A DNA stretch of 64,000 bases from Aurantibacillus circumpalustris (GTDB taxonomy: Bacteria > Bacteroidota > Bacteroidia > B-17B0 > Aurantibacillaceae): the NCBI RefSeq assembly GCF_029625215.1, contig NZ_CP121197.1, forward strand, positions 1,364,001 to 1,428,000. The letters are read 5' to 3'. A program made the position numbers and the translations under genes. The notes beneath the pieces were generated by a model. The model did not search any database. It had not been told where the DNA came from and saw only the letters and a list, made by a program, of their open reading frames with translations. Below, in pieces: positions 1 to 64,000 of this stretch (position 1 is its first letter; every line of letters starts with the position of its first letter).

Positions 1-3000
1 CCACGAGGTTAATTTTTTGCAATTGAGTACCAGGCAATTTGGCAAAATTACTAAACTCATTAGCTATATTTGCCAACGAATCAATTTGTTCAATAATTCC
101 AGCACTCGCTCTTTCAAATTTCTCTTTAAAATCATCGGGATTACTCTTCATGAGCATTTGCAAATACTGCAAATTTAGTTTCATTGGCGTTAAAGGATTC
201 TTTATCTCATGCGCCACTTGTTTTGCCATTTCACGCCAAGCACTTTCACGCTCACTCTGCGCCAACAAATTAGCGCTATTTTCAAGTTTTACTAGCATTT
301 GATTGTATTCGGAAACCAATTTTCCGATTTCGTCATCGCTCTGCCACACAATTTTTTCATTTTGTTTACCCAGAGTCACATTGCTTAATTGTTGCTTAAT
401 TATGCGAAGTGGTTGTGTGATAAAACCAGAAAGAATTAATCCCGTAAGGATGCTGATCACAAACAAAATAACATACACGTTAATTAAAGCACTGATTATG
501 CCTGATAATTCGTTCGCTAGATCGCTTTGTTTAGCAAAATAGGGTAAATTGATAAATCCAATTAACTTTTTGTTCGCATCGAACAATGGTGTGTAAAGTG
601 AAATGTATTTTAATGTTCCGGCCTTATCCGTAACACTCTGTGAAGAAGATCGGTTATTATTAAGCTCCCAAAAGGCCTTTGGATTTACTAAAGAAGCCGC
701 CAACCCATTTTCATACAGTTTTGACTCGCTGGTATTAAACAACTGGCCAGTTTTGTAAAACAAACTTATTGGGGTATTAAAAAGTCTGCTATATTCTTTT
801 AATTTAAGATTAATAAGTTCCTTTTGAGATACATCAAACAATTGTTCGGCTTTAAATTGACTGCTAAGTTCGTTGATAATGATTTGTGTTTTTTCTTCCA
901 ACTGCTTTTTATTATTTCCATCAAACTGCCTACTCACAAGATTTCCGGAAGTAATACCCACCGCCGACATGGCCAACAATAATAAAACAATAATAATTGT
1001 TTGAATTCTTCGCGTTAATGTGGGGCTTGAGAAATGATCTGTAAATACTGCTGAATATACAAGATAAGATAAGTACGTCACCATTGAAAAAAACAATAAG
1101 AGATAGGAATTAAACGTGAAAAAATAGTTCCAGCGCTTGGCTTTTTGACTTATAATTACCTCCGTGTTTTCGTCGGGTTGATAATAGTGATGAATAAAAT
1201 CCTGATTTGATTTCAACAGCGTTATAGAATCCTGAAGTGAAAAGGGATAATTAAAATCCCCGAAGCGGCTTGTAATTTGTTGCGAACGATAAACAGCATG
1301 ACTAAAACTTTTTAATTTCTCAGGCTTCTGCTGCGATTGATCAAGCAACAGATCCGGAAAACTACCCAGTTCCTCAAATTGCTTTGGCTCCATCATCACA
1401 TATAGGCGCCTATCTCCCAAATTTATCTTACCAATGTATTGAACATTTTTTTTGTAGTTTTTTACAAAAAATAGTCCTTCTACAAAAGTAGAATCCGAAT
1501 TTTCACGAATTTGATCAATAAAAAAACCTTCGTTCACGTGTACTGGCTTTTTTACTTCCAGCAGCGGCGAACAGTTTTTATCAAACAAGGAAAACTCCAC
1601 CGTGTATCGATTAAAATACCCACCAAAGTACTTTTGTTTTAATAAAAGTTCGGTTTCCTTTTCAGCAGTTGGAATATCCGCTAAAAAATTAAGCATCCTA
1701 TTAAGCGGCTCGTCCTGTGCCATTCGTCTGGGTATATCAGCAAATTCGTTTTCTAAAATAGCATCCTGTTTGTCACTTAACTTGATTGATAAAATACTCA
1801 AATCTTGCTGCTGGTTTTTCTCTATATAGGTATTCAAAAATTTAGACGTCACCACCGACATAAATAGTATTTGTAGTCCAAGAGCTAAAGCAATTTTAGA
1901 ATTGTAAAATTTTTGCAACAAAAAAAGTAATCCTGCATAAAGTAATAGCCAATAATTTTCAAACAAACCAGTATCTCTATAAAGGGTGTAATGCACAGTA
2001 CAAATGCATAAATACACCACGAAAAATTGCCTGCCATTAAAAACTTGCAATGAGCAATTTATCAGCAAGAACGAAGCGAGTGAGCATACACTCAAAGCTC
2101 CAAGACCAATAAAGACTTCAAATTTTATATTGAAGATGCTCAAAAAATCAAAACTCAAAGTGGAGTTGTTGATTAAACTTACAGCTATTTGGTTAAATTG
2201 ATAAAAGAGTATGAAAATGAAACCCACCATCAACGCTGAATAGACAAATTGCTTTGCCTGTTTTGTTAGCCTGTAAGAATAAAAATGGAATACGGCGGCA
2301 ATAAATAATAAGGTGAAGGCATTCAATAAGATATCTCCCAGGTAGCCATTCATAAAAGATTGGGCATTTCCAAATAACTGAAGATCGTACAACGCTGTTC
2401 GATAGAAAAAAAACGGCCATTTCAAGCCAATCATTAAAAAGCGAATTATCAGGACGCCTACCACAGAAAAACCAGCAAATACATCATTATTACTTCGTTT
2501 TACATTAAGAAGTAATAATAACAGCGACGCTAAATAAGTAGTTAAAAAGAATATAAAAGCAAGGTTATCTCCTGTAGTATTATTAAATTTTTCCTCTCCT
2601 CCTTTAATGGAGAATAAACTGTTACCATCAATTGTAATTCTATGTTCAGCATTTGAGCTTGTATCAACCGTAATTCCCTTTGGAATACCTGTCCAGTCTT
2701 TAAAATCGTTCTTAAGATAATTATTTTGAATCTCGTAATCTGGCTTTACCAGACATAGCGCTAGAGCAGTTTTTTGGCCACTTACCTCTTTAAAGTATAA
2801 ATAGTGCCCATGTGGTAGTTTAATAAATCCGAAAGTCTTTAAAAATATCGCGGAAACTTTAGGCAGCGGTATTTGCGAGTTATTCCAAAAAATAAGACTA
2901 TCATTTTGCCAAAGGTACAGTCCGATTCTCTCATTTGCGTAATACTCTGAAAGCTGCTCCCAATCTGTGCCAACATCTTTTGTAAAAAGTAAGGGAAACG

Positions 3001-3157
3001 CTTTTTTGCAGAGCTCAGCCTTTTTTTCAATCGCTTTTGTAGATTTTACTCCAATTTCCTCGATGGAAAATACAGAATACCGATCAAAAATAATTGCACC
3101 TCCAATAAGAATAAGGCCGAGGATAATTGACGTGAAGTTTACTTTACCACTTTTCAT
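1..3157 (-). CDS. Sensor histidine kinase, multi-TM, HAMP, partial (left edge)
   Basis: Membrane sensor kinase whose C-terminal ATPase domain lies beyond the left edge. My reading runs open from ATG at 3157 to base 1, about 1052 codons. In order: an N-terminal TM helix; a periplasmic segment; a block of about eight TM helices (roughly residues 185-430); a long extracytoplasmic segment; two more helices (about 690-740); a second sensor segment; a TM helix; a HAMP linker; and the HisKA dimerisation helix with WREMAKQVAHEIKNPLTPMK. The phospho-acceptor His is about residue 983 (bases 209-211) and is in frame with the chosen start. The kinase identity is seen directly; the signal sensed is unknown. 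It is divergent from the TMTC-like gene, and no response regulator is visible in the window. Confidence 0.85.
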   Translation of the reverse strand, partial: MKSGKVNFTSIILGLILIGGAIIFDRYSVFSIEEIGVKSTKAIEKKAELCKKAFPLLFTKDVGTDWEQLSEYYANERIGLYLWQNDSLIFWNNSQIPLPKVSAIFLKTFGFIKLPHGHYLYFKEVSGQKTALALCLVKPDYEIQNNYLKNDFKDWTGIPKGITVDTSSNAEHRITIDGNSLFSIKGGEEKFNNTTGDNLAFIFFLTTYLASLLLLLLNVKRSNNDVFAGFSVVGVLIIRFLMIGLKWPFFFYRTALYDLQLFGNAQSFMNGYLGDILLNAFTLLFIAAVFHFYSYRLTKQAKQFVYSALMVGFIFILFYQFNQIAVSLINNSTLSFDFLSIFNIKFEVFIGLGALSVCSLASFLLINCSLQVFNGRQFFVVYLCICTVHYTLYRDTGLFENYWLLLYAGLLFLLQKFYNSKIALALGLQILFMSVVTSKFLNTYIEKNQQQDLSILSIKLSDKQDAILENEFADIPRRMAQDEPLNRMLNFLADIPTAEKETELLLKQKYFGGYFNRYTVEFSLFDKNCSPLLEVKKPVHVNEGFFIDQIRENSDSTFVEGLFFVKNYKKNVQYIGKINLGDRRLYVMMEPKQFEELGSFPDLLLDQSQQKPEKLKSFSHAVYRSQQITSRFGDFNYPFSLQDSITLLKSNQDFIHHYYQPDENTEVIISQKAKRWNYFFTFNSYLLLFFSMVTYLSYLVYSAVFTDHFSSPTLTRRIQTIIIVLLLLAMSAVGITSGNLVSRQFDGNNKKQLEEKTQIIINELSSQFKAEQLFDVSQKELINLKLKEYSRLFNTPISLFYKTGQLFNTSESKLYENGLAASLVNPKAFWELNNNRSSSQSVTDKAGTLKYISLYTPLFDANKKLIGFINLPYFAKQSDLANELSGIISALINVYVILFVISILTGLILSGFITQPLRIIKQQLSNVTLGKQNEKIVWQSDDEIGKLVSEYNQMLVKLENSANLLAQSERESAWREMAKQVAHEIKNPLTPMKLNLQYLQMLMKSNPDDFKEKFERASAGIIEQIDSLANIANEFSNFAKLPGTQLQKINLV

Positions 3158-3276
3158 TTTATGCCGGCTTGATCGTTCATGAAATAAACTCCCAAAAACT
3201 TAGATTACATGAGCAAATTAAGGATAATTCTGGTGAAACAGTAAAAAAAATTCGGGGATCATTATTAATTTGGCTT

Positions 3277-3284
3277 TATATTTG
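3277..3284 (+). promoter_or_regulatory. Bacteroidota -7 promoter box TATATTTG
   Basis: Exact match to TAnnTTTG, 23 nt before the ATG at 3308. No clear TTG -33 element is seen at the usual distance. Inferred promoter of the TMTC-like gene. Confidence 0.55.
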
Positions 3285-3307
3285 TAATTTGCAGATATTT
3301 ATTATTT

Positions 3308-5836
3308 ATGGCACAGGGAAACAAGACACCTTTAAAATCAACATCAAAAGCACCAACGTTAAAAGCTCCAACTTTTGCGCCCTTAAGTGAAACTTTCAAG
3401 TATTTCACATTCTTAAATCACAAGATCGCCTTAATTCTTATAGGCGTTATTGGTTTTACTTTTTATATCACTTCCATTAATGGCGAATATGCGCTAGATG
3501 ACGGAATTATTATTCATCAAAATGATCACGTAATCAAGGGTGTTAGAGGTATTAAAGACATCATGACCCGTGATGCTTACGAGAGTTTTTACCGTCGTAT
3601 GTGTGCAACAGATCAATTAGCCGGGGGTCGTTACCGTCCTTTATCTGTTGTAAGTTTTGCACTTGAACAACAACTTATTGGCAGTTACCGCACAGGTCTT
3701 TACATGAAAGTGGAAGACTCTAATAAAAACGGAGTTCTGGATAAGGACATGGTAAGTTATACTTCTCCTTGCGGCAGACCTGAAACAAATTACGAGTACA
3801 ACGATTATGTTGATTTAAATAATAACGGATTAGCAGAAGGAAACGAGTGCTACAGCTGTTGGGATTTAAACAAAAATTTTAAAAACGAATGGGATGAAGA
3901 TCTTAATGTAGATGGAATTTTTAATGAAATAGACTGTCAGGTATACGGTGCTAAAGTGCGCCATTTTAATAATATTTGGACATTCGCCCTTGGGTGTATG
4001 TTATTATACCTTGTTTTTTCTCGTTATTTTTTTCGTACCAATCAAGACTTGGCATTTCTCGCAGCTTTACTGTTTACGATGCACCCGATACACTCAGAAG
4101 CCATCGCTAATGTGAAAAGCCGTGATGAGATTTTCTCATTAATCTTCCTCTCGCTCACCTTCTTTTATACATTCAAATATCTGGAGACCAAAAAGAACAA
4201 AGATTTATTTTGGTCTTCGCTCATGTTCTTGCTCGCATTGTTATCAAAAGAATACGCTGTTACCTTGTTAATATTGGTACCATTGGCTGTGTACACATTT
4301 ACAGAAAATGATTTTGATGTTAAAACGTTTTTCGATACAAAAGAATTTAAACAAACACTTTATGTGGGTCTTGCATTTGTATTTTGCGCTGTGATGATGT
4401 TGTATTTAAAGCGTGACTTTGATATGCATGCACAGCCCGGAGCTAAGCCAATTCGCTCATTCTGGGTATTCCCTTTCTTATATATTTTGGTTGGAATTTT
4501 TATGATGGGATCCAATAAGAAAAACAATTTCCATAAACTCTTGAGTTGGTTCTACTTTGTGATGTTGTTTTATTTGGCAATGCGTTTGGTTGCTGTTAAA
4601 CTAAAACCAGGTGTTCCAGACACGGAAATTTTAAACAATCCATACCTTTTAGCAAATGGCGAAGAACGTTTCGCTACTAAAGGCTTTGTGTTATTAAAAT
4701 ACCTATGGCTACAAATTTTCCCTGCTACATTGTCTTCCGATTATTCATATAATACTATTGAGTACCGTCATTTTACAAGTTGGGACTTTTTATTGTCTAT
4801 TATAATACACGTTGGAATGGTGGTTGCAGCCGTTCATTATACTTTAAAGAAACATATTTTAGGTTTTGCTTTAATGACTTACATTGTATTTGCGTTAATG
4901 ATTGGAAACGTTTTAATGGACATTGGTGCAACAATGGGTGAACGTTTGATCTTTCACTCGTCTATCGGATTTTGTATTGCCATTGCTTACTTTATGCTGA
5001 AGGGCTTAGATAAATTATCAGTGATTGCATTTAACATGAGAAGAATAGCACTTGTGTGCGTTGTTTTAGTAATCACTTTCTTATTTGGCTGCAAAACCTG
5101 GGAACGTAACTGGGATTGGAAAAATGATGTAACACTCTTCTTAAAAGACGTAAAAACCATGCCACACTCTGTACTTGTTTTAGGAAATGCAGGTGCCCGT
5201 TGGGTTGATTTGGCCGATACAAAAGAAGTTACAGGTGTTCAGGTTGTTGGGCAGGACTCAACGCGTTTTAATGATTATAACGGTACTTTAGTTATTACTG
5301 ACGAAGAGGTAAAGACAGGTGGCTATAAAAATAAACGCGAAGCAGCTCTTTTTAAAGGAATTGCATTCTTAAAGCATGCCACTGAGTTACATCCACGTTA
5401 CGTAAATGGATATTTAAATTTAGGATTAGCTTACTTTAAATTGAGAAAAGATTTCGAAGCACTTTACTATTGGAAAAATGCCGAACGTTTGTATCCAAAT
5501 AATCCTTACTTGAGAAATTATTATCAGGTATACTCAAACGATCTAAAAAACAGAGGGTCTGGAGCATTTAACCGAGGACGTATGGATTCAGCAGCCATTG
5601 CTTATAACATGTGGACTTTATTGGTGCCTTATGACAAAGAAGCTTGGTATAATTTAGGTGGCGCTTACTTTAATCAAGGGAAATTTGGTTTAGCTAAAAA
5701 AAGTTGGGATAGAGCTATTCAAATTGATCCAAATTACGCAGAGGTTAAAAAGGTATTACCTATGATTACACCTCAAATGTTAGGGCAGGCTCCGGTTACG
5801 ATGGCCCCTCAATCACAGCCAATTAAAAATAATTAG
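3308..5836 (+). CDS. TMTC-like membrane protein with TPR repeats and EF-hand-like insert
   Basis: Integral membrane protein of 842 aa resembling the DUF1736/TMTC family, which includes O-mannosyltransferase-like proteins. A TM helix at about 38-56 is followed by the typical luminal loop with ALDDGIIIHQND, then TPR C-terminal to about ten TM helices, with the conserved MHPIHSEAIANVKSRDE segment in between. The C-terminal 200 residues contain TPR-type helices, for example YVNGYLNLGLAYFKLRKD and EAWYNLGGAYFNQGKF. Odd: an insert of about 80 residues (133-212), where family members normally run straight into the second helix, carries four calcium-loop-like motifs at 137-148, 169-180, 186-197 and 198-209. 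A protein-glycosylation role is inferred from the family only. Strong promoter box upstream and terminator downstream suggest a single-gene unit. Confidence 0.8.
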   Translation: MAQGNKTPLKSTSKAPTLKAPTFAPLSETFKYFTFLNHKIALILIGVIGFTFYITSINGEYALDDGIIIHQNDHVIKGVRGIKDIMTRDAYESFYRRMCATDQLAGGRYRPLSVVSFALEQQLIGSYRTGLYMKVEDSNKNGVLDKDMVSYTSPCGRPETNYEYNDYVDLNNNGLAEGNECYSCWDLNKNFKNEWDEDLNVDGIFNEIDCQVYGAKVRHFNNIWTFALGCMLLYLVFSRYFFRTNQDLAFLAALLFTMHPIHSEAIANVKSRDEIFSLIFLSLTFFYTFKYLETKKNKDLFWSSLMFLLALLSKEYAVTLLILVPLAVYTFTENDFDVKTFFDTKEFKQTLYVGLAFVFCAVMMLYLKRDFDMHAQPGAKPIRSFWVFPFLYILVGIFMMGSNKKNNFHKLLSWFYFVMLFYLAMRLVAVKLKPGVPDTEILNNPYLLANGEERFATKGFVLLKYLWLQIFPATLSSDYSYNTIEYRHFTSWDFLLSIIIHVGMVVAAVHYTLKKHILGFALMTYIVFALMIGNVLMDIGATMGERLIFHSSIGFCIAIAYFMLKGLDKLSVIAFNMRRIALVCVVLVITFLFGCKTWERNWDWKNDVTLFLKDVKTMPHSVLVLGNAGARWVDLADTKEVTGVQVVGQDSTRFNDYNGTLVITDEEVKTGGYKNKREAALFKGIAFLKHATELHPRYVNGYLNLGLAYFKLRKDFEALYYWKNAERLYPNNPYLRNYYQVYSNDLKNRGSGAFNRGRMDSAAIAYNMWTLLVPYDKEAWYNLGGAYFNQGKFGLAKKSWDRAIQIDPNYAEVKKVLPMITPQMLGQAPVTMAPQSQPIKNN

Positions 5837-5858
5837 GACCGATAAAAAACTTTTAAGA

Positions 5859-5890
5859 AAAACCATCTGTTGAACGACAGATGGTTTTTT
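5859..5890 (+). terminator. Rho-independent terminator
   Basis: A 12-bp perfect stem AAAACCATCTGT/ACAGATGGTTTT with a 6-nt loop, followed by a T run. It sits 22 nt after the TMTC-like stop codon and ends that transcript. Confidence 0.85.
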
Positions 5891-6030
5891 GCTTTTGTAG
5901 CATCTTACAGAAACTGCTTCGGGTTTTATTGCTATCATGCGCTCTAATTTGCGGTGACGAGTTCAAGTGCACCGTCATTACGTGGCAAAAGAGTGCAAAG
6001 ACCGAACCAGTAAGAATTTCTGCTAGCCAC

Positions 6031-6054
6031 AAAAAAACCACCCGAAGGTGGTTT
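6031..6054 (-). terminator. Terminator of sucD
   Basis: Stem AAACCACC/GGTGGTTT around a CGAA loop. Read on the minus strand it is followed by a run of T from the A tract at 6031-6037. It lies 25 nt beyond the sucD stop. The 140 bases between this and the previous terminator hold no convincing gene. Confidence 0.8.
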
Positions 6055-6078
6055 GCATTTTTGAAATAAATTTAATTT

Positions 6079-6969
6079 TTATGCAGATACTTTTTGTCCT
6101 TTTAAAACAGCAGCCATCGTTTTACCAATTTCGGCAGGACTTTCGCACACATGTATGCCGCACTCGCGCATGATTTGCATTTTTGCTTGCGCTGTATCTT
6201 CCGCACCACCAACGATAGCGCCAGCGTGCCCCATTGTACGTCCTTTAGGAGCAGTTTGACCTGCAATAAAACCAACTACTGGTTTTTTATTTCCATTTGC
6301 TTTTATCCAACGCGCGGCTTCTGCTTCGTAGCTTCCACCAATTTCACCAATCATTACAATCGCTTCTGTTTCAGGATCGTTCATCAATAATTCAACCGCA
6401 TCTTTAGTCGGTGTTCCAATGATCGGATCTCCGCCAATTCCAATGGCAGTAGTTATTCCCATTCCAGCTTTCACAATCTGATCAGCCGCTTCATATGTTA
6501 ATGTTCCGCTTTTGGAAACAATCCCAATTTTACCTTTTTTAAACACAAAACCTGGCATAATACCAACCTTAGCTTCCCCGGCAGTAATAACACCAGGACA
6601 ATTAGGTCCGATTAAACGGCAAGCTTTTCCTTTTAAATATTCTTTTACATAAATCATATCCTTAACAGGAATTCCTTCTGTAATACAAACAATCACTTTA
6701 ATACCAGCTTCAGCGGCTTCCATAATCGCATCTGCCGCAAACGCAGCCGGCACAAAAATAATAGACACATCAGCACCTGCCTTTTGAACCGCTTCTGAAA
6801 CAGTGTTAAATACCGGACGTTCTAAGTGAGTGGTACCGCCTTTTCCAGGAGTTACTCCGCCAACTACATTGGTGCCATATTCAATCATTTGTGTTGCATG
6901 AAACGTACCTTCACCACCTGTAAAGCCTTGTACTATTACCTTAGAATCTTTGTTTACTAATACTGACAT
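6079..6969 (-). CDS. sucD: Succinate--CoA ligase (ADP-forming) alpha subunit
   Basis: Alpha subunit of succinyl-CoA synthetase, which interconverts succinyl-CoA and succinate with ATP formation in the TCA cycle. The 296-aa product matches the usual family length. The CoA-binding glycine motif [10 protein letters not shown] is at 15-24 and the phospho-histidine is in GHAGAIVGG (His248). An upstream in-frame codon at 7050 would add 27 unrelated residues; I chose 6969 because the family starts near [11 protein letters not shown] and a TAAATTTG promoter box lies between the two codons. No sucC is next to it, so the beta subunit must be encoded elsewhere. Confidence 0.95.
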
Positions 6970-6999
6970 ATTCGAAAATTTAAAGCACGAATATAAGTA

Positions 7000-7007
7000 C
7001 AAATTTA
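7000..7007 (-). promoter_or_regulatory. Promoter box TAAATTTG for sucD
   Basis: Exact TAnnTTTG match on the minus strand, 30 nt before the ATG at 6969. It rules out the longer reading frame that would start upstream of it. Confidence 0.55.
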
Positions 7008-7213
7008 CAGTTCCACAAGGTTTACTCTGCTTTACAGCCACGAATTCCACTAATTTTCACCAACACATATTCCTCCTTCCTTTCGCTGATAGTATTGTAA
7101 GTGCTGGCAATTTAACAATGTACACTCATGCTTATTTTTGTGCAAATTCGTGAAATTAGTGGGATCCTTAGTTCAGGATAACGTAAATTATTTTACTTTC
7201 ACGTTTTATTGTT

Positions 7214-7678
7214 TTGGAAGACCATATAGAATTATATACAGACGGCGCTGCAAGCGGAAATCCGGGTCCTGGTGGTTTTGGACTCGTTTTAAAATTTAAA
7301 AACCACCGAAAAGAAATTAGTGGTGGATTTAAAAGAACCACTAATAATCGCATGGAATTATTGGCAGTTATTGTTGGACTAGAAAGTGTTACTCATAATG
7401 CTTTGCACGTAAGAGTATACTCTGACAGCAAGTACGTTGTAGATTCTATTAATCTAAAATGGGTTTTTGGCTGGCGAAAAACAGGTTTTAAAAATAAAGC
7501 AAATGTAGATTTGTGGCAACGGTTTTTGCGTATTTATGATTCCAATAAACACACCTTTGTTTGGGTAAAAGGTCATGCCAGTAATGTAGAGAATAATCGC
7601 TGTGATGAACTAGCGGTGGCAGCTTCTAAAAAACCCAGTTTACCAATAGATGAAGGGTACGAAGCCATCAAAAGTTAA
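7214..7678 (+). CDS. rnhA: Ribonuclease HI-type protein
   Basis: RNase H that cuts the RNA strand of RNA-DNA hybrids. The 154-aa protein has the full acidic set: Asp10 in YTDGAASGNPGPGG, Glu48 in NNRMELL, Asp71 in YSDSKYVVDS and Asp131 in NNRCDELA, plus His121 in the flexible loop (KGHAS). This is the short bacterial type I form. An in-frame TAA at 7184 means translation must begin between there and the conserved YTDG motif. No ATG or GTG exists in that stretch, so TTG at 7214 is the likely start. Confidence 0.92.
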   Translation: MEDHIELYTDGAASGNPGPGGFGLVLKFKNHRKEISGGFKRTTNNRMELLAVIVGLESVTHNALHVRVYSDSKYVVDSINLKWVFGWRKTGFKNKANVDLWQRFLRIYDSNKHTFVWVKGHASNVENNRCDELAVAASKKPSLPIDEGYEAIKS

Positions 7679-7689
7679 CTTTCTCTCAT

Positions 7690-8973
7690 TTACCGTCCCC
7701 TGTTCATATAAATCAACCCTTCCCGCCAATATTCAACTGCGGTGTACCAATTGTCTTTATAAAACTGTGAGCGCTCCATGACATAATCATTATCGGTAAA
7801 AGGATTTCGTGTCTTATTAAAAACAAAGCGCAACGAATTGGGATTTGCTTCATTCCCATAAACCCAAATTTCATCCCTCTTACTTTTATATGTATTTATA
7901 GGCGGACCAAAAACAATAAATACCATTCCTCTATCACTCTTCCAACCCTGAGTATAACTACTAAAATTTTTATTGGCTTCTTTTACTCTTCCATAGTAGC
8001 GTTTTAATAATTCACGAGCGCGTTCATTACTCCCTCCTAACTCTAACCAAAAATTATCAATGCAATTTTTTTTATCCAGTGCATCTTTACAGTTTTCAAA
8101 TTCATCTTTACTCATAAGGTAACGCGTACAATCAATCATTTCATCGCTATTGCTTACTCCAGGAAATGTAGCGTCATAAGTATATAATGTTATGCCAAGA
8201 AAACTTTGAGGATCTGTTTTGATGTGATAGAAACCTTTTTTTGGCATGCTAAGCATAAATTGATTTGTACTCAAGGACATGATAAAAACGCTATCAGGTT
8301 TGTAGGTGATCTCATCAGGACTTTTTGTGGAGAAGGGAGGAAGTGCCGGGCCAAATTCTTTAAAAAAGCAATCTACCGTAACCTGCGTAATTGCAGGATT
8401 AGAGAATTGAACGATGACCTGATCGTTTGCTAAAAAATTATTTTTAAAAGCCACAGAATCGTTCAGGGTAATAAGAAAATTTTGATCGCTGTATGCGTTA
8501 AGCTTGTATATGTTTAAGCCCTGGGTGTATTTTGTTTTTTTATTTCGGTCAAAAATTTCTATTTCTAAATAATAATTCGCACCTATAAATGCTTTTAATT
8601 TAAACTGAGAAAACAATGACTTATTTTTTACATACTCACCAGCAGAACGATCCCTTAGCATGTAACTTCCACTATCTAAAATTTTCCGGGAGTTTTGTTC
8701 GCTTAATAATTTATAGGAAATTTTTACCTCGGCATAAAAGGCGGAGGTGGTATCTGGTCTCTTATAAAGAAGATTTTCGTTTTTTATTTCTAAATAGGTA
8801 CTCGTAAGCGAATCATTTAAGTGGTAGGCTACGGCATTCGCTTCGAGTAAATCACTATCCGGATTTATAAGGCTCTTCGTTGGCTTAGTTGAATACTGTT
8901 GTTTTGTATGACAGCTAGTAAGAAAAAGTGTAGTTAAAAATAAAAGAATATTTACTGACAGTCTCCTCAACAA
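7690..8973 (-). CDS. GWxTD domain-containing lipoprotein
   Basis: 427-aa predicted lipoprotein. A signal peptide ends in the lipobox LTSC (Cys21). The C-terminal third carries the GWxTD-type segment, here QGWKSDRGMVFIVFGPP followed by EIWVYG. Family members are secreted or outer-membrane proteins of Bacteroidota and Acidobacteriota with no established activity. The start is one of two adjacent TTG codons at 8973 and 8970. A TAAATTTG box lies 2 nt before the first and 5 nt before the second, so the message is probably leaderless and the second TTG may be the real start. Divergent from the AI-2E-family gene. Confidence 0.85.
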   Translation of the reverse strand: MLRRLSVNILLFLTTLFLTSCHTKQQYSTKPTKSLINPDSDLLEANAVAYHLNDSLTSTYLEIKNENLLYKRPDTTSAFYAEVKISYKLLSEQNSRKILDSGSYMLRDRSAGEYVKNKSLFSQFKLKAFIGANYYLEIEIFDRNKKTKYTQGLNIYKLNAYSDQNFLITLNDSVAFKNNFLANDQVIVQFSNPAITQVTVDCFFKEFGPALPPFSTKSPDEITYKPDSVFIMSLSTNQFMLSMPKKGFYHIKTDPQSFLGITLYTYDATFPGVSNSDEMIDCTRYLMSKDEFENCKDALDKKNCIDNFWLELGGSNERARELLKRYYGRVKEANKNFSSYTQGWKSDRGMVFIVFGPPINTYKSKRDEIWVYGNEANPNSLRFVFNKTRNPFTDNDYVMERSQFYKDNWYTAVEYWREGLIYMNRGR

Positions 8974-8975
8974 AT

Positions 8976-8983
8976 CAAATTTA
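8976..8983 (-). promoter_or_regulatory. Promoter box TAAATTTG for GWxTD gene
   Basis: Exact TAnnTTTG on the minus strand, 2-5 nt from the two candidate TTG starts. It forms a compact divergent promoter pair with the box at 8996. Confidence 0.5.
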
Positions 8984-8995
8984 ACTAATAAAAAC

Positions 8996-9003
8996 TATCT
9001 TTG
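8996..9003 (+). promoter_or_regulatory. Promoter box TATCTTTG, leaderless arrangement
   Basis: Exact TAnnTTTG whose last base is 6 nt before the ATG at 9010. Transcription starting at the usual distance would begin at or beside the start codon. Confidence 0.6.
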
Positions 9004-9009
9004 TTATAC

Positions 9010-10098
9010 ATGAAACTAAATATTAATGTATGGCGAATTATTGGAGTACTCGCTCTAATCTTTTTTGTACTTATTTTCTTTAAAATTGTTATTTATCTTC
9101 TTATTTCGCTTGTTCTTTTTTTACTAGGCTCTCCTGTTACTTATCGCTTAAACCGAGTAAAGATTGGTTCAAAAAAAATTCCAAATAGTATTTCTGCATT
9201 ATTTACCCTTGTATTAATCATTAGCATTCTTTTTGGTTTCTTTTACCTGATTATACCGCCACTGGCCAGTGAAATAGACTTTCTTTATGGGCTTAATTTT
9301 TACGAGGTCATGCATAATACACTCAATCAATTTCCTTCTTTTAAATCATTGCTTTTAAAATTCGGCTCAGAAGAAGCCATCAAACAAAATGTAACCGAAC
9401 AACTTAGTGGATTTATGAGTGCCAACAATATAGGCTTTATAGTAAATAACATTTTCGCGTATTTTAGTACCATTACCGCTGGAATACTTTGTGTATTATT
9501 TATTACTTTTTTCCTTTTAAGAGATTCCAACATTGTAAAAGAAAGTATTTTGGTAATAACGCCATCTGGATACGAAAACGCAACAAGCGATATATTGCGT
9601 ACTAGCAAGAAAATGCTAAGCAAATACTTCACCGGTTTGTTTTTAGACATGGTTATTGTTGGGACAACGGTACTTGTTAGTTTGTCTATTTTAGGGATTA
9701 AAAACGCTTTGGTAATTGCCTTTTTTGCCTCCATACTGAATGTTATTCCTTACATAGGCTCCATGATCACTGTGATAATAGCACTTACTTTGGGAGTAAG
9801 CAGTTGCATTAGTACTGGAAGTTATGAACTTATTAGTCCGACCATTTATAAAATATTTTTCACCTTACTCAGTATAAATTTATTAGACGGCTTTATTTTG
9901 CAACCCTTTATTTTCTCCAATTCTGTAAAAGCACACCCGCTTGAAATATTTCTTGTAACGCTTATGGCTGCTAGTCTTGGCGGTGTATTTGCGATGGTTG
10001 TTGCCCTTCCAACCTATACTTTAATTCGCATTGTTGCAAAAGAATTTTTAACGCACTTAAAATTCTTTAAAAAAATATCTGAAAAAATTAATTCCTGA
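9010..10098 (+). CDS. AI-2E family transporter (PerM/YdiK-like permease)
   Basis: 362-aa polytopic inner-membrane protein of the AI-2E/PerM family. It has TM helices near the N-terminus (about 10-45 and 60-85), a hydrophilic segment, then a helix block with FLLRDSN, the typical NVIPYIGSMITVIIALTLG motif and the terminal segment LEIFLVTLMAASLGGVFAM. Family members export small molecules or act as ion antiporters; no substrate can be read from the sequence. I chose ATG 9010 over an upstream TTG at 9001 because the promoter box overlaps that TTG. It is followed 2 nt later by the DUF2461 gene. Confidence 0.88.
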   Translation: MKLNINVWRIIGVLALIFFVLIFFKIVIYLLISLVLFLLGSPVTYRLNRVKIGSKKIPNSISALFTLVLIISILFGFFYLIIPPLASEIDFLYGLNFYEVMHNTLNQFPSFKSLLLKFGSEEAIKQNVTEQLSGFMSANNIGFIVNNIFAYFSTITAGILCVLFITFFLLRDSNIVKESILVITPSGYENATSDILRTSKKMLSKYFTGLFLDMVIVGTTVLVSLSILGIKNALVIAFFASILNVIPYIGSMITVIIALTLGVSSCISTGSYELISPTIYKIFFTLLSINLLDGFILQPFIFSNSVKAHPLEIFLVTLMAASLGGVFAMVVALPTYTLIRIVAKEFLTHLKFFKKISEKINS

Positions 10099-10100
10099 TT

Positions 10101-10757
10101 ATGCTAAAGACCGTTTCCTTTTTAAAAAAAATTAAAGCGAATAATAATCGTGATTGGTTCGAAAAAAACAAAAACAGTTATTTGGAAGCCAAAGAAGAGC
10201 ACGAAATTTTTATTGACAAAATAATAAAGGGTGTTGCCAAATTTGACAAAAAGATTTCCCCAGATATGAAGGCGAAAGATTGTGTTTTTAGGATATATAA
10301 AGATGTACGTTTTTCAAAAGATAAAACACCTTACAAAAACAATTTTGGCGCTAGTATTAACCCAGGAGGAAAAAAGTCTTTAGTAGCTGGTTATTATTTA
10401 CATATTGAGCCAGGAGCAAGTTTTTTGGCTGGAGGAGTGTATATGCCGGAAGCGGAAATGCTGAATGCGATCAGACAAGAAATCGATTACAATCCCGATC
10501 CCTTTTTTAAAATTTTAAATTCAATTTCATTCAAAAAGTATTTTAAAGGTCTTGATGATGAAGGCAAGTTAAAAACTGCGCCAAAAGGATTTGATAAAGA
10601 GCACCCACATTTAGAGATTCTGAAAAACAAACATTTTTTGGTGAGTTATCCCTTATCGGATAAACAATTAAACGAGAAAGATATTGAAAAAACTATTGTT
10701 GCAGGGTTTAGAGCTATGAATCCGTTTTTGGAATATTTAAGAATTGCGACTTCATAG
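10101..10757 (+). CDS. DUF2461 domain-containing protein
   Basis: 218-aa soluble protein spanning the whole DUF2461 (TIGR02453) family. Recognisable parts are NNNRDWFEKNKNSYLEAK near the N-terminus, the central FRIYKDVRFSKDKTPYKNN, and GASFLAGGVYMPEAEML. The molecular function is not established; homologues are widespread in Bacteroidota and also occur in fungi. It starts 2 nt after the AI-2E-family stop, so the two genes are almost certainly one transcript. Confidence 0.88.
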   Translation: MLKTVSFLKKIKANNNRDWFEKNKNSYLEAKEEHEIFIDKIIKGVAKFDKKISPDMKAKDCVFRIYKDVRFSKDKTPYKNNFGASINPGGKKSLVAGYYLHIEPGASFLAGGVYMPEAEMLNAIRQEIDYNPDPFFKILNSISFKKYFKGLDDEGKLKTAPKGFDKEHPHLEILKNKHFLVSYPLSDKQLNEKDIEKTIVAGFRAMNPFLEYLRIATS

Positions 10758-10794
10758 GATTATTTGAGTTGAATCTTCTGGAGATGTTTTTGTT

Positions 10795-11169
10795 CTATTT
10801 CTTAAAGAAAAAATATACTGCTCCAATTAAAAATAAAAAACCAACGATGTGATTCCATTTGAGTTCATCAGTTTTAAAAAACAGAAGCGTAAAAATTATA
10901 AATACGGAAATAGAAATTACTTCCTGAATCAATTTTAATTGCCACATATTAAATGGCCCACCATTTATTGTACTCCCTATTCTATTAGCTGGTACCATTA
11001 AAGAATATTCCAATAAAGCTATTCCCCAACTGATCAATATTATTGTTATCAATCCTGCATTTTTTAAAACAGGAAGATCTTTAAAACGTAAATGTCCGTA
11101 CCAGGCAATCGTCATAAACGTGTTGGAGGCAATCAGTAAAAGAATGGTTGCGAGCGGACGGGACATCAT
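10795..11169 (-). CDS. DMT-superfamily DUF486 membrane protein
   Basis: 124-aa protein with four predicted TM helices (about 5-23, 36-56, 78-98 and 103-121) and the family segment EYSLMVPANRIG...NMWQLKLIQEVIS. DUF486 proteins belong to the drug/metabolite transporter fold at half size and probably act as dimers; the substrate is unknown. Two consecutive ATG codons are available (11169 and 11166). The first overlaps the marC stop as ATGA, suggesting translational coupling. Confidence 0.85.
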   Translation of the reverse strand: MMSRPLATILLLIASNTFMTIAWYGHLRFKDLPVLKNAGLITIILISWGIALLEYSLMVPANRIGSTINGGPFNMWQLKLIQEVISISVFIIFTLLFFKTDELKWNHIVGFLFLIGAVYFFFKK

Positions 11170-11738
11170 AGGCCGGTGTATTTTCTAAATAATTTAATAG
11201 CTAAGGCCAGTAGCACAATTCCAAACACTTTTTTAATGATAGCTATACCGCCCACACCAAGAAGTTTTTCTAAAAGTGTAATGTATTTTAATACAAAATA
11301 AACAATAATCACGTTAAAAAAAATGGCAATAATAATCGATAGTAAATTATATTCTGCGCGAATAGACAATAATGTTGTTAACGTACCCGTTCCTGCAATG
11401 AGTGGAAAGGCTAGTGGAATGATGGATGCAGTCGCTGGAATATCATCTCTATAAATTTTTATTCCCAGTAACATTTCAAGCGCAATAAAAAACAACACAA
11501 AAGAACCAGCAATAGCAAAGTCCTCAACTGTGATTCCAATAATCTCTAGAATAGACTGGCCAACAAGTAAAAAGATGAGCATAATGAGTAAAGACACCCA
11601 TGAGGCTTTGAATGCATTAATGTTTCCTACATTTTGTTTTAAATTAATTACTACAGGGATGGAGCCAATAATATCTATTACCGCAAAAAGCACCGTAGTA
11701 ACTTTTAAAATTTCAACTATATCAAACACTAAATTCAC
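11166..11738 (-). CDS. MarC family integral membrane protein
   Basis: 190-aa protein with six predicted TM helices, covering the MarC/UPF0056 family. Characteristic parts are the N-terminal FAVIDIIGSIPVVINL and PLAFPLIAGTGTLTTLL at about residues 105-122. Despite the name, MarC proteins are not shown to confer drug resistance and their function is unsettled. The start is GTG at 11738. It is first in a two-gene operon with the DUF486 gene. Confidence 0.9.
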   Translation of the reverse strand: MNLVFDIVEILKVTTVLFAVIDIIGSIPVVINLKQNVGNINAFKASWVSLLIMLIFLLVGQSILEIIGITVEDFAIAGSFVLFFIALEMLLGIKIYRDDIPATASIIPLAFPLIAGTGTLTTLLSIRAEYNLLSIIIAIFFNVIIVYFVLKYITLLEKLLGVGGIAIIKKVFGIVLLALAIKLFRKYTGL

Positions 11739-11820
11739 AAGTGTAAAGCTAATTTATTCCGAATTATGGAACAAATAATTCCAAACTCAAAACAACTTCA
11801 CAAGTCTGATCTAAATTTTA

Positions 11821-11828
11821 TACATTTA
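11821..11828 (+). promoter_or_regulatory. Candidate promoter box TACATTTA
   Basis: One mismatch to TAnnTTTG, 27 nt upstream of the ATG at 11856. It lies inside the longer version of the glycosyltransferase frame and so argues for the shorter start. Confidence 0.35.
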
Positions 11829-11855
11829 TACAGCTTTTCAAAATGGGGAAATAAA

Positions 11856-12941
11856 ATGCCTAATGTACTTATTCTTTGTGCCCACCGACCTAAACGCTCA
11901 CCGAGTCAGCGCTATAGGTTTGAGCAGTATTTGCCCTTTTTAAAACAACACGGATTTAATTTTACATTTTCTTACCTTTTAAATGAAAAAGACGATACCA
12001 CTTTTTATTCACAGGGAAATTTTCTTGTAAAAATTTTTATCCTTATAAAATCTGTTTTAATTCGTTTAAAAGATTGTTTTCGTTTTAAAAATTTCGACAT
12101 TATTTTTATTCAACGGGAAGCCTCTTTTTTAGGAACTTCTTATTTTGAAAAACGCGCGCACAAATCTGGAGCTTATGTGATTTTTGATTTTGACGATAGT
12201 ATTTGGTTGGCTGATACTAGTCCCGGAAATAAAAAATGGGAGTTTATTAAAAAGCCTGAAAAATTTTTCAGGAATATTTCTTATGCAAATTGTGTAATTG
12301 CTGGTAATAGTTACCTGGCTAAGAAATCTCAAACAATAAATAAAAATACAAAGGTTATTCCTACTACCATTGATACTGACTTTCATATGCCGAAACCGAA
12401 GCTTAGAAATAATGAAATAATAACTATTGGCTGGAGTGGTAGTATTAGCACCGTAAAACATTTTGAGACATTGCTCCCCGTTTTAATGAAAATCAAATTA
12501 GCTTATGGAAATAAAGTAAACTTTAAAGTGCTCGGTGACCCGCATTATTCAAGCGCGGATCTCAACGTAATTCCAAAAGCATGGACAGAAACTACCGAAG
12601 TAGATGAACTTAACAGTTTTGATATTGGCATTATGCCATTACCAGACGATGCCTGGGCTAATGGTAAATGTGGACTGAAAGCCTTATCTTACATGGCCTG
12701 TGAGATTGCAGTTGTGATAAGTGCTGTTGGAATAAATAAAGAAATTGTGGAGCAAGATAAAAACGGATTTCTGGCTAGTACGGAAGATGAGTGGTTTCGT
12801 TGCTTAAGTCAACTGATTGATGATAAAACTATAAGAAACGAGATGGGGAAAGCCGGGAGAAAAACGGTCATTGAACGATATTCGGTTGAGGCAAATAAAG
12901 CGAAATACTTAGAAATTTTTAACAATGGCCGAATGCGTTGA
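11856..12941 (+). CDS. Glycosyltransferase family 4-like protein
   Basis: 361-aa GT-B glycosyltransferase. The N-terminal half contains RPKRSPSQRYRFEQY and IFDFDDSIW. The C-terminal half has the nucleotide-sugar part GWSGSISTVKHFE, a PLPDDAWANGKCGLKALSYMA donor-binding region with a following GI.KEIVEQ.KNG segment, and a terminal YSVEANKAKYLEIF helix. The donor and acceptor sugars cannot be told. ATG 11856 is preferred to an upstream in-frame ATG at 11766, because the extra 30 residues do not resemble the family N-terminus and a promoter-like box lies between. It is separate from the main polysaccharide cluster and overlaps the next gene by 17 bp. Confidence 0.82.
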   Translation: MPNVLILCAHRPKRSPSQRYRFEQYLPFLKQHGFNFTFSYLLNEKDDTTFYSQGNFLVKIFILIKSVLIRLKDCFRFKNFDIIFIQREASFLGTSYFEKRAHKSGAYVIFDFDDSIWLADTSPGNKKWEFIKKPEKFFRNISYANCVIAGNSYLAKKSQTINKNTKVIPTTIDTDFHMPKPKLRNNEIITIGWSGSISTVKHFETLLPVLMKIKLAYGNKVNFKVLGDPHYSSADLNVIPKAWTETTEVDELNSFDIGIMPLPDDAWANGKCGLKALSYMACEIAVVISAVGINKEIVEQDKNGFLASTEDEWFRCLSQLIDDKTIRNEMGKAGRKTVIERYSVEANKAKYLEIFNNGRMR

Positions 12942-13278
12942 TCATTTTTTTAATGCGCAAGACGAGCCTTATAGAAGTTGTCTTCTTTTTCTACGCAGCT
13001 TTATACTTGACTTTTCAGAAAGGGTTGAAGAACAACGAAAAAACAATACGCCCTTTTATTATTATCAAAAAAAATGGTTTTGTTTTATTTCCTATGATCC
13101 CAAGGGTAAAGAGATCTACATTAGTTTTGTACATGGAAATAAAATTAGTCATCCAACACTTTTAAGCGAAGGAAGAAAAAAAATGAAGATTTTTCGAATA
13201 GATGCTCATGAAGACATTGATATTAAAAGTCTTGAAGAGATTCTGACAATGGCAATTAAAATACACGCTTCAAGTTAA
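12925..13278 (+). CDS. DUF1801 domain-containing protein
   Basis: 117-aa protein resembling the DUF1801/YdhG-like fold: an N-terminal helix around VDHFFNAQDEPYRSCLLFLR, the FYYYQKKWFCFISYDPKGKEIYISF strand region (residues about 44-68), and a C-terminal DIKSLEEILTMAIKIH helix. Its function is unknown. The 17-bp overlap with the upstream glycosyltransferase implies co-transcription. Confidence 0.7.
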   Translation: MAECVDHFFNAQDEPYRSCLLFLRSFILDFSERVEEQRKNNTPFYYYQKKWFCFISYDPKGKEIYISFVHGNKISHPTLLSEGRKKMKIFRIDAHEDIDIKSLEEILTMAIKIHASS

Positions 13279-13295
13279 TACACGCTTTTCGAAAA

Positions 13296-13341
13296 CTCCT
13301 TTTGTATTGCCTTGATTTGTCTCGCAAAATTTTAAGAGGCT
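13296..13341 (+). repeat. Partial copy of an intergenic repeat
   Basis: CTCCTTTT at 13296 and TCGCAAAATTTTAAGAGGCT at 13322-13341 match, in the same order and with similar spacing, the right arm of the nested-palindrome repeat at 55346-55391. The second block agrees at 18 of 20 bases. Probably a decayed copy. Confidence 0.5.
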
Positions 13342-13415
13342 GATAACGGGTACTCTCTCACATGAAGGAATAGCGTAGAGCGTTAGGCTTATCTGGTATC
13401 GCTCTATTTATAAAC

Positions 13416-13446
13416 AAAAACCACCAAGAAAAACTTGGTGGTTTTT
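13416..13446. terminator. Bidirectional terminator
   Basis: A 12-bp stem AAAACCACCAAG/CTTGGTGGTTTT with an A5 loop, flanked by A on the left and T on the right. It can end both the rightward DUF1801 transcript and the leftward glyA transcript. Confidence 0.82.
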
Positions 13447-13468
13447 GGTATTAAGATTGTTTCAGTTA

Positions 13469-14749
13469 TTATGAATTCGCAAACAATGGATATTTTTCCA
13501 TCATAGTATTTACCTTCTTTTTAACTTTTGCTAATTCTTTAGCATTGTCTTTATTCATTAGAACATTGTCAATGTGTTCAACAATCTTCAAACAATCTTT
13601 TTCTTTAAGTCCTCTAGTAGTGATTGCCGGAGAACCAATACGAATGCCGGATGTTACAAAGGCCGACTTATCATCAAATGGTACCATGTTTTTATTTACC
13701 GTGATATTTACTTGTTCAAGCGCTGCTAATGCTTCTTTTCCATTCAAATTTTTATTACGTAAATCAATTAAAAACATGTGGTTATCTGTTCCTTTAGAAA
13801 CGATATTGTAACCCAAATCCATAAAGCCTTTAGCCATGGCCTGAGCATTTTTAATGACTTGAATGCAATAGTGCATATAATCATCGGTTAAGGCTTCTCC
13901 ATAAGCAACGGCCTTTCCAGCGATTACGTGTTCTAAAGGTCCGCCTTGTGTGCCTGGAAAAACAGCCATATCTAACACATTGCTCATCATTTTTGTTTCG
14001 CCTTTTGGGGTTTTTTCACCAAATGGATTTTCAAAATCTTTACCCATCATAATCATGCCGCCACGTGGCCCACGTAATGTTTTATGAGTAGTTGTTGTAA
14101 CAATATGACAGTGAGGAAGAGGATCATTTAAAATTCCTTTTGCGATTAATCCGCTTGGATGCGCAATGTCAGCCATTAAAAGCGCACCAACAGAATCAGC
14201 AATTTTACGTAAACGGACATAATCCCAATCGCGTGAATAAGCACTGGCACCACAAACAATCATTTTTGGTGATTCTTTTTTAGCCGTTGCTTCAAGAACG
14301 TCGTAATTAATAACGCCTGTCTCTTTTTCAACGCCATAAAAAACTGGGCGGTATAATTTACCTGAAAAATTTACTGGAGAACCATGTGTTAAGTGACCAC
14401 CATGCGAAAGATCGAGACCTAAAATAGTATCGCCAGGTTTTAAGCAAGCCAGCATCACTGCAGCATTTGCTTGTGCGCCAGAGTGCGGCTGCACGTTTAC
14501 CCATGCTGCACCGTATAATTCTTTAGCGCGATCGATTGCTAATTGCTCTATTTTATCTACGACTTCGCAACCACCGTAATAACGTTTAAAAGGTAAACCT
14601 TCAGCGTATTTATTTGTAAGTACTGAACCCATAGCTTGCATTACTTGATTACTCACGTAATTTTCGGAAGCTATCAATTCAACACCTGTTGTTTGACGGT
14701 GTAATTCCTCTTTTATTAAATTAAAAACAGTCGTATCTTTTTTTATCAT
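13469..14749 (-). CDS. glyA: Serine hydroxymethyltransferase
   Basis: PLP enzyme that interconverts serine and glycine while charging tetrahydrofolate with a one-carbon unit. The 426-aa protein matches the family length. Landmarks are [10 protein letters not shown] (24-33), the PLP-binding HSGAQAN segment (about 89-95), [10 protein letters not shown] (191-200) and Lys223 in [14 protein letters not shown]. The frame is open further upstream to 15013, but that part overlaps the XrtF-associated gene and is unlike the family; ATG 14749 fits the family start. It overlaps the upstream gene as ATGA, so this one-carbon enzyme is the last gene of the exosortase operon. Confidence 0.96.
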
Positions 14750-15222
14750 GATGGAAAGGATTTTAAATATAATTTTTCTGACGCCAATAAAATTAAGCAA
14801 ATAATTGGAGATTGCGCAATGCCCATTAGCCATCGGCTTAACGTGTACTCGCCATCCTGAAGCCTCCCACTTATAAAATAGCCGTAGGCCATTGCGAAAA
14901 ATGCAAGTACAAACATTATTAGGTAGGTGTAAACGAGAATTTTTCGAAAATAAACGACGTTGCTCAGTTTTTTTAGTGCGAAAAAATTGGCTAGGAAGTA
15001 GAACAGAATCCAAAGCAGGGTATATACATATTTTGAGTAATACAAAGTGTCGTATGAAAAACGCCTAAAAAAAATCATAATTTCAGGAAAAGGAGCGGGT
15101 GACGTAGAATGGTAGTATTTTTCGTAGAGTATTATATTTAAATGGACAAAAAAGAACTCTCGAAAATAGCCCATGGCTGCGAAGGTCAGGATAAATATGA
15201 AAGCCCAACTATACTTAAGCAT
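14746..15222 (-). CDS. Exosortase F system-associated membrane protein
   Basis: 158-aa protein with about four predicted TM helices. It matches the small partner protein that accompanies exosortase XrtF in Bacteroidota: N-terminal [22 protein letters not shown], the loop YEKYYHS and [21 protein letters not shown], and C-terminal [20 protein letters not shown]. Its role is unknown. The start at ATG 15222 overlaps the xrtF stop by 8 bp, and its stop overlaps the glyA start by 4 bp. A longer frame up to 15291 would run far into xrtF and is rejected. Confidence 0.82.
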
Positions 15223-15757
15223 GATTTTTTTTCTCTGTTTTTGTGGAAAATGTATTAACCCAAATGATCCACAGGTAAAAAATAAAAGCATACACCAAAA
15301 AGGTGAAGGTGTAGGTATGATTGAAGTCTAGGTATTTAGGATAATAGTTAGCTATTAAGGCCAGAGCAACAACCCTTATTATATTAAGTAAATGGATAGC
15401 AATTATACCTGCTGGAATAAACCAAAATTTGTTTTTTTGATGCCCTGGATAGGTAATAATAAACACAGAAAATAAAGCAAATAAAGTAATAGCATTGCAA
15501 TTTGAACCCACCCATACCCCGTTAGACCCATCAATACCGATAACCTGCATATCATGATCTTGAAGAATTTTAAAAGTAATGTAACCAAAAGAATTTAAAA
15601 GCCAATCAGCCGCCTCAATAATACTACCTATAAATTTTTGATCGTAGAGTGTATACTTTTTAACAATAAATTGATAAATGAGGTAAAGGCATAGGTAAAG
15701 TGATCCTGAACCAACAATAAATTTCACAAAGGCATTGGATGTAATGCTAGCCTTCAT
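15215..15757 (-). CDS. xrtF: Exosortase family protein XrtF
   Basis: 180-aa integral membrane cysteine transpeptidase-like enzyme of the exosortase/archaeosortase family, which cuts proteins at C-terminal sorting tails. The family triad is visible: Cys87 in WVGSNCNAITLF, Arg128 in LLNIIRVVALAL and His147 in DFNHTYTFTF, each at the start of or in a predicted helix. The length and adjacent partner gene fit subtype XrtF. A small gene encoding a PIDNG-TM-basic tail lies 10 bp upstream and is the obvious candidate substrate. Confidence 0.87.
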   Translation of the reverse strand: MKASITSNAFVKFIVGSGSLYLCLYLIYQFIVKKYTLYDQKFIGSIIEAADWLLNSFGYITFKILQDHDMQVIGIDGSNGVWVGSNCNAITLFALFSVFIITYPGHQKNKFWFIPAGIIAIHLLNIIRVVALALIANYYPKYLDFNHTYTFTFLVYAFIFYLWIIWVNTFSTKTEKKNHA

Positions 15758-15767
15758 TTAAAAAGAC

Positions 15768-15998
15768 TTAGGAAAGTGTTTGTGCGCTTTTGCGGAAATC
15801 GTAGATTTTCTTTGCACCATAAAGGACACCAGCAACAATTAAAAAAATGATACCATTGTCAATTGGCACACAAGGAGGCGGCCAACAAGCGGGACCTGTT
15901 GTTCCCCCGGTAGTTGATGGTGGCGGGCTTGGTGCAGCATAACAAACCGATATGCAAATAAAAAAAACTGCTGTGAAAATTAATTTAATTGTTTTCAT
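15768..15998 (-). CDS. Small secreted protein with PID-type C-terminal sorting tail
   Basis: 76 aa. A signal peptide (about 1-21, cleavage likely after CYA) is followed by a short Pro/Thr/Gly-rich stretch with two cysteines (Cys38 and Cys43, around WPPP) and a C-terminal tail: PIDNG at 45-49, a hydrophobic helix at about 49-62, then KK and a basic end. This motif-helix-basic order is the architecture of PEP-CTERM-like exosortase signals. I recall a PID-CTERM class in Bacteroidota but cannot check it here. First gene of the operon with xrtF, so probably its substrate. After both cleavages only about 23-25 residues would remain. Confidence 0.72.
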   Translation of the reverse strand: MKTIKLIFTAVFFICISVCYAAPSPPPSTTGGTTGPACWPPPCVPIDNGIIFLIVAGVLYGAKKIYDFRKSAQTLS

Positions 15999-16055
15999 TA
16001 TAAGCCCTAAATGTATAAAAAATCCCCGAAGCCCGCAAATTATACATTAAAACTT

Positions 16056-16063
16056 TATATTTG
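16056..16063 (+). promoter_or_regulatory. Promoter box TATATTTG
   Basis: Exact TAnnTTTG, 20 nt before the TTG start of the Wzc-like kinase, in the 85-bp gap shared with the divergent exosortase operon. Confidence 0.55.
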
Positions 16064-16083
16064 TTAATTAAAACATTCTCTCA

Positions 16084-18459
16084 TTGACAAATCCCGTAAA
16101 CAATAAAAAACAGGCTATTGTATCTGCAAAGGATCTTAATCTTATACTTCGCATCTTAAAACCCAATTGGTGGATCCCTTTAATAATTTTGCCAATTTTT
16201 TACGCTCTTGGAACTTTTTACGTGTACCGTTTAACAACTGTTTATAAGGCATCAACTGAATTTTTGCTCAAATCTGACGATGCTTATTACAAAAACAATG
16301 TTCTTAGTGATGCTAGTTTTTTCGCAGCCAGTTCTTACATGGATAACTCGAACGAAACGCGTATTATTCAATCCTATGATTTATCCAGTAAAGTGGTCGA
16401 TAAGTTATTAGATCGTTTGCAGGTTTCTTATTTTATTGTGGGAAAAGTGCGCACCACTGAGCAATTTTCTGGAATACCGTTCAATATCGCAATTAATTCC
16501 ATTAACCCTCGGTTTTATGAGCAAATGTTTGACCTAAAAATTGTAGATTTTGAAAATTATGAAATAAGCTTTAAGGAAGAAGGAACCGAGCAGGTAAAAA
16601 AAGGAAAATTTGATGAAGAACTGGTCGATTTAGACTTGATTATTAATATTACCCGAGATAAGAGTTTCACCAAAGAAACCATTGAGGGTTTCAAGACTAT
16701 TTTTTATCAGTTTAACATCCATAATAAAGACTATTTGGTCAATCAGATCCGATCAAATTTAGTGGTAGAAAATCCCGAATATACCCAGATATTGAAAGTG
16801 GTGCTTAAAGATGTTATTCCAGAGCGTGCTATTTTAATTTTGGACACCCTGAACGGTGTTTATGCTGAAAGTAAACTAAAATCGAAATTTGAACTGAACG
16901 AACGAACAATTGCCTACATAGACAAACAGTTAAATGAGATCACTTTTTCCTTAAAAAACATTGAGGATACGATGCAAAATTATAAGGAGAAAAAATCCAT
17001 TATCAATTTAGAGTGGCAGCAAGGCGATTTTCTGGATAAGATAAGTAAGTATGATGGGGAAAAATCACAAATGCAATTACAAGTAAGTGCTTTAAATGAC
17101 TTGGAAAAATATATTATAGAAGATAAAGATCCACAGTTTTTACCGCCTTCTGTATTTATTATTGAAAAGGGTGGTTTTATGACTCAGGCTGTGAACGATT
17201 TGTACACCAAACAAATTGAGTTGAATAGGATGTATAATGTGGCTAAGGAAACCAATCCGTTAGTTGCTGATCTGCGCGCGAGCATCAAAAAAACAAAACA
17301 AGATCTTTTAATTTACATCAGTAATGCACGCAAAGCTGCGAATATGCAAATTGTGAATTTAGAAAAAGAAATTTCTGATTACATCAGTGAGGCCAAACTT
17401 ATACCAGGCAAACAAAGGGATGTATTAAATATTCAACGTAAAGCAACGGTAAGCGAAGAGTTATACAATTTTCTTTTAGAAAAAAAGGCTAGTACAAAAA
17501 TTGCGAGGGCAAGTATTGTACCTGATATGAAAATTGTGGAAGTTCCGAGATACGCAGGTGTTGACTCGCCAGATAAACCAAAAATTGAAAAGCAATTCTT
17601 TTCAATAGGTCTCATTATATCTATTTTAATCATTTTTGTTAGAGCGTTTTTCTTTACTAAAATTAAAACTGTAGAACAATTGAAAGAAATGACTGAATTG
17701 CCTTTGATTGGCGTTCTGCCATTTGTGAAAGATAGTTTAGCTGAAGACATTATTGTTGAACAAAGGCCGAATGATCAGATTTCGGAGGCGTTTAGAAATT
17801 TAAGAACAAATTTGCAATATGCGAATATTGAAACCGATGCAAAAACATACTTGGTGACCTCTTTTTTACCCGGTGAAGGGAAAACCTTTACTTCGGTAAA
17901 CCTAGCAGCTACTTTGGCAAAGAGTGGTAAAAAAACAGTTATCATTGAACTCGATCTTCACAAACCTAGGGTTTATAAACGTTTTGGCCTACAGGCTCAA
18001 ACTAAAGGTATCACAACTTGCATAACAGGTCAAAATAGTTTTGAGGAGATTGTCTCAGAAACGTATGTTCAAAATCTGTATTGTATTTATTCAGGCCCTG
18101 TGCCACCTAATCCCTCTGACTTTGTTCTTTCTGATAAGATGAAAGAAATTATTACCCAAGCTAAAGCTGAATTTGACTATGTGATTATAGACACACCTCC
18201 TGCTGGCCTTTTGTCTGATTCCATCTACCTCATACAAAATGTTGATGCATCAATATTTGTATTAAACACAAGATCAAGTACTAAAAAGGTGGTTACTTTT
18301 ATTGAAGAAGTAATTCGATCGAATAATTTAAAAAATGTTTTACTTATCTTAAATGGTGTAAGCAGAAACAGTAAACGTTACTATTATCAAGGATATGGGT
18401 ATAGTTATGGTTATGGTTATGGTTATGGTTACGGCAAAGGCTCGGGATATAAAAAATAA
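16084..18459 (+). CDS. Polysaccharide co-polymerase / tyrosine autokinase (Wzc-like)
   Basis: 791-aa BY-kinase of the Wzc/exopolysaccharide family that controls polymerisation and export of surface glycans. A Wzz-type domain begins with a TM helix at about 31-53, is followed by a long coiled-coil periplasmic region (about 260-470), and closes with a second TM helix at about 505-525. The cytoplasmic kinase has Walker A FLPGEGKTFTSVN (Lys about 600), Walker A-prime VIIELDLHKP and Walker B YVIIDTPPAG (about 698-708). The C-terminal tail has 11 tyrosines in a Gly-Tyr repeat. The start is TTG 16084; no ATG lies nearby. It heads the polysaccharide region and is divergent from the exosortase operon. 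Confidence 0.93.
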   Translation: MTNPVNNKKQAIVSAKDLNLILRILKPNWWIPLIILPIFYALGTFYVYRLTTVYKASTEFLLKSDDAYYKNNVLSDASFFAASSYMDNSNETRIIQSYDLSSKVVDKLLDRLQVSYFIVGKVRTTEQFSGIPFNIAINSINPRFYEQMFDLKIVDFENYEISFKEEGTEQVKKGKFDEELVDLDLIINITRDKSFTKETIEGFKTIFYQFNIHNKDYLVNQIRSNLVVENPEYTQILKVVLKDVIPERAILILDTLNGVYAESKLKSKFELNERTIAYIDKQLNEITFSLKNIEDTMQNYKEKKSIINLEWQQGDFLDKISKYDGEKSQMQLQVSALNDLEKYIIEDKDPQFLPPSVFIIEKGGFMTQAVNDLYTKQIELNRMYNVAKETNPLVADLRASIKKTKQDLLIYISNARKAANMQIVNLEKEISDYISEAKLIPGKQRDVLNIQRKATVSEELYNFLLEKKASTKIARASIVPDMKIVEVPRYAGVDSPDKPKIEKQFFSIGLIISILIIFVRAFFFTKIKTVEQLKEMTELPLIGVLPFVKDSLAEDIIVEQRPNDQISEAFRNLRTNLQYANIETDAKTYLVTSFLPGEGKTFTSVNLAATLAKSGKKTVIIELDLHKPRVYKRFGLQAQTKGITTCITGQNSFEEIVSETYVQNLYCIYSGPVPPNPSDFVLSDKMKEIITQAKAEFDYVIIDTPPAGLLSDSIYLIQNVDASIFVLNTRSSTKKVVTFIEEVIRSNNLKNVLLILNGVSRNSKRYYYQGYGYSYGYGYGYGYGKGSGYKK
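18405..18434 (+). repeat. In-frame hexanucleotide repeat (TTATGG) in kinase tail
   Basis: Four perfect TTATGG units (18405-18428) and a degenerate fifth (TTACGG) encode the Gly-Tyr tail of the Wzc-like kinase. Loss or gain of units would change the tyrosine number without a frameshift. Confidence 0.85.
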
Positions 18460-18540
18460 TTTCCAGTTGCAGGAAACTGGTAAGCAATCTACGAATAAGT
18501 TTACTTATTATCAGAATCGATTAAACCGAAGTTAGACAGT

Positions 18541-18603
18541 AGAAGCCTTTGGAAACGATGCCCTACTGGCTTAGCGGGATAACCCCGACTTAGTACCTGT
18601 TAG
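18541..18603 (+). repeat. Degenerate intergenic repeat, copy 1
   Basis: Its 3-prime core, CCCGACTTAGTACCTGTTAG (18584-18603), matches 16 of 20 bases with 45843-45862, and weaker similarity extends back to an AGAAG block in both copies, with similar spacing. Confidence 0.4.
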
Positions 18604-18812
18604 TAATCATTGTTGTGACGACGTTTGGGTAGAAGAAATTTCGTCTTGATAGACTTAAATAATTCTAATTTATTTAAACTTTAGGCTTATTTGCGGACAA
18701 GTTTTCGTGGTAAATATTTTTTACGGATTGCATCAAAAAACAAACATTTTGTAACCTGGCGATTTCGAACCTCTGTGTTGAAAAAAGAAGAAAGAGCGTC
18801 CTATAGATTTTC

Positions 18813-18820
18813 TAACTTTA
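18813..18820 (+). promoter_or_regulatory. Promoter box TAACTTTA, leaderless arrangement
   Basis: One mismatch to TAnnTTTG, 4 nt before the GTG start of uvrC at 18825. Confidence 0.45.
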
Positions 18821-18824
18821 CCGT

Positions 18825-20651
18825 GTGACTGAAGATTTTCCTGAACACATACAGAACCTAATAAAAACCTTGCCAGAAACACCTGGTGTTTATCAATATT
18901 ACGATACAGAGAACACTTTATTGTATGTTGGTAAAGCAAAAAATCTAAAAAAACGGGTTACTTCTTATTTTACCAAAGATCACGATAATGGGCGCCTTCG
19001 TATCATGGTAAATAAAATTCACGACATTAAAACCGTTAAGGTAAACAGTGAATTAGACGCATTGCTTCTGGAAAATAACTTAATTAAAAGTCTTAAACCC
19101 AGGTACAACATAAATCTGAGGGACGATAAAACGTATCCTTGGATCATTCTTAAAAATGAGCGTTTTCCACGTTTGTTTTATACGCGAAAACAAATAAAAG
19201 ATGGTAGTGAGTATTTTGGTCCTTACGCTTCTGGAAAAGTAATGCATACTCTGTTGGATCTCATTCGTCAAACCTATCCCTTACGTACTTGTAGCTATTT
19301 ATTAAGTAAAGAAAATATTGACAAAGGTAAATTCAGAGCGTGTTTGGAGTTTCATATTGGTCGTTGTAAGGCGCCTTGTGTAAACAAACAAGAAGAGGAT
19401 GAATACAATCAGAACATTTCTGAAATTCGCCAAATTATTAAAGGTGACATAGGATTTGCTTTACGTGATCTAAAAGATAAAATGAATGAAGCCGCCGAAA
19501 AGTATGAATTTGAAAAGGCTGAGCTATTAAAAAATAAAATCGATGTTTTAAGCGATTACCAAAGTAAATCCACGATTGTACACCCTTCTATCACTAACAC
19601 AGATGTCATTAATATTATTAGTGACGAAAAGAACGCCTACCTACATTATTTTAAAATAATTAATGGAGCTATCATCCATGCACAAACAATCGAACTAAAG
19701 AAAAAAATTGAAGAAAGTGATGAAGACATGCTTATGTTTGCGATTATCGAATTTAGAAATAGATTTAAAAGTGCCAGTAAAGAAATATTAGTTCCTTTTG
19801 CTCCGAGTATTGCTATTACAGATTGCGAGTATGTGATCCCAAAAATTGGTGACAAAAAAAAGTTACTTGATCTCTGTTATAAAAACGCACTCGCCTATAA
19901 ACAAGAAAGAGAGAATCAACTTGCTTTAACCGATCCTGAAAGACATACAGAACGCATCATGAATCAGATGATGAAAGATTTAAGAATGAGCGAACAACCA
20001 CGCCGTATAGAAGGCTTTGATAATAGTAACATGCAGGGTGAATACGCGGTAAGTGCCATGCCTGTTTTTATAGATGGAAAACCTGCAAAAAAAGAATACA
20101 GACATTTTAATGTAAAAACCGTCGTTGGTCCAGATGATTTTGCCACCATGGAAGAGGTGATTCTTAGAAGGTATTCAAGAGTCTTAGAAGAAAATTTACC
20201 AATGCCACAATTGATTGTTATTGATGGTGGAAAAGGTCAATTGGGAGCTGCTGTTGAAAGTTTAAGAAAACTAAATTTAATGGGAAAGGTAGCCATCATT
20301 GGAATTGCAAAACGCTTAGAAGAAATTTATTTCCCTGGAGATCCCTTGCCTTTATATTTGGATAAACGAAGCGAGACTTTAAAAATTATTCAACAAATTC
20401 GCGATGAGTCGCACCGTTTTGGAATTACGCATCACCGCAACAAACGAAGTCGCGAAACATTTAAAACAGAGTTAAACGAGATAAAAGGCATAAGCGTTAA
20501 AACAGCAGAAAAATTATTGATCGAATTAAAAAGCGTAAAAAACATTAAAGAAGCTACTCTCGAAGAAATGGAAAAAGTAATTGGTGCTTCAAAGGCAAAG
20601 TTGGTTTATGATTTTTTTAATAGCCAAAATTCTAATTCAATTCAAGAATAA
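18825..20651 (+). CDS. uvrC: Excinuclease ABC subunit C
   Basis: Nucleotide excision repair endonuclease that makes both incisions with UvrB. The 608-aa protein has the N-terminal GIY-YIG domain (PETPGVYQYYDTENTLLYVGKAKNL, about 17-41, continuing to about 95), a UVR helix pair around 200-235, the RNase-H-like 5-prime nuclease core (GFDNSNMQGEYAVSAMPVF, about 395-413) and C-terminal helix-hairpin-helix motifs (GISVKTAEKLLIELKS). GTG 18825 fits the family start and the promoter box just before it. A DUF4476 gene follows after 11 bp. Confidence 0.96.
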   Translation: MTEDFPEHIQNLIKTLPETPGVYQYYDTENTLLYVGKAKNLKKRVTSYFTKDHDNGRLRIMVNKIHDIKTVKVNSELDALLLENNLIKSLKPRYNINLRDDKTYPWIILKNERFPRLFYTRKQIKDGSEYFGPYASGKVMHTLLDLIRQTYPLRTCSYLLSKENIDKGKFRACLEFHIGRCKAPCVNKQEEDEYNQNISEIRQIIKGDIGFALRDLKDKMNEAAEKYEFEKAELLKNKIDVLSDYQSKSTIVHPSITNTDVINIISDEKNAYLHYFKIINGAIIHAQTIELKKKIEESDEDMLMFAIIEFRNRFKSASKEILVPFAPSIAITDCEYVIPKIGDKKKLLDLCYKNALAYKQERENQLALTDPERHTERIMNQMMKDLRMSEQPRRIEGFDNSNMQGEYAVSAMPVFIDGKPAKKEYRHFNVKTVVGPDDFATMEEVILRRYSRVLEENLPMPQLIVIDGGKGQLGAAVESLRKLNLMGKVAIIGIAKRLEEIYFPGDPLPLYLDKRSETLKIIQQIRDESHRFGITHHRNKRSRETFKTELNEIKGISVKTAEKLLIELKSVKNIKEATLEEMEKVIGASKAKLVYDFFNSQNSNSIQE

Positions 20652-20662
20652 AAAAACTAAGT

Positions 20663-21754
20663 ATGAGATGCAAAACATTGATACTCTTTCTGTTTTTAAT
20701 CTGCAATTATTTTTCTCAAAATAACCTGAGCTTAACTTCTGCTGATGGAAAAGTATTTAGGGTTTTTATTTCAAACAAAGCATACAACCAAACATGGCAA
20801 GCCCATGTATTAGTCGAAAAAATCACAGAAGATACGCTAAATATTGAAGTTGAATATGAAAACAAAAAACGGTATCCGTCTACGATTTATTTTTTAGAGC
20901 ACGGAACTTCCATTAAGAACAAAGAATTTAATTTCCAATTGGAGAGCGATGGCACAAAATTAAAACTCCGCTTTGCTGGAACGTACGCGGTAAGTCCATT
21001 GCCAAGTCCTTTAGTTCCAGTAAAGCCAGTAGTTGATACTAGCCAGAAATACCGAAATGCTGTTTTGGGACATTTTTGTGAATTGAAAGAAGGAAAACCT
21101 TTTTACTTTGATAATGTTCCAAAAGAAAATAGTTGCCAAAAAGCGATGCCTGCAGAAAACCTGAATTATGTTGCTTTACTCATGACAAAGGCAGAGGTTC
21201 CTGATCATAAGTTTACGATTGTTGAAAATGTGTGTCGTAATAATTGTTTGAGCATTGGTCAGTTAAGCAAGCTATTAAATTACATTGAATATGAAATCGA
21301 GAAATTGAAAATCGTGCGCTTAGCATATCTTCATCTAGTGGATCTCAATAACAAAAAGGAACTTGAGAAAAATTTTCGTTTCGAAGCTTCGATAAAAGAA
21401 CTAGACACGTTTTTCAGGAACGCAGAGGAGAAACAAACGCAGGTGACAAAAAAATGCGAGTCCTCAGCTTCACAAATGCTAATTGATAAATACTGCGAAA
21501 AACTAGCAACGTTTTCTAACGATGCAGAAAGATTTGAATCGCTAAAAAGGACTTACGTAGATTTATGTTATTCTTCGAATCAGATTACACAAGTACTCAG
21601 TAAGTTTGTTCACGACCGTGAAAAACTAGAAGTTGCAAAATTGTTGTTCCAGTATTGTGTGGATAAGGATAAATTTATGCTAACGAAAGAGGTGTTTTCT
21701 TATGGTCAAAGTATAAGTGAACTACAGGATTTTGTAAACAAGCAGTCGCGTTAA
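20663..21754 (+). CDS. DUF4476 domain-containing secreted protein
   Basis: 363 aa with a signal peptide (about 1-18). A beta-rich N-terminal part is followed by a helical region of two DUF4476-like repeats: about 165-255 (VENVCRNNCLSIGQLSKLLNYI, then a paired helix with RLAYLHLVDL) and about 280-360. DUF4476 is a Bacteroidota family of extracytoplasmic proteins with no known function. It starts 11 bp after uvrC but is probably unrelated to repair; the pairing may only reflect co-transcription. Confidence 0.75.
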   Translation: MRCKTLILFLFLICNYFSQNNLSLTSADGKVFRVFISNKAYNQTWQAHVLVEKITEDTLNIEVEYENKKRYPSTIYFLEHGTSIKNKEFNFQLESDGTKLKLRFAGTYAVSPLPSPLVPVKPVVDTSQKYRNAVLGHFCELKEGKPFYFDNVPKENSCQKAMPAENLNYVALLMTKAEVPDHKFTIVENVCRNNCLSIGQLSKLLNYIEYEIEKLKIVRLAYLHLVDLNNKKELEKNFRFEASIKELDTFFRNAEEKQTQVTKKCESSASQMLIDKYCEKLATFSNDAERFESLKRTYVDLCYSSNQITQVLSKFVHDREKLEVAKLLFQYCVDKDKFMLTKEVFSYGQSISELQDFVNKQSR

Positions 21755-21795
21755 ACAAAGCCTAAATCTCTTTATAAAAATACCCTTCCTTTGTG

Positions 21796-21803
21796 TATAT
21801 TTA
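21796..21803 (+). promoter_or_regulatory. Promoter box TATATTTA, leaderless arrangement
   Basis: One mismatch to TAnnTTTG, 5 nt before the TTG at 21809. It overlaps the longer reading frame that begins at 21791, which argues against that start. Confidence 0.45.
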
Positions 21804-21808
21804 CAGCG

Positions 21809-23008
21809 TTGAAGCCAATTCTTGAAATAAAAGGAATCAGTAAAAAGTATCAGATTCAAAGTAATGCTAAACCGTATTTAAGTTTGCGTGAGAGTTTGTT
21901 TTCTTTTTTAAAACCTTCTTCTCAAAAAGAGGAGTTTTGGGCTTTACAGGATGTTAGTTTTGATGTTCAAGCCGGTGATACTATCGGTATTATTGGTAAA
22001 AACGGAGCAGGAAAATCAACATTACTTAAAATTCTTTCTAAAATAACACCCCCAACTTCTGGTAATATTACTTGTAGAGGTCGAATTGCTTCACTTTTGG
22101 AAGTAGGAACTGGATTTCATTCAGAATTAAGCGGAAGAGAAAATGTTTTTTTTAATGGTTCTATTTTGGGTATGAAGCGCAAAGAAATTCTTAAAAATTT
22201 TGATGCCATAGTTGATTTTGCAAATGTTGAAAAATTCATTGACACGCCGCTAAAGCATTATAGTAGTGGCATGCAATTGCGTTTAGCGTTTGCGGTAGCT
22301 GCTTTTTTAGAAAATGAAATTTTAATTGTAGATGAAGTTCTCGCAGTAGGCGATGCCGAATTCCAAAAAAAATGCATCGGTAAAATGGGTGATATAAGCA
22401 AAAGCGGACGCACTGTTTTATTTGTGAGCCATAATCTCGTTCAATTAAAAGATATTTGTGAGAAAAGCATTTTACTTGAAAAAGGTGCCATCATCTACAG
22501 TGGTAAAACTGTTGAATCGATAGCGCATTACCAAAATAAATTATTACCCGGAAAAGTATCCTTAAAAAATGCTTTGCGTAAAGGTCCTTCGCAATCCATT
22601 TTTCAGTTTACCGATATGGTTATTGCGAACGAAGAAAATCTTTTAGAAAAAAATAAAATCCAAATCAACATAGAATTTACAACAACACAAAAAATCACTG
22701 ATCTGGTAGTTGGTGTTTTATTTTCTGAATCTTCTGGTACAAAAGTATTGGAAGTTCGGTCAAACCAATCTTCTGCAGTACTGAATGTAGAAAAGGAAGG
22801 CGACTATACTATGCAAGTAGAATTCGACTCTTTTTTAAAATCAAATATTTATTCTTTGAGTATTGGTGCGCGTTCTAAGGAGGGTTTATTAGAATATTTA
22901 CCCGATCTTTATACAGTAGAAATTAAACCGAACGCGGCTCACAATCACCAACTTATAAACGATCTCTCGGGTTCCTTTATTATTAATTCAAATTGGAAGC
23001 TACAATGA
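21809..23008 (+). CDS. Polysaccharide ABC transporter ATP-binding protein (Wzt-like)
   Basis: 399-aa ATPase of the O-antigen/teichoic acid exporter type. Walker A IIGKNGAGKST is at about 61-71, followed by the signature HYSSGMQLRLAFAVAA, Walker B ILIVDEVLAVGDAEF and H-loop VLFVSHN. Residues about 250-399 form a C-terminal beta domain like Wzt_C, which in known systems recognises the modified end of the glycan. Its membrane permease partner (ABC-2 type) is not found in this window. Probable TTG start at 21809. First gene of the main sugar cluster; its stop overlaps the next start as ATGA. Confidence 0.88.
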   Translation: MKPILEIKGISKKYQIQSNAKPYLSLRESLFSFLKPSSQKEEFWALQDVSFDVQAGDTIGIIGKNGAGKSTLLKILSKITPPTSGNITCRGRIASLLEVGTGFHSELSGRENVFFNGSILGMKRKEILKNFDAIVDFANVEKFIDTPLKHYSSGMQLRLAFAVAAFLENEILIVDEVLAVGDAEFQKKCIGKMGDISKSGRTVLFVSHNLVQLKDICEKSILLEKGAIIYSGKTVESIAHYQNKLLPGKVSLKNALRKGPSQSIFQFTDMVIANEENLLEKNKIQINIEFTTTQKITDLVVGVLFSESSGTKVLEVRSNQSSAVLNVEKEGDYTMQVEFDSFLKSNIYSLSIGARSKEGLLEYLPDLYTVEIKPNAAHNHQLINDLSGSFIINSNWKLQ

Positions 23009-23898
23009 TAGATTCAAAATATGCAGAAATTTCTGATTTAAGCGATGCTCGTTTCGTAGAGATAAACAAAGCGATTGAAGCGTTAAACCTGAAATATAAT
23101 TTACCGGATCATGCAACTTTAAACAAAGCGAGGTTTTTGGATAATCCTATTATCAATGCTTCCGGAACATTTTATGGAGCAAGAATGTGGGAGTATCCTT
23201 TCGCGATAATTAATGCGGAATTAAAAGAAGGAATGACGTGTGCAGATATTGGTTGTGGATCAACTCCTTTTACTCCTTATTTAGCAAGTGTTACAGGACA
23301 AAATACAGTAACTGGATTTGACAATGATTTTCTAGAAAACGACAATACACATTTTGCTTTTGGGGTAAGAAAAGAATTTATTAAGGATACCGGCATACAA
23401 TTTAAATTTTCAGGAATGGAAAAAATTGATGCTCAGGATAATTCATTTGACAGAGTTTTTTGCATCAGTGTTTTAGAGCATATTGATAATCCTGCAATTT
23501 GGCAAAAGGGATTAAAAGAAATGGCAAGAATATTAAAACCAGATGGACGTCTTATTCTTACTTTTGATTTTGCACTTTCAAATAAATATTTGTCGATTGG
23601 TGATGTTCTTAATTACACTGGACTTATTCCGTGTAATTTTATAAATATGAATTGGCCGACTGATCGTTTTGTAAAAGTAGAAAGTTTATCTATGGATGTT
23701 TTTGGTTTAGTACTTCAAAAGCCGAGTGGAACCGTGTATACAGATCATTCAAAAATGAAAAGTATTCCAAGAGAAAGAGCACTTACTGTTTACGTGCCGG
23801 AAGTAACATATCCTCATGAACTTCAAATTGCTAAAGACATTAATAGAGGGAAGTTGCTCACTGTTTCAAAAATAGTTTTAAATCGCTATAAAAAATAG
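23005..23898 (+). CDS. Class I SAM-dependent methyltransferase
   Basis: 297-aa enzyme with SAM motif I at CADIGCGSTPFTPYL, the acidic residue after strand 2 in TVTGFDND, and motif post-II FDRVFCISVLEHIDNP followed by LKPDGRLILTFD. This is a type 11-like methyltransferase fold, probably acting on a sugar or on the glycan end. ATG 23005 overlaps the upstream stop by 4 bp, which supports coupling to the ABC ATPase. A link to Wzt_C recognition of a methylated terminus is inference. Confidence 0.82.
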   Translation: MIDSKYAEISDLSDARFVEINKAIEALNLKYNLPDHATLNKARFLDNPIINASGTFYGARMWEYPFAIINAELKEGMTCADIGCGSTPFTPYLASVTGQNTVTGFDNDFLENDNTHFAFGVRKEFIKDTGIQFKFSGMEKIDAQDNSFDRVFCISVLEHIDNPAIWQKGLKEMARILKPDGRLILTFDFALSNKYLSIGDVLNYTGLIPCNFINMNWPTDRFVKVESLSMDVFGLVLQKPSGTVYTDHSKMKSIPRERALTVYVPEVTYPHELQIAKDINRGKLLTVSKIVLNRYKK

Positions 23899-23899
23899 G

Positions 23900-24805
23900 A
23901 TGGGTTTTTATCTAAATAAAATTTCATTTATGCTTCAGCGACTCGCTTGGAAGCTGAGGTGGATATTTTCGGAAAGAAAAATAGAAGTGAAACCATCTGA
24001 CTTTTCAATTATTGTTGTTGGAAGAAATGATAATTATGGCGGCGATTTTTCTTTAAGATTAAAAACAACTATTGATTGGAATTTAAAACAGTTGCCGGGT
24101 GCTGAATTAATTTATGTGGAATGGAATAAAATTGAAGATAAAGAAAGTGATTGTAAATGGATAGAGGAAAGATACACGAATGCTAAATGCTACTCTGTCT
24201 CAAATAAAGTGCATCAAACAATAACGCAAAATCCAAAAATGCCCGTTATGGAATATTTTGCAAAAAACATTGGCATGCGAATGGCTACTAAACCTTGGCT
24301 TCTAATGATTAATGCCGATTGTTTGATTGGAAATGATACCAAAGAGAATCTTAAAAAGCTCAGCAATAAATATGTGTATGGTACCCATTATGTTAGTTTT
24401 AAATGGGACAACAAATCTATTACAGAGAATCACCTGAATAATAAAGAAACGCATGTAGTTGTTTTCCCTGCTCCAGATCACATGGGTTCAGTAGTTGGAA
24501 ATTTTATTTTAACCCACAAAGACAATTGGATGCAAGCAAGTGGATACGATGAAACTTTAACCAATGTTCGTGCCGGTGTTGATTCTAATGGACTAAATCA
24601 ATTGTATCATAAAGGTCTAAAGCCAATGGTACTCGGAACCCATTTTCATTTGGATCATCCTGAGTCCATTGTTCACGGCGCTAACGCAACTCACGGTGCA
24701 CATCAGTTTAATAACATTCCATATCAGAATGCTGATACCTGGGGATTTAGCGACAAAACATTCATACAACTAAGCAAACGGATATGGCAATTAGAAAAAA
24801 TTTAG
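23900..24805 (+). CDS. Putative GT-A-type glycosyltransferase
   Basis: 301 aa; exact family not recognised. FSIIVVGRNDNYGGDF (about 35-50) resembles the start of a GT-A nucleotide-binding strand. WLLMINADCLIGND (about 133-146) is placed like a DxD metal site with surrounding hydrophobic strand, and VVGNFILTHKDNWMQASGYDE resembles the acceptor side of galactosyltransferase-like folds. Several histidines near the C-terminus (THFHLDHPESIVHGANATHG) are unusual. It lies 1 bp after a methyltransferase and overlaps the following epimerase by 22 bp, so it belongs to the sugar operon. Confidence 0.6.
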   Translation: MGFYLNKISFMLQRLAWKLRWIFSERKIEVKPSDFSIIVVGRNDNYGGDFSLRLKTTIDWNLKQLPGAELIYVEWNKIEDKESDCKWIEERYTNAKCYSVSNKVHQTITQNPKMPVMEYFAKNIGMRMATKPWLLMINADCLIGNDTKENLKKLSNKYVYGTHYVSFKWDNKSITENHLNNKETHVVVFPAPDHMGSVVGNFILTHKDNWMQASGYDETLTNVRAGVDSNGLNQLYHKGLKPMVLGTHFHLDHPESIVHGANATHGAHQFNNIPYQNADTWGFSDKTFIQLSKRIWQLEKI

Positions 24806-25587
24806 TGTTAGGTGGGGCTGGTACTATTGGTACAGCGCTTTGTAATTATCTCAAATCTATTAATGAAGAAGTTATTTCATTGGATTTAAAGACTGGATTT
24901 GATGTGCGCACGGATAATCTTGATGCGTACAAAGATGTAGATTATGTTTGGTTCTTAGCGTGGGAAGTGGGCGGCGCAAAATATTTAGGTAACGAAAATT
25001 ATTTGCTCGATATTATTCGCAACAACACTACCATCTGTGAAAAAGTATTTCAGTTTCTTGAAAGTACAAAATTGCCTTTTATGTTTGCCTCTTCTCAATT
25101 GGCAGGACCTGACACACCTTATGGGGTTACAAAATTATTGGGTGAAGAATGGTCGAGGATTTTAAACGGACAAATTTGTCGTTTCTGGAACGTATATGGT
25201 TGGGAAGAACCCGGGGAAAAATCGCATGTTATTCCAGATCTAATTCAGCAAGCACTTATCAATAAAAAGATTGAATTGCTAACTGACGGTCAGGAACAGC
25301 GCCAGTTTATATACATGGATGACTGTGTAGAAAATATGATAGCCATTCGCAATGCTGGTGCAACACGAGTGGACATTACAAATGGTAATTGGGTTACCAT
25401 TGAACAGATGGCATCGCAGATAGCGGCATTACACAATGTTCCTATGAAACTTGGAAATAAAAAAGGGTACTCAAATAAAATCGAACCAATTTCGACTTAC
25501 CCACTTGTATTTAAAACAGATTTTAAAACTGGCATAAAAAATATTTCCGAAAAGTCTAAAAAGTTCTTCGAAGAAAAAAATAAATAA
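24784..25587 (+). CDS. NAD-dependent epimerase/dehydratase family protein
   Basis: 267-aa extended short-chain dehydrogenase. It has the Rossmann motif GGAGTIGTALCNYL at about 9-22, the catalytic Tyr-Lys pair in PYGVTKLLGEEW, and RQFIYMDDCVENMI, a typical sugar-epimerase segment. The Ser/Thr of the triad is probably in FASSQLAG. The protein is shorter than the usual 310-330 aa. It probably makes or converts a nucleotide sugar; the substrate is not readable. It overlaps its upstream neighbour by 22 bp. Confidence 0.82.
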   Translation: MAIRKNLVLGGAGTIGTALCNYLKSINEEVISLDLKTGFDVRTDNLDAYKDVDYVWFLAWEVGGAKYLGNENYLLDIIRNNTTICEKVFQFLESTKLPFMFASSQLAGPDTPYGVTKLLGEEWSRILNGQICRFWNVYGWEEPGEKSHVIPDLIQQALINKKIELLTDGQEQRQFIYMDDCVENMIAIRNAGATRVDITNGNWVTIEQMASQIAALHNVPMKLGNKKGYSNKIEPISTYPLVFKTDFKTGIKNISEKSKKFFEEKNK

Positions 25588-25593
25588 ACAGGG

Positions 25594-26226
25594 ATGGGTT
25601 TTATTACCGAAATAAAGAGGTACCGTTGGGCAGTTCTTGGACGAAAAAAAATCAAGAAATGTGTAAAGGAAAAACAACGCAATGCTCAAGCCATAAAAAT
25701 TATTTTGGGTGCTGGTCATCACCAATTAACCAGTGGTGATTGGATTAACACGGATCTTCCGCAATTTGATGTTACAAAGTCAGATCAATGGAATTATATT
25801 TTCGGAGCTCTTAAGATAGACAATCTTCTTGCTGAACATGTCTTTGAGCATTTAACACTTGAGCAAAACAAAATCGCATTTGATTTAATTTATTCTTATT
25901 TAAAACCAAAAGGTGTTTTTAGATTTGCTGTACCAGATGGTTATCATCCAGATAAAAAATACATTGATTATGTAAAACCTCTTGGAAGTGGCCCTGGATC
26001 TGATGATCATAAATTATTATGGACAATTGATTTAATCAACGAAACTTTTTCGGGATCTAAATTCAAAATTATTCCAAGAGAATATTATTCTAAGGAAGGT
26101 AATTTGGTAAGTACTGAATTAAGAGCCACTGATGGTAAAATTCTTAGAACTGCTGGCAATTCTGATAAACAAGACACGGAAATAAAAAATTACTCCTCAC
26201 TAATAATAGATTTTGTAAAAGAATAA
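25594..26226 (+). CDS. SAM-dependent methyltransferase-like protein
   Basis: 210 aa with features of the predicted methyltransferases found in glycan clusters: KIILGAGHHQLTSGDWINTDL (a variant of SAM motif I with the acidic end of strand 2), then LLAEHVFEHLTLEQNKIAF and YLKPKGVFRFAVPDGYHPD. The glycine motif is weaker than in classical enzymes (GAGHH). Position in the sugar operon (6 bp after the epimerase, 3 bp before a glycosyltransferase) suggests a sugar substrate. Confidence 0.75.
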   Translation: MGFITEIKRYRWAVLGRKKIKKCVKEKQRNAQAIKIILGAGHHQLTSGDWINTDLPQFDVTKSDQWNYIFGALKIDNLLAEHVFEHLTLEQNKIAFDLIYSYLKPKGVFRFAVPDGYHPDKKYIDYVKPLGSGPGSDDHKLLWTIDLINETFSGSKFKIIPREYYSKEGNLVSTELRATDGKILRTAGNSDKQDTEIKNYSSLIIDFVKE

Positions 26227-26229
26227 AAA

Positions 26230-27159
26230 ATGAAACCTGTTTTAGCGCCCATAGTTTTTTTCGCATACAACAGGCCAAATCATACACGTCAGGCACTTGA
26301 AAGTCTTATGAAGAATGATCTGGCGAAGGATTCAGATCTCTATATTTTCGCAGATGGTCCTAAAAAAAGTGCGAGTAAAGAACAACTTGCAAACTTAAAC
26401 GCTACCAGAAAAATACTTAAAGAAAAACAGTGGTGTAAAAATGTTTACATAACCGAGTTGGATGATAATATGGGAGTAGACGCCATTACTATTATGGCCG
26501 TCACTAAACTCATAGATACATTTGGAAAAACAATAGTTCTGGAAGATGATTTGCTAACAAGCAAAGGTTTTCTTACTTACATGAACGAGGCCTTAGAACT
26601 TTATAAAAATGATGATGAAGTTATGCATGTAGCAGGATATGTATTCCCGATCAAAAAAGAGGGGCCAGGAACATTTTTTATTTATGGCGGCACTTCTCCC
26701 TGGGGCTGGGCTACCTGGAAAAGGGCCTGGGACAATTTTGAACCAGATTATAAAACACTTTATTCTGAAATAGGGAAAAAGAGTTCAAGCGTAAAGCAAT
26801 TCAATTTTAATAATACTTATCCCTATTTTGACATGCTGAAAAGTTGCGCAGATGACAAAAATCCCTGGGATATTCGTTGGTATGCCGCAGTGTTTTTAAA
26901 AGGCGCTTATGGTTTATGGCCTACTGCTTCTCTTGTTCAAAATATTGGTCACGATAGCAGTGGAGAACATTGTGGTAGCACAAACCAATTTTATCATGAA
27001 GAATTAGCTCAAGATATTCCTGTAAAAAGGATCCAGGTGAAAGAAGATTCAGAACAACGTAAAAAAATAAGTGTATTTTTAAAAAGCCTTGATACAACAA
27101 GCCTTTCCGCAAGAATTAAAAATAAAATTAAGTTAGGCGTATTTCGAAAAAAAGCCTAA
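26230..27159 (+). CDS. Glycosyltransferase, GT-A fold
   Basis: 309-aa putative glycosyltransferase. The N-terminal IVFFAYNRPNHTRQALESL and DLYIFADGPK form the nucleotide-sugar half. TIVLEDDLLTSKGFLTYMN carries the acidic EDD metal site at about residues 103-105, and WGWATWKRAWDNFEPD is the conserved block following it in this family. Substrate not readable. It ends the first tight block of the cluster; 124 bp separate it from the next gene. Confidence 0.8.
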   Translation: MKPVLAPIVFFAYNRPNHTRQALESLMKNDLAKDSDLYIFADGPKKSASKEQLANLNATRKILKEKQWCKNVYITELDDNMGVDAITIMAVTKLIDTFGKTIVLEDDLLTSKGFLTYMNEALELYKNDDEVMHVAGYVFPIKKEGPGTFFIYGGTSPWGWATWKRAWDNFEPDYKTLYSEIGKKSSSVKQFNFNNTYPYFDMLKSCADDKNPWDIRWYAAVFLKGAYGLWPTASLVQNIGHDSSGEHCGSTNQFYHEELAQDIPVKRIQVKEDSEQRKKISVFLKSLDTTSLSARIKNKIKLGVFRKKA

Positions 27160-27283
27160 ACACAGACCTTGTTCCACCTTTTAAACAGTTCTTTCTTGCC
27201 TATCCAGGCATATACACAAAGCTGAGATAGCCTTATCTGAGTAATATTTTTTATATTCGTATTCTAAAGCCTGGTCTGGTATT

Positions 27284-27907
27284 ATGAATTATTTTCTTAC
27301 AAAATTAGTCTTGTTTTTGCAGAATAAAAACGAAAAGCATCGTGAAAAGGCGAATGCAAAATTCGTTCGTGTAGGAAAAAATTCTAAGCTGGAAAATTTA
27401 AAAATAGAAGTTAGACACCCAGAAAGAATTGAGCCATTAATTGAAATCGGTGAAGAGAGCATTGTGATGGGACGTATTGTATTGGAAACCAAAACTGCAA
27501 AAGTAAAAATTGGTAATAATTCCTTTGTTGGTGATTGTTTATTAGTGTGTGCTGATAATATTTCTATTGGCTCTGATGTAATGTTCTCATGGGGCTGCAC
27601 AATTATTGACACGGATGCTCATTCTTTGAATTGGGATGACCGTAAAAAAGATGTAAAAGATTGGAAAAAAGGAATTGAAGAAAATCAGACTGGAAAATAT
27701 AAAGATTGGTCGAAAGTAATAAGTAAAAAAATTGTTGTAGAGGATAAGGCCTGGATCGGTTTCAATGTGATTATTTTAAAGGGAGTCACTATTGGTGAGG
27801 GTGCTGTTGTGGCCGCAGGAAGTGTTGTTACCAAAAACGTAATGCCTTATACATTGGTAGGTGGTAATCCGGCTGTAGAAATTAAAAAACTGATTGAGCC
27901 ATCATAA
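27284..27907 (+). CDS. Hexapeptide-repeat (left-handed beta-helix) acyltransferase
   Basis: 207-aa acyltransferase, probably O-acetylating a sugar. Hexapeptide repeats run through most of the protein ([46 protein letters not shown]). The catalytic His is likely in DTDAHSLNW. The C-terminal part [26 protein letters not shown] is the classical end of the helix. A TATATTCG box at 27252-27259 may be its promoter. It overlaps the next gene by one base (TAATG). Confidence 0.88.
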
Positions 27908-28767
27908 TGACTTGGGAAGAAACTATTATATATGCGCGTTCACAAAACGAATTCAAACAATTAATTCAGGATGCATATCTTGATGAAGACCTTCAAAAAA
28001 ACTGCGAAACGTATCGAAAAAGCAAGGAATTTAAAGCGTCTTTAAATCTAATTAAACAAACATTGTCTAAGAAGGATGATGGGGAAAAGAAAACACTACT
28101 TGATCTCGGCGCTGGAAATGGGATTTGTACTGTGGCATTTGCTTTAGAAAATTTTACGGTAGTTGCTGTTGAACCTGATCCTAGCATGACTGTTGGAAGC
28201 GGAGCGATTCAGCAACTAAAAAATCAATACCATATTGCAGATATAGATATACAATTTGGATTCGGCGAATCCTTGCCTTTTGCAGATGCCTCATTCGATG
28301 TGGTATATGCCAGACAAGTTATGCACCATGCACAAGATTTAAATCAATTTATTAGTGAATCAGCAAGAGTTCTTAAAAAAGGTGGACTACTCATAACCGT
28401 AAGAGATCATGTAGTAAATGATCAGGAACAAAAAAAAGAGTTTTTAGAAAACCACGCGTTTCAAAAATATTACGGAGGTGAAAATGCATTTTCGGTATTA
28501 GAATATACAAGTGCTTTTAAAGCGGCAGGTTTAATGTTGGATAAAACACTGGGACCACTTGATTCTCCTATTAATTATAGTCCCCGTAGCAAAAATGAAT
28601 TAACAGAAGAATTTAAACGCGTCTTTCAAACTAAATTTGGAATAAAGCTGCCGAATGTTTCTTTTATAAATAATTTAATTTTTAAGCTATTCAAATGGAG
28701 GACAAAAAATCTGAATGCCATTGCGGGAAGATTGTATACCTTCATAGCAATAAAACCAAACCATTAA
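27907..28767 (+). CDS. Class I SAM-dependent methyltransferase
   Basis: 286-aa enzyme with motif I LLDLGAGNGICTVAFAL (about 62-78), strand-2 acidic end VAVEPDPS, and the typical type 11 segment FADASFDVVYARQVMHHAQDL then LKKGGLLITVRDH. Likely modifies a sugar or lipid-linked intermediate. Its start shares one base with the upstream stop and the next gene follows after 1 bp. Confidence 0.86.
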   Translation: MTWEETIIYARSQNEFKQLIQDAYLDEDLQKNCETYRKSKEFKASLNLIKQTLSKKDDGEKKTLLDLGAGNGICTVAFALENFTVVAVEPDPSMTVGSGAIQQLKNQYHIADIDIQFGFGESLPFADASFDVVYARQVMHHAQDLNQFISESARVLKKGGLLITVRDHVVNDQEQKKEFLENHAFQKYYGGENAFSVLEYTSAFKAAGLMLDKTLGPLDSPINYSPRSKNELTEEFKRVFQTKFGIKLPNVSFINNLIFKLFKWRTKNLNAIAGRLYTFIAIKPNH

Positions 28768-28768
28768 T

Positions 28769-29665
28769 ATGAGTACTTTAATTATAGGGGCCTCGGGTTT
28801 TCTTGGTAATGCTTGTTTTGAAGAATTTTCAAAATCAGGGGTTACATTTGGCACAGACTATATTAATACTACCAATAATCCAATTTACGTTGATTCTGAT
28901 TTTTCAATCACAGAAAAATTAATTCGCGATAACAAACCGAATCTGATCATTAACTGTGCCGGGTCGTCAAACATTCAAAAGAGTTTCGAAGATCCTGAAC
29001 GAGATTATCAATTAAATACTGTTTTGGTTGAGAAACTAGTTAATGCATTAAAATTAAATTCTTCAGACTCCAAATTCATAAACCTTTCCAGTGCAGCTGT
29101 TTACGGTAACCCAAAGGATTTGCCTGTTAAAGAATCTCATCCTACTTCACCCTTATCGCCGTATGGTAAAAATAAATTGCTAAGTGAAAATATACTTCAA
29201 GAGTATTTTAAAAAGCATGGAGTAAAGGGATTGAGTGTCCGAATTTTTTCTGCCTATGGCATCGGACTTAAACGCCAATTTTTTTACGATTTAAGTTCGA
29301 AACTTATTTCTAATCCAGATAAAATCACACTTTTCGGTACAGGCAATGAATCGCGTGATTTTATTTATGTAAGTGACATAGTTAAGGCCTTGAAAGTGCT
29401 TTCGGATAAAGCTGAGTTTGATGCTGCTGTTATAAATATTGCAAGCGGCGAGGAATCAGTCATTAAAACAACTGCAGAACTCTACGCCAAGATATTTGAT
29501 TACAAGGGTGAAATATGTTTTAATGGAGAACAGATTGCCGGCTATCCTCTTAATTGGAAAGCCGACATTTCAAAAATTCAAACATTGGGTTTTAAAAGGG
29601 AAATAAATTTGGAAAAAGGAATGTGCCTATATGTTGACTGGATAAAAAAAACAATAAAGGCGTGA
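28769..29665 (+). CDS. NAD-dependent sugar epimerase/reductase
   Basis: 298-aa extended SDR with Rossmann motif IIGASGFLGNACFEEF at about 5-20, NLSSAAVYGNPKDLPV with the catalytic Ser, SPYGKNKLLSENIL with Tyr-Lys, SVRIFSAYGIG and DFIYVSDIVKAL. Resembles enzymes making deoxy- or 4-keto-reduced nucleotide sugars (GDP/dTDP-linked), but the precise product cannot be assigned. Overlaps the next gene as GTGA. Confidence 0.87.
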   Translation: MSTLIIGASGFLGNACFEEFSKSGVTFGTDYINTTNNPIYVDSDFSITEKLIRDNKPNLIINCAGSSNIQKSFEDPERDYQLNTVLVEKLVNALKLNSSDSKFINLSSAAVYGNPKDLPVKESHPTSPLSPYGKNKLLSENILQEYFKKHGVKGLSVRIFSAYGIGLKRQFFYDLSSKLISNPDKITLFGTGNESRDFIYVSDIVKALKVLSDKAEFDAAVINIASGEESVIKTTAELYAKIFDYKGEICFNGEQIAGYPLNWKADISKIQTLGFKREINLEKGMCLYVDWIKKTIKA

Positions 29666-30780
29666 GAATAGGAATCATATTAACAGGTGACAATACTTGG
29701 GCTGGAGGCTTATATTATTCTTTGAATATTATCAAATTACTGAGTGAAATTTCTTTAACCAAAAAAATAACTGTTGTCGTTTTTGTCAACAATAGTGCCT
29801 CAAAAGACCTATTACAAGAAATTGCTCTTACGAATGTAGAACTTGTTAATTTTGATAACAAGGGTTTCTTTTACAGAGTATACTGCAAACTAATGGGTAT
29901 TCTTACAAATAGTAATTACCGATTTGTTCAGGATATCAATTCAGAAAAATTAGATCTTTTGTATCCTTTAATTCATTATGAAAAAGGACATGAAAATTTA
30001 AACTGTCGAGCCATCTATTGGCTTTACGACTTTCAACATAAATTTTTGCCGGAGTTGTTTAGTCTGGAAGAAATTATAAAAAGAGATACAAATTTTAAAG
30101 AAATCACTGAAAAAGCGAAAACCATTGTGCTTTCAAGCAAGGACTCTAAAAATCACTTGCTTCAATTTTATCCTATCTGCAAAGCGCGGCTGTTCGTGTA
30201 CAATTTTGTTTCGCTGATTGAAAATAAAAACACAAAGTCACCGATTGGGTTTCCGACTGATTATTTAGTGGTGTGTAATCAATTCTGGCCACACAAAAAT
30301 CATATGGTAGTTCTAAAAGGGGTTGAACTATTGGTGAAAGCAAATAAATCTATACACGTTGTGTTTACTGGTAAGTACGATGATGAAAGAAACAAGGACT
30401 ATGTAACCAAACTACAATCTTTTATTAAGGAAAAAAACATAGAGGGCTACATAACGTTTACAGGATTTATTGCCAGAGAAGATCAAGTCAGTATCATCGC
30501 AAATGCTAAAGCCGTTATACAGCCAAGTTTATTTGAAGGGTGGAGCACGGTAATTGAAGATGCTAAGGCTTTAAATAAATTTCTAATCGTTTCAACGATT
30601 TCTATTCACAGGGAACAAATTGCAGAAAATGTAAAATTTTTTGACCCACAAGATAAAGTTACATTGTCTGAACATATGCATCAAGTGATGAATAAGCCAT
30701 TAGAAAAGTTTGAAGGAAATTATAATTCAAACATTGAACACTCAAAAAAGGATCTACTAACATTATTTCAAATCAATTAA
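29662..30780 (+). CDS. Glycosyltransferase, GT-B (family 1/4)
   Basis: 372 aa. The N-terminal half begins with MRIGIILTGDNTWAGGLYYS, the usual glycine-rich acceptor loop. The C-terminal half has NQFWPHKNHMVVLKG, HVVFTGKYDDERN, ITFTGFIAREDQ and the donor-binding PSLFEGWSTVIEDAKAL with the conserved acidic residue. GTG start overlapping the previous TGA. Likely adds a sugar to the repeat unit in the cytoplasm. Confidence 0.88.
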   Translation: MRIGIILTGDNTWAGGLYYSLNIIKLLSEISLTKKITVVVFVNNSASKDLLQEIALTNVELVNFDNKGFFYRVYCKLMGILTNSNYRFVQDINSEKLDLLYPLIHYEKGHENLNCRAIYWLYDFQHKFLPELFSLEEIIKRDTNFKEITEKAKTIVLSSKDSKNHLLQFYPICKARLFVYNFVSLIENKNTKSPIGFPTDYLVVCNQFWPHKNHMVVLKGVELLVKANKSIHVVFTGKYDDERNKDYVTKLQSFIKEKNIEGYITFTGFIAREDQVSIIANAKAVIQPSLFEGWSTVIEDAKALNKFLIVSTISIHREQIAENVKFFDPQDKVTLSEHMHQVMNKPLEKFEGNYNSNIEHSKKDLLTLFQIN

Positions 30781-30855
30781 AAGAATAAAAACTGATTTTG
30801 AATTTGTTTAATAATTTTAGTTTAAAAGGAAACAGATTATAATAATTAAGACAGA

Positions 30856-31680
30856 ATGATCATTTTATCAGATAAACCCGGTCAGTTAGGCAATTTACTT
30901 TTTTTGTATGCAAACTTCTTGGCCTATGGATTTGAGCATCAGATTAAAATTTCAAACCCTTCTTTTTGTAATTTCCTTAAATATTTTGAAAGCACTCAAA
31001 AACGTTCGACAGTTCTTGCTAAACTAAATTATACCCTTGCTTTTTATACTTCAAAAATTCTTCACAAGACAAAAATAAAAATCCCGTTTATTTCTGTGAC
31101 TTGTCTGTTGTGGGATGAATCCTGTAATCTGGATATTCCAAGCAATATATTTAACAAAGGCGGATTGCGTTTAGTGCAAGGTTGGTTATATAGAGCCCCG
31201 GATTTATTATTAAAGCACAAACAACAGATCATTGACTATTTTAAACCTACTCAAGAACTAACAAAGAAGATAGACGATTTTTTTAAAAACACATTTGCTC
31301 CCACGACTGAAATTATTATTGGAATACATATTCGAAGGGGGGACTATGAGAATTTTCAGGGAGGTAAATATTATTATTCGTTAGATAAATACAGTACGAT
31401 TGTTAACGTCGTGTCTGATCTTTTTCAAAATAAAAAAATACACTTCCTTATTTGTTCCAATGAACCGATTGATTTGAACAAAATAAACAAGGGAAATCAT
31501 AACATGAGCAAGGCGCCTAATCATGAATTAATGGATATGTATTGTCTCAGTCGTTGTAACTACATTATTGGACCTCCAAGTACCTATAGCATGTGGGCTT
31601 CGTTTTATGGAAGTGTTCCTTTGTATCAGGTTAGTGAACCAAATAGAAAAATATCTCTGATTGATTTTAATATTATCTAA
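30856..31680 (+). CDS. GT11 alpha-1,2-fucosyltransferase-like protein
   Basis: 274 aa. The family hallmark HxRRxDY is present as IGIHIRRGDY (His158-Tyr164), with the N-terminal GQLGNLLFLYANFLAYG loop and the C-terminal MYCLSRCNYIIGPPSTYSMWASFYG motif. GT11 enzymes transfer fucose, or sometimes another sugar, from GDP-fucose. A fucose in this glycan is therefore likely but not proven; no GDP-fucose synthesis genes (gmd/fcl) are clearly identified here. Confidence 0.85.
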   Translation: MIILSDKPGQLGNLLFLYANFLAYGFEHQIKISNPSFCNFLKYFESTQKRSTVLAKLNYTLAFYTSKILHKTKIKIPFISVTCLLWDESCNLDIPSNIFNKGGLRLVQGWLYRAPDLLLKHKQQIIDYFKPTQELTKKIDDFFKNTFAPTTEIIIGIHIRRGDYENFQGGKYYYSLDKYSTIVNVVSDLFQNKKIHFLICSNEPIDLNKINKGNHNMSKAPNHELMDMYCLSRCNYIIGPPSTYSMWASFYGSVPLYQVSEPNRKISLIDFNII

Positions 31681-31681
31681 T

Positions 31682-32800
31682 TTGAAAGATAGTAAAGTAT
31701 ATTTCGAGAATTTGGATGGAGTTAGAGGCTTAGCGTTTCTGGCAGTTTTCCTATATCATGTCTTTGGATATATGAATTATGATGCCGGAAATGGGATTGA
31801 AAATTTCTTTATTCAAAATATTTTTCTTGTTGGAAATCTAGGTGTGAATCTCTTTTTTGTTTTGAGTGGATTTTTGATTACTTATTTGTTGCTGAAAGAA
31901 AAGGAAATAAAAGGTAAGATCAACATCAAACATTTTTATATGCGCCGTGTACTCAGAATATGGCCACTATTTTACCTTGTTTTAATTATTGGTTTTTTTG
32001 TTTATCCTTTCCTGATTCATAAATTTAATCTGAATGATGTAAAAGAACATCTTATTTATTATGTTGGCTTTCTAAATAATTTTGATCGGATCCAAACGGA
32101 ATTTGTCGGAGTTGGAAATGATAGTTTGGGTGTATTATGGTCTATAGCAGTTGAAGAACAGTTCTATCTTTTTTGGCCAATTCTTCTACAACTACTTCCT
32201 AAAAAACAAATCCCCATTCTCATGTTCCTAATTATAGCAGTTAGTCTCTTTTTTAGGTATTACAGTCTTGGCAATGAAAGCGTATTGTATTTCAGTACTT
32301 TCAGTGTGATGTCTGATTTAGCAATCGGAGGACTTAGTGCCTGGCTTATTCTTTATCACCAGGCGTTTGTTACCCACATAGAAAATTTGTCCCCTCTCGT
32401 AATAAAAAGTGCTTACCTTATTTTTATACTTTCATTTATTTCATTTAAATACTGGATGAATTTTAATGAAGTAACCCGAACAGGTGAGCGACTCTTCTTA
32501 TCACTGTTTTTTTCGTTTATTATTTTGGAACAATGCTTTTCTCTAAATTCATTTTTCAAATTAAAAAACTTCAAAAGACTCAGTCAACTTGGTCTCATCT
32601 CCTACGGACTCTATTGTTTACATTTATTCAGTATTTCATTTGTTCAAAAAGTAAACAGTATTTTTTGTTTGACTAAATTGAACGGGTTTCAATTTTATGC
32701 GGAATTATTTGTCTGCCTGGTATTAAGCATTGGTATATGTTATTTAAGTTATAATTATTTTGAAAAGAAATTACTTCGTTATAAAACAAGGTATGCCTAA
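31682..32800 (+). CDS. Acyltransferase 3 (OafA-like) membrane protein
   Basis: 372-aa integral membrane O-acyltransferase with about ten TM helices. It has the family start LDGVRGLAFLAVFLYHVFGY with the catalytic His, NLGVNLFFVLSGFLITYLLL, RRVLRIWPLFYLVL and SLGVLWSIAVEEQFYLFWPI. It probably acetylates a surface sugar. An earlier in-frame TTG at 31661 lies inside the upstream gene; the TTG at 31682, just after that gene's stop, is the more likely start. Confidence 0.9.
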   Translation: MKDSKVYFENLDGVRGLAFLAVFLYHVFGYMNYDAGNGIENFFIQNIFLVGNLGVNLFFVLSGFLITYLLLKEKEIKGKINIKHFYMRRVLRIWPLFYLVLIIGFFVYPFLIHKFNLNDVKEHLIYYVGFLNNFDRIQTEFVGVGNDSLGVLWSIAVEEQFYLFWPILLQLLPKKQIPILMFLIIAVSLFFRYYSLGNESVLYFSTFSVMSDLAIGGLSAWLILYHQAFVTHIENLSPLVIKSAYLIFILSFISFKYWMNFNEVTRTGERLFLSLFFSFIILEQCFSLNSFFKLKNFKRLSQLGLISYGLYCLHLFSISFVQKVNSIFCLTKLNGFQFYAELFVCLVLSIGICYLSYNYFEKKLLRYKTRYA

Positions 32801-32824
32801 TTCGTTGATAAAGAAAATTAAAAC

Positions 32825-33778
32825 GTGGCTGTAAAAATTAGCATAATCACTCCTTCCTATAATCAGGCAGAATATCTCGAACAAACCATTCTGTCTGTTT
32901 TAGGCCAAAACTATGGCAATCTGGAATACATTATTATTGACGGAGGAAGTACAGACAACAGTGTAGAGATTATTAAAAAATATGAAAAGCAGTTACATTA
33001 TTGGGTAAGTGAAAGAGATTCAGGACAAAGTGCAGCTATTAATAAAGGGATTCAACAAGCAAGCGGCGAGATCATTGCATGGCTGAACAGCGACGATCTC
33101 TATTGCGAAAACACACTTCATATCGTATCTGATTTATTCGAAAAGAATAGTGAAGTTGATATCGTTTATGGAGATGTAATTAATTTCGATACTAAGGGCA
33201 AGGAAACGCGAATAACCAATCAATTTGAAATAAACGATTTTTTTTCAAGAGTATCTATTCATCAACCGGGTGTATTCTGGCGTAGGAGCTTGCATGCAGA
33301 GTTTGGCTTGATAGATGAGAAATTATTTTACTGCATGGACTATGATCTTTGGATGCCACTTTTTCTAAATTGCAAATCCATGCGTACAGAAAAAGTCCTC
33401 GCTCGATTCAGAGAACATGGTCATTCTAAAACTGGCTCCAAGCCTATTGGTTTATATAATGAGTATGCACTTGTCGTTTCAAGATTCTTTAATTCACTTT
33501 CTGAAAATACATGGAGTAAAAAACTAACCGCTTCAGGAATAAATTATGATAAGGAAACTAAACGATATAAATTAAACGAGAAATATAATGAGAGTATTCT
33601 CTCTAAAATTTTCTGGAATTACCTTCAAAATTGTGTGGAAACAGAATACACTAAAGGAGATTTTTTAGGGGTCAACCGTTTGTTTATTTTAAACCCTCAC
33701 TTATTATTTCATACAAAAGGATTGCTTATTTTTCTCAAAACAAACTCATTGTTTATTTTTTTAAGGAATAAAAACTGA
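32825..33778 (+). CDS. Glycosyltransferase family 2
   Basis: 317-aa GT-A enzyme with the N-terminal KISIITPSYNQAEYLEQTI, IIDGGSTDNSVEII, ERDSGQSAAINKGIQ and WLNSDDLYC, the last carrying the metal-binding acidic pair. HQPGVFWRR and YCMDYDLWM complete the catalytic domain. This variant of GT2 is common in Bacteroidota capsule clusters. GTG start at 32825, 24 bp after the acyltransferase gene. Confidence 0.9.
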   Translation: MAVKISIITPSYNQAEYLEQTILSVLGQNYGNLEYIIIDGGSTDNSVEIIKKYEKQLHYWVSERDSGQSAAINKGIQQASGEIIAWLNSDDLYCENTLHIVSDLFEKNSEVDIVYGDVINFDTKGKETRITNQFEINDFFSRVSIHQPGVFWRRSLHAEFGLIDEKLFYCMDYDLWMPLFLNCKSMRTEKVLARFREHGHSKTGSKPIGLYNEYALVVSRFFNSLSENTWSKKLTASGINYDKETKRYKLNEKYNESILSKIFWNYLQNCVETEYTKGDFLGVNRLFILNPHLLFHTKGLLIFLKTNSLFIFLRNKN

Positions 33779-33827
33779 GTTTTTTCGAGCCAGCTTTTTA
33801 TAGTACATTCGTGTAAACTATTAAATT

Positions 33828-34718
33828 TTGACGCCAATTTCTCCCTTTTTCTCCGTCATAATTCCTTGCTATAACAGGGCTGACATGATATTGGCTGCCA
33901 TTAAGAGTATTCAAGAACAAACCTTTACTGATTTTGAAATATTAATAATTGACGACGGAAGCACAGATGGCACAGATGAATTAATTAAAAACATCGACGA
34001 ACAGCGAATAAAATACTTTAAAAAAACTAATGGTGGTGTTTCATCAGCCAGAAATCTTGGAGTAGAAAAAAGTTCCGGGCAATTCATAAATTTTTTAGAC
34101 TCCGATGATCTAATTTATCCTGCTCATTTAGAGGAGGCGCATACTTATATTGTTAAGAATAGGGAAGCTAAAATTATTCTTTTTGATTACGAATGGGGCA
34201 GGGCAGATAGAAAAAAAGTGAATGAAGTGCTTATTCGTTACCCTAATCCGAATGAAGCCATCTTGTCATTAAATTATCCTCACACGAACAGTGCGTTTAT
34301 TCACCGATCAGTTTTTGAAACGACCAAATTCAACGAATCCCTTAGTATTGGTGAGGATTGGGACTTCTGGCTTAAAAATTCGGTCCGTTATAAGTTCCAC
34401 CTTGGCAAAATTAAAACATCTTATTTAGTGGATCATGAGAACAGAAGTGTTAGAAATTTTAAACCAGATCGTCACTTAAAACAAAAAGATCTGTTGATTT
34501 CTTCCCTAAAACACGATGCTTTATTTCTTGAAAAACATCAGTCTCAATTATTCAGAATTGAAGCACACATGTTATCTTATATTGCCATTCATGTCGCAAT
34601 AGAATCAAAAAAAGGCATGGCACTAAAGCTTTTTGTAAAAAGCATATTTCTTGATCCGAAAAGTATTTTTAACAAACGTAGCTTTGCAATTATTAAACAT
34701 TTACTTCTTACATGGTAA
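33828..34718 (+). CDS. Glycosyltransferase family 2
   Basis: 296-aa GT-A enzyme with FFSVIIPCYNRADMILAAI, ILIIDDGSTDGTDELI, TNGGVSSARNLGVEKS and INFLDSDDLIYP, where DSDD supplies the metal site. SIGEDWDFWLKNS holds the likely catalytic base (EDWD). Start TTG 33828; the first ATG lies inside the catalytic strand and is too late. The 49-bp upstream gap ends in a promoter-like TAAATTTTG that overlaps this TTG. Confidence 0.9.
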   Translation: MTPISPFFSVIIPCYNRADMILAAIKSIQEQTFTDFEILIIDDGSTDGTDELIKNIDEQRIKYFKKTNGGVSSARNLGVEKSSGQFINFLDSDDLIYPAHLEEAHTYIVKNREAKIILFDYEWGRADRKKVNEVLIRYPNPNEAILSLNYPHTNSAFIHRSVFETTKFNESLSIGEDWDFWLKNSVRYKFHLGKIKTSYLVDHENRSVRNFKPDRHLKQKDLLISSLKHDALFLEKHQSQLFRIEAHMLSYIAIHVAIESKKGMALKLFVKSIFLDPKSIFNKRSFAIIKHLLLTW

Positions 34719-34789
34719 AAGAATCAATATCTTTACGCGATTTAAAATCCAAACCGGTAAATTATTAATTTGGTTACTAGAATAAATTC

Positions 34790-35599
34790 ATGAAGCATAA
34801 GTTCGTTTCTTTAAAAACTTCGGTTTTCGTTTTATTTTTAATCACTTCTGTATTAACACTCGCTTCTTTTTTTAGTAAACAACCCGAATATATTTATGGT
34901 TCTATTGATAAGGATGAAAGATTTGATACGTCTTTTCTTTCAATTGATAACTCCGTAATTATCGACTTTGTAGTTGATCAAAAATTTAAGAACAGTAACT
35001 ACGATACATCTAAAACGGTTTTATTTTTGGATCATTTGGTAAGAAATCGTTTTTATCATTCGTATTCTGTGTTAACTTTTCACGACAATTGGATCGCCAA
35101 TTTGTGTGGAAAATTTATTTGGGCCCATTTCTCCAATCCTGTTGTTTCTTCTGATATTCTTAAATACCCGATGGGAGCATGCAGTCAGCAAGGTATTGTA
35201 TTTCAGGATCAACTCACGCGATTGAAAATACCGTGTTCCACAATTGAATTTTACCCTCTATCAACAACAAATCCCGGACATTATGCAGTATCTGTCTATT
35301 ATGATAAGGGATGGCATTATTACGACTCCAATAAGGAACCGTTAATTGTAGATTCTACTATGCCGAGCGTCGCTACGATTATTGACAAAAAATTATACGA
35401 AAAAATGTATGTAAGAAAATCGAATCGTGATTTTCAAAGTCATTTTAAAAATAGAAGCTTACAAAAAATTAATAGAGTACCATTTAAGAAAGGAAATATG
35501 TATTATTTTCAAATAACAACTTCTTTTCTTTCTCATTGGTTATGGTTATTCCTGTTGCTTCTCTTCCTTTTTCTCCCTAAAAAAGCAACTTTAGACTAA
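34790..35599 (+). CDS. Transglutaminase-like membrane-anchored protein
   Basis: 269 aa with an N-terminal TM helix (about 11-28), an extracytoplasmic domain and a C-terminal TM helix (about 246-263). A transglutaminase-like catalytic triad can be picked out: Cys131 in MGACSQQGIVFQD, His164 in PGHYAVSVYYD and Asp179 in WHYYDSN, with the family's usual spacing between His and Asp. The protein could be a protease, amidase or transferase acting on the envelope. Family assignment rests on this motif only. It lies between a glycosyltransferase and asparagine synthase. Confidence 0.6.
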   Translation: MKHKFVSLKTSVFVLFLITSVLTLASFFSKQPEYIYGSIDKDERFDTSFLSIDNSVIIDFVVDQKFKNSNYDTSKTVLFLDHLVRNRFYHSYSVLTFHDNWIANLCGKFIWAHFSNPVVSSDILKYPMGACSQQGIVFQDQLTRLKIPCSTIEFYPLSTTNPGHYAVSVYYDKGWHYYDSNKEPLIVDSTMPSVATIIDKKLYEKMYVRKSNRDFQSHFKNRSLQKINRVPFKKGNMYYFQITTSFLSHWLWLFLLLLFLFLPKKATLD

Positions 35600-35638
35600 A
35601 TAGATCTTTAAATAATTTTTGTATTGTAGAATACTATT

Positions 35639-35646
35639 TATCTTTA
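35639..35646 (+). promoter_or_regulatory. Promoter box TATCTTTA, leaderless arrangement
   Basis: One mismatch to TAnnTTTG, 4 nt before the ATG of the asparagine synthase gene. Confidence 0.45.
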
Positions 35647-35650
35647 GAAC

Positions 35651-37555
35651 ATGTGTGGTATTTCTGGTTTTATCGATAAGCAGCAACGATCCTCTTTGGG
35701 CGTTTTGCAAAACATGACCACCAGCCTCCAGCACCGTGGTCCTGATGCTTCGGGTTACCATTTCACAGAAAACGCTAAAGTGCAAATAGGTCTGGGTCAT
35801 CGTCGTCTATCGGTGATTGATTTGAGTGAGAGTGGTAAACAACCCATGCATTTTCAACACTTCTCCATTGTATTTAACGGCGAAATATATAATTACAAAG
35901 AGATTCAAAAAGAACTGATCGACCTTGGACATTCATTTATAAGTCATTCAGATACAGAAGTAATTTTACAAGCCTATTCGCGCTGGGGCCCAAGCTGTCT
36001 GAAAAAGTTTACTGGCATGTTTGCATTTGTTATTTATGATAAAGAAAAGGAAGAGGTTTTATGTGCACGCGACCGTGCTGGAGTTAAGCCATTTTTTTAT
36101 TATTTTAATAATGGATTATTTTTGTTCGCCTCAGAATTAAAAGCCTTCCACGAACATCCTGATTTTGTAAAGAAAATAAACTCCGAGGCTATGGCGGCGT
36201 TTATTCAGTTTGGAAATGTGCCCGGTGAGCTTTGTATCTTTGACCATTGTCATAAATTAAAACCGGGACATGTTTTAAAATTTTCATTCTTAAATTCTGA
36301 ATTGAGCCTTCAAAAATATTGGGATGTGTATGATGCATACAACAAACCTAAACTAGGAATTTCTTTTACTGAGGCGAAAATTGAAACTGAAAAAGTATTA
36401 AAGAAGGCCTGCGACTACCGCATGGTATCTGATGTTCCAGTAGGAGTGTTTTTAAGTGGAGGATACGACAGTGCCTGCGTGACGGCCTTACTGCAAAAAG
36501 ATAGAACGGAGAAAATAAAAACTTTTACAATTGCAGTTCCTGATATAGGATTGAATGAAGCGCCGTACGCCGCAGATATCGCAAAACAAATCGGAACAGA
36601 GCATCATGAATTTAATTGCAGCATGCAAGAAGCAAAGGAACTCCTATCGCAACTTCCTTACTTTTATGATGAACCATTTGCTGATAGCAGTGCCATTCCT
36701 TCAATGCTCTTAAGTCGACTCGCAAAAAAAGAGGTAACAGTTGCTTTAAGCGCTGATGCTGGGGATGAAGTTTTTGCAGGCTACAATCGCTACGATTATT
36801 TAATGAAGCATGGAAATTTTTTAAGTAAAACACCTGCACCGTTGAGAAAGATGGCTGTTGGACTTATGAACACTATTCCTGCAAAGTCATTGCCTTATTT
36901 TAATGAGCGTTATAATTTTGCTAACCGTTATGAAAAATTAAAATCCCTTCTCGTTGATCCTTCGGCCAAAAACATGATGTTGAGTTTAAGCAAGCAATAT
37001 AACGATCAACAACTTGAGGAATTATTAAGTCGCAAAATAAAATTTCCTGCCACCGCTTATCTAAGCGAACAATTAAAAGAGCAATTTTATACACCACTAT
37101 CTTATATGATGGCGGTTGACTATCAAACTTATTTGCCGGATGACATACTTCAAAAAGTTGACCGTGCTTCCATGAGTTCGGGATTAGAAGCAAGGGAGCC
37201 CTTTCTGGATCATCATGTGATTGAATGGGCAGCGCAGTTGCCAGACGAGTTCAAATACAATAAAGGCATTAAAAAATACATTCTAAAAGAAATTGTTCAT
37301 CAATACTTACCGGAAGATAAAATGAACCGTCCTAAAATGGGTTTTGCTATACCAATAGAAAAATGGTTAAGTGAAGATTTAAAATCTACAGTAGAAGAGT
37401 TTCTTAGTGATACACGTATTAAGCAGCAGGGATTGTTTCATGTGGCTCCTATTAAAAAACTAAAAGAAGAATTTTTTTCAGGAAAAACCGAACTAGGTTT
37501 AAAGATTTGGTACCTGCTTATGTTTCAAATGTGGCATAAAAAATGGATGGAATAA
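35651..37555 (+). CDS. asnB: Asparagine synthase (glutamine-hydrolysing)
   Basis: 634-aa two-domain amidotransferase. The glutaminase domain starts MCGISGFID, Cys2 being the nucleophile after Met removal; the LQHRGPDASGYH and FNGEIYNYKE segments line the glutamine site. The synthetase domain has the PP-loop VFLSGGYDSACV (Ser269-Ser274) and the C-terminal REPFLDHHVIEWAAQLP. Copies in polysaccharide clusters often amidate uronic acids rather than aspartate; that role here is inferred from location. It has its own promoter box. Confidence 0.92.
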   Translation: MCGISGFIDKQQRSSLGVLQNMTTSLQHRGPDASGYHFTENAKVQIGLGHRRLSVIDLSESGKQPMHFQHFSIVFNGEIYNYKEIQKELIDLGHSFISHSDTEVILQAYSRWGPSCLKKFTGMFAFVIYDKEKEEVLCARDRAGVKPFFYYFNNGLFLFASELKAFHEHPDFVKKINSEAMAAFIQFGNVPGELCIFDHCHKLKPGHVLKFSFLNSELSLQKYWDVYDAYNKPKLGISFTEAKIETEKVLKKACDYRMVSDVPVGVFLSGGYDSACVTALLQKDRTEKIKTFTIAVPDIGLNEAPYAADIAKQIGTEHHEFNCSMQEAKELLSQLPYFYDEPFADSSAIPSMLLSRLAKKEVTVALSADAGDEVFAGYNRYDYLMKHGNFLSKTPAPLRKMAVGLMNTIPAKSLPYFNERYNFANRYEKLKSLLVDPSAKNMMLSLSKQYNDQQLEELLSRKIKFPATAYLSEQLKEQFYTPLSYMMAVDYQTYLPDDILQKVDRASMSSGLEAREPFLDHHVIEWAAQLPDEFKYNKGIKKYILKEIVHQYLPEDKMNRPKMGFAIPIEKWLSEDLKSTVEEFLSDTRIKQQGLFHVAPIKKLKEEFFSGKTELGLKIWYLLMFQMWHKKWME

Positions 37556-37580
37556 TTCAAAAAATCCTTCTAAGAGATAA

Positions 37581-38957
37581 TTAAGACTTCTCAACAAAAA
37601 CAACTTTATCGTTTGACACGACTGCATTTTCAGCTGATTTCCTGCGTTTAGAAGCTTGATTTAAGAGCTCGTTTAAGATCACAAGACTAGACAAGAAAAA
37701 AGGAATACACGGAATCTTCAGTCGTACTAATGCACCAAAATTTGAAATAGAAACACCTACGGAAAAGGCAAAAAATATAGAGAAGATAAACGAGAACATT
37801 AATAAGGGATGTTTAGTAATCAAACCGAAAAATTTAAAAAACCGGAGTTTAATTAAGAGATAAACGCAAAAACCAAGTATAAAGCTATTTTCAATGGCTG
37901 AAATAGCCATTACTACGTTTCTTACATCAAAAATAGTGGGTCTGAAAAGCGCTGCAAATATGGCCTTGTGTGAAACGGATAGAAGTCCGCTTACACTCGC
38001 GTCATAATCACCAATATTAAAAGTGTTACCGCCATAATAACTTTGTTTTAAATCTTGTTGTGCGCCAGAAGCTGTGTTCACAACCTTTTCGAGTGAGTAT
38101 TTTCCCAAAGAATCACCCAAGGTCTGAAGTACAAATACTCCGATGATTAAACCAATAAAAACAAGCGTTGGAGCAAACATAACACGCAATACCGCGTTTT
38201 TCATTTTTGTAGTTCGTAAAGTAACATACCAAATAATGGAACCAGGTAGTAAGGCAAATAAAATATATGGTTTAATGGATAACAGCAAATACACGGAAAC
38301 ACCTAGAGAAAAAAGGTACCCAGCTTTCAATTTTTTTTGTGTGAAGAACCAATAAAAACCATGTACATAGAAACAGGCCGCTGAAAATGTAATACTGTCT
38401 TTCATAATACCGCTGCCCCAAAAAACAACGGATGGAATATAGAGTATGGACCAAGCAAACTGTTTACCAAGTTTAGGAAACTCATTCACAAATACTAAAT
38501 ATAATCTCCAAACACCAAGATAACATACAGCGGCAACAACAATTGCACTGGCCAAATAACTTTTAAAACAAACGAGTGATATTGGCACAAAACATTTAGC
38601 TACGAAAAAGGCATAGCTATCATTTACCCAGTAAAAAAAAGCGTAATTAGAATTCAATAAATAAATTTCCCCGAATTGCGGATCGCCAAAATAGAGATAA
38701 AGAAAATCTTCGGGTCTATCAAAAAGAACATCTACCAATGCACATGCAGTGAAATGATAGTTTACAGTATCTCCTCCGTTATAATAATAAAAATAGATAA
38801 GCCCAAGCGCGATTGCGCCACCCATTTTAACCAATAGCCCGGGTAAAAAATATTTGTAAACCTCCTCTTTTCTTCTTCGTTTTATGCTAAATTTATGAGC
38901 GAAAAGCAAAATGATCATCGCATAAATTGGCGCCAACAATAAGTCATAAATGTCCAT
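37581..38957 (-). CDS. Polytopic membrane protein, candidate polysaccharide polymerase
   Basis: 458 aa with about ten TM helices. No confident family. A large extracytoplasmic loop between the last third of helices (about 285-335, with SLGKYSLEKVVN and YYGGNTFNIGDYD) and motifs such as VVFWGSGIMKDSITFSA and LLSIKPYILFALLPG recall Wzy/EpsG-type repeat-unit polymerases. It is the only candidate polymerase in the window and is alone on the minus strand within the sugar cluster, convergent with asnB. It could equally be a membrane glycosyltransferase. Confidence 0.5.
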   Translation of the reverse strand: MDIYDLLLAPIYAMIILLFAHKFSIKRRRKEEVYKYFLPGLLVKMGGAIALGLIYFYYYNGGDTVNYHFTACALVDVLFDRPEDFLYLYFGDPQFGEIYLLNSNYAFFYWVNDSYAFFVAKCFVPISLVCFKSYLASAIVVAAVCYLGVWRLYLVFVNEFPKLGKQFAWSILYIPSVVFWGSGIMKDSITFSAACFYVHGFYWFFTQKKLKAGYLFSLGVSVYLLLSIKPYILFALLPGSIIWYVTLRTTKMKNAVLRVMFAPTLVFIGLIIGVFVLQTLGDSLGKYSLEKVVNTASGAQQDLKQSYYGGNTFNIGDYDASVSGLLSVSHKAIFAALFRPTIFDVRNVVMAISAIENSFILGFCVYLLIKLRFFKFFGLITKHPLLMFSFIFSIFFAFSVGVSISNFGALVRLKIPCIPFFLSSLVILNELLNQASKRRKSAENAVVSNDKVVFVEKS

Positions 38958-38987
38958 GGATGCTATAAATTTAAAGAATAAAACTCA

Positions 38988-40208
38988 TTGAACAAAAACA
39001 CACTTTATATAACGTTTGACGGACTGAGTGATCCCTTAGGCCAATCGCAGATTCTACCATATGTATGCGGTCTTGCTCAAAGCGGCTTTCATGTAAATGT
39101 CCTTTCTTGTGAAAAAAAAGAAAGACTAAGAAAAGAAAAAACAACCATTTTATCAGCTATTGACAAACTTCCGATTAGTTGGAACTACATTTTATATGAC
39201 GCTGAAGGAGGAATGTTATCCCGATTTTTCTACATACTACGTATCTGGAATCTTGCAAGAAAAACGCATCGTAAAAAGAATATCGAGCTTGTACATTGCC
39301 GTAGTTACCTTGCGTCGCTTATTGGTTTGGCGTTTAAACGTCGTTTTAAAATTCCTTTTGTATTTGATATGCGCGGTTTTTGGGCCGATGAACGTTTGGA
39401 CGGAGGGATATGGAAAGAAGGAAAACCAATTGAAGCGTTTTTTTATTCCTACTTTAAGAAAAAGGAAAAACAATTTTTATCTGAATCAGATGCTGTCATT
39501 TCGCTCACACATGCAGGGCTAAAAGAGTTAAACGCCCAATTTCCGAAAAACAATTTGGACGAAAGGACTACAATAATACCATGTTGTACAAATACAGACA
39601 AGTTTAGTCGAAAAGCAGTTAAACCGGTGGATTCTCTAGTCGATGTGTCGTCCAATGATCATGTTCTCATATACACAGGCTCAATTGGAACCTGGTATTA
39701 CACAAAAGAGATGATCGATTGTATTCTTATTTGGAAACAGTTAATTCCGAATCTTAAACTCCTTATCCTTACAAAAGATGCAGAGGAATTGGATAAAATT
39801 CTAACTAATTACACTTTAGAACAAAGAAAAATAATTATTTCTGCGAGCGCTTCATACAAGGATGTGCCAGCATACCTATCTATTGCAAAGGCAGCAATCT
39901 TTTTTATTAAACCTGCTTATTCTAAAATTGCATCTTCACCAACAAAAATGGCAGAATGTTGGGCTATGGGACTTCCAATAATTACAAACTCAGGTATAGG
40001 GGATAATGACCTTTATTTTAATACAAATAAGGGCGGTGTATTGGTGGAGGGTTTTTCGACGCCTGATTATCGTTCCGCTTGTCAAAGCTATCTTTCTCTT
40101 TCAGCAGATCCTGATCATTACAGAAGCATTGCGTTAAATCACTTTGACACGAGTATGGCCATTGCCAAATATGTTGCTATATATAAAAAATTAACCGCAA
40201 AATCCTGA
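38988..40208 (+). CDS. Glycosyltransferase family 4
   Basis: 406-aa GT-B enzyme. The N-terminal domain has DGLSDPLGQSQILPYVCGLA and FVFDMRGFWADERLDGG. The C-terminal Rossmann half has IPCCTNTDKF, LIYTGSIGTWYYTKEM and IKPAYSKIASSPTKMAECWAMGLPII, where the KMAE segment carries the donor-binding acid. TTG start at 38988, 15 nt after a TAAATTTA promoter-like box and 31 nt from the divergent membrane gene. Its stop overlaps a probable CTG start of the next gene. Confidence 0.88.
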   Translation: MNKNTLYITFDGLSDPLGQSQILPYVCGLAQSGFHVNVLSCEKKERLRKEKTTILSAIDKLPISWNYILYDAEGGMLSRFFYILRIWNLARKTHRKKNIELVHCRSYLASLIGLAFKRRFKIPFVFDMRGFWADERLDGGIWKEGKPIEAFFYSYFKKKEKQFLSESDAVISLTHAGLKELNAQFPKNNLDERTTIIPCCTNTDKFSRKAVKPVDSLVDVSSNDHVLIYTGSIGTWYYTKEMIDCILIWKQLIPNLKLLILTKDAEELDKILTNYTLEQRKIIISASASYKDVPAYLSIAKAAIFFIKPAYSKIASSPTKMAECWAMGLPIITNSGIGDNDLYFNTNKGGVLVEGFSTPDYRSACQSYLSLSADPDHYRSIALNHFDTSMAIAKYVAIYKKLTAKS

Positions 40209-40945
40209 TAAAAGACCTGCAACATATTAAATACAAAAGGTTTATTTTTAGTGTTGATGAGTATTTTCTCACCGAAAAAATAAAAATCAACGCTTCCATC
40301 AATTATTGCATACAGTGTCCTGTCAATATTAACAATGCGTTGAACGAGTTTTACACCTTGTTAATAGACCTGTCTCAATCTATAGAAAAAATAAAAGAAG
40401 GAATTTATCATAGAACGCTTACAGAAATAAGTTCGTTTTTAAAAAATCAGAACTTCGAGCATAAAATTCTGTTTAACCTCACGGGTAAAGAACTAAGTGC
40501 ATTCATTCAATTATTTAATCAATTTGCCAAGGAGAAGAAAATTAGAAGTGCTGAAAGTTATAGATTGAAAACGTACAATAAATATGGCATTCTTGCCGTC
40601 TCATTTATTCGTCAAAAGGATAAGTTTCTTTGTGTAAATTTTTATAGAGTTACGAGTGAAAGGGCAGTTAATATTAGTTCTTTTACTCCAAAAAACGCGG
40701 AGTTCAATGCTACTCACATTGGTAGGGCACATCGTGCATTACATTGGTTAGATATACTAGAATTTAGAAACTCAGGCGTAAAGTACTATGATTTCTGCGG
40801 CTGGTATTCGGGCCAAACAGATAAAGCTTTACTCAATGTAAATAAATTTAAAGAGCAGTTCACAAATTTTAAAATTAAAGAGTATACTGGAGTGGTCTAT
40901 TTAAACCCAACATTACGATTTTTAAAAAAAATGATCGGCAGCTGA
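40205..40945 (+). CDS. FemAB/GNAT-like acyltransferase, probable CTG start
   Basis: About 246 aa. The C-terminal half resembles the FemAB-type GNAT fold: THIGRAHRALHWLDILEF, VKYYDFCGWYSG and LLNVNKFKEQFTNFKIKEYTG. Such proteins transfer an amino acid or acyl group to cell-wall or sugar acceptors. The first ordinary start codon is TTG 40340, but the frame is open with coding-like composition back to a stop at 40184. No ATG, GTG or TTG lies in that stretch. CTG 40205 overlaps the upstream TGA exactly as ATGA does elsewhere here, so I favour it; 40340 is the conservative start. Confidence 0.65.
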   Translation: MIKDLQHIKYKRFIFSVDEYFLTEKIKINASINYCIQCPVNINNALNEFYTLLIDLSQSIEKIKEGIYHRTLTEISSFLKNQNFEHKILFNLTGKELSAFIQLFNQFAKEKKIRSAESYRLKTYNKYGILAVSFIRQKDKFLCVNFYRVTSERAVNISSFTPKNAEFNATHIGRAHRALHWLDILEFRNSGVKYYDFCGWYSGQTDKALLNVNKFKEQFTNFKIKEYTGVVYLNPTLRFLKKMIGS

Positions 40946-41700
40946 TGGATAAAAACAAGAAGGTATATTCTGATAAAAAAGTGATTGATTGGTATGGTCA
41001 ATTGGAAGAAATTTGGCCGATCGAAAAAAAAATCTTTGCCGAATATAAAAATTTGCTGCAATCAGGCAACTTTTTAGATGTTGGAGTAGGTGGCGGACGC
41101 ACAACCAAGTATCTAGCAAACATCTGTAAGCACTATACAGGAATCGATTATTCAGAGAAATTTATTGAAAAACTAAAGGAGCATTATCCTGAATTCGAGT
41201 ATTATACTATCGACGCATCTGATATGTCTGCCTTTCAAGATCAAACATTTGATTTTGTTAACTTTTCTTTCAATGGCATGGATTATGTAGATTTGGATAA
41301 TCGAAAAAAAATCTTTTCAGAGATGTACCGTGTTTTGAAGCCGAAGGGATTATTTTTCTTCTCCACGCATAATAAAAATCATTTTAGTTTTAATATTAAT
41401 CCATGGCGGAATAAAAATAATTCCTTCAGCATAAATATTAAAACTTTTTTAAAACTAGTACCGTATTTGATTAAAAAACAAAGACAAAAAACACACACGG
41501 TATACCATAAGGATTACGCAATTATTAATGATTCAGCTCATAATTATGAACTAATGACATTTTATACATCCCCTGCTTTTTTACGAAGACAATTGAGTGA
41601 TAATGGCTTTGTTGAAATAGATTATTATCTGAAGTCAGGTGAAAAGAAAGATGATTCGCAATTAGAAGAATGGATTTTTGCTACTGCAAAGAAGGCTTAG
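40945..41700 (+). CDS. Class I SAM-dependent methyltransferase
   Basis: 251-aa enzyme with motif I FLDVGVGGGRTTKYLA (about 33-48), YTGIDYSEKFIEKL as the strand-2 acidic end, and FDFVNFSFNGMDYVD followed by LKPKGLFFFSTHNKNH. The start shares one base with the upstream stop (TGATG), so it is coupled to the FemAB-like gene. Its last 20 bp overlap the convergent deacetylase. Confidence 0.87.
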   Translation: MDKNKKVYSDKKVIDWYGQLEEIWPIEKKIFAEYKNLLQSGNFLDVGVGGGRTTKYLANICKHYTGIDYSEKFIEKLKEHYPEFEYYTIDASDMSAFQDQTFDFVNFSFNGMDYVDLDNRKKIFSEMYRVLKPKGLFFFSTHNKNHFSFNINPWRNKNNSFSINIKTFLKLVPYLIKKQRQKTHTVYHKDYAIINDSAHNYELMTFYTSPAFLRRQLSDNGFVEIDYYLKSGEKKDDSQLEEWIFATAKKA

Positions 41701-42694
41701 GTTTAATCATCTTATGAAAGCCATTTATTAATAAAAAAAGTTCCTCAGCGCTCCCTTGATGGATATTGAACCGTGGAAGTTCATATAAATAATTGCGGTC
41801 TTCTTTTAACTTCGATAGACTTACTAATTCATTGATTTTAGTGAAGCACATCGCGTAGTGTTTTTTAACAACTTTAAGTGATAATTCATTAACCCTTGCA
41901 AAAGGAAATGCAAAAGAAGACACTTTAATATTTAATTTTTCTTCAATAATATTCTTCGATTCGGCAATTTCAAATTCAATAAATTCCAAATCTGTTTCCT
42001 GAATAAAACTTGGATGGGTGAGGCTATGTGACGCAATAGTTACATGTTTTTCGTCTAGCTTTTTCAATTCCTCAAAACTTAATAATTCCTTACTTATAAC
42101 TCTGTTATCATTTTCGAACTTTTCTAACAAAGCACTAACTATTTTCTGACGTTCTAAATGGTGTAATAAACAAAGATGCTTTGTAATCGCAAGATTCAAG
42201 CTAAAGTCGTTAGGGGTTTTAGAATAATCGATATCTTGGTTATGTTGAAGAAAAAAATCTTTTATGTCACTAAAACTATAATGTTTAATAAAAAAAATGA
42301 CGGTTGATGTCCATATGTGACCATTGTTAGAAATATTAAATGGCAATACAAAAAGAGTTGAGTGTGCATTATGTTTTTTAAGAACTGGATAGGCGTAGTC
42401 GAGATAGTTCGTATATCCGTCATCAAATGTGATGAAGCACGCATTTGTAAAGTCCATTTCTGGTTGAGTATGTAAATAATGTAAGGGTAAAATGCTATAA
42501 TGTTTTTTAAGCAATAAGATCATTTCTTCGAATAGCCTTGGGTGAATTCCTGGCCAAACACTGTCATATTCTGGAATAATTTTATGAAAAACAATTACGG
42601 GTACTTTTGATTTTTTTTTGTTCCGGTAAAGGAGGTAATTCCCAATTTTAAACCAATACAATATTTTAAACACAGAATTTCTAAATAATGTCAT
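41681..42694 (-). CDS. Polysaccharide deacetylase (NodB homology, CE4)
   Basis: 337-aa deacetylase. The catalytic/metal motif TFDDGYTNY is at about 89-97 (Asp91-Asp92) and the zinc-binding HxxxH is in IASHSLTHPSF. The substrate is an N- or O-acetylated glycan, plausibly the local polysaccharide. No signal peptide is obvious, although the N-terminus (VFKILYWFKIGNYLLYR) is hydrophobic-aromatic. It is convergent with, and overlaps, the methyltransferase gene by 20 bp. Confidence 0.85.
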   Translation of the reverse strand: MTLFRNSVFKILYWFKIGNYLLYRNKKKSKVPVIVFHKIIPEYDSVWPGIHPRLFEEMILLLKKHYSILPLHYLHTQPEMDFTNACFITFDDGYTNYLDYAYPVLKKHNAHSTLFVLPFNISNNGHIWTSTVIFFIKHYSFSDIKDFFLQHNQDIDYSKTPNDFSLNLAITKHLCLLHHLERQKIVSALLEKFENDNRVISKELLSFEELKKLDEKHVTIASHSLTHPSFIQETDLEFIEFEIAESKNIIEEKLNIKVSSFAFPFARVNELSLKVVKKHYAMCFTKINELVSLSKLKEDRNYLYELPRFNIHQGSAEELFLLINGFHKMIKPKPSLQ

Positions 42695-42809
42695 AAGTCA
42701 GTCCTAAAGTTACTTCTTCGGTTATCGCCAGAAACCAACATAAATGGATCTATTAAGAATTTTGTAGGAATAAATTTATCTATTTTTTAACGATTGCCAA
42801 AATTTTATT

Positions 42810-42817
42810 TACCTTTG
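42810..42817 (+). promoter_or_regulatory. Promoter box TACCTTTG, leaderless arrangement
   Basis: Exact TAnnTTTG, 6 nt before the ATG of galE at 42824. It lies inside a longer open frame starting at 42794 and fixes the shorter start. Confidence 0.6.
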
Positions 42818-42823
42818 TTTTTC

Positions 42824-43840
42824 ATGGGAAGTGTTATAGTTACGGGAGGAGCAGGATACATTGGCTCACATACAATTATTGAATTATTAAACAAAAGCAA
42901 TTATAGAATAGTTTCTGTAGATAACTTTTCAAATTCGAGCCCATTAGCTTACGAAAAAATTAAGACTGTTACCAGCAGGCCATTTGAAACAGTCGATGTT
43001 GATCTTTGTAATGAAAAGGAACTTTTTTCTAAGCTTTCTTTGTTTACCGATATAGTCGGAATAATTCATTTTGCAGCTTTTAAATCGGTACCAGACTCGG
43101 TTACTAATCCAATCTTATATTACCAAAATAACAATAGTTCGCTTCAAAACATTCTAAAATTCGCACAGGAAAAAGCAATTGATAATTTTATTTTTTCTTC
43201 GTCATGTTCTGTGTATGGCAATGCGGATGAACTTCCTGTTACGGAACAAACACCTTTGAAAAGGGCAGAAAGCCCTTACGCTCACACGAAACAAATTGGT
43301 GAAGAGATTATTGGATTTTTCTGTGAAGCCAGGCCGAATTTTAAAACAGTAGTTCTTCGCTATTTTAATCCAGTTGGAGCCCACATTACTGGCAAAATAG
43401 GAGAGTTCCCAATAACCAAACCAAATAATTTAGTACCAATAATCACACAAACTGCTGTTGGCAAAAACGCTTTAACTGTTTTTGGAAATGATTATGACAC
43501 ACGGGACGGTTCGTGTATTAGAGATTATATACACGTAAGTGATGTGGCCGATGCGCATGTAAAAGCAATCAATTTTCTTATTGAAGGAAGGAATAGAAAG
43601 CAAATTTCATTATTCAATCTTGGCACTGGCAATGGTGTAAGTGTTTTGGAAGCAATTAAGTCTTTTGAAAAAGTGTCGGGCATTAAATTAAATTATAAAA
43701 TTGGAGCGCGTCGTCCCGGTGACGTGATTGCTGTCTATGCTGATAACACTTTGGTTAAAACAGAATTGAAATGGCAGGCAGAATATACTTTGGATGACAT
43801 GATGCTAAGTGCTTGGAAATGGCAGCAGGCCTTAGATTAG
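42824..43840 (+). CDS. galE: UDP-glucose 4-epimerase
   Basis: 338-aa enzyme, exactly the usual GalE length. It interconverts UDP-glucose and UDP-galactose (or the N-acetyl forms). Motifs: VTGGAGYIGSHT at 5-16, the active-site region FSSSCSVYGN and SPYAHTKQIGEEII with Tyr-Lys, RYFNPVGAH and RDYIHVSDVADAH. The last gene of the polysaccharide region on the plus strand; it supplies a galactose-type precursor. Convergent with rsmA 9 bp away. Confidence 0.95.
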   Translation: MGSVIVTGGAGYIGSHTIIELLNKSNYRIVSVDNFSNSSPLAYEKIKTVTSRPFETVDVDLCNEKELFSKLSLFTDIVGIIHFAAFKSVPDSVTNPILYYQNNNSSLQNILKFAQEKAIDNFIFSSSCSVYGNADELPVTEQTPLKRAESPYAHTKQIGEEIIGFFCEARPNFKTVVLRYFNPVGAHITGKIGEFPITKPNNLVPIITQTAVGKNALTVFGNDYDTRDGSCIRDYIHVSDVADAHVKAINFLIEGRNRKQISLFNLGTGNGVSVLEAIKSFEKVSGIKLNYKIGARRPGDVIAVYADNTLVKTELKWQAEYTLDDMMLSAWKWQQALD

Positions 43841-43849
43841 AATAAAAGT

Positions 43850-44629
43850 CTAACTATTTTCTTCTACAAATTTGGTGAGTTCTACAAACTGAGCAACAGA
43901 GAGTTGTTCGGGACGTTTGTCTAAAAGTGGATAACGAATTTCATTATTATTAAATAAAATACGAATAGAATTTCGAATGGTTTTTCGTCGTTGATTAAAG
44001 GCTGTCTTTACTACTTTTTTAAATAACACTTCATCACAATCTAATTTTTGAACAGAATTTCTTGTTAAACGAATAACAGCACTTTTTACTTTTGGTGGCG
44101 GTGTAAATGCATTCTCATTTACTGTGAAAAGGTATTCAATGTCGTAGTAAGCTTGTAACAATACACTTAGAATACCATACACTTTTGATCCGGGTTTCTC
44201 GGCAAGGCGCATGGCCACTTCCTTTTGAAACATACCCACAGCATAGTCTACTTCATTTTTATGTTCTAAAACTTTAAACATAATTTGACTAGAAATATTA
44301 TATGGAAAATTTCCAATCACATTAAATTTATTGCCGGCTAATTTTATAAGGTCTGTTTCTAAAAAATCAGAAATCATTACCTTTTCTTTTTGAGAGGGAT
44401 ATTTTTCTTTTAAAAAAGCAACCGATTCTGTATCCACATCCAAAGCAAAAAACTTATCAATGTCTGTGATCATATGTTGTGTTAATACTCCAGTACCCGG
44501 ACCAACTTCAATGATTGGCGTTGATTTGTCTTTTTCCAACAAAGCCTCAACAATATTTTTAGCGATGTTTTCGTCGTTTAAAAAATGTTGACCTAAGTGT
44601 TTTTTTGCTCTTACCGGTTGATGCATCAT
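43850..44629 (-). CDS. rsmA: 16S rRNA (adenine1518/1519-N6)-dimethyltransferase
   Basis: 259-aa KsgA/RsmA, which dimethylates two adjacent adenines near the 3-prime end of 16S rRNA late in 30S assembly. Motifs: KKHLGQHFLNDENIAKNIV at the N-terminus, SAM motif IEVGPGTGVLTQHM, and IGNFPYNISSQIMFK, the NxPY-type active site. The C-terminal RRKTIRNSIR is typical. Two consecutive ATGs exist; the difference is one residue. It follows prfB after 24 bp and is probably co-transcribed with it. Confidence 0.96.
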   Translation of the reverse strand: MMHQPVRAKKHLGQHFLNDENIAKNIVEALLEKDKSTPIIEVGPGTGVLTQHMITDIDKFFALDVDTESVAFLKEKYPSQKEKVMISDFLETDLIKLAGNKFNVIGNFPYNISSQIMFKVLEHKNEVDYAVGMFQKEVAMRLAEKPGSKVYGILSVLLQAYYDIEYLFTVNENAFTPPPKVKSAVIRLTRNSVQKLDCDEVLFKKVVKTAFNQRRKTIRNSIRILFNNNEIRYPLLDKRPEQLSVAQFVELTKFVEENS

Positions 44630-44653
44630 AATTTGTATTCGTAGATTTATATT

Positions 44654-45755
44654 CTAGTGTACCGGTGTTTTGCCACCAAGCGCCATTAGATAAGCTTTAA
44701 TGAACTCATCTAAGTCTCCATCTAATACACCTTCGGCATCCGTAATTTTTAATTCCGTGCGATGGTCGTTAACCATTTTATAAGGATGGAGAACGTAACT
44801 TCTAATTTGAGAACCCCATTCAATTTTCATTTTTCCTTCTTCCACAGCATTTTTTGCTTCGTTGCGCTTACGCATTTCGAGTTCGTAAAGCTGTGAACGT
44901 AGCATTTGCATAGCCATAGCTCTATTTCCAAGTTGGGAGCGCTCAACCTGACACACAACAACAATGCCTGTGGGTTTATGGGTTAATTGAACTTTACTTT
45001 CAACTTTATTAACGTTTTGTCCTCCAGCACCGCCACTGCGTGAAGTAGATATTTCAATGTCAGCTGGTTTTATATCGATCTCAATAGTATCGTCCACTAC
45101 AGGATACACATATACGGAAGCAAAACTGGTATGTCGTTTTGCATTTGAATCAAAAGGACTGATACGCACTAAACGATGAACACCATTTTCACCTTTTAAA
45201 AAGCCGTAAGCAAACTCACCTTCAATTTCCAACGAAACTGATTTTATTCCGGCAACGTCACCACCGTTATAATCCAGCTCTTTTACTTTAAATCCTTTTT
45301 GATCGGCCCACATCAAATACATACGCATAAGCATACTGGCCCAGTCGCAACTTTCAGTGCCACCCGCGCCGGCGTTTATTTGCAGAATACAGTTTAGACT
45401 GTCTTCTTCGCCCCGAAGCATGTTCTTAAATTCGATTTCCTCGAGTTTTTTTATTGCAGCATTAAATTCCGTTTCAGTTTCTTCTTCAGTAGCATCACCA
45501 CTTTTAAAGAATTCGTACAGTGTGTTGAGGTCATCTACTTGTCGCGATAACGCGTCGTAGGATGCTGTCCAGCTTTTTACCTGCTTTACTTCGTTTAAGA
45601 TTTTTTCCGCTTTTTTAGAATCTGTCCAAAAATCGGGATCAAGGGTTTTTTCTTCTAATAACTCTAGATCGTGTTTCTTTCTATCGTAGTCAAAGAAACC
45701 CCCTCAACGCGATACTGCGATCATTCAAGTCTTTTAATTGGTCATTTGTAAACAT
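44654..45755 (-). CDS. prfB: Peptide chain release factor 2, programmed +1 frameshift
   Basis: RF2 recognises UGA and UAA stop codons. It is encoded in two frames: 45755-45693 (21 codons) then 45691-44654, giving 366 aa, the normal RF2 length. The slip site reads CTT TGA C at 45695-45689, preceded by AGGGGG (45704-45699) and TTT, the same arrangement as in Escherichia coli. The second frame carries the anticodon-like SPF in [12 protein letters not shown] and the catalytic GGQ in [20 protein letters not shown] box is 4 nt before the ATG, so the message looks leaderless. Upstream of rsmA. Confidence 0.95.
45689..45704 (-). promoter_or_regulatory. Programmed +1 frameshift site of prfB
   Basis: On the minus strand: AGGGGG, TTT, CTT, then the in-frame stop TGA followed by C. 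Skipping T45692 restores the downstream frame at GAC TAC GAT. RF2 autoregulates by how fast it reads this weak UGA-C stop. Confidence 0.95.
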
Positions 45756-45759
45756 GCCA

Positions 45760-45767
45760 CAAAGATA
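45760..45767 (-). promoter_or_regulatory. Promoter box TATCTTTG for prfB, leaderless arrangement
   Basis: Exact TAnnTTTG on the minus strand, with 4 nt (TGGC) between the box and the prfB ATG. Confidence 0.6.
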
Positions 45768-45797
45768 AAACTTTTTATTTAAACGTAATTAGGAAGC

Positions 45798-45862
45798 AGA
45801 AGTATTTGAAAAAGACGAACTGGCTGCCTTATTGCGAGTAATCCCGATTTAGTGTTTGTTAG
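45798..45862 (+). repeat. Degenerate intergenic repeat, copy 2
   Basis: Second copy of the repeat at 18541. Shared core CCCGATTTAGTGTTTGTTAG (45843-45862), 16 of 20 bases identical, same strand. It lies between the prfB promoter and the terminator of the HTTM gene and is bounded by a short inverted repeat ATTAGGAA/TTCCTAAT. Confidence 0.4.
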
Positions 45863-45913
45863 CATTTCCTAATATATCTTTGGTTTTGAAATGCCTACAA
45901 ACACTTGAATCGC

Positions 45914-45937
45914 AGACAGTTGTTTTTTCAACTGTCT
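45914..45937 (-). terminator. Terminator of the HTTM gene
   Basis: A 9-bp stem AGACAGTTG/CAACTGTCT around a T6 loop, 2 nt beyond the stop at 45940. No strong T run follows on the minus strand, so efficiency is uncertain. Confidence 0.6.
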
Positions 45938-45939
45938 GT

Positions 45940-46848
45940 TTAGGATTTAAGAGGCTCTTTCATTGGCCAAAAAAACACATAGGCCAGAATCATTATAAAA
46001 CCAAAGCCTACAAGGCCCATTACGAAAGCTATATAAAGATGCATTAAAACCCCAAATATCAAAAACGGTTTTTTTACTTTTTTAATCCAAATTAAAATTG
46101 GAAAGAATAATTGGTAAAACAAGACTACATAATTCAAAACAAAAAAAACAGGCCTTAAGTTTTCCGAATAGGTAAAAAATGAATACATAGAAAAATACTG
46201 TATTTGCGCAACTCCTGAAATAGCTGTTCCTGCAAACCATGCTGGATCATTTAATTTAGCTAAGGCTGATAAAAAGTATAAAAGTGAAACCTGAATAACA
46301 ATGGCTAAAAGTGAGAAATTGTGAAAACATATTTTCAACTGATCCTTCCATAAAAGGTTGTTAGTGAAATTCGTTACTAAAAAACAGTTGAAAATAAGTA
46401 ACTGACTTAATAAGTTATCGCCTCCTGTGAGGGTGGGATAAACCCTGTTATGAATATTTATAACTAGAAAATAGAGTAAAAAGTCAAGAATAAAATAGAA
46501 ACGTAAATTAAAAAGACCGAACAAAGAAATTCCTAAAGTGAGCATTACAAATGTTAAGCTTAAGTTAGGCGATAACGAATTGTAAAGTATAAAAGGAATT
46601 GTTTTAAACAGTCCAATACTTTTTGGGCTTACCATTACTATTGAATTTTCACCTAAAAGCAAATCGTAGTATAAAAGAAAATAAGCACACTCTATAATAA
46701 GATAACAATACAGAAGCTTTTTAAACCAAACGATTTGTGGTTTTAAGTGGTAATCCGAAAAAAAATATGCAATGAGTTTTTGCAAAAAGGGCTTGTTTTT
46801 TGCGTGTAAGGTAGGATTTATTTTAGGGATTTCTGAGTAGTGTAACAT
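45940..46848 (-). CDS. HTTM domain-containing membrane protein
   Basis: 302-aa polytopic protein with about seven TM helices. It resembles the HTTM family (the membrane part of vitamin K-dependent gamma-carboxylases), notably YFLSALAKLNDPAWFAGTAI and the terminal FGVLMHLYIAFVMGLVGFG. Bacterial members lack a proven carboxylase activity and often sit with DCC-type thiol proteins; one is 6 kb away (52928). Its start overlaps the upstream PKD gene by 26 bp. Confidence 0.8.
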   Translation of the reverse strand: MLHYSEIPKINPTLHAKNKPFLQKLIAYFFSDYHLKPQIVWFKKLLYCYLIIECAYFLLYYDLLLGENSIVMVSPKSIGLFKTIPFILYNSLSPNLSLTFVMLTLGISLFGLFNLRFYFILDFLLYFLVINIHNRVYPTLTGGDNLLSQLLIFNCFLVTNFTNNLLWKDQLKICFHNFSLLAIVIQVSLLYFLSALAKLNDPAWFAGTAISGVAQIQYFSMYSFFTYSENLRPVFFVLNYVVLFYQLFFPILIWIKKVKKPFLIFGVLMHLYIAFVMGLVGFGFIMILAYVFFWPMKEPLKS

Positions 46849-49060
46849 GACCTACATGACTTTCTGTTTTTTCGCTTACAAGATTTTTAAAACTTATTTT
46901 CCAAATATAAATCCCTTGAGGACTCTCTAGCCCTTTGTAATAGCCATTCCATCCATCTTCAGGATTTTTGCTTAGAAAAATACGCTGCCCCCAACGGTTA
47001 AATAATTCAAATTGGTATTGCTGAATACCAATAACGCTGGGTTTAAAAACATCATTTTGTCCATTATCATCAGGTGTAAATGAATTCGGAATCCAAAAAC
47101 GAAATTCTGGTAAAATTTTAACGACATCAGTCATAGTGTCAGAACACCCAAAGGTATTCTTAATTATTTCGACGACGGTGTATGTGCCAAAATCGGTATA
47201 GGTGTGCAAATTTAATTTGTTGTTTGAGGTATAACCGTCACCAAAACTAAATGTACACGTGCTAAAGCCTCCATCAGTTATGTTGGTATTAATTGAAATA
47301 TCTGGCTCAAAAATACTTGTTTCACGTGGACTAATTGTAAAAATGGCTAAGGGTTTTGGATTAACTACAATGTTTGTAAGAATAGCAATGGAGGTGTCCT
47401 TGCATAACTCGGTGGTTTCTACTGTTAAACTAACTGTGTATGTTCCTGCTGGAGTAAATACATGTGTGGGTTCAAACGAAGTAGTGGTTTTGCTATTCCC
47501 TAAATTCCAAAAATAACGGACGGGAAGATCGCTACTGCTGCCGTTACTAAAAGAGATGCGCGCAGGGTCACAAAGTCCATTTTGAATATTATTAATTTTT
47601 GCATGTGGTCGGCCAATAACTCTTATACTATCTGTAAATGTGTCTCTGCATGCAAATTGTTTGGCTCTTAATGCCACATAAAATAAACCACCTTCAGTAT
47701 AATGAATACCCACAGGGTTTTTTAGAATAGATGTTGAAGGAGTGGCTTGCGCTGAAAAATCCCATTCATAAGTTGTTTGAGGTAAATAATCTCCGCCAAC
47801 GTTAAAATTAAATGCGTTGTTTTTGAAACATTGCCTTTCAAGTTTATCAAAATTTATTTTTAGCGGCGGATAAACATAAACCGGCTTTTTTAAAGTATCG
47901 GTACAAGGTTTGCCCGGATTAGTAATGAGCGTAAGCATATAGATTCCGGTGTCCTGATACATGTATGTGGGATTTAATATATTGGAAGTGTCTGAAGCTA
48001 TACTTGGCACGCCAAAGTCCCAATGATATATGGGTGTAGAAGAATTATTAATACTTTGATTGGTAAAAGCAATTGTTTGGCCCTGGCACTGTTGCTTCTG
48101 ATCGGCTACAACGCTTAGTACATTTACTGTGCAGCCAATTACAGTAAACTGAAAATCTCTCAAATGCGAATTCAGCAATTTATTATTACGATATTCTTCT
48201 ACACGAATCCCTACAACATATTGCCCTGTAAGTGTGGGTGTGCCTGATAACTCACCAGTTACTGGATTGATTGCAAATGCGGGGTTCCCGTCAATAGGAT
48301 ATGTTCCGCTATAAGGGGCAATATAAAATACATTTGTATATGGAGGAGGAGTTGCTTCTGTGGGACATGAGGCGGGCGGTGAGACACACGTGCCGCCTGT
48401 TGGTGGCGCTTGCTGGCCGATAGAAGCGCAGCACGCATCAAGTCCGGCATAGGGAGCACAAAGAGAATAAACAAGTTGGTCGCCATCAGGATCAATAGCT
48501 GAATGATCAAATTTTAAGGGCACACTGCGGCAAATATAAATTGGAGGAAATTTTGAAAAGCGTGGAGAACTATTTATCACAGCATCTTCTGGTCCAGGAA
48601 TTCTAGCAAAGTAGGTAGCTCCTTGTCCATCAGGGTTTGAAAGGTTCTCGATAATAGAATTTCTGCAACAACGCTGGTAGACTAATGTGTACCCGCCTAA
48701 TTTTGGAGGTAAATCTAGCGTGTCGGTATATACCCCTTCTTCAATACAGATTGTATTTGGCGCTAAAATGCACGGGTTATTAAATGCAGGTGGTACTGGA
48801 GTTATAACTGGTGCGCCAATGTCATAAATGCCAATAAAGGTATTAGAGGCATCGTAAACAGTTAAATACGCTGGCCCTGCAGGTTCTATTCCGTCAAACC
48901 CGCTCGCATTGGCAGCAGCGCAGTCTCGGTATATTTTAAGGATAATTTGATATTTTCCATTCCCAAGATCATTGTAAATCAATTCCCCTCCAACAATGTG
49001 AAAAGAAAATCCATTGTAACTAAATAACAGAAATAGAACTATGTTAATGAGTTTTTTCAC
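46823..49060 (-). CDS. PKD-repeat surface protein with T9SS type B sorting domain
   Basis: 745-aa secreted protein. The signal peptide (about 1-19) begins after a GTG start. The N-terminal 300 residues include cysteine-rich loops and a putative cadherin-like segment (GELSGTPTLTGQYVVGIRV). PKD-type domains follow at about 315-395, 400-490 and 490-570, with motifs such as YHWDFGVPS and YFWNLGNSK. The C-terminal 85 residues (WIPNSFTPDDNGQNDVFKP, then FELFNRWGQRIF and WNGYYKG) are the gliding motility-associated/T9SS type B domain. It is exported through T9SS and stays at or near the surface. Co-transcribed with the HTTM gene. Confidence 0.9.
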   Translation of the reverse strand: MKKLINIVLFLLFSYNGFSFHIVGGELIYNDLGNGKYQIILKIYRDCAAANASGFDGIEPAGPAYLTVYDASNTFIGIYDIGAPVITPVPPAFNNPCILAPNTICIEEGVYTDTLDLPPKLGGYTLVYQRCCRNSIIENLSNPDGQGATYFARIPGPEDAVINSSPRFSKFPPIYICRSVPLKFDHSAIDPDGDQLVYSLCAPYAGLDACCASIGQQAPPTGGTCVSPPASCPTEATPPPYTNVFYIAPYSGTYPIDGNPAFAINPVTGELSGTPTLTGQYVVGIRVEEYRNNKLLNSHLRDFQFTVIGCTVNVLSVVADQKQQCQGQTIAFTNQSINNSSTPIYHWDFGVPSIASDTSNILNPTYMYQDTGIYMLTLITNPGKPCTDTLKKPVYVYPPLKINFDKLERQCFKNNAFNFNVGGDYLPQTTYEWDFSAQATPSTSILKNPVGIHYTEGGLFYVALRAKQFACRDTFTDSIRVIGRPHAKINNIQNGLCDPARISFSNGSSSDLPVRYFWNLGNSKTTTSFEPTHVFTPAGTYTVSLTVETTELCKDTSIAILTNIVVNPKPLAIFTISPRETSIFEPDISINTNITDGGFSTCTFSFGDGYTSNNKLNLHTYTDFGTYTVVEIIKNTFGCSDTMTDVVKILPEFRFWIPNSFTPDDNGQNDVFKPSVIGIQQYQFELFNRWGQRIFLSKNPEDGWNGYYKGLESPQGIYIWKISFKNLVSEKTESHVGHVTLLRNP

Positions 49061-49179
49061 GGAGTCGAAATCAAGTTTTAAGGTACTAAAAATATAGTCA
49101 GCCTCGTATGACTTTTATATTTGGATTAATTAACCTTTTAATTGGCAAAGCAAACGTAGTTTTTGGCCCTTAATTTGCA

Positions 49180-49187
49180 TATTTTTG
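49180..49187 (+). promoter_or_regulatory. Promoter box TATTTTTG, leaderless arrangement
   Basis: Exact TAnnTTTG, 3 nt before ATG 49191 and 6 nt before ATG 49194. It excludes the upstream TTG at 49185, which lies inside the box. Confidence 0.55.
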
Positions 49188-49190
49188 TAC

Positions 49191-51455
49191 ATGATGTCTA
49201 AACTCAGATTAGTCTTTTTTTCTCTCATTTTTTTTAAAGTGTCTACTGCGCAATTAGCTTTAGATCGTGACACCATAACCGTAATTGAAAACGCTTATGT
49301 TTTAAAAATGCCTTGGGCAAATGGTCTTAATTTTGCAAATGTTTCGAATATAGATTTGAATGGCGATGGAAAAAAAGACATTGTAGCTTTTGATCGATTA
49401 AATCCTTATGGTGTTGGACGTTTTAGGTGTTTTATTCATTCCGGCAATGTGGGCGAAATTAAATACAAGGAGAATTGGTATTTAAGCTATTTATTTCCTC
49501 AGGTTGCCAATTGGGCGGTTTTTAAAGATTATAATTGTGATGGTAAGGAAGATCTTTTTTGTTCTACTAATTCTGGCATTAAAGTTTATAAAAATACTAC
49601 CTCCAATGGCGTTCTTAGTTTTCAGTTAGTTAAACCTTTAATTTATACAGATTACAATCCTGGTGGAAATCCACTAGTAAGTAATTTATACGCTAGTTCG
49701 ATTGGAGTGCCAGGCATTGTTGATATTGATAATGATGGTGATCTCGACATTCTCACCTTTGCCCCGCAAGGAATTTTTATTGAGCTCCATAAAAATATGT
49801 CGGTAGAAAAAAATTTCGGTTGTGATAGTTTAGTCTTTGAAAACACTGATAATTGCTGGGGTAAGTTAAGCGAAAGTAATTGCGCGGTAAACTTTAATGC
49901 ATGTGGATCGAATAGAAACAAAAACATAGATGAGTTACTTTCACAATCAAAAACCTATCATGCAGGTTCATGTTTAGCTTGTTTGGATAGCGATGGTGAT
50001 AATGACATTGATCTTATAATGGGTGATATTTCCTGTAATACGATAGAGTACGTTCACAACACTGGCGTTGCAACGCTTGCAGATTTTACCGACAGTACAA
50101 AACTATATCCTAACTATCCAAATAAAAACAGCACCACTGTTGCTAAAATGAATAGTTTTCCGTGTGCTTACTACGTCGATGTGAACGCCGATAATAAAAA
50201 AGATCTTATTGTAACACCAAATTCTTATGGCACCGAAAACTATAAAAGTGTTTGGTTATATAAAAACACGAGCCTTACAAACACCGTTAATTTTCAATTC
50301 GAAAAAAATAATTTTTTGCAAGATGAAATGATTGAGGTTGGCCAAAATTCTTTCCCGGTTGTTTTTGATTGTGATTCTGACGGAAAAAAAGATCTCCTTA
50401 TTGGAAACTATGGTTATTACAATGGAAGTTCGTTAAACAGTAAACTTACCTTGTATAAAAATATTGGAACAACAAGTCAACCTACCTATTCACTCATTAC
50501 ACGTGATTACGCCAGCCTAAGCACTATTGTACTCAATAATAATTTGCATTTGAATAATGCAGTTCCTACGGTTGGAGACATAGATTCGGATGGGGATGTT
50601 GATATAATTATTGGTACTTCAAGCGGACAAGTACATTGGCTGGAAAATACGGCTGGTACAAATAACCCTTGTAATTTTTCCATATTTCATGAAAATCCTT
50701 TTTTAATTACTACTCCTTCTTCCGCGGCAGCCCCTCAATTATTTGATTTGGATAACGATTCCCATCTTGATTTATTAATAGGAATGCAAAACGGTAAAAT
50801 TGCCTGGTACCGAAATGTAGGAACTTCTTCAGTGCCTTCTTTTTCGCTCGTTACAAGTAGTTTGGGAGGTGTAGATGTAAAGGGCGATCCAAATGTGTTT
50901 GGCTATGAGGGCTATGCTACACCTTTTTTTTACAAAGAAAATGGAGTTACCAATTTGCTGGTTGGATCTTTTAGCGGATCAATAGCACAATACATAGTGC
51001 CAAGTATAGTCACAAATTCTTTTACCCTTATTACGAAAAATGTAAATGGATTTAATGAAGGAAGTCAGTCAACTGTTTGCTACGAAGACGTGAACGGTGA
51101 TGCCAAACGTGATCTTATTATTGGAAATAGCGGCGGGGGATTAAATTTCTTTTCATCAAAAGCGCTTACCATTGGTGTTGATGAATTAAATACAAATAGT
51201 TTGACTTCTAAAATTTCTTTTTTCCCAAATCCTACAAAAGGCAAGGTGACAATAAATATGGATGTAGTGAATTTTCAAAAAGGAACACTTCTTATTCATG
51301 ATGTTCTTGGAAAGGAAATAATAAACTCCTCGCTTAACGCTACTTCTGAAACGTTTGATTTATCCAATGTAGACAACGGGGTTTATTTTATTACTATTCT
51401 TATTACCTCAAATTTTCAAACAGAGCGCATTACTAAAAAAATCCTTAAAGATTAA
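49191..51455 (+). CDS. FG-GAP/VCBS-repeat protein with T9SS type A sorting domain
   Basis: 754-aa secreted beta-propeller-like protein. A signal peptide ends near STAQ (about 20). Nine calcium-binding repeats are visible, including DLNGDGKKDIV, DYNCDGKEDLF, DIDNDGDLDIL, DSDGDNDIDLI, DCDSDGKKDLLIG, DIDSDGDVDIIIG and DVNGDAKRDLIIG. The last 80 residues (ISFFPNPTKGKVTINM, LLIHDVLGKEI, DNGVYFITI) are a T9SS type A sorting domain. Likely a surface or extracellular adhesive/structural protein. The lipoprotein gene follows without a gap. Confidence 0.92.
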   Translation: MMSKLRLVFFSLIFFKVSTAQLALDRDTITVIENAYVLKMPWANGLNFANVSNIDLNGDGKKDIVAFDRLNPYGVGRFRCFIHSGNVGEIKYKENWYLSYLFPQVANWAVFKDYNCDGKEDLFCSTNSGIKVYKNTTSNGVLSFQLVKPLIYTDYNPGGNPLVSNLYASSIGVPGIVDIDNDGDLDILTFAPQGIFIELHKNMSVEKNFGCDSLVFENTDNCWGKLSESNCAVNFNACGSNRNKNIDELLSQSKTYHAGSCLACLDSDGDNDIDLIMGDISCNTIEYVHNTGVATLADFTDSTKLYPNYPNKNSTTVAKMNSFPCAYYVDVNADNKKDLIVTPNSYGTENYKSVWLYKNTSLTNTVNFQFEKNNFLQDEMIEVGQNSFPVVFDCDSDGKKDLLIGNYGYYNGSSLNSKLTLYKNIGTTSQPTYSLITRDYASLSTIVLNNNLHLNNAVPTVGDIDSDGDVDIIIGTSSGQVHWLENTAGTNNPCNFSIFHENPFLITTPSSAAAPQLFDLDNDSHLDLLIGMQNGKIAWYRNVGTSSVPSFSLVTSSLGGVDVKGDPNVFGYEGYATPFFYKENGVTNLLVGSFSGSIAQYIVPSIVTNSFTLITKNVNGFNEGSQSTVCYEDVNGDAKRDLIIGNSGGGLNFFSSKALTIGVDELNTNSLTSKISFFPNPTKGKVTINMDVVNFQKGTLLIHDVLGKEIINSSLNATSETFDLSNVDNGVYFITILITSNFQTERITKKILKD

Positions 51456-52919
51456 TTGAAGAAAACCTTTGTCTACATACTTGTTTCTTCTCTTTTAGTT
51501 TTTTTTTCTTGTACAAAAGATATTGGAAAAAAGGACTACACAAACTTTGGGAACTACCCGCGGGAGATTGGAAATATTATGGCGAGCAGTTGCGCTGTAA
51601 CTGGTTGTCATAATTCGGAAAGTTATCTTGCTGCAAGTGATTTTAATCTAGAAAGCTGGGAAAAAATGTTTTTAGGTTCTTCTAACGGTTCTCCGGTAGT
51701 TCCATATAGCAGTCAATTCTCCTCTCTCTGTTATTTTATTAATACCTATCCTGATTTAGGAATTCAAAACACCCCAGTTATGCCACTCAACGGCATTGCA
51801 CTTTCTTATAAGGATGTAAAAACAATAAAGGATTGGATTAATAATGGCGCACCCGATATGAATGGGAATATTAAATGGGCAGATAACCCAAAGAGAAAAA
51901 AGTTTTATGCTGTGAATCAAGGCTGCGATGTAGTGACAGTTTTTGATGCTGAAACTCAACTGCCAATGCGTTTTATAGAAGTTGGTAACAAACCCGGCAT
52001 TGAAAGTCCTCATCAGGTAAGGGTTTCAGAAGATGGGAATTATTGGTACGTGCTTTTTGTGAATAATAATATTATGCAAAAATACCGTTGCAGTGACGAT
52101 AGTTACGTGGGAGACATTCCATTAACGCCACTTGCAGCCGGGTCGGGACCAGAAAATAATTTGGACTGGAATACCTTTATAATTAGCAAAGACGGTAAAC
52201 GTGCTTACTGCGCCTCCTATAATCCTAGTGGCAGAGTTTCTGCTGTTGATCTTGAAAAAATGAAATTAATTGCTTATTCAGGTGTGCTTTCCAGTCCGCA
52301 TGGTATTGCTTTAAACGCGGAAGAAGACAAGGTTTACGTTGGAGCTCAAGAGAATAATTATATTACCGTTCTTGATACAACATTTACTGATGCGAACAAA
52401 ATTTTTCTGGATAATAGTTCTTCTTCTAATTCTTCTATCAAGCCGCACGACCTGCTTCTATCTGAGGATAAAAAATCCCTTTTTATCACCTGTCAGGAAT
52501 CTAACGAGGTTCGAATCTTGAATCTTACTACCGGGCAAATAACGATTATTCCAACAGGGAAAATGCCTCAGGAAATAGTTTACTCTAAATCTTTCCAACA
52601 GTATTTTGTTACCTGCACCGAGGACAATGTTAGTTTTCCAAATTTTACAGGAGTCATTACGCGTATTGATGCAGAGGGATATGCTACAAAAAACATTCAA
52701 TGCGGCTTTCAGCCTCATGGCATTGCTGTGGATGAAATAAAAAAGATTCTTTATGTTTTATCGCGAAATGTTTCAACCAGCGGCCCATTACCTCACCATA
52801 CAAGTCAGTGCGGAGGCAGAAATGGCTTCGTTAGTTTTGTAGATCTTACTACCTTTAGTGTATTAAAGAAACGTTACGAATTGAGTGCAGATCCTTATTT
52901 TATATTCGCAAGACCTTAA
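51456..52919 (+). CDS. Lipoprotein: cytochrome c-like domain fused to beta-propeller
   Basis: 487 aa. A signal peptide ends in the lipobox FFSC (Cys19). Residues about 30-130 look like a mono-haem domain with the unusual CX4CH motif SSCAVTGCHNSE (Cys46-Cys51-His52) and a candidate Met109 ligand in NTPVMPLNG before DVKTIKDWINNGAPD, a segment typical of such domains. Residues about 140-487 form a YncE/cytochrome D1-like seven-bladed propeller (KKFYAVNQGCDVVTVFDAET, DGKRAYCAS, HGIALNAEEDKVYVGA). TTG start directly after the upstream stop. Redox function is inferred. Confidence 0.75.
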   Translation: MKKTFVYILVSSLLVFFSCTKDIGKKDYTNFGNYPREIGNIMASSCAVTGCHNSESYLAASDFNLESWEKMFLGSSNGSPVVPYSSQFSSLCYFINTYPDLGIQNTPVMPLNGIALSYKDVKTIKDWINNGAPDMNGNIKWADNPKRKKFYAVNQGCDVVTVFDAETQLPMRFIEVGNKPGIESPHQVRVSEDGNYWYVLFVNNNIMQKYRCSDDSYVGDIPLTPLAAGSGPENNLDWNTFIISKDGKRAYCASYNPSGRVSAVDLEKMKLIAYSGVLSSPHGIALNAEEDKVYVGAQENNYITVLDTTFTDANKIFLDNSSSSNSSIKPHDLLLSEDKKSLFITCQESNEVRILNLTTGQITIIPTGKMPQEIVYSKSFQQYFVTCTEDNVSFPNFTGVITRIDAEGYATKNIQCGFQPHGIAVDEIKKILYVLSRNVSTSGPLPHHTSQCGGRNGFVSFVDLTTFSVLKKRYELSADPYFIFARP

Positions 52920-52927
52920 TAAATCAT

Positions 52928-53356
52928 ATGACTAACGCATTACAAGAAGCATTGAAACACCAACCAATTTTACTTTTCGACGGGGAATGTGGTTTTTGCA
53001 ATAAGTCTGTACAATTCTTTTTAAATAGAGAAAAACCAAGTAAGAAAATGCACTTTGCGCCGCTTGAATCTGAAATAGGAAAGGCATTAAAAGCATATTT
53101 TGAAATAGATGAAAAGATTGACAGTATTATTTTAATTCGAGATCATTCAGCTTTCATAAAATCATGTGCTGCTTTGCGAATGACGCAATACATGAATGGT
53201 CTTTGGCCGCTGTTAAGCATTTTTGTAATTATCCCGCCGTTTTTAAGAAATGTTGTTTATGATTTTATTGCGAAGCGCCGTAGAAAAATAATTGGAAGAG
53301 TCAAGACTTGTGAATTAATAAACATGGAGGATAAAAAAAGATTTCTTTCTTTATAA
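52928..53356 (+). CDS. DCC family thiol-disulfide oxidoreductase (DUF393)
   Basis: 142 aa with the family hallmark LLFDGECGFCNKSVQFFL at about 15-32 (DxxCGxC), then MHFAPLESEIG and IILIRDHSAFIKSCAALR. The C-terminal hydrophobic stretch (WPLLSIFVIIPPFLRNVVYDFIAKRRR) is also conserved. A thioredoxin-like fold is predicted. Members often co-occur with HTTM membrane proteins. It starts 8 bp after the lipoprotein gene and is convergent with comF. Confidence 0.9.
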   Translation: MTNALQEALKHQPILLFDGECGFCNKSVQFFLNREKPSKKMHFAPLESEIGKALKAYFEIDEKIDSIILIRDHSAFIKSCAALRMTQYMNGLWPLLSIFVIIPPFLRNVVYDFIAKRRRKIIGRVKTCELINMEDKKRFLSL

Positions 53357-53363
53357 GTTCCGT

Positions 53364-54056
53364 TTACCCTTTTGGCGCAAAAGCAATACTCGCTAAAGAC
53401 ACTTTTATTCCTGGAACATGTTTGAGAGCTTGCCAACAAGCTTCAATAGTAGCACCTGTTGTAACCACATCATCTACCAGTAATACGTGTTTGTTTGCAG
53501 GTAAAATTTCAGTATCAAGTTTAAAAATCCCTTCTACGTTTTCCCACCGCTGAAATTTTCGTTTTTTGGTTTGCGTGGCAGTATCCACAACTCTTACAAG
53601 CGAATTAACATCCAGGGTTTTATTGAGACTTTTTGCTAAGCCTTTTGCGAACCACTCACTCTGATTAAATCCCCTTGCTTTCAATTTATTTTTATGAAGT
53701 GGAATAGGGATGATTGAATCAACCGTGTTAAAACTGTTATCTTTTGCTAATTCTTTACCATAAAGTTCACCTAAATATTCTGCCAATTCCTTTTGCTCCT
53801 GATATTTAATAGCGTGAAGGAGTTTTTGAATTTTCCCACTTTTTTCGTACAAATAGAAAGAGGCAGCTGTATGCATGGGCACGCGGCCACTAAAGGTTCG
53901 CGCCAATTCAGAATCTTCGTATTTATGATAATTACTCTTTGATAAATTTAGTTTGCAGTAATTGCAAAGAAACACCTCATGTGCAAATAAATTGTTGGAA
54001 CACGCCTCGCAGTGGCGGGGATAAATTAATGACAAGAAATCGTTAATAAGTGCCAT
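53364..54056 (-). CDS. ComF family phosphoribosyltransferase-like protein
   Basis: 230 aa of the ComF/GntX family. An N-terminal cysteine cluster (HCEACSNNLFAHEVFLCNYC) is a likely zinc site, followed by the phosphoribosyltransferase fold with SIIPIPLHKNKLKARGFNQSE and the PRPP loop VLLVDDVVTTGATIEACW. ComF supports DNA uptake or replication-fork processes in other bacteria. The 44-bp gap to the divergent coiled-coil gene holds both promoters. Confidence 0.9.
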   Translation of the reverse strand: MALINDFLSLIYPRHCEACSNNLFAHEVFLCNYCKLNLSKSNYHKYEDSELARTFSGRVPMHTAASFYLYEKSGKIQKLLHAIKYQEQKELAEYLGELYGKELAKDNSFNTVDSIIPIPLHKNKLKARGFNQSEWFAKGLAKSLNKTLDVNSLVRVVDTATQTKKRKFQRWENVEGIFKLDTEILPANKHVLLVDDVVTTGATIEACWQALKHVPGIKVSLASIAFAPKG

Positions 54057-54088
54057 AGATTTAATACGAAAGTACTGCTTTTGTATGT

Positions 54089-54096
54089 TAATTTTG
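54089..54096 (+). promoter_or_regulatory. Promoter box TAATTTTG, leaderless arrangement
   Basis: Exact TAnnTTTG, 4 nt before the ATG at 54101. Confidence 0.55.
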
Positions 54097-54100
54097 ACGC

Positions 54101-55024
54101 ATGAATGAAGAAAAGGAAAAATCGCGAAAGAGAGGCGGTATTATTATTTTATGGTCGGTAATTATCCTTTTAATGGCGAGTAATGCTGTCACCATTTGGT
54201 TATGGAAAACGGGTAAAAATGAAATTATCAAGGAGAAAATAGTGACGGAACAAGTGATTATTGAACGCGATAATGTAAAAGCAGATTTACTCGTTCTGCA
54301 AAAAGATTTTGAGGGACTTCAAGTAAGCGATAAAATTTTACAAAGTGAAATAGAAGAGAAACGAGTTCGAATTGAAGAGTTGATTAAACAAGCCGATAAG
54401 CATAAAGGAGACGCTTATGTTATTTCACAGTTAAGAAAAGAAACGGAAACTTTGCGAAGCATCATGCAAGGGTATGTGCGAACAATAGATTCACTAAACA
54501 CGCTAAATGTTACTTTAATCAAGGAGAAGAAAACAGTTTTAAAACAACTCGACTACGAGAAAGAAAAACAAACTACGCTTATTAAAGAAAAGGACGAGCT
54601 TAAGACTACTATCGCGAAGGGAAGCGTGTTAACTTGCTTCAACATAAGTGCTACTCCAGTATCCTACAAAAGAGGTGGAAAAAAAGAAAGCGAAACAAAC
54701 AAAGCTAAGAAGGTCGAGAAAATAAAAGTGAGTTTTACATTGGGTGAGAATAAAATCGCAAGAACAGGAGAAAAGACCGTGTATGTGAGAATAATGACCC
54801 CTGACGGCAAGGAGATGGCCAAGAATTACGACGATAATTATAAGTTCACTTTTAATAAGAGCAACGGCTATTTTGCAGGAAAAGAAACACTCAACTATGC
54901 GAATGTAGAAATTAACGGTGTAACCTATTGCGAAGGGCAAGGGGAATACGTGCCTGGAAAGTATATGGTTGAGGTTGCTTGCGACGGCGTGGTTATTGGA
55001 AGTACTTCTTTTAAACTGGATTAA
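54101..55024 (+). CDS. Membrane-anchored coiled-coil protein of unknown function
   Basis: 307 aa. A charged cytoplasmic N-terminus (1-13) is followed by one TM helix (about 14-31), a long coiled coil (about 40-170, with many Glu/Lys heptads), and a beta-rich domain at about 172-307 with KIKVSFTLGENKIARTGEKT, YVRIMTPDGKEMA and GKYMVEVACDGVVIGST. The layout resembles a periplasm-spanning sensor or scaffold. I recognise a conserved Bacteroidota pattern but no named family. It has its own promoter box, and a repeat-rich spacer follows. Confidence 0.7.
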   Translation: MNEEKEKSRKRGGIIILWSVIILLMASNAVTIWLWKTGKNEIIKEKIVTEQVIIERDNVKADLLVLQKDFEGLQVSDKILQSEIEEKRVRIEELIKQADKHKGDAYVISQLRKETETLRSIMQGYVRTIDSLNTLNVTLIKEKKTVLKQLDYEKEKQTTLIKEKDELKTTIAKGSVLTCFNISATPVSYKRGGKKESETNKAKKVEKIKVSFTLGENKIARTGEKTVYVRIMTPDGKEMAKNYDDNYKFTFNKSNGYFAGKETLNYANVEINGVTYCEGQGEYVPGKYMVEVACDGVVIGSTSFKLD

Positions 55025-55512
55025 AATTTTATTTTCGTTTTTCCCATAAACCATTATTTTATTATATCTGCATTACCATTGTAATTTGTAAAGTGAGCCC
55101 TTTGGACGACTTAATAAATACAATTGGTATAAACTCCCGCTAATACTGCTTGTTCTTTTTTCTTGAAAAAAAAGAACCAAAAATTCAAGGCTTCATAAAC
55201 TTTTGCGGAAATTCAGAGGGTTTTAAGCCGACGCTACGATCATTTTCTGGCGAAGGGCCAGAAAAGCGTAGCGCCCTCGCACGAGCTTTCCAAAAAAGCC
55301 TTTGTACCCAACTAAACGCTTAAGTCTTAGTTTGCTTTTTTGTAACTCCTTTTAAAACCCTCTGAATTTCTATCGCAAAATTTTATGAGGCCGAACCCAC
55401 CGAGCCCACCAAAAGAAACACTTTTGCTTTATTTTAAACTAATTTGAGTCGTCGTCGATTTGACAATTGTCAAGGCCGCGTGAGAATTTCCGATTATAAT
55501 AATAACTTAATC
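55025..55512. other. Repeat-rich intergenic region
   Basis: 488 bases without a gene, between the coiled-coil gene and a convergent PKD gene. Bases 55152-55392 form a nested palindromic repeat, annotated separately. The flanking stretches show no promoter box, gene or strong terminator that I can support. Confidence 0.6.
55152..55392 (+). repeat. Nested-palindrome intergenic repeat (MITE-like)
   Basis: Three inverted repeats share one block. A hairpin GTTCTTTTTT/AAAAAAGAAC lies at 55152-55177. Long terminal inverted repeats lie at 55189-55226 and 55352-55392, sharing a perfect core of 19 bp, TTAAAACCCTCTGAATTTC, with further matches on to TATGA(A/G)GCC. In between, CGCTACG/CGTAGCG (55232-55273) encloses TTTTCTGGC/GCCAGAAAA. 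No ORF lies inside. A partial copy is at 13296-13341. This may be a non-autonomous mobile element or a structured RNA/terminator module. Confidence 0.75.
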
Positions 55513-57423
55513 TCACTCCAACTTCACAAACCTTCCACGCCAAACGCTTTCAGCGTTTTGTGCTTGAATAAAATATACGCCTGATTTTAGTTCGGAGGTG
55601 TTAATTTGATTCTGCCCTTTGTTGAGATTACTTTGAAGTAATAACTTACCATTCAAATCAAAGATCATTAAAGTAGATGAAGCAATTGCCTCAACCGAAA
55701 CTAGATCAGAAAAAGGATTTGGAAACACACGAAAATCACCCTTGTTTTCAAATGCTGAAATTCCCAAACAAGGGTTCACCTCAACAGTAAATGTTTTTGA
55801 TAAAGTACAACCATTTAAGGTGCCGGACACTGAATACGGTGTTGTTGCAGTGGGGTTTAACGCCACGGTGCTTGCCGTGGAGTTTGTACTCCACAAATAA
55901 GTATTTGCTCCGCTTACAGTAAACGTATTTTTTTCTCCTTTACACAAAGCAAAATTACCCGCCACATTTACGGTTGGACCAGGTGTGCTAATTGTAATTA
56001 CTTTTTTTAGGGTATCGTTAGTGCAGGCACCATATAAAATAAGTGATACTGTATACGTGCCGGTAGTTGAATAGGTATGCACAGGATTTCCTAACGTAGA
56101 TGAGTTTGCCGCACCTGCTGCAGGCTCTCCAAAATCCCAGGCATAACTGCTTGGCGAGTAAGGCGTACTTGTGCAACCGCTGCTAAAAGTGGGCACTGGC
56201 GGTACTGAAAAAGAACTGGTTTGGCAGGCAAGGCTGTTGGTAAATGGTGTGGGTAAGGGTCTCGTATAAGTGTTGATGAAATTGGGAAGACCTAAAGCGC
56301 AAAATTTCGGGGCAACGTTTTGTCCGTTTAACGTAAAACCCATAGCCACACCACTAGCATTAGGATTGTGAATAACACTTAAACTAAATTGCTGGCCAGG
56401 ACCAGAAGCTGTAAGATAGAGTTTGCCATTGATTGCGCGTTGAATGGAACCAAGATATAATCCATTTGTATTTATCGAATATTGAGATGCTATGATGGCT
56501 TGATTGTTTGCAGCGCAAATATCCCACTGATAAAGTCCGGTAACTGTTGCGCTAATCATTGGTCCAGCCGCACCATATAACTTAGAGCCATCGGGTGAAA
56601 ACTCAACTCCATACGCACCACTATTGGGAATATTGGTGCCACTTAAAAGCGTGAGAGAATTAGATACCGTGCCATTAGCTGCATTAAAATCAAATAAATG
56701 AAACCCGCCACTACCTAAACTTTGTGGAATAGAGGTTGTTGCTGATGCCATGGCCAACTTTTTGCCATCCGGTGAAACTTTAAGTTGCCCGATACTAATT
56801 AAACCAGTACCCGCCATTGATTCCCCTATAGCGGAAACTACAGGAGAACTAATCACTCCGTTACTGTTAAGCAAATAAGCCCTGAATTCATTGCTCCCAT
56901 AATGATGGCTTACCACCCAAACATCTTTGCCATTACAATGTCTCACCGCTACTTGCCTTTCACAGCTTGGGTCATAAAGATGTGAATTTTTCACAGTAAC
57001 AGATCCCAAACCTGCTGCCAGACTCATATCTACTATTGAATAATTTGCGCCATTGGTACTATTTTGTAACGAGACTGTAAAAACATAATATAGCGAGTCG
57101 CTTCCAGGTTTTTTGACTATTAAAGCTGACTGAGTGCTTGATCCTTGACCAAATAAACCTAGACCGTTGGCCATGACTGAATGGGTACTGTTAAAAACGC
57201 TAATTCCATCTGTATAAAATAATAAATTTCCTACATTGTCAGATATGGTAGCACAACCTTCTACGGTATTTAACACACCACTGGTGAGTATGGTGGGAGG
57301 GTTGGTACTAAAATCAAGTCCAGCTTTTGCCCCGAAATACCATTTACTAAATTCTAACTGTGCGGGGGAGTATAGGCTGCAGAACAGCACTAAAAGTAGA
57401 TAGATTTTTCTTGTGATTTTCAT
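55513..57423 (-). CDS. Beta-propeller/PKD protein with T9SS type A sorting domain
   Basis: 636-aa secreted protein. A signal peptide ends at YSPAQ (about 22). Residues about 25-385 are propeller-like with blades such as ISIGQLKVSPDGKKLAMAS and YGVEFSPDGSKLYGAAG. A PKD domain at about 405-480 has YAWDFGEPA and YSTTGTYTVSLIL; an Ig-like domain at about 483-555 has LCKGEKNTFTVSGANTYLW. The C-terminus FRVFPNPFSDLVSVEA, LMIFDLNGKLLL and SGVYFIQA is a T9SS type A sorting domain. Located between a repeat region and the giant 1513-aa protein. Confidence 0.9.
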   Translation of the reverse strand: MKITRKIYLLLVLFCSLYSPAQLEFSKWYFGAKAGLDFSTNPPTILTSGVLNTVEGCATISDNVGNLLFYTDGISVFNSTHSVMANGLGLFGQGSSTQSALIVKKPGSDSLYYVFTVSLQNSTNGANYSIVDMSLAAGLGSVTVKNSHLYDPSCERQVAVRHCNGKDVWVVSHHYGSNEFRAYLLNSNGVISSPVVSAIGESMAGTGLISIGQLKVSPDGKKLAMASATTSIPQSLGSGGFHLFDFNAANGTVSNSLTLLSGTNIPNSGAYGVEFSPDGSKLYGAAGPMISATVTGLYQWDICAANNQAIIASQYSINTNGLYLGSIQRAINGKLYLTASGPGQQFSLSVIHNPNASGVAMGFTLNGQNVAPKFCALGLPNFINTYTRPLPTPFTNSLACQTSSFSVPPVPTFSSGCTSTPYSPSSYAWDFGEPAAGAANSSTLGNPVHTYSTTGTYTVSLILYGACTNDTLKKVITISTPGPTVNVAGNFALCKGEKNTFTVSGANTYLWSTNSTASTVALNPTATTPYSVSGTLNGCTLSKTFTVEVNPCLGISAFENKGDFRVFPNPFSDLVSVEAIASSTLMIFDLNGKLLLQSNLNKGQNQINTSELKSGVYFIQAQNAESVWRGRFVKLE

Positions 57424-57519
57424 AAGCTAATGTATGTAATTTTATGATCCGTTTATCTTGTTTTGACGTGTAATAGAAAATAAATATGTAGTCGATTCAG
57501 CTTTTGATTTTATTTTATT

Positions 57520-57554
57520 AAACCCCTTGCCTGAAAAATTCAGGTAAGGGGTTT
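57520..57554. terminator. Strong hairpin, probable terminator
   Basis: A 16-bp stem AAACCCCTT-G-CCTGAA / TTCAGG-T-AAGGGGTTT with an AAA loop (one G-T wobble). It lies 58 nt beyond the stop of the 1513-aa gene on the minus strand. The expected T run is poor (TAATAAAATAAAAT), so it may be only a stabilising hairpin. Confidence 0.6.
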
Positions 57555-57612
57555 CAAGATTTGTTATTGTCACTTCGACAAATTAAGGTAGTATGTTTGC
57601 ACAATTTCAATT

Positions 57613-60600
57613 TTAATCCGTTTTTACCAGTTTTCTATGAATCGTTTTACCGCTATCACTGCTGATAGTAATGATGTAGATAGATGCTGCCAGTTCCGAA
57701 ACATCTAAACTATTTTCGTTACCACTCAAATTTGATTTGACGAGTATTTGTTTACCAGCCAAATCAAAAACGCTCACCGAAAGATTCTCCGCACTGCCTT
57801 CACTTACAATCGTTAAGCGCCCATTTGTAGGGTTTGGGAAAATAGATAATTTATTTTCATCCAGCTCATCTTGGATCGGCGCTATAGTTGAAGAATTTGC
57901 TAAGCGCCAGCTTGGTGGTGGAACAAAAAAACTAGTGGCCGGGCAATCGGGTATAGGATTGTTATTCAAAAAAATGCTTGGTGGTGCTCCGGACATATCA
58001 TAAGCATCAGATGGATTTGGAAAACTAGTATTCAAAACAGGATTTGTACTAGGTAGATTTTGTACATATAAAGGGGAAAGACTTGCAGTACTGTTTTCGC
58101 AATAGGTTTGATTTTGTGCTGTATTTTGTCCCCAGTTACTCCCGCACCACGGGGTATTTAGCCAAATATTTTGATTGGCTTGGTTTTGATTACCTTGAGG
58201 TCCAATTACTGCGCTGTTCGTAAGGGCTAAACCTGCATAATTACTGCACATGGTATTGTTTTTCCATTCGGTTGCAGTGTTTGAGCCATCGAAATGGTAA
58301 CCATAGTAGGTTTCTGTTTCGGTGTTACACTCTACTACTGGGGTTGGATACCCTGGGTCTTGGTTATTATAAAAATAAAGTGCGGAAACGGTGCCGTTTG
58401 CCGCAGGCCATATTTGTGTAGCGGTAACGGTGTTCATAAACACATTCATTGCACCATTGTGATTTTCTAAAGCAACTCCATATTGAGGCAGGGAATAGGT
58501 AGCATCGTCTTCTAACAATATTTCGTTGGTAGATACCCAGGTGGGTAAATGTTCCATGCCATTTATGCGTATACCTCTAAAGGCTCGGTTAATTTTATTA
58601 CTTGTTATGAAACACCCCGTGCCGGTGGGGTTTCCGGTATTCCAACCCGTGAGATTTGGTGTTTCCAATGTAATTGCGTCATTCATGTACTCGCTTGTAT
58701 TTGCTGAAGTAGAGCTGTATGGTGCACTGCTATTCACTTCTGCACCAAAATAATTTTCATTAAATCCAAAACCAATAGGATAAATTCCATAGCTAAGCGA
58801 AAAAATGTTATAAGGATACGTCGTTAATGGGGTTCGCATAATAATTCCATTTCTTATATTATTAAATTCACTATTAAACACAGTAAAATTAAAGCGGTTA
58901 GATTCATAGTTCACACCAACATCTCCCTGAGTTGTTTGCAAAGGCAAATTTGCTGTTAATACTGAATGCGTGCTTCTGAAAGTTGAACCTGTAACCCAGC
59001 ATTCAAATACATTATGAGCATTTATACCCGTAACACAATCCCAAAAATAATTTCCACCAGTTCGCAAATCTAAAGTAGCATTCATAAGTGAACTGTCGCT
59101 TATTTCATGGTTGATACCTACGCCACCAAACCAGCCCGATGGGGTATTGTAGTACTGTAAGTTTTGAAAAACATTGAACATTGTTCTTAGATTCCCTTCG
59201 TTAATATCAATACCATTACCAATACCATCAAACAGATTAAAATCGTTTGCGATAAAGGCGGGCTGGGTGAAGCCGAACTCGACATTGGGAGAGACTGTGC
59301 TACCACTTGCGACAGTGTTACCAGTTGGATCACCAAAGTTTTCAATTTGTATGCCTATATGGGCCGGTTGGCTGGTGTAAGGTTGTTTTAAATTAACTTG
59401 CGCAAAATTAGTATTCAAGTAACCATAAGGCGGTGCAAGGCCTCCGACGCTCGCGGTTGGCCATCTTAAAGCACCAGGTGTGTTGGTGTGGTCGTTGTTT
59501 GGCCAGGTAAGAACTGTTGACGGGAAAGTAGTATAGGTCATGGTTTTACTTGAAAACACGCAACCACTAATGCCAAGAGACAATGTAGTTAAGTTAGGCG
59601 CAGCATTACTAATTCTAATGCCAATGTAATTTCTATTAAAAATTATACGAGATATTTCTATGGGGGGCACTGAACCTGAATTTGTCGCTGAAACTTGATC
59701 TAAGTCAATGGCAACTATGGCGTCTTCTATCATGCTATTAGATGTTCGTGTGTTGACTGCTGTTATCTGGCCACCATCTTGAACAATAATTCCTTGCCAC
59801 ATTTTAATGCCACAACCGAAAAGGTGTGTATGGTCAAGATCAAGTTGCATCCCTGAGGGCACTTTTATTGACACACCTTCAGTAATCCATACCTCTGCAT
59901 TTTGAAAAAAGGTAGAACTTGTGAGTGTTATCGCGCTACTCAAGACATACGAATTGTTAGCGTATGTACCTCCAATTCCCGAGCTTGGCAGCTGTATCAT
60001 ACCAGCGGTTGGTTGCGCACAACAATTTGAAGCAATACTAACCGCCATGGTTGCACTTGATGGGCAGCCTAGTGAAAATGAACTAGCACTAACCGTATAA
60101 ACTGTGGCAACAGAAGGACAAACACTTACCAAAGAACCAGTAAGCGGGGGACTTGTTTGCCAAGTATAGCTTACAGGTGATGTAAGTGTGGATGTTGCTA
60201 CAACAGTAGTGCAAAGACCTGCATTTGTGCAAAGTACTACGTCTGGTGCGACTATGGGAATAGGAGAGCCAAGAGGAACGGTACCTGTGTATTGTGCAAC
60301 ACATGAATTTGTAGGCCCAGAACCCAACACCGTATATGAAACAGCTACGCTTGAGTTAAAAGTTATAGTGGGAGTACCTGTAAAAGTCTGCACTGGACTT
60401 CCAATATACCAGGTGTAGTTAAGCGCCCCGCCGGCAGTTAACGTATTTGTTATACCAGGACATATTGCCGGTGGTGAAACTGTTATAACAGGTGCGGCCA
60501 ATGTACTCACTTTAACTGTTGATGTCCCTACACATGGACCTGATGATCCTTTTACTGTATAAGTTGTACTAGCGGTAGGTGTTACCACTATAGAGCTTCC

Positions 60601-62154
60601 ACTTCCGATACCTAACCAGTTGTATGAAGAAGCGCCTGATGCGGTGAGAGTAGATGATCCACCAGAGCATACTACCGATGGATTTGCAACGGATGTAACA
60701 GTTGGATTTGGTATTATGCTTAAAGTGGTTAAAGCGGTATTTGTACAGCCCTGGATACTTTGGACGAGAGCAGTGTATGTTGTCGTAGAAGCTGTGCCAA
60801 TTGAAATTGGTGTATTAGAGAAAACCTGACTACTGGCTGGCGGGAAATTTAGAATGAAATAATGCCAACCATTACCCGTAACAGTTAGGTTGGCGCTACC
60901 TGCCTGACATAATGCAGTTGGTGAGACGACAGCACTGACTGTTGGAGTAAGGAAACTTTTTACAAGCACAGTTTTTGTGTAAACGCAACCTGTACCCCCT
61001 CCAATAGCTGTATATACAAAGTTGTTTACTGTAGTTGGAGATACTAGAACCGTGTTGGTAGTTGCAATTTGCGCACCTCCAGGAGCATTCCATGTGTAGT
61101 TAACAGCGCCGCTGACCGTTAGTAAAACCGATTTACCAGTACAAACTGTTGGGGTAACGGGTGTAATAGTTAATGGTGGAGGTACAGTGACACTATAACC
61201 GGCAGCGGAAATACAATCGTAGCCATGACTTGTAAGAGTTAAGATACCAACTGAAACGATGCCAGGTATTGTTTGAGAAACAACACTAAGCAGGCTATTT
61301 GTGGATGGTGGGCCTCCCCAACCACTTGGCTTACTCCAAGAATAGGTAGTTGCCACATTTGTTGGTATGCCAACAGATAATGCAGTTGCGGCTGTATATT
61401 GTGCTGATGTGGGAGTACATAAAAGAGTCGGTCCTGAAATGGAAGAATACACCATATAATTAAAAAGCCCGACGGCTTCAACCTTTAAGCCGGCATATCG
61501 ACATTCGGGTGCTAATCCAGGAATCATCTTTACCCGCACAATAATTTCATTTGAACCGCCTTTCCAATTTGTACACCAATTAAATCTTACAGCGTTTATA
61601 CGTTGAAGAAGAGGATAGTTAGAGCCAATAATATTTGTTGTATAAGCTGGAACACCATTAACCGTTATGCTATGTATCCAATCACTGGCAAAGAGCTGCC
61701 AATTAATGCTCAATACCGGGTTCGGTGCTAAGGTAAAAGTTAGTTTAAAATACAAATCTGGCGGTGGTAAAGTCGGAGAACAAGAGTATCCTGCAAGTGC
61801 CCCGGAGCAGATAAGATTAGGAGCGGTTATCCAGCTCGGGGCCCCACCAGTGCCATTAGGTGACCAAGCAACACAATTTGTACTTGTAATTGGTGGTGCT
61901 GGTGCAATAACGGCAGGCACACCTGTAACAGTGCTATTATTAACTGTCCAACGAGGGTCGTTACCAGAAAGAATGGAAGTCATCGCTGTAGTAGTGGCTA
62001 CGTTTACTCCTGTATTACCTAATAAAGTGATACTTGGGTGCGGCGGTGCTACATTTTGAGAATGCAAGTCGCCACAAATAACTAGAGAAAAAATAAGGCA
62101 GAAAAAGATAGTGAGTGCTTTTACTGGTTTACCTAAAAATTGTGTTTGTTTCAT
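57613..62154 (-). CDS. Giant secreted Ig-like/beta-helix protein, T9SS type A
   Basis: 1513-aa surface or secreted protein. A signal peptide ends near LHSQ (about 33). About five PKD/Ig-like repeats of about 75 residues run from 330 to 720 (for example NPSVVCSGGSSTLTASGASS and PPAICPGITNTLTAGGALNY). Residues about 735-1350 look like a parallel beta-helix (SSTFFQNAEVWITEGVSIKV, ISRIIFNRNYIGIRISNAA, GIDINEGNLRTMFNVFQNL). The C-terminus LSIFPNPTNGRLTIVSE, VSVFDLAGKQIL and AASIYIITI is a T9SS type A domain. A repeat-bearing adhesin or a carbohydrate-acting protein are both possible; no catalytic motif was identified. Confidence 0.88.
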   Translation of the reverse strand: MKQTQFLGKPVKALTIFFCLIFSLVICGDLHSQNVAPPHPSITLLGNTGVNVATTTAMTSILSGNDPRWTVNNSTVTGVPAVIAPAPPITSTNCVAWSPNGTGGAPSWITAPNLICSGALAGYSCSPTLPPPDLYFKLTFTLAPNPVLSINWQLFASDWIHSITVNGVPAYTTNIIGSNYPLLQRINAVRFNWCTNWKGGSNEIIVRVKMIPGLAPECRYAGLKVEAVGLFNYMVYSSISGPTLLCTPTSAQYTAATALSVGIPTNVATTYSWSKPSGWGGPPSTNSLLSVVSQTIPGIVSVGILTLTSHGYDCISAAGYSVTVPPPLTITPVTPTVCTGKSVLLTVSGAVNYTWNAPGGAQIATTNTVLVSPTTVNNFVYTAIGGGTGCVYTKTVLVKSFLTPTVSAVVSPTALCQAGSANLTVTGNGWHYFILNFPPASSQVFSNTPISIGTASTTTYTALVQSIQGCTNTALTTLSIIPNPTVTSVANPSVVCSGGSSTLTASGASSYNWLGIGSGSSIVVTPTASTTYTVKGSSGPCVGTSTVKVSTLAAPVITVSPPAICPGITNTLTAGGALNYTWYIGSPVQTFTGTPTITFNSSVAVSYTVLGSGPTNSCVAQYTGTVPLGSPIPIVAPDVVLCTNAGLCTTVVATSTLTSPVSYTWQTSPPLTGSLVSVCPSVATVYTVSASSFSLGCPSSATMAVSIASNCCAQPTAGMIQLPSSGIGGTYANNSYVLSSAITLTSSTFFQNAEVWITEGVSIKVPSGMQLDLDHTHLFGCGIKMWQGIIVQDGGQITAVNTRTSNSMIEDAIVAIDLDQVSATNSGSVPPIEISRIIFNRNYIGIRISNAAPNLTTLSLGISGCVFSSKTMTYTTFPSTVLTWPNNDHTNTPGALRWPTASVGGLAPPYGYLNTNFAQVNLKQPYTSQPAHIGIQIENFGDPTGNTVASGSTVSPNVEFGFTQPAFIANDFNLFDGIGNGIDINEGNLRTMFNVFQNLQYYNTPSGWFGGVGINHEISDSSLMNATLDLRTGGNYFWDCVTGINAHNVFECWVTGSTFRSTHSVLTANLPLQTTQGDVGVNYESNRFNFTVFNSEFNNIRNGIIMRTPLTTYPYNIFSLSYGIYPIGFGFNENYFGAEVNSSAPYSSTSANTSEYMNDAITLETPNLTGWNTGNPTGTGCFITSNKINRAFRGIRINGMEHLPTWVSTNEILLEDDATYSLPQYGVALENHNGAMNVFMNTVTATQIWPAANGTVSALYFYNNQDPGYPTPVVECNTETETYYGYHFDGSNTATEWKNNTMCSNYAGLALTNSAVIGPQGNQNQANQNIWLNTPWCGSNWGQNTAQNQTYCENSTASLSPLYVQNLPSTNPVLNTSFPNPSDAYDMSGAPPSIFLNNNPIPDCPATSFFVPPPSWRLANSSTIAPIQDELDENKLSIFPNPTNGRLTIVSEGSAENLSVSVFDLAGKQILVKSNLSGNENSLDVSELAASIYIITISSDSGKTIHRKLVKTD

Positions 62155-62662
62155 TTTATTTGTTTTTATAAATAAGGGATTTAGAACTTTTAAAACATGA
62201 TTTTTTTCATCTAAACTGAAAAGAAATTATGCGGGAGCTTCTTTTGGTTTATACGTTTTCTTTTTACTTTTCATGAATTTTTTAATTAAAATCTATGACG
62301 TTTTTTTAAACTGTAAGTGGGGTACTCATTTTTATTCAATTAACATAGCATAGTACCTTTTACAATTAATCAATTGTCTAAAAAAACAACTATTCAGTAC
62401 ATTTAAAAAAATTAGTGCTAATAGGCGCCAACAAGGAAAAAATTGGGTTTGCCGCTTACCATTGTAAATATTATAATTTGCCGATTATAATTATGAAAAC
62501 ATTATGTGAATTTATTTCTCCTATTAAAACACACAAGTTTTCACAGAGCAAAAGTGTATCTATAAAATAAGGAAGTCAAGAGATTTCAAATGCGAGATTG
62601 CATATTTAAAAGAAAAACAAAACTTTCGTATGCAGTATTGCATACTGTAATTACAAACTGGG
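62155..62662. other. Intergenic region with two candidate operators
   Basis: 508 AT-rich bases between the giant protein gene and the XRE gene, both transcribed leftward. The right end (62588-62646) holds two similar palindrome-like sites. No exact TAnnTTTG box is seen just upstream of the giant gene. Confidence 0.5.
62588..62646. promoter_or_regulatory. Two operator-like sites beside the XRE gene
   Basis: Site 1 is AAATGCGAGATTGCATATT (62588-62606) and site 2 GTATGCAGTATTGCATACT (62628-62646); 13 of 19 bases are shared. Site 2 contains a perfect inverted repeat GTATGCA-N4-TGCATAC, typical of a dimeric helix-turn-helix target. Spacing between sites is 40 bp, about four helical turns. Confidence 0.45.
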
Positions 62663-63064
62663 TTAACCTTCTAAAAGAACTCTGCTAACGTCCATTTCAC
62701 TCTGTTTTTCTTTTATTTTGGATATAAGAAAATCTAATTCTTCCATAGTGAAATTTAAATCCTGCCTTTTTTCGGTTATCATTAAAATGAACTTTATTAA
62801 TGTCTGCGTGTACGATGTTGTATTAAAGTCAATAATATTATCACAGTCAGCTAAAGTTAAAATCTGGAAATGGGAAGTTTGTAAAGCTTGTGCTACTATT
62901 TTTAATTGCCCTGGACTAAAAGAGAGTTCACCTTTTTCTATTCTGCTATAGGTAGATTGGTCAATGTTCAACGCGTTAGCTAAGTTAATCTGCTTTATAA
63001 ATGAAGTTCCGCGAAGTGCTTTGATAACCTTTACAATTCTTAAATCATATTCCTGGGGTTTCAT
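62663..63064 (-). CDS. XRE-family helix-turn-helix regulator
   Basis: 133-aa transcription regulator. The Cro/C1-type HTH domain spans about 8-65, with KQINLANALNIDQSTYSRIEKGELSFSPGQLKIVAQAL showing the recognition helix. The C-terminal half (about 75-133) is helical and may be a dimerisation part, with no ligand domain recognised. Likely binds the palindromic sites 20-75 bp beyond its 3-prime end and may regulate the downstream giant secreted protein gene; that link is inference. Confidence 0.88.
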   Translation of the reverse strand: MKPQEYDLRIVKVIKALRGTSFIKQINLANALNIDQSTYSRIEKGELSFSPGQLKIVAQALQTSHFQILTLADCDNIIDFNTTSYTQTLIKFILMITEKRQDLNFTMEELDFLISKIKEKQSEMDVSRVLLEG

Positions 63065-63657
63065 GTTTTGAGTTTTAATGTCTTGATTTCAAAAAAATTA
63101 TTGCGACTCTAATTTTGTATTTAGAATATTTCTGCACAAGTTGGAATGATTATAACAAAGTCGTATCAAATAGTGTTTTGATTTATTTTCATAACTATTG
63201 TAAACGAAATGAGATGCTGCATTGCTTGATCTTGGCTTATTCTTTTAAAAAGGTTTGGGGGTTTCTGATTAGTAGTAAACTAAAATTAAGATGCAATTGG
63301 TGTTCTTTTTTTATTTTTTGGTTCACGCAATGTTAGATAAAGATCATTCTTTTGACAAAAGAATTCGACCAAAATTCAAAACTACCCGATGAAAATCATT
63401 TTCGCTTGGTATTTAAGGGATTGGAAGTTGCCTGATAAGACTCTCTTTAATTTTATTTTTTTCAGGTATTGTAATAGGGGTTTCCGACTCTTAAGTATGG
63501 TAATATCGATTCCAAAACAATATGGTCTAATTTCAGAATACTTATTGTACCATTTGTTTTTTGGGTCGACTCCTAATTAGAAATAAGAAAATCGGAAAAC
63601 GTAGCCCGAGAAATTTACATGAAACAAAATGTCTATCAATAAATTCTTAGCGTTTTT
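63065..63657. other. Long intergenic region, nothing recognised
   Basis: 593 AT-rich bases between feoB and the XRE gene. Short open frames are present but have aromatic/cysteine-rich, non-protein-like translations and no start context. I see no tRNA, hairpin terminator or repeat I can support. Confidence 0.5.
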
Positions 63658-64000
63658 CTAGGATAAAAGCTGATACGCCCCAAAGGCGGAAGCATACGCC
63701 AATATGGACATAAAGGCCAATTGTGCGAGCACCCATTTCCAACTTTTTGTTTCGCGCTTAACAACAGCCATTGTACTCATGCACTGCATGGCAAAAGCAT
63801 AAAATAAAAGTAACGACCAGCACACGGCAGGAGTATAAATTAAATTTCCTTGGTCGTCTTTCTCTTTTAATAATTTTTGTTTAATCCCTTCAGTGTTTTG
63901 TTCATCTTCGCTCTGATAAATGGTGGCCATTGTTCCAACAAATACTTCGCGCGCAGCAAAAGATGTGATGAGTGCAATTCCAATTTTCCAATCAAAGCCC
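63658..64000 (-). CDS. feoB: Ferrous iron transport protein B, C-terminal part (right edge)
   Basis: The C-terminal 113 codons of FeoB, the inner-membrane ferrous iron permease; the GTPase domain and most helices lie beyond the right edge. The reading frame is open from 64000 to the stop at 63658. It contains the family core WKIGIALITSFAAREVFVGTMA, then a soluble linker and the last helices (VCWSLLLFYAFAMQCMSTMAVVKRET and WVLAQLAFMSILAYASAF). An ATG at 63930 is internal, not the gene start. Confidence 0.92.
   Translation of the reverse strand, partial: GFDWKIGIALITSFAAREVFVGTMATIYQSEDEQNTEGIKQKLLKEKDDQGNLIYTPAVCWSLLLFYAFAMQCMSTMAVVKRETKSWKWVLAQLAFMSILAYASAFGAYQLLS

Follow-up and report, generated by a model that had tools for sequence, protein, structure and literature searches.

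The locus and its TMTC/PMT-like protein

The window, the whole 64,000-nucleotide stretch of Aurantibacillus circumpalustris DNA analysed here, contains an ORF for a TMTC/PMT-like membrane protein of the GT-C type (Table 1). A gene for a large histidine kinase (HisKA; 2-3157, minus strand) is divergent from the enzyme gene, and the commonest flanking ORF cluster of the fetched loci, present at 53 of 73, resembles by eye the same histidine kinase. Elsewhere in the window, the plus-strand ORF at 49185-51455 encodes a protein with FG-GAP repeats, DxDxDG-type motifs and, at its C-terminus, a secretion-system sorting domain; the same sorting domain occurs in the proteins at 55513-57423 and 57613-62154.

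Table 1 Features of the enzyme gene in the window. Residue numbers refer to the encoded protein.
Feature	Position	Strand	Basis
TMTC/PMT-like GT-C membrane protein with C-terminal TPR repeats, 842 residues	3308..5836	+	ORF, Pfam, fold match
Putative first membrane helix, residues 38-58	3419..3481	+	Predicted structure; membrane placement from the GT-C match
DD motif D64, D65 in the first outer loop (TMTC motif M1)	3497..3502	+	72/74 members (2 gaps), 18/18 cassette-free relatives
C99, proposed staple of the first outer loop to the insert	3602..3604	+	Co-occurs with C155
YRP 109-111, end of TMTC motif M2	3632..3640	+	73/74 members, 1 gap
Insert, residues 133-212	3704..3943	+	Absent from 18/19 usable distant relatives, core only in one
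Calcium-type loop 1 (137-148), position 12 without a ligand (incomplete)	3716..3751	+	D137, N139, N141 49/49 and D145 50/50 with the module
C155, proposed partner of C99	3770..3772	+	Co-occurrence
E163-Y-N165	3794..3802	+	E 50/50, N 50/50 of members with module A
Calcium-type loop 2 (169-180), complete	3812..3847	+	Ligand pattern, family alignment
C181, without clear partner	3848..3850	+	Cys in 50/52 rows having a residue there
Core cassette C184-C210, two abutting calcium-type loops between invariant cysteines	3857..3937	+	C184, W185, C210 74/74; recurs in unrelated proteins
Calcium-type loop 3 (186-197), complete	3863..3898	+	Ligand pattern, family alignment
Calcium-type loop 4 (198-209), complete	3899..3934	+	D198, N200, D202, G203, E207, D209 each 74/74
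Putative second membrane helix, residues 215-241	3950..4030	+	Predicted structure
DUF1736-like stretch 443-486; D478-Y479 taken as counterpart of TMTC motif M5 (DW)	4634..4765	+	Pfam, alignment, excerpts of PMC7801869
TPR helices, residues 676-819	5333..5764	+	Pfam, predicted structure

The sequence-only reading took the protein for a TMTC-like membrane glycosyltransferase, and as a likeness this is supported by domain matches, fold and motifs M1-M5 and M7, in part or whole. In a Pfam search with the whole protein, PMT_2 (PF13231) scores 27.6 bits, over its curated cut-off of 26.1, whereas TMTC_DUF1736 (PF08409) scores 20.4 bits, under its curated cut-off of 27; its 24.6 bits in the genome search are also under. 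The C-terminal TPRs are matched by TPR_2 with 50 bits (cut-off 27). The full-protein model, from 65 sequences, has a mean pLDDT of 80.6 and a pTM of 0.77. Its best structural matches are OST-complex chains, which we take to be STT3, and Pmt1-Pmt2/Pmt4, at Z 16-17, a modest margin over 14, which the tool gives as the usual best Z when a helical model has no clear counterpart. The GT-C matches with Z of 16 or more align 331-380 residues with an rmsd of 4.7-5.3. The shared sequence motifs add to the support for this assignment.

With the TMTC active-site motifs M1-M7 taken as defined in the excerpts of PMC7801869, the residues conserved in the family are D64-D65, YRP 109-111, R272-D273-E274 (RD[ED], for M3), K314-E315 (the KE of M4), D478-Y479 (DY, for M5) and E545/F549 (the E and F of M7, ExxxF). 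R546 of M7 is found in 64 of 74 members and the T of M4 in 11 of 74. The start of M2 differs, AGGRYRP here and SHKSYRP in TMTC; in the published TMTC models this motif contacts mannose, the donor sugar (PMC7801869). Most of the TMTC motif residues are also retained by 18 relatives that lack the insert's core cassette. Given the GT-C fold and the conserved TMTC motifs, it is plausible that the protein is an active glycosyltransferase.

Anatomy of the insert

The insert sits in the first outer loop, after the YRP segment and before membrane helix 2. This loop is extracytoplasmic in GT-C enzymes. The calcium-loop insert described by the sequence-only reading is real: the interval given for it translates exactly to residues 133-212, and four 12-residue loops lie at the places proposed (Table 1). 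Ligand-type residues occupy positions 1, 3, 5, 9, and 12 in loops 2, 3, and 4, whereas loop 1 carries M148 at position 12, a position that is acidic in 1 of 43 non-redundant members having the module. Loop 2 thus has the full ligand set credited to it, but it is not alone in this, as loops 3 and 4 are also complete. E163 and N165 may provide loop 1 with additional ligands.

Loops 3 and 4 adjoin directly at E197-D198, with zero residues between them, and together they form the core between two invariant cysteines, with the pattern CWDxNxNxxxDxxEDxNxDGxxNxxDC. Residues 184-210 fit the cassette as we define it, C-W-D-x-N-x-N-x3-[DE]-x2-E-D-x-N-x-D-G-x5-D-C. Loops 1 and 2 (137-180) constitute module A, which is present in 50 family members; the other 24 have the core alone.

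Conservation of the ligand positions

The family set comprises 74 sequences, obtained as ORFs of at least 690 aa from 107 matches after fragments and near-identical copies were dropped. The whole-protein search covered 60 genomes. In the peptide search, one of the six peptides (NKNFKNEW) lies within the insert, so the set from that search leans to insert-bearing members. Of 69 reference sequences, 65 were used; inserts came from 64 of those 65 (L048 is truncated), and 48 of the 64 inserts were used. Entropy and register statistics were computed on the 57 of 74 members left by a 90% identity cut.

The core is present in all 74 members. D186 and E197 are each found in 73 of 74; position 188 is N in 71 and D in 3, position 190 is N in 64, D in 9, and T in 1, and position 194 is D, E, or Q. 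F205 is retained in 65 of 74. In module A, D169 and N171 are invariant (50/50), and Q predominates at position 9 of loop 2 (30 of 45 non-redundant members). Loop 3 is damaged in L059, which retains loop 4 and the cysteines, and loop 2 is broken in L138, indicating that not every loop is essential.

The mean entropy is 0.39 bits at the 20 ligand positions and 1.35 bits in the rest of the insert minus the cysteines (57 members; permutation p 5e-5 for the difference). D, N, or E occupies 91% of the ligand positions in register, compared with 18-30% one residue off and 33% three off; the 52-55% at two off are what the 1-3-5 spacing would give. Three or more strict loops arise in 0.02% of 20,000 shuffles of the insert's own residues. 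The D/N ligand positions, whose lack of conservation in homologues would have refuted the sequence-only reading, are therefore mostly near-invariant and conserved in a register-specific manner. Outside the ligand positions, the conservation of the insert is not special: by block, the entropy is 1.18 for module A, 1.19 for the TPRs, 0.80 for the core, and 0.45 for the rest of the first loop.

Cysteines and putative disulfides

The four cysteines listed by the sequence-only reading (155, 181, 184, and 210) are confirmed, and we add C99, which lies outside the insert. C99 and C155 occur together in 35 members; 38 members have neither, and one sequence breaks off before position 99. Both residues are confined to one clade, that of the window, so their co-occurrence represents a single evolutionary event and is unreplicated. 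The pattern is suggestive of a C99-C155 disulfide, which may pin the insert to the loop holding the active-site motifs. We do not take two disulfides formed within the insert as the simplest pairing of its four cysteines, because C155 goes with C99 and because C184 and C210 occur in members without C155 and C181. A C184-C210 disulfide would close the core. C181 has no clear partner and is left over as an odd cysteine.

Structural models and relation to known calcium loops

In the ion-free models of the full protein and of the isolated insert, the loops are accompanied by short beta bridges and few helical turns, which answers only in part the structural check proposed with the sequence-only reading. 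In neither model does a helix precede any loop, and the turns that follow are of only 3-5 residues. The isolated insert model has a mean pLDDT of 82, with single-residue beta bridges at residues 144 and 176 (partners not reported), which are position 8 of loops 1 and 2. A bridge at position 8 of both loops is found in EF-loop pairs. In the full model, residues 191-210 are less confident (pLDDT 60-67). Neither Foldseek (E <= 0.001) nor VIA-align (Z >= 2) finds a solved counterpart of the isolated insert, which is neither proof of a new fold nor of its absence.

By ligand spacing, loops 2, 3, and 4 agree with the EF-hand loop (12 residues, ligands at 1, 3, 5, 9, and 12), and to this extent the earlier description as EF-hand-like stands. 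An EF-hand proper was rejected: the models lack helix-loop-helix, loops 3 and 4 abut, and Pfam gives no EF-hand match at E up to 10 for the protein or the insert, in a search whose HMMER filters drop most weak matches. The two sub-threshold Pfam matches of the insert, Ntox17 and DUF6620 (E 0.15 each), were taken as chance. The insert fits the Dx[DN]xDG calcium loops found outside EF-hands, which in the excerpts of PMC3123361 include contexts without regular secondary structure on one side.

In profile comparisons, the matches to solved structures are weak. Against solved structures, profile A2 finds only dockerin type I loops, six of them and weak (best 2y3n, E 0.0044). Profile A3, whose alignment has four assumed end residues, ranks a stretch of metalloprotease Mcp02 first (E 0.062), with dockerins at 0.39-0.59. 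A composed consensus of the cassette matches Pfam Dockerin_1 (PF00404) at E 0.11 with 13.1 bits, under the cut-off of 22.9; the window protein and the insert themselves give no Pfam match to Dockerin_1.

Distribution and history of the insert

Twenty more distant relatives were fetched, of which 19 are usable, L112 being a fragment. The cassette is absent from 18 of the 19, and L106 carries a core cassette. The calcium-type insert is thus absent from most relatives, as the sequence-only reading had it. Its statement that known family members run straight from this loop into the helix holds for 15 of the 18 cassette-free relatives but not for the others. In L107 the loop is longer by about 10 residues; L109 and L110 each carry, where the cassette would be, an unrelated insert of about 45-50 residues that contains no calcium loops. 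Therefore, the first outer loop is a tolerant insertion site.

In a tree of 46 sequences with the insert columns excluded, homologues that bear the cassette group in a single clade, whose support is printed as 1.00 after re-rooting and whose sisters are cassette-free. This suggests that the core was probably gained once in the lineage. Module A is patchy over the tree, compatible with ancestral presence and losses or with several gains; in core-only members the whole insert amounts to about 40 residues. No direct DNA repeats of at least 14 bases are present at 3650-3980, so this stretch gives no sign of recent duplication.

The strong core-profile matches in the window's genome are the enzyme gene and a 75%-identical paralogue, and two more matches appear at E 0.7. 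Module A is detected in 9 of 295 genomes, 7 of them from the window's genus (itself included) and 2 with weak matches elsewhere. One locus, L042, contains two tandem copies of the enzyme gene (1174-3726 and 3974-6526), each encoding the core and a short form of module A.

The core cassette in unrelated proteins

The core profile has matches in 47 of the 395 genomes sampled from the class; 30 loci (one earlier) were obtained for these, and cassettes were read in the fetched loci. The proteins at L149-L158 are not TMTC-like: L150-L155, L157, and L158 are collagen-like, L156 has short Gly-x-y flanks, and in L149 the cassette lies inside a DUF6340 protein (PF19867, E 6.7e-57), an apparent second case of grafting into an existing domain. 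Judged by eye from their N-termini, these proteins are apparently secreted or lipidated. A scan of viral contigs yields four further cassettes, whose proteins are either collagen-like or short and lipoprotein-like. The cassettes of L162, L163, and L164, which lie in short lipoprotein-like and collagen-like proteins on contigs filed as viral, have one more cysteine (GDGxCD).

In a phylum-wide draw of 395 genomes, the whole profile is matched only in the window's own genome. In 13 other genomes the matches fall within positions 3-26 only, so that neither cysteine column is aligned. No Pfam or NCBIfam model exceeds its cut-off on the cassette in the proteins scanned, and the cassette is undescribed as far as searches of open-licence text show. 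Phage records contain no relative of the 40-residue insert piece or of the composed cassette, and plasmids none of the whole protein or of the composed cassette. The recurrence of the core is consistent with a portable, self-contained structural unit.

Discussion

The reading we favour, with a probability of about 55%, is that the insert forms an appendage, made rigid by calcium and disulfides, on the active site's outer, acceptor side. The protein would be an inner-membrane glycosyltransferase of the GT-C type, similar to TMTC and PMT, whose TPRs lie in the periplasm. The insert would be a portable calcium cassette, exposed outside the cytoplasm and grafted in after the YRP segment, ahead of membrane helix 2. 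Its core, C184-C210, would consist of two abutting EF-type loops closed by the C184-C210 disulfide. The second loop pair (137-180) would be added in many members, and the C99-C155 disulfide would pin the insert to the active-site loop in the window's clade. With calcium available outside the cytoplasm, and with the disulfides, the appendage would be rigid and would shape either the part of the active site that faces the acceptor or the entrance for a substrate presented by the TPRs. We infer calcium binding; enzyme activity, the pairing of the cysteines, the periplasmic placement and the effect on the acceptor are likewise predictions.

The sequence-only reading proposed calcium- or metal-gated control, in which binding and release of Ca2+ would switch the insert between states and turn transfer on or off. 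The insert does lie within the loop carrying the DD and YRP motifs, cooperativity could arise from the presence of four loops, and the incomplete loop 1 could be a weaker, responsive site. However, Asn-rich calcium loops suggest weak binding, and the affinity of these Asn-rich loops is probably low. The disulfides, if formed, would limit movement, and the insert of core-only members is short. The same core is found in collagen-like and lipoprotein-like proteins, where gating is unexpected, and its reuse beside collagen-like repeats speaks for a structural role and against a switch. The gate finds no specific support here and seems to us quite unlikely; a structural calcium site fits better, although regulation is possible.

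Alternatively, the cassette could serve for docking, binding a partner or substrate through its surface much as dockerin binds cohesin, and calcium would only keep it in shape. This would agree with the dockerin matches of profile A2 and of the composed consensus, all weak or sub-cut-off, and with the conservation of core positions that are not calcium ligands (W185 and E207 in 74 of 74, F205 in most). Against it, Mcp02 outranks the dockerins with profile A3, the models have no helix of dockerin length after the loops, and no partner gene is identified, and we regard docking as possible but on the unlikely side. An acidic, Asn-rich spacer without metal binding, its loop pattern a product of composition bias, would explain the net charge of -12 and the 23 D/N in 80 residues, and would suit a site that tolerates the unrelated inserts of L109 and L110. 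Composition bias is rejected by register shift, permutation, and shuffling alike, ligand conservation being register-specific, and the same cassette appears in unrelated proteins; the spacer is thus highly improbable.

A bolder reading, which we advance as a speculation and think rather unlikely, is that a calcium cassette grafted by a GT-C active site lets extracellular calcium (and oxidation) control acceptor access. If true, it would mean a calcium-dependent bacterial protein-glycosylation enzyme, with an undescribed, portable, disulfide-closed double calcium loop that has grown by a second module and been stapled by a new disulfide. The published TMTC analysis, in its excerpts, still argued enzyme status from sequence and models (PMC7801869). 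The open-licence papers searched contain no GT-C enzyme with a calcium cassette in the first outer loop. Members without the insert, with the core only, and with the core plus the second module provide a natural series for loop function. In addition, a model of the cassette could flag calcium-type cassettes in other extracytoplasmic Bacteroidota proteins.

Comparison with known systems

The protein resembles the TMTC1-4 / PMT family (PF08409, PF13231) in its GT-C fold, in carrying DD and YRP on the first outer loop, in the KE motif, in a D-Y that stands for the D-W motif of the DUF1736 loop, and in the C-terminal TPRs. It differs in that PF08409 is matched below cut-off, in the insert of about 80 residues with calcium-type loops in the first outer loop, and in part of the M2 motif.

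The insert shares with the Dx[DN]xDG loops of PMC3123361 the ligand spacing, with Asp or Asn at positions 1, 3, and 5 and an acid at position 12. The abutting, cysteine-bracketed pair is not met among the arrangements in the excerpts of that work. Loop 4 (DLNxDGxxNxxD) is similar by profile to dockerin type I loops, but the models here have no loop-helix repeat of dockerin length, no linker separates loops 3 and 4, and nothing points to a cohesin. The CWD...DC cassettes of collagen-like and lipoprotein-like proteins share the pattern of the core, over 27-28 residues. Those cassettes are mostly located beside Gly-x-y repeats or in small proteins, whereas the core described here is embedded in a polytopic enzyme, with a second module added to it.
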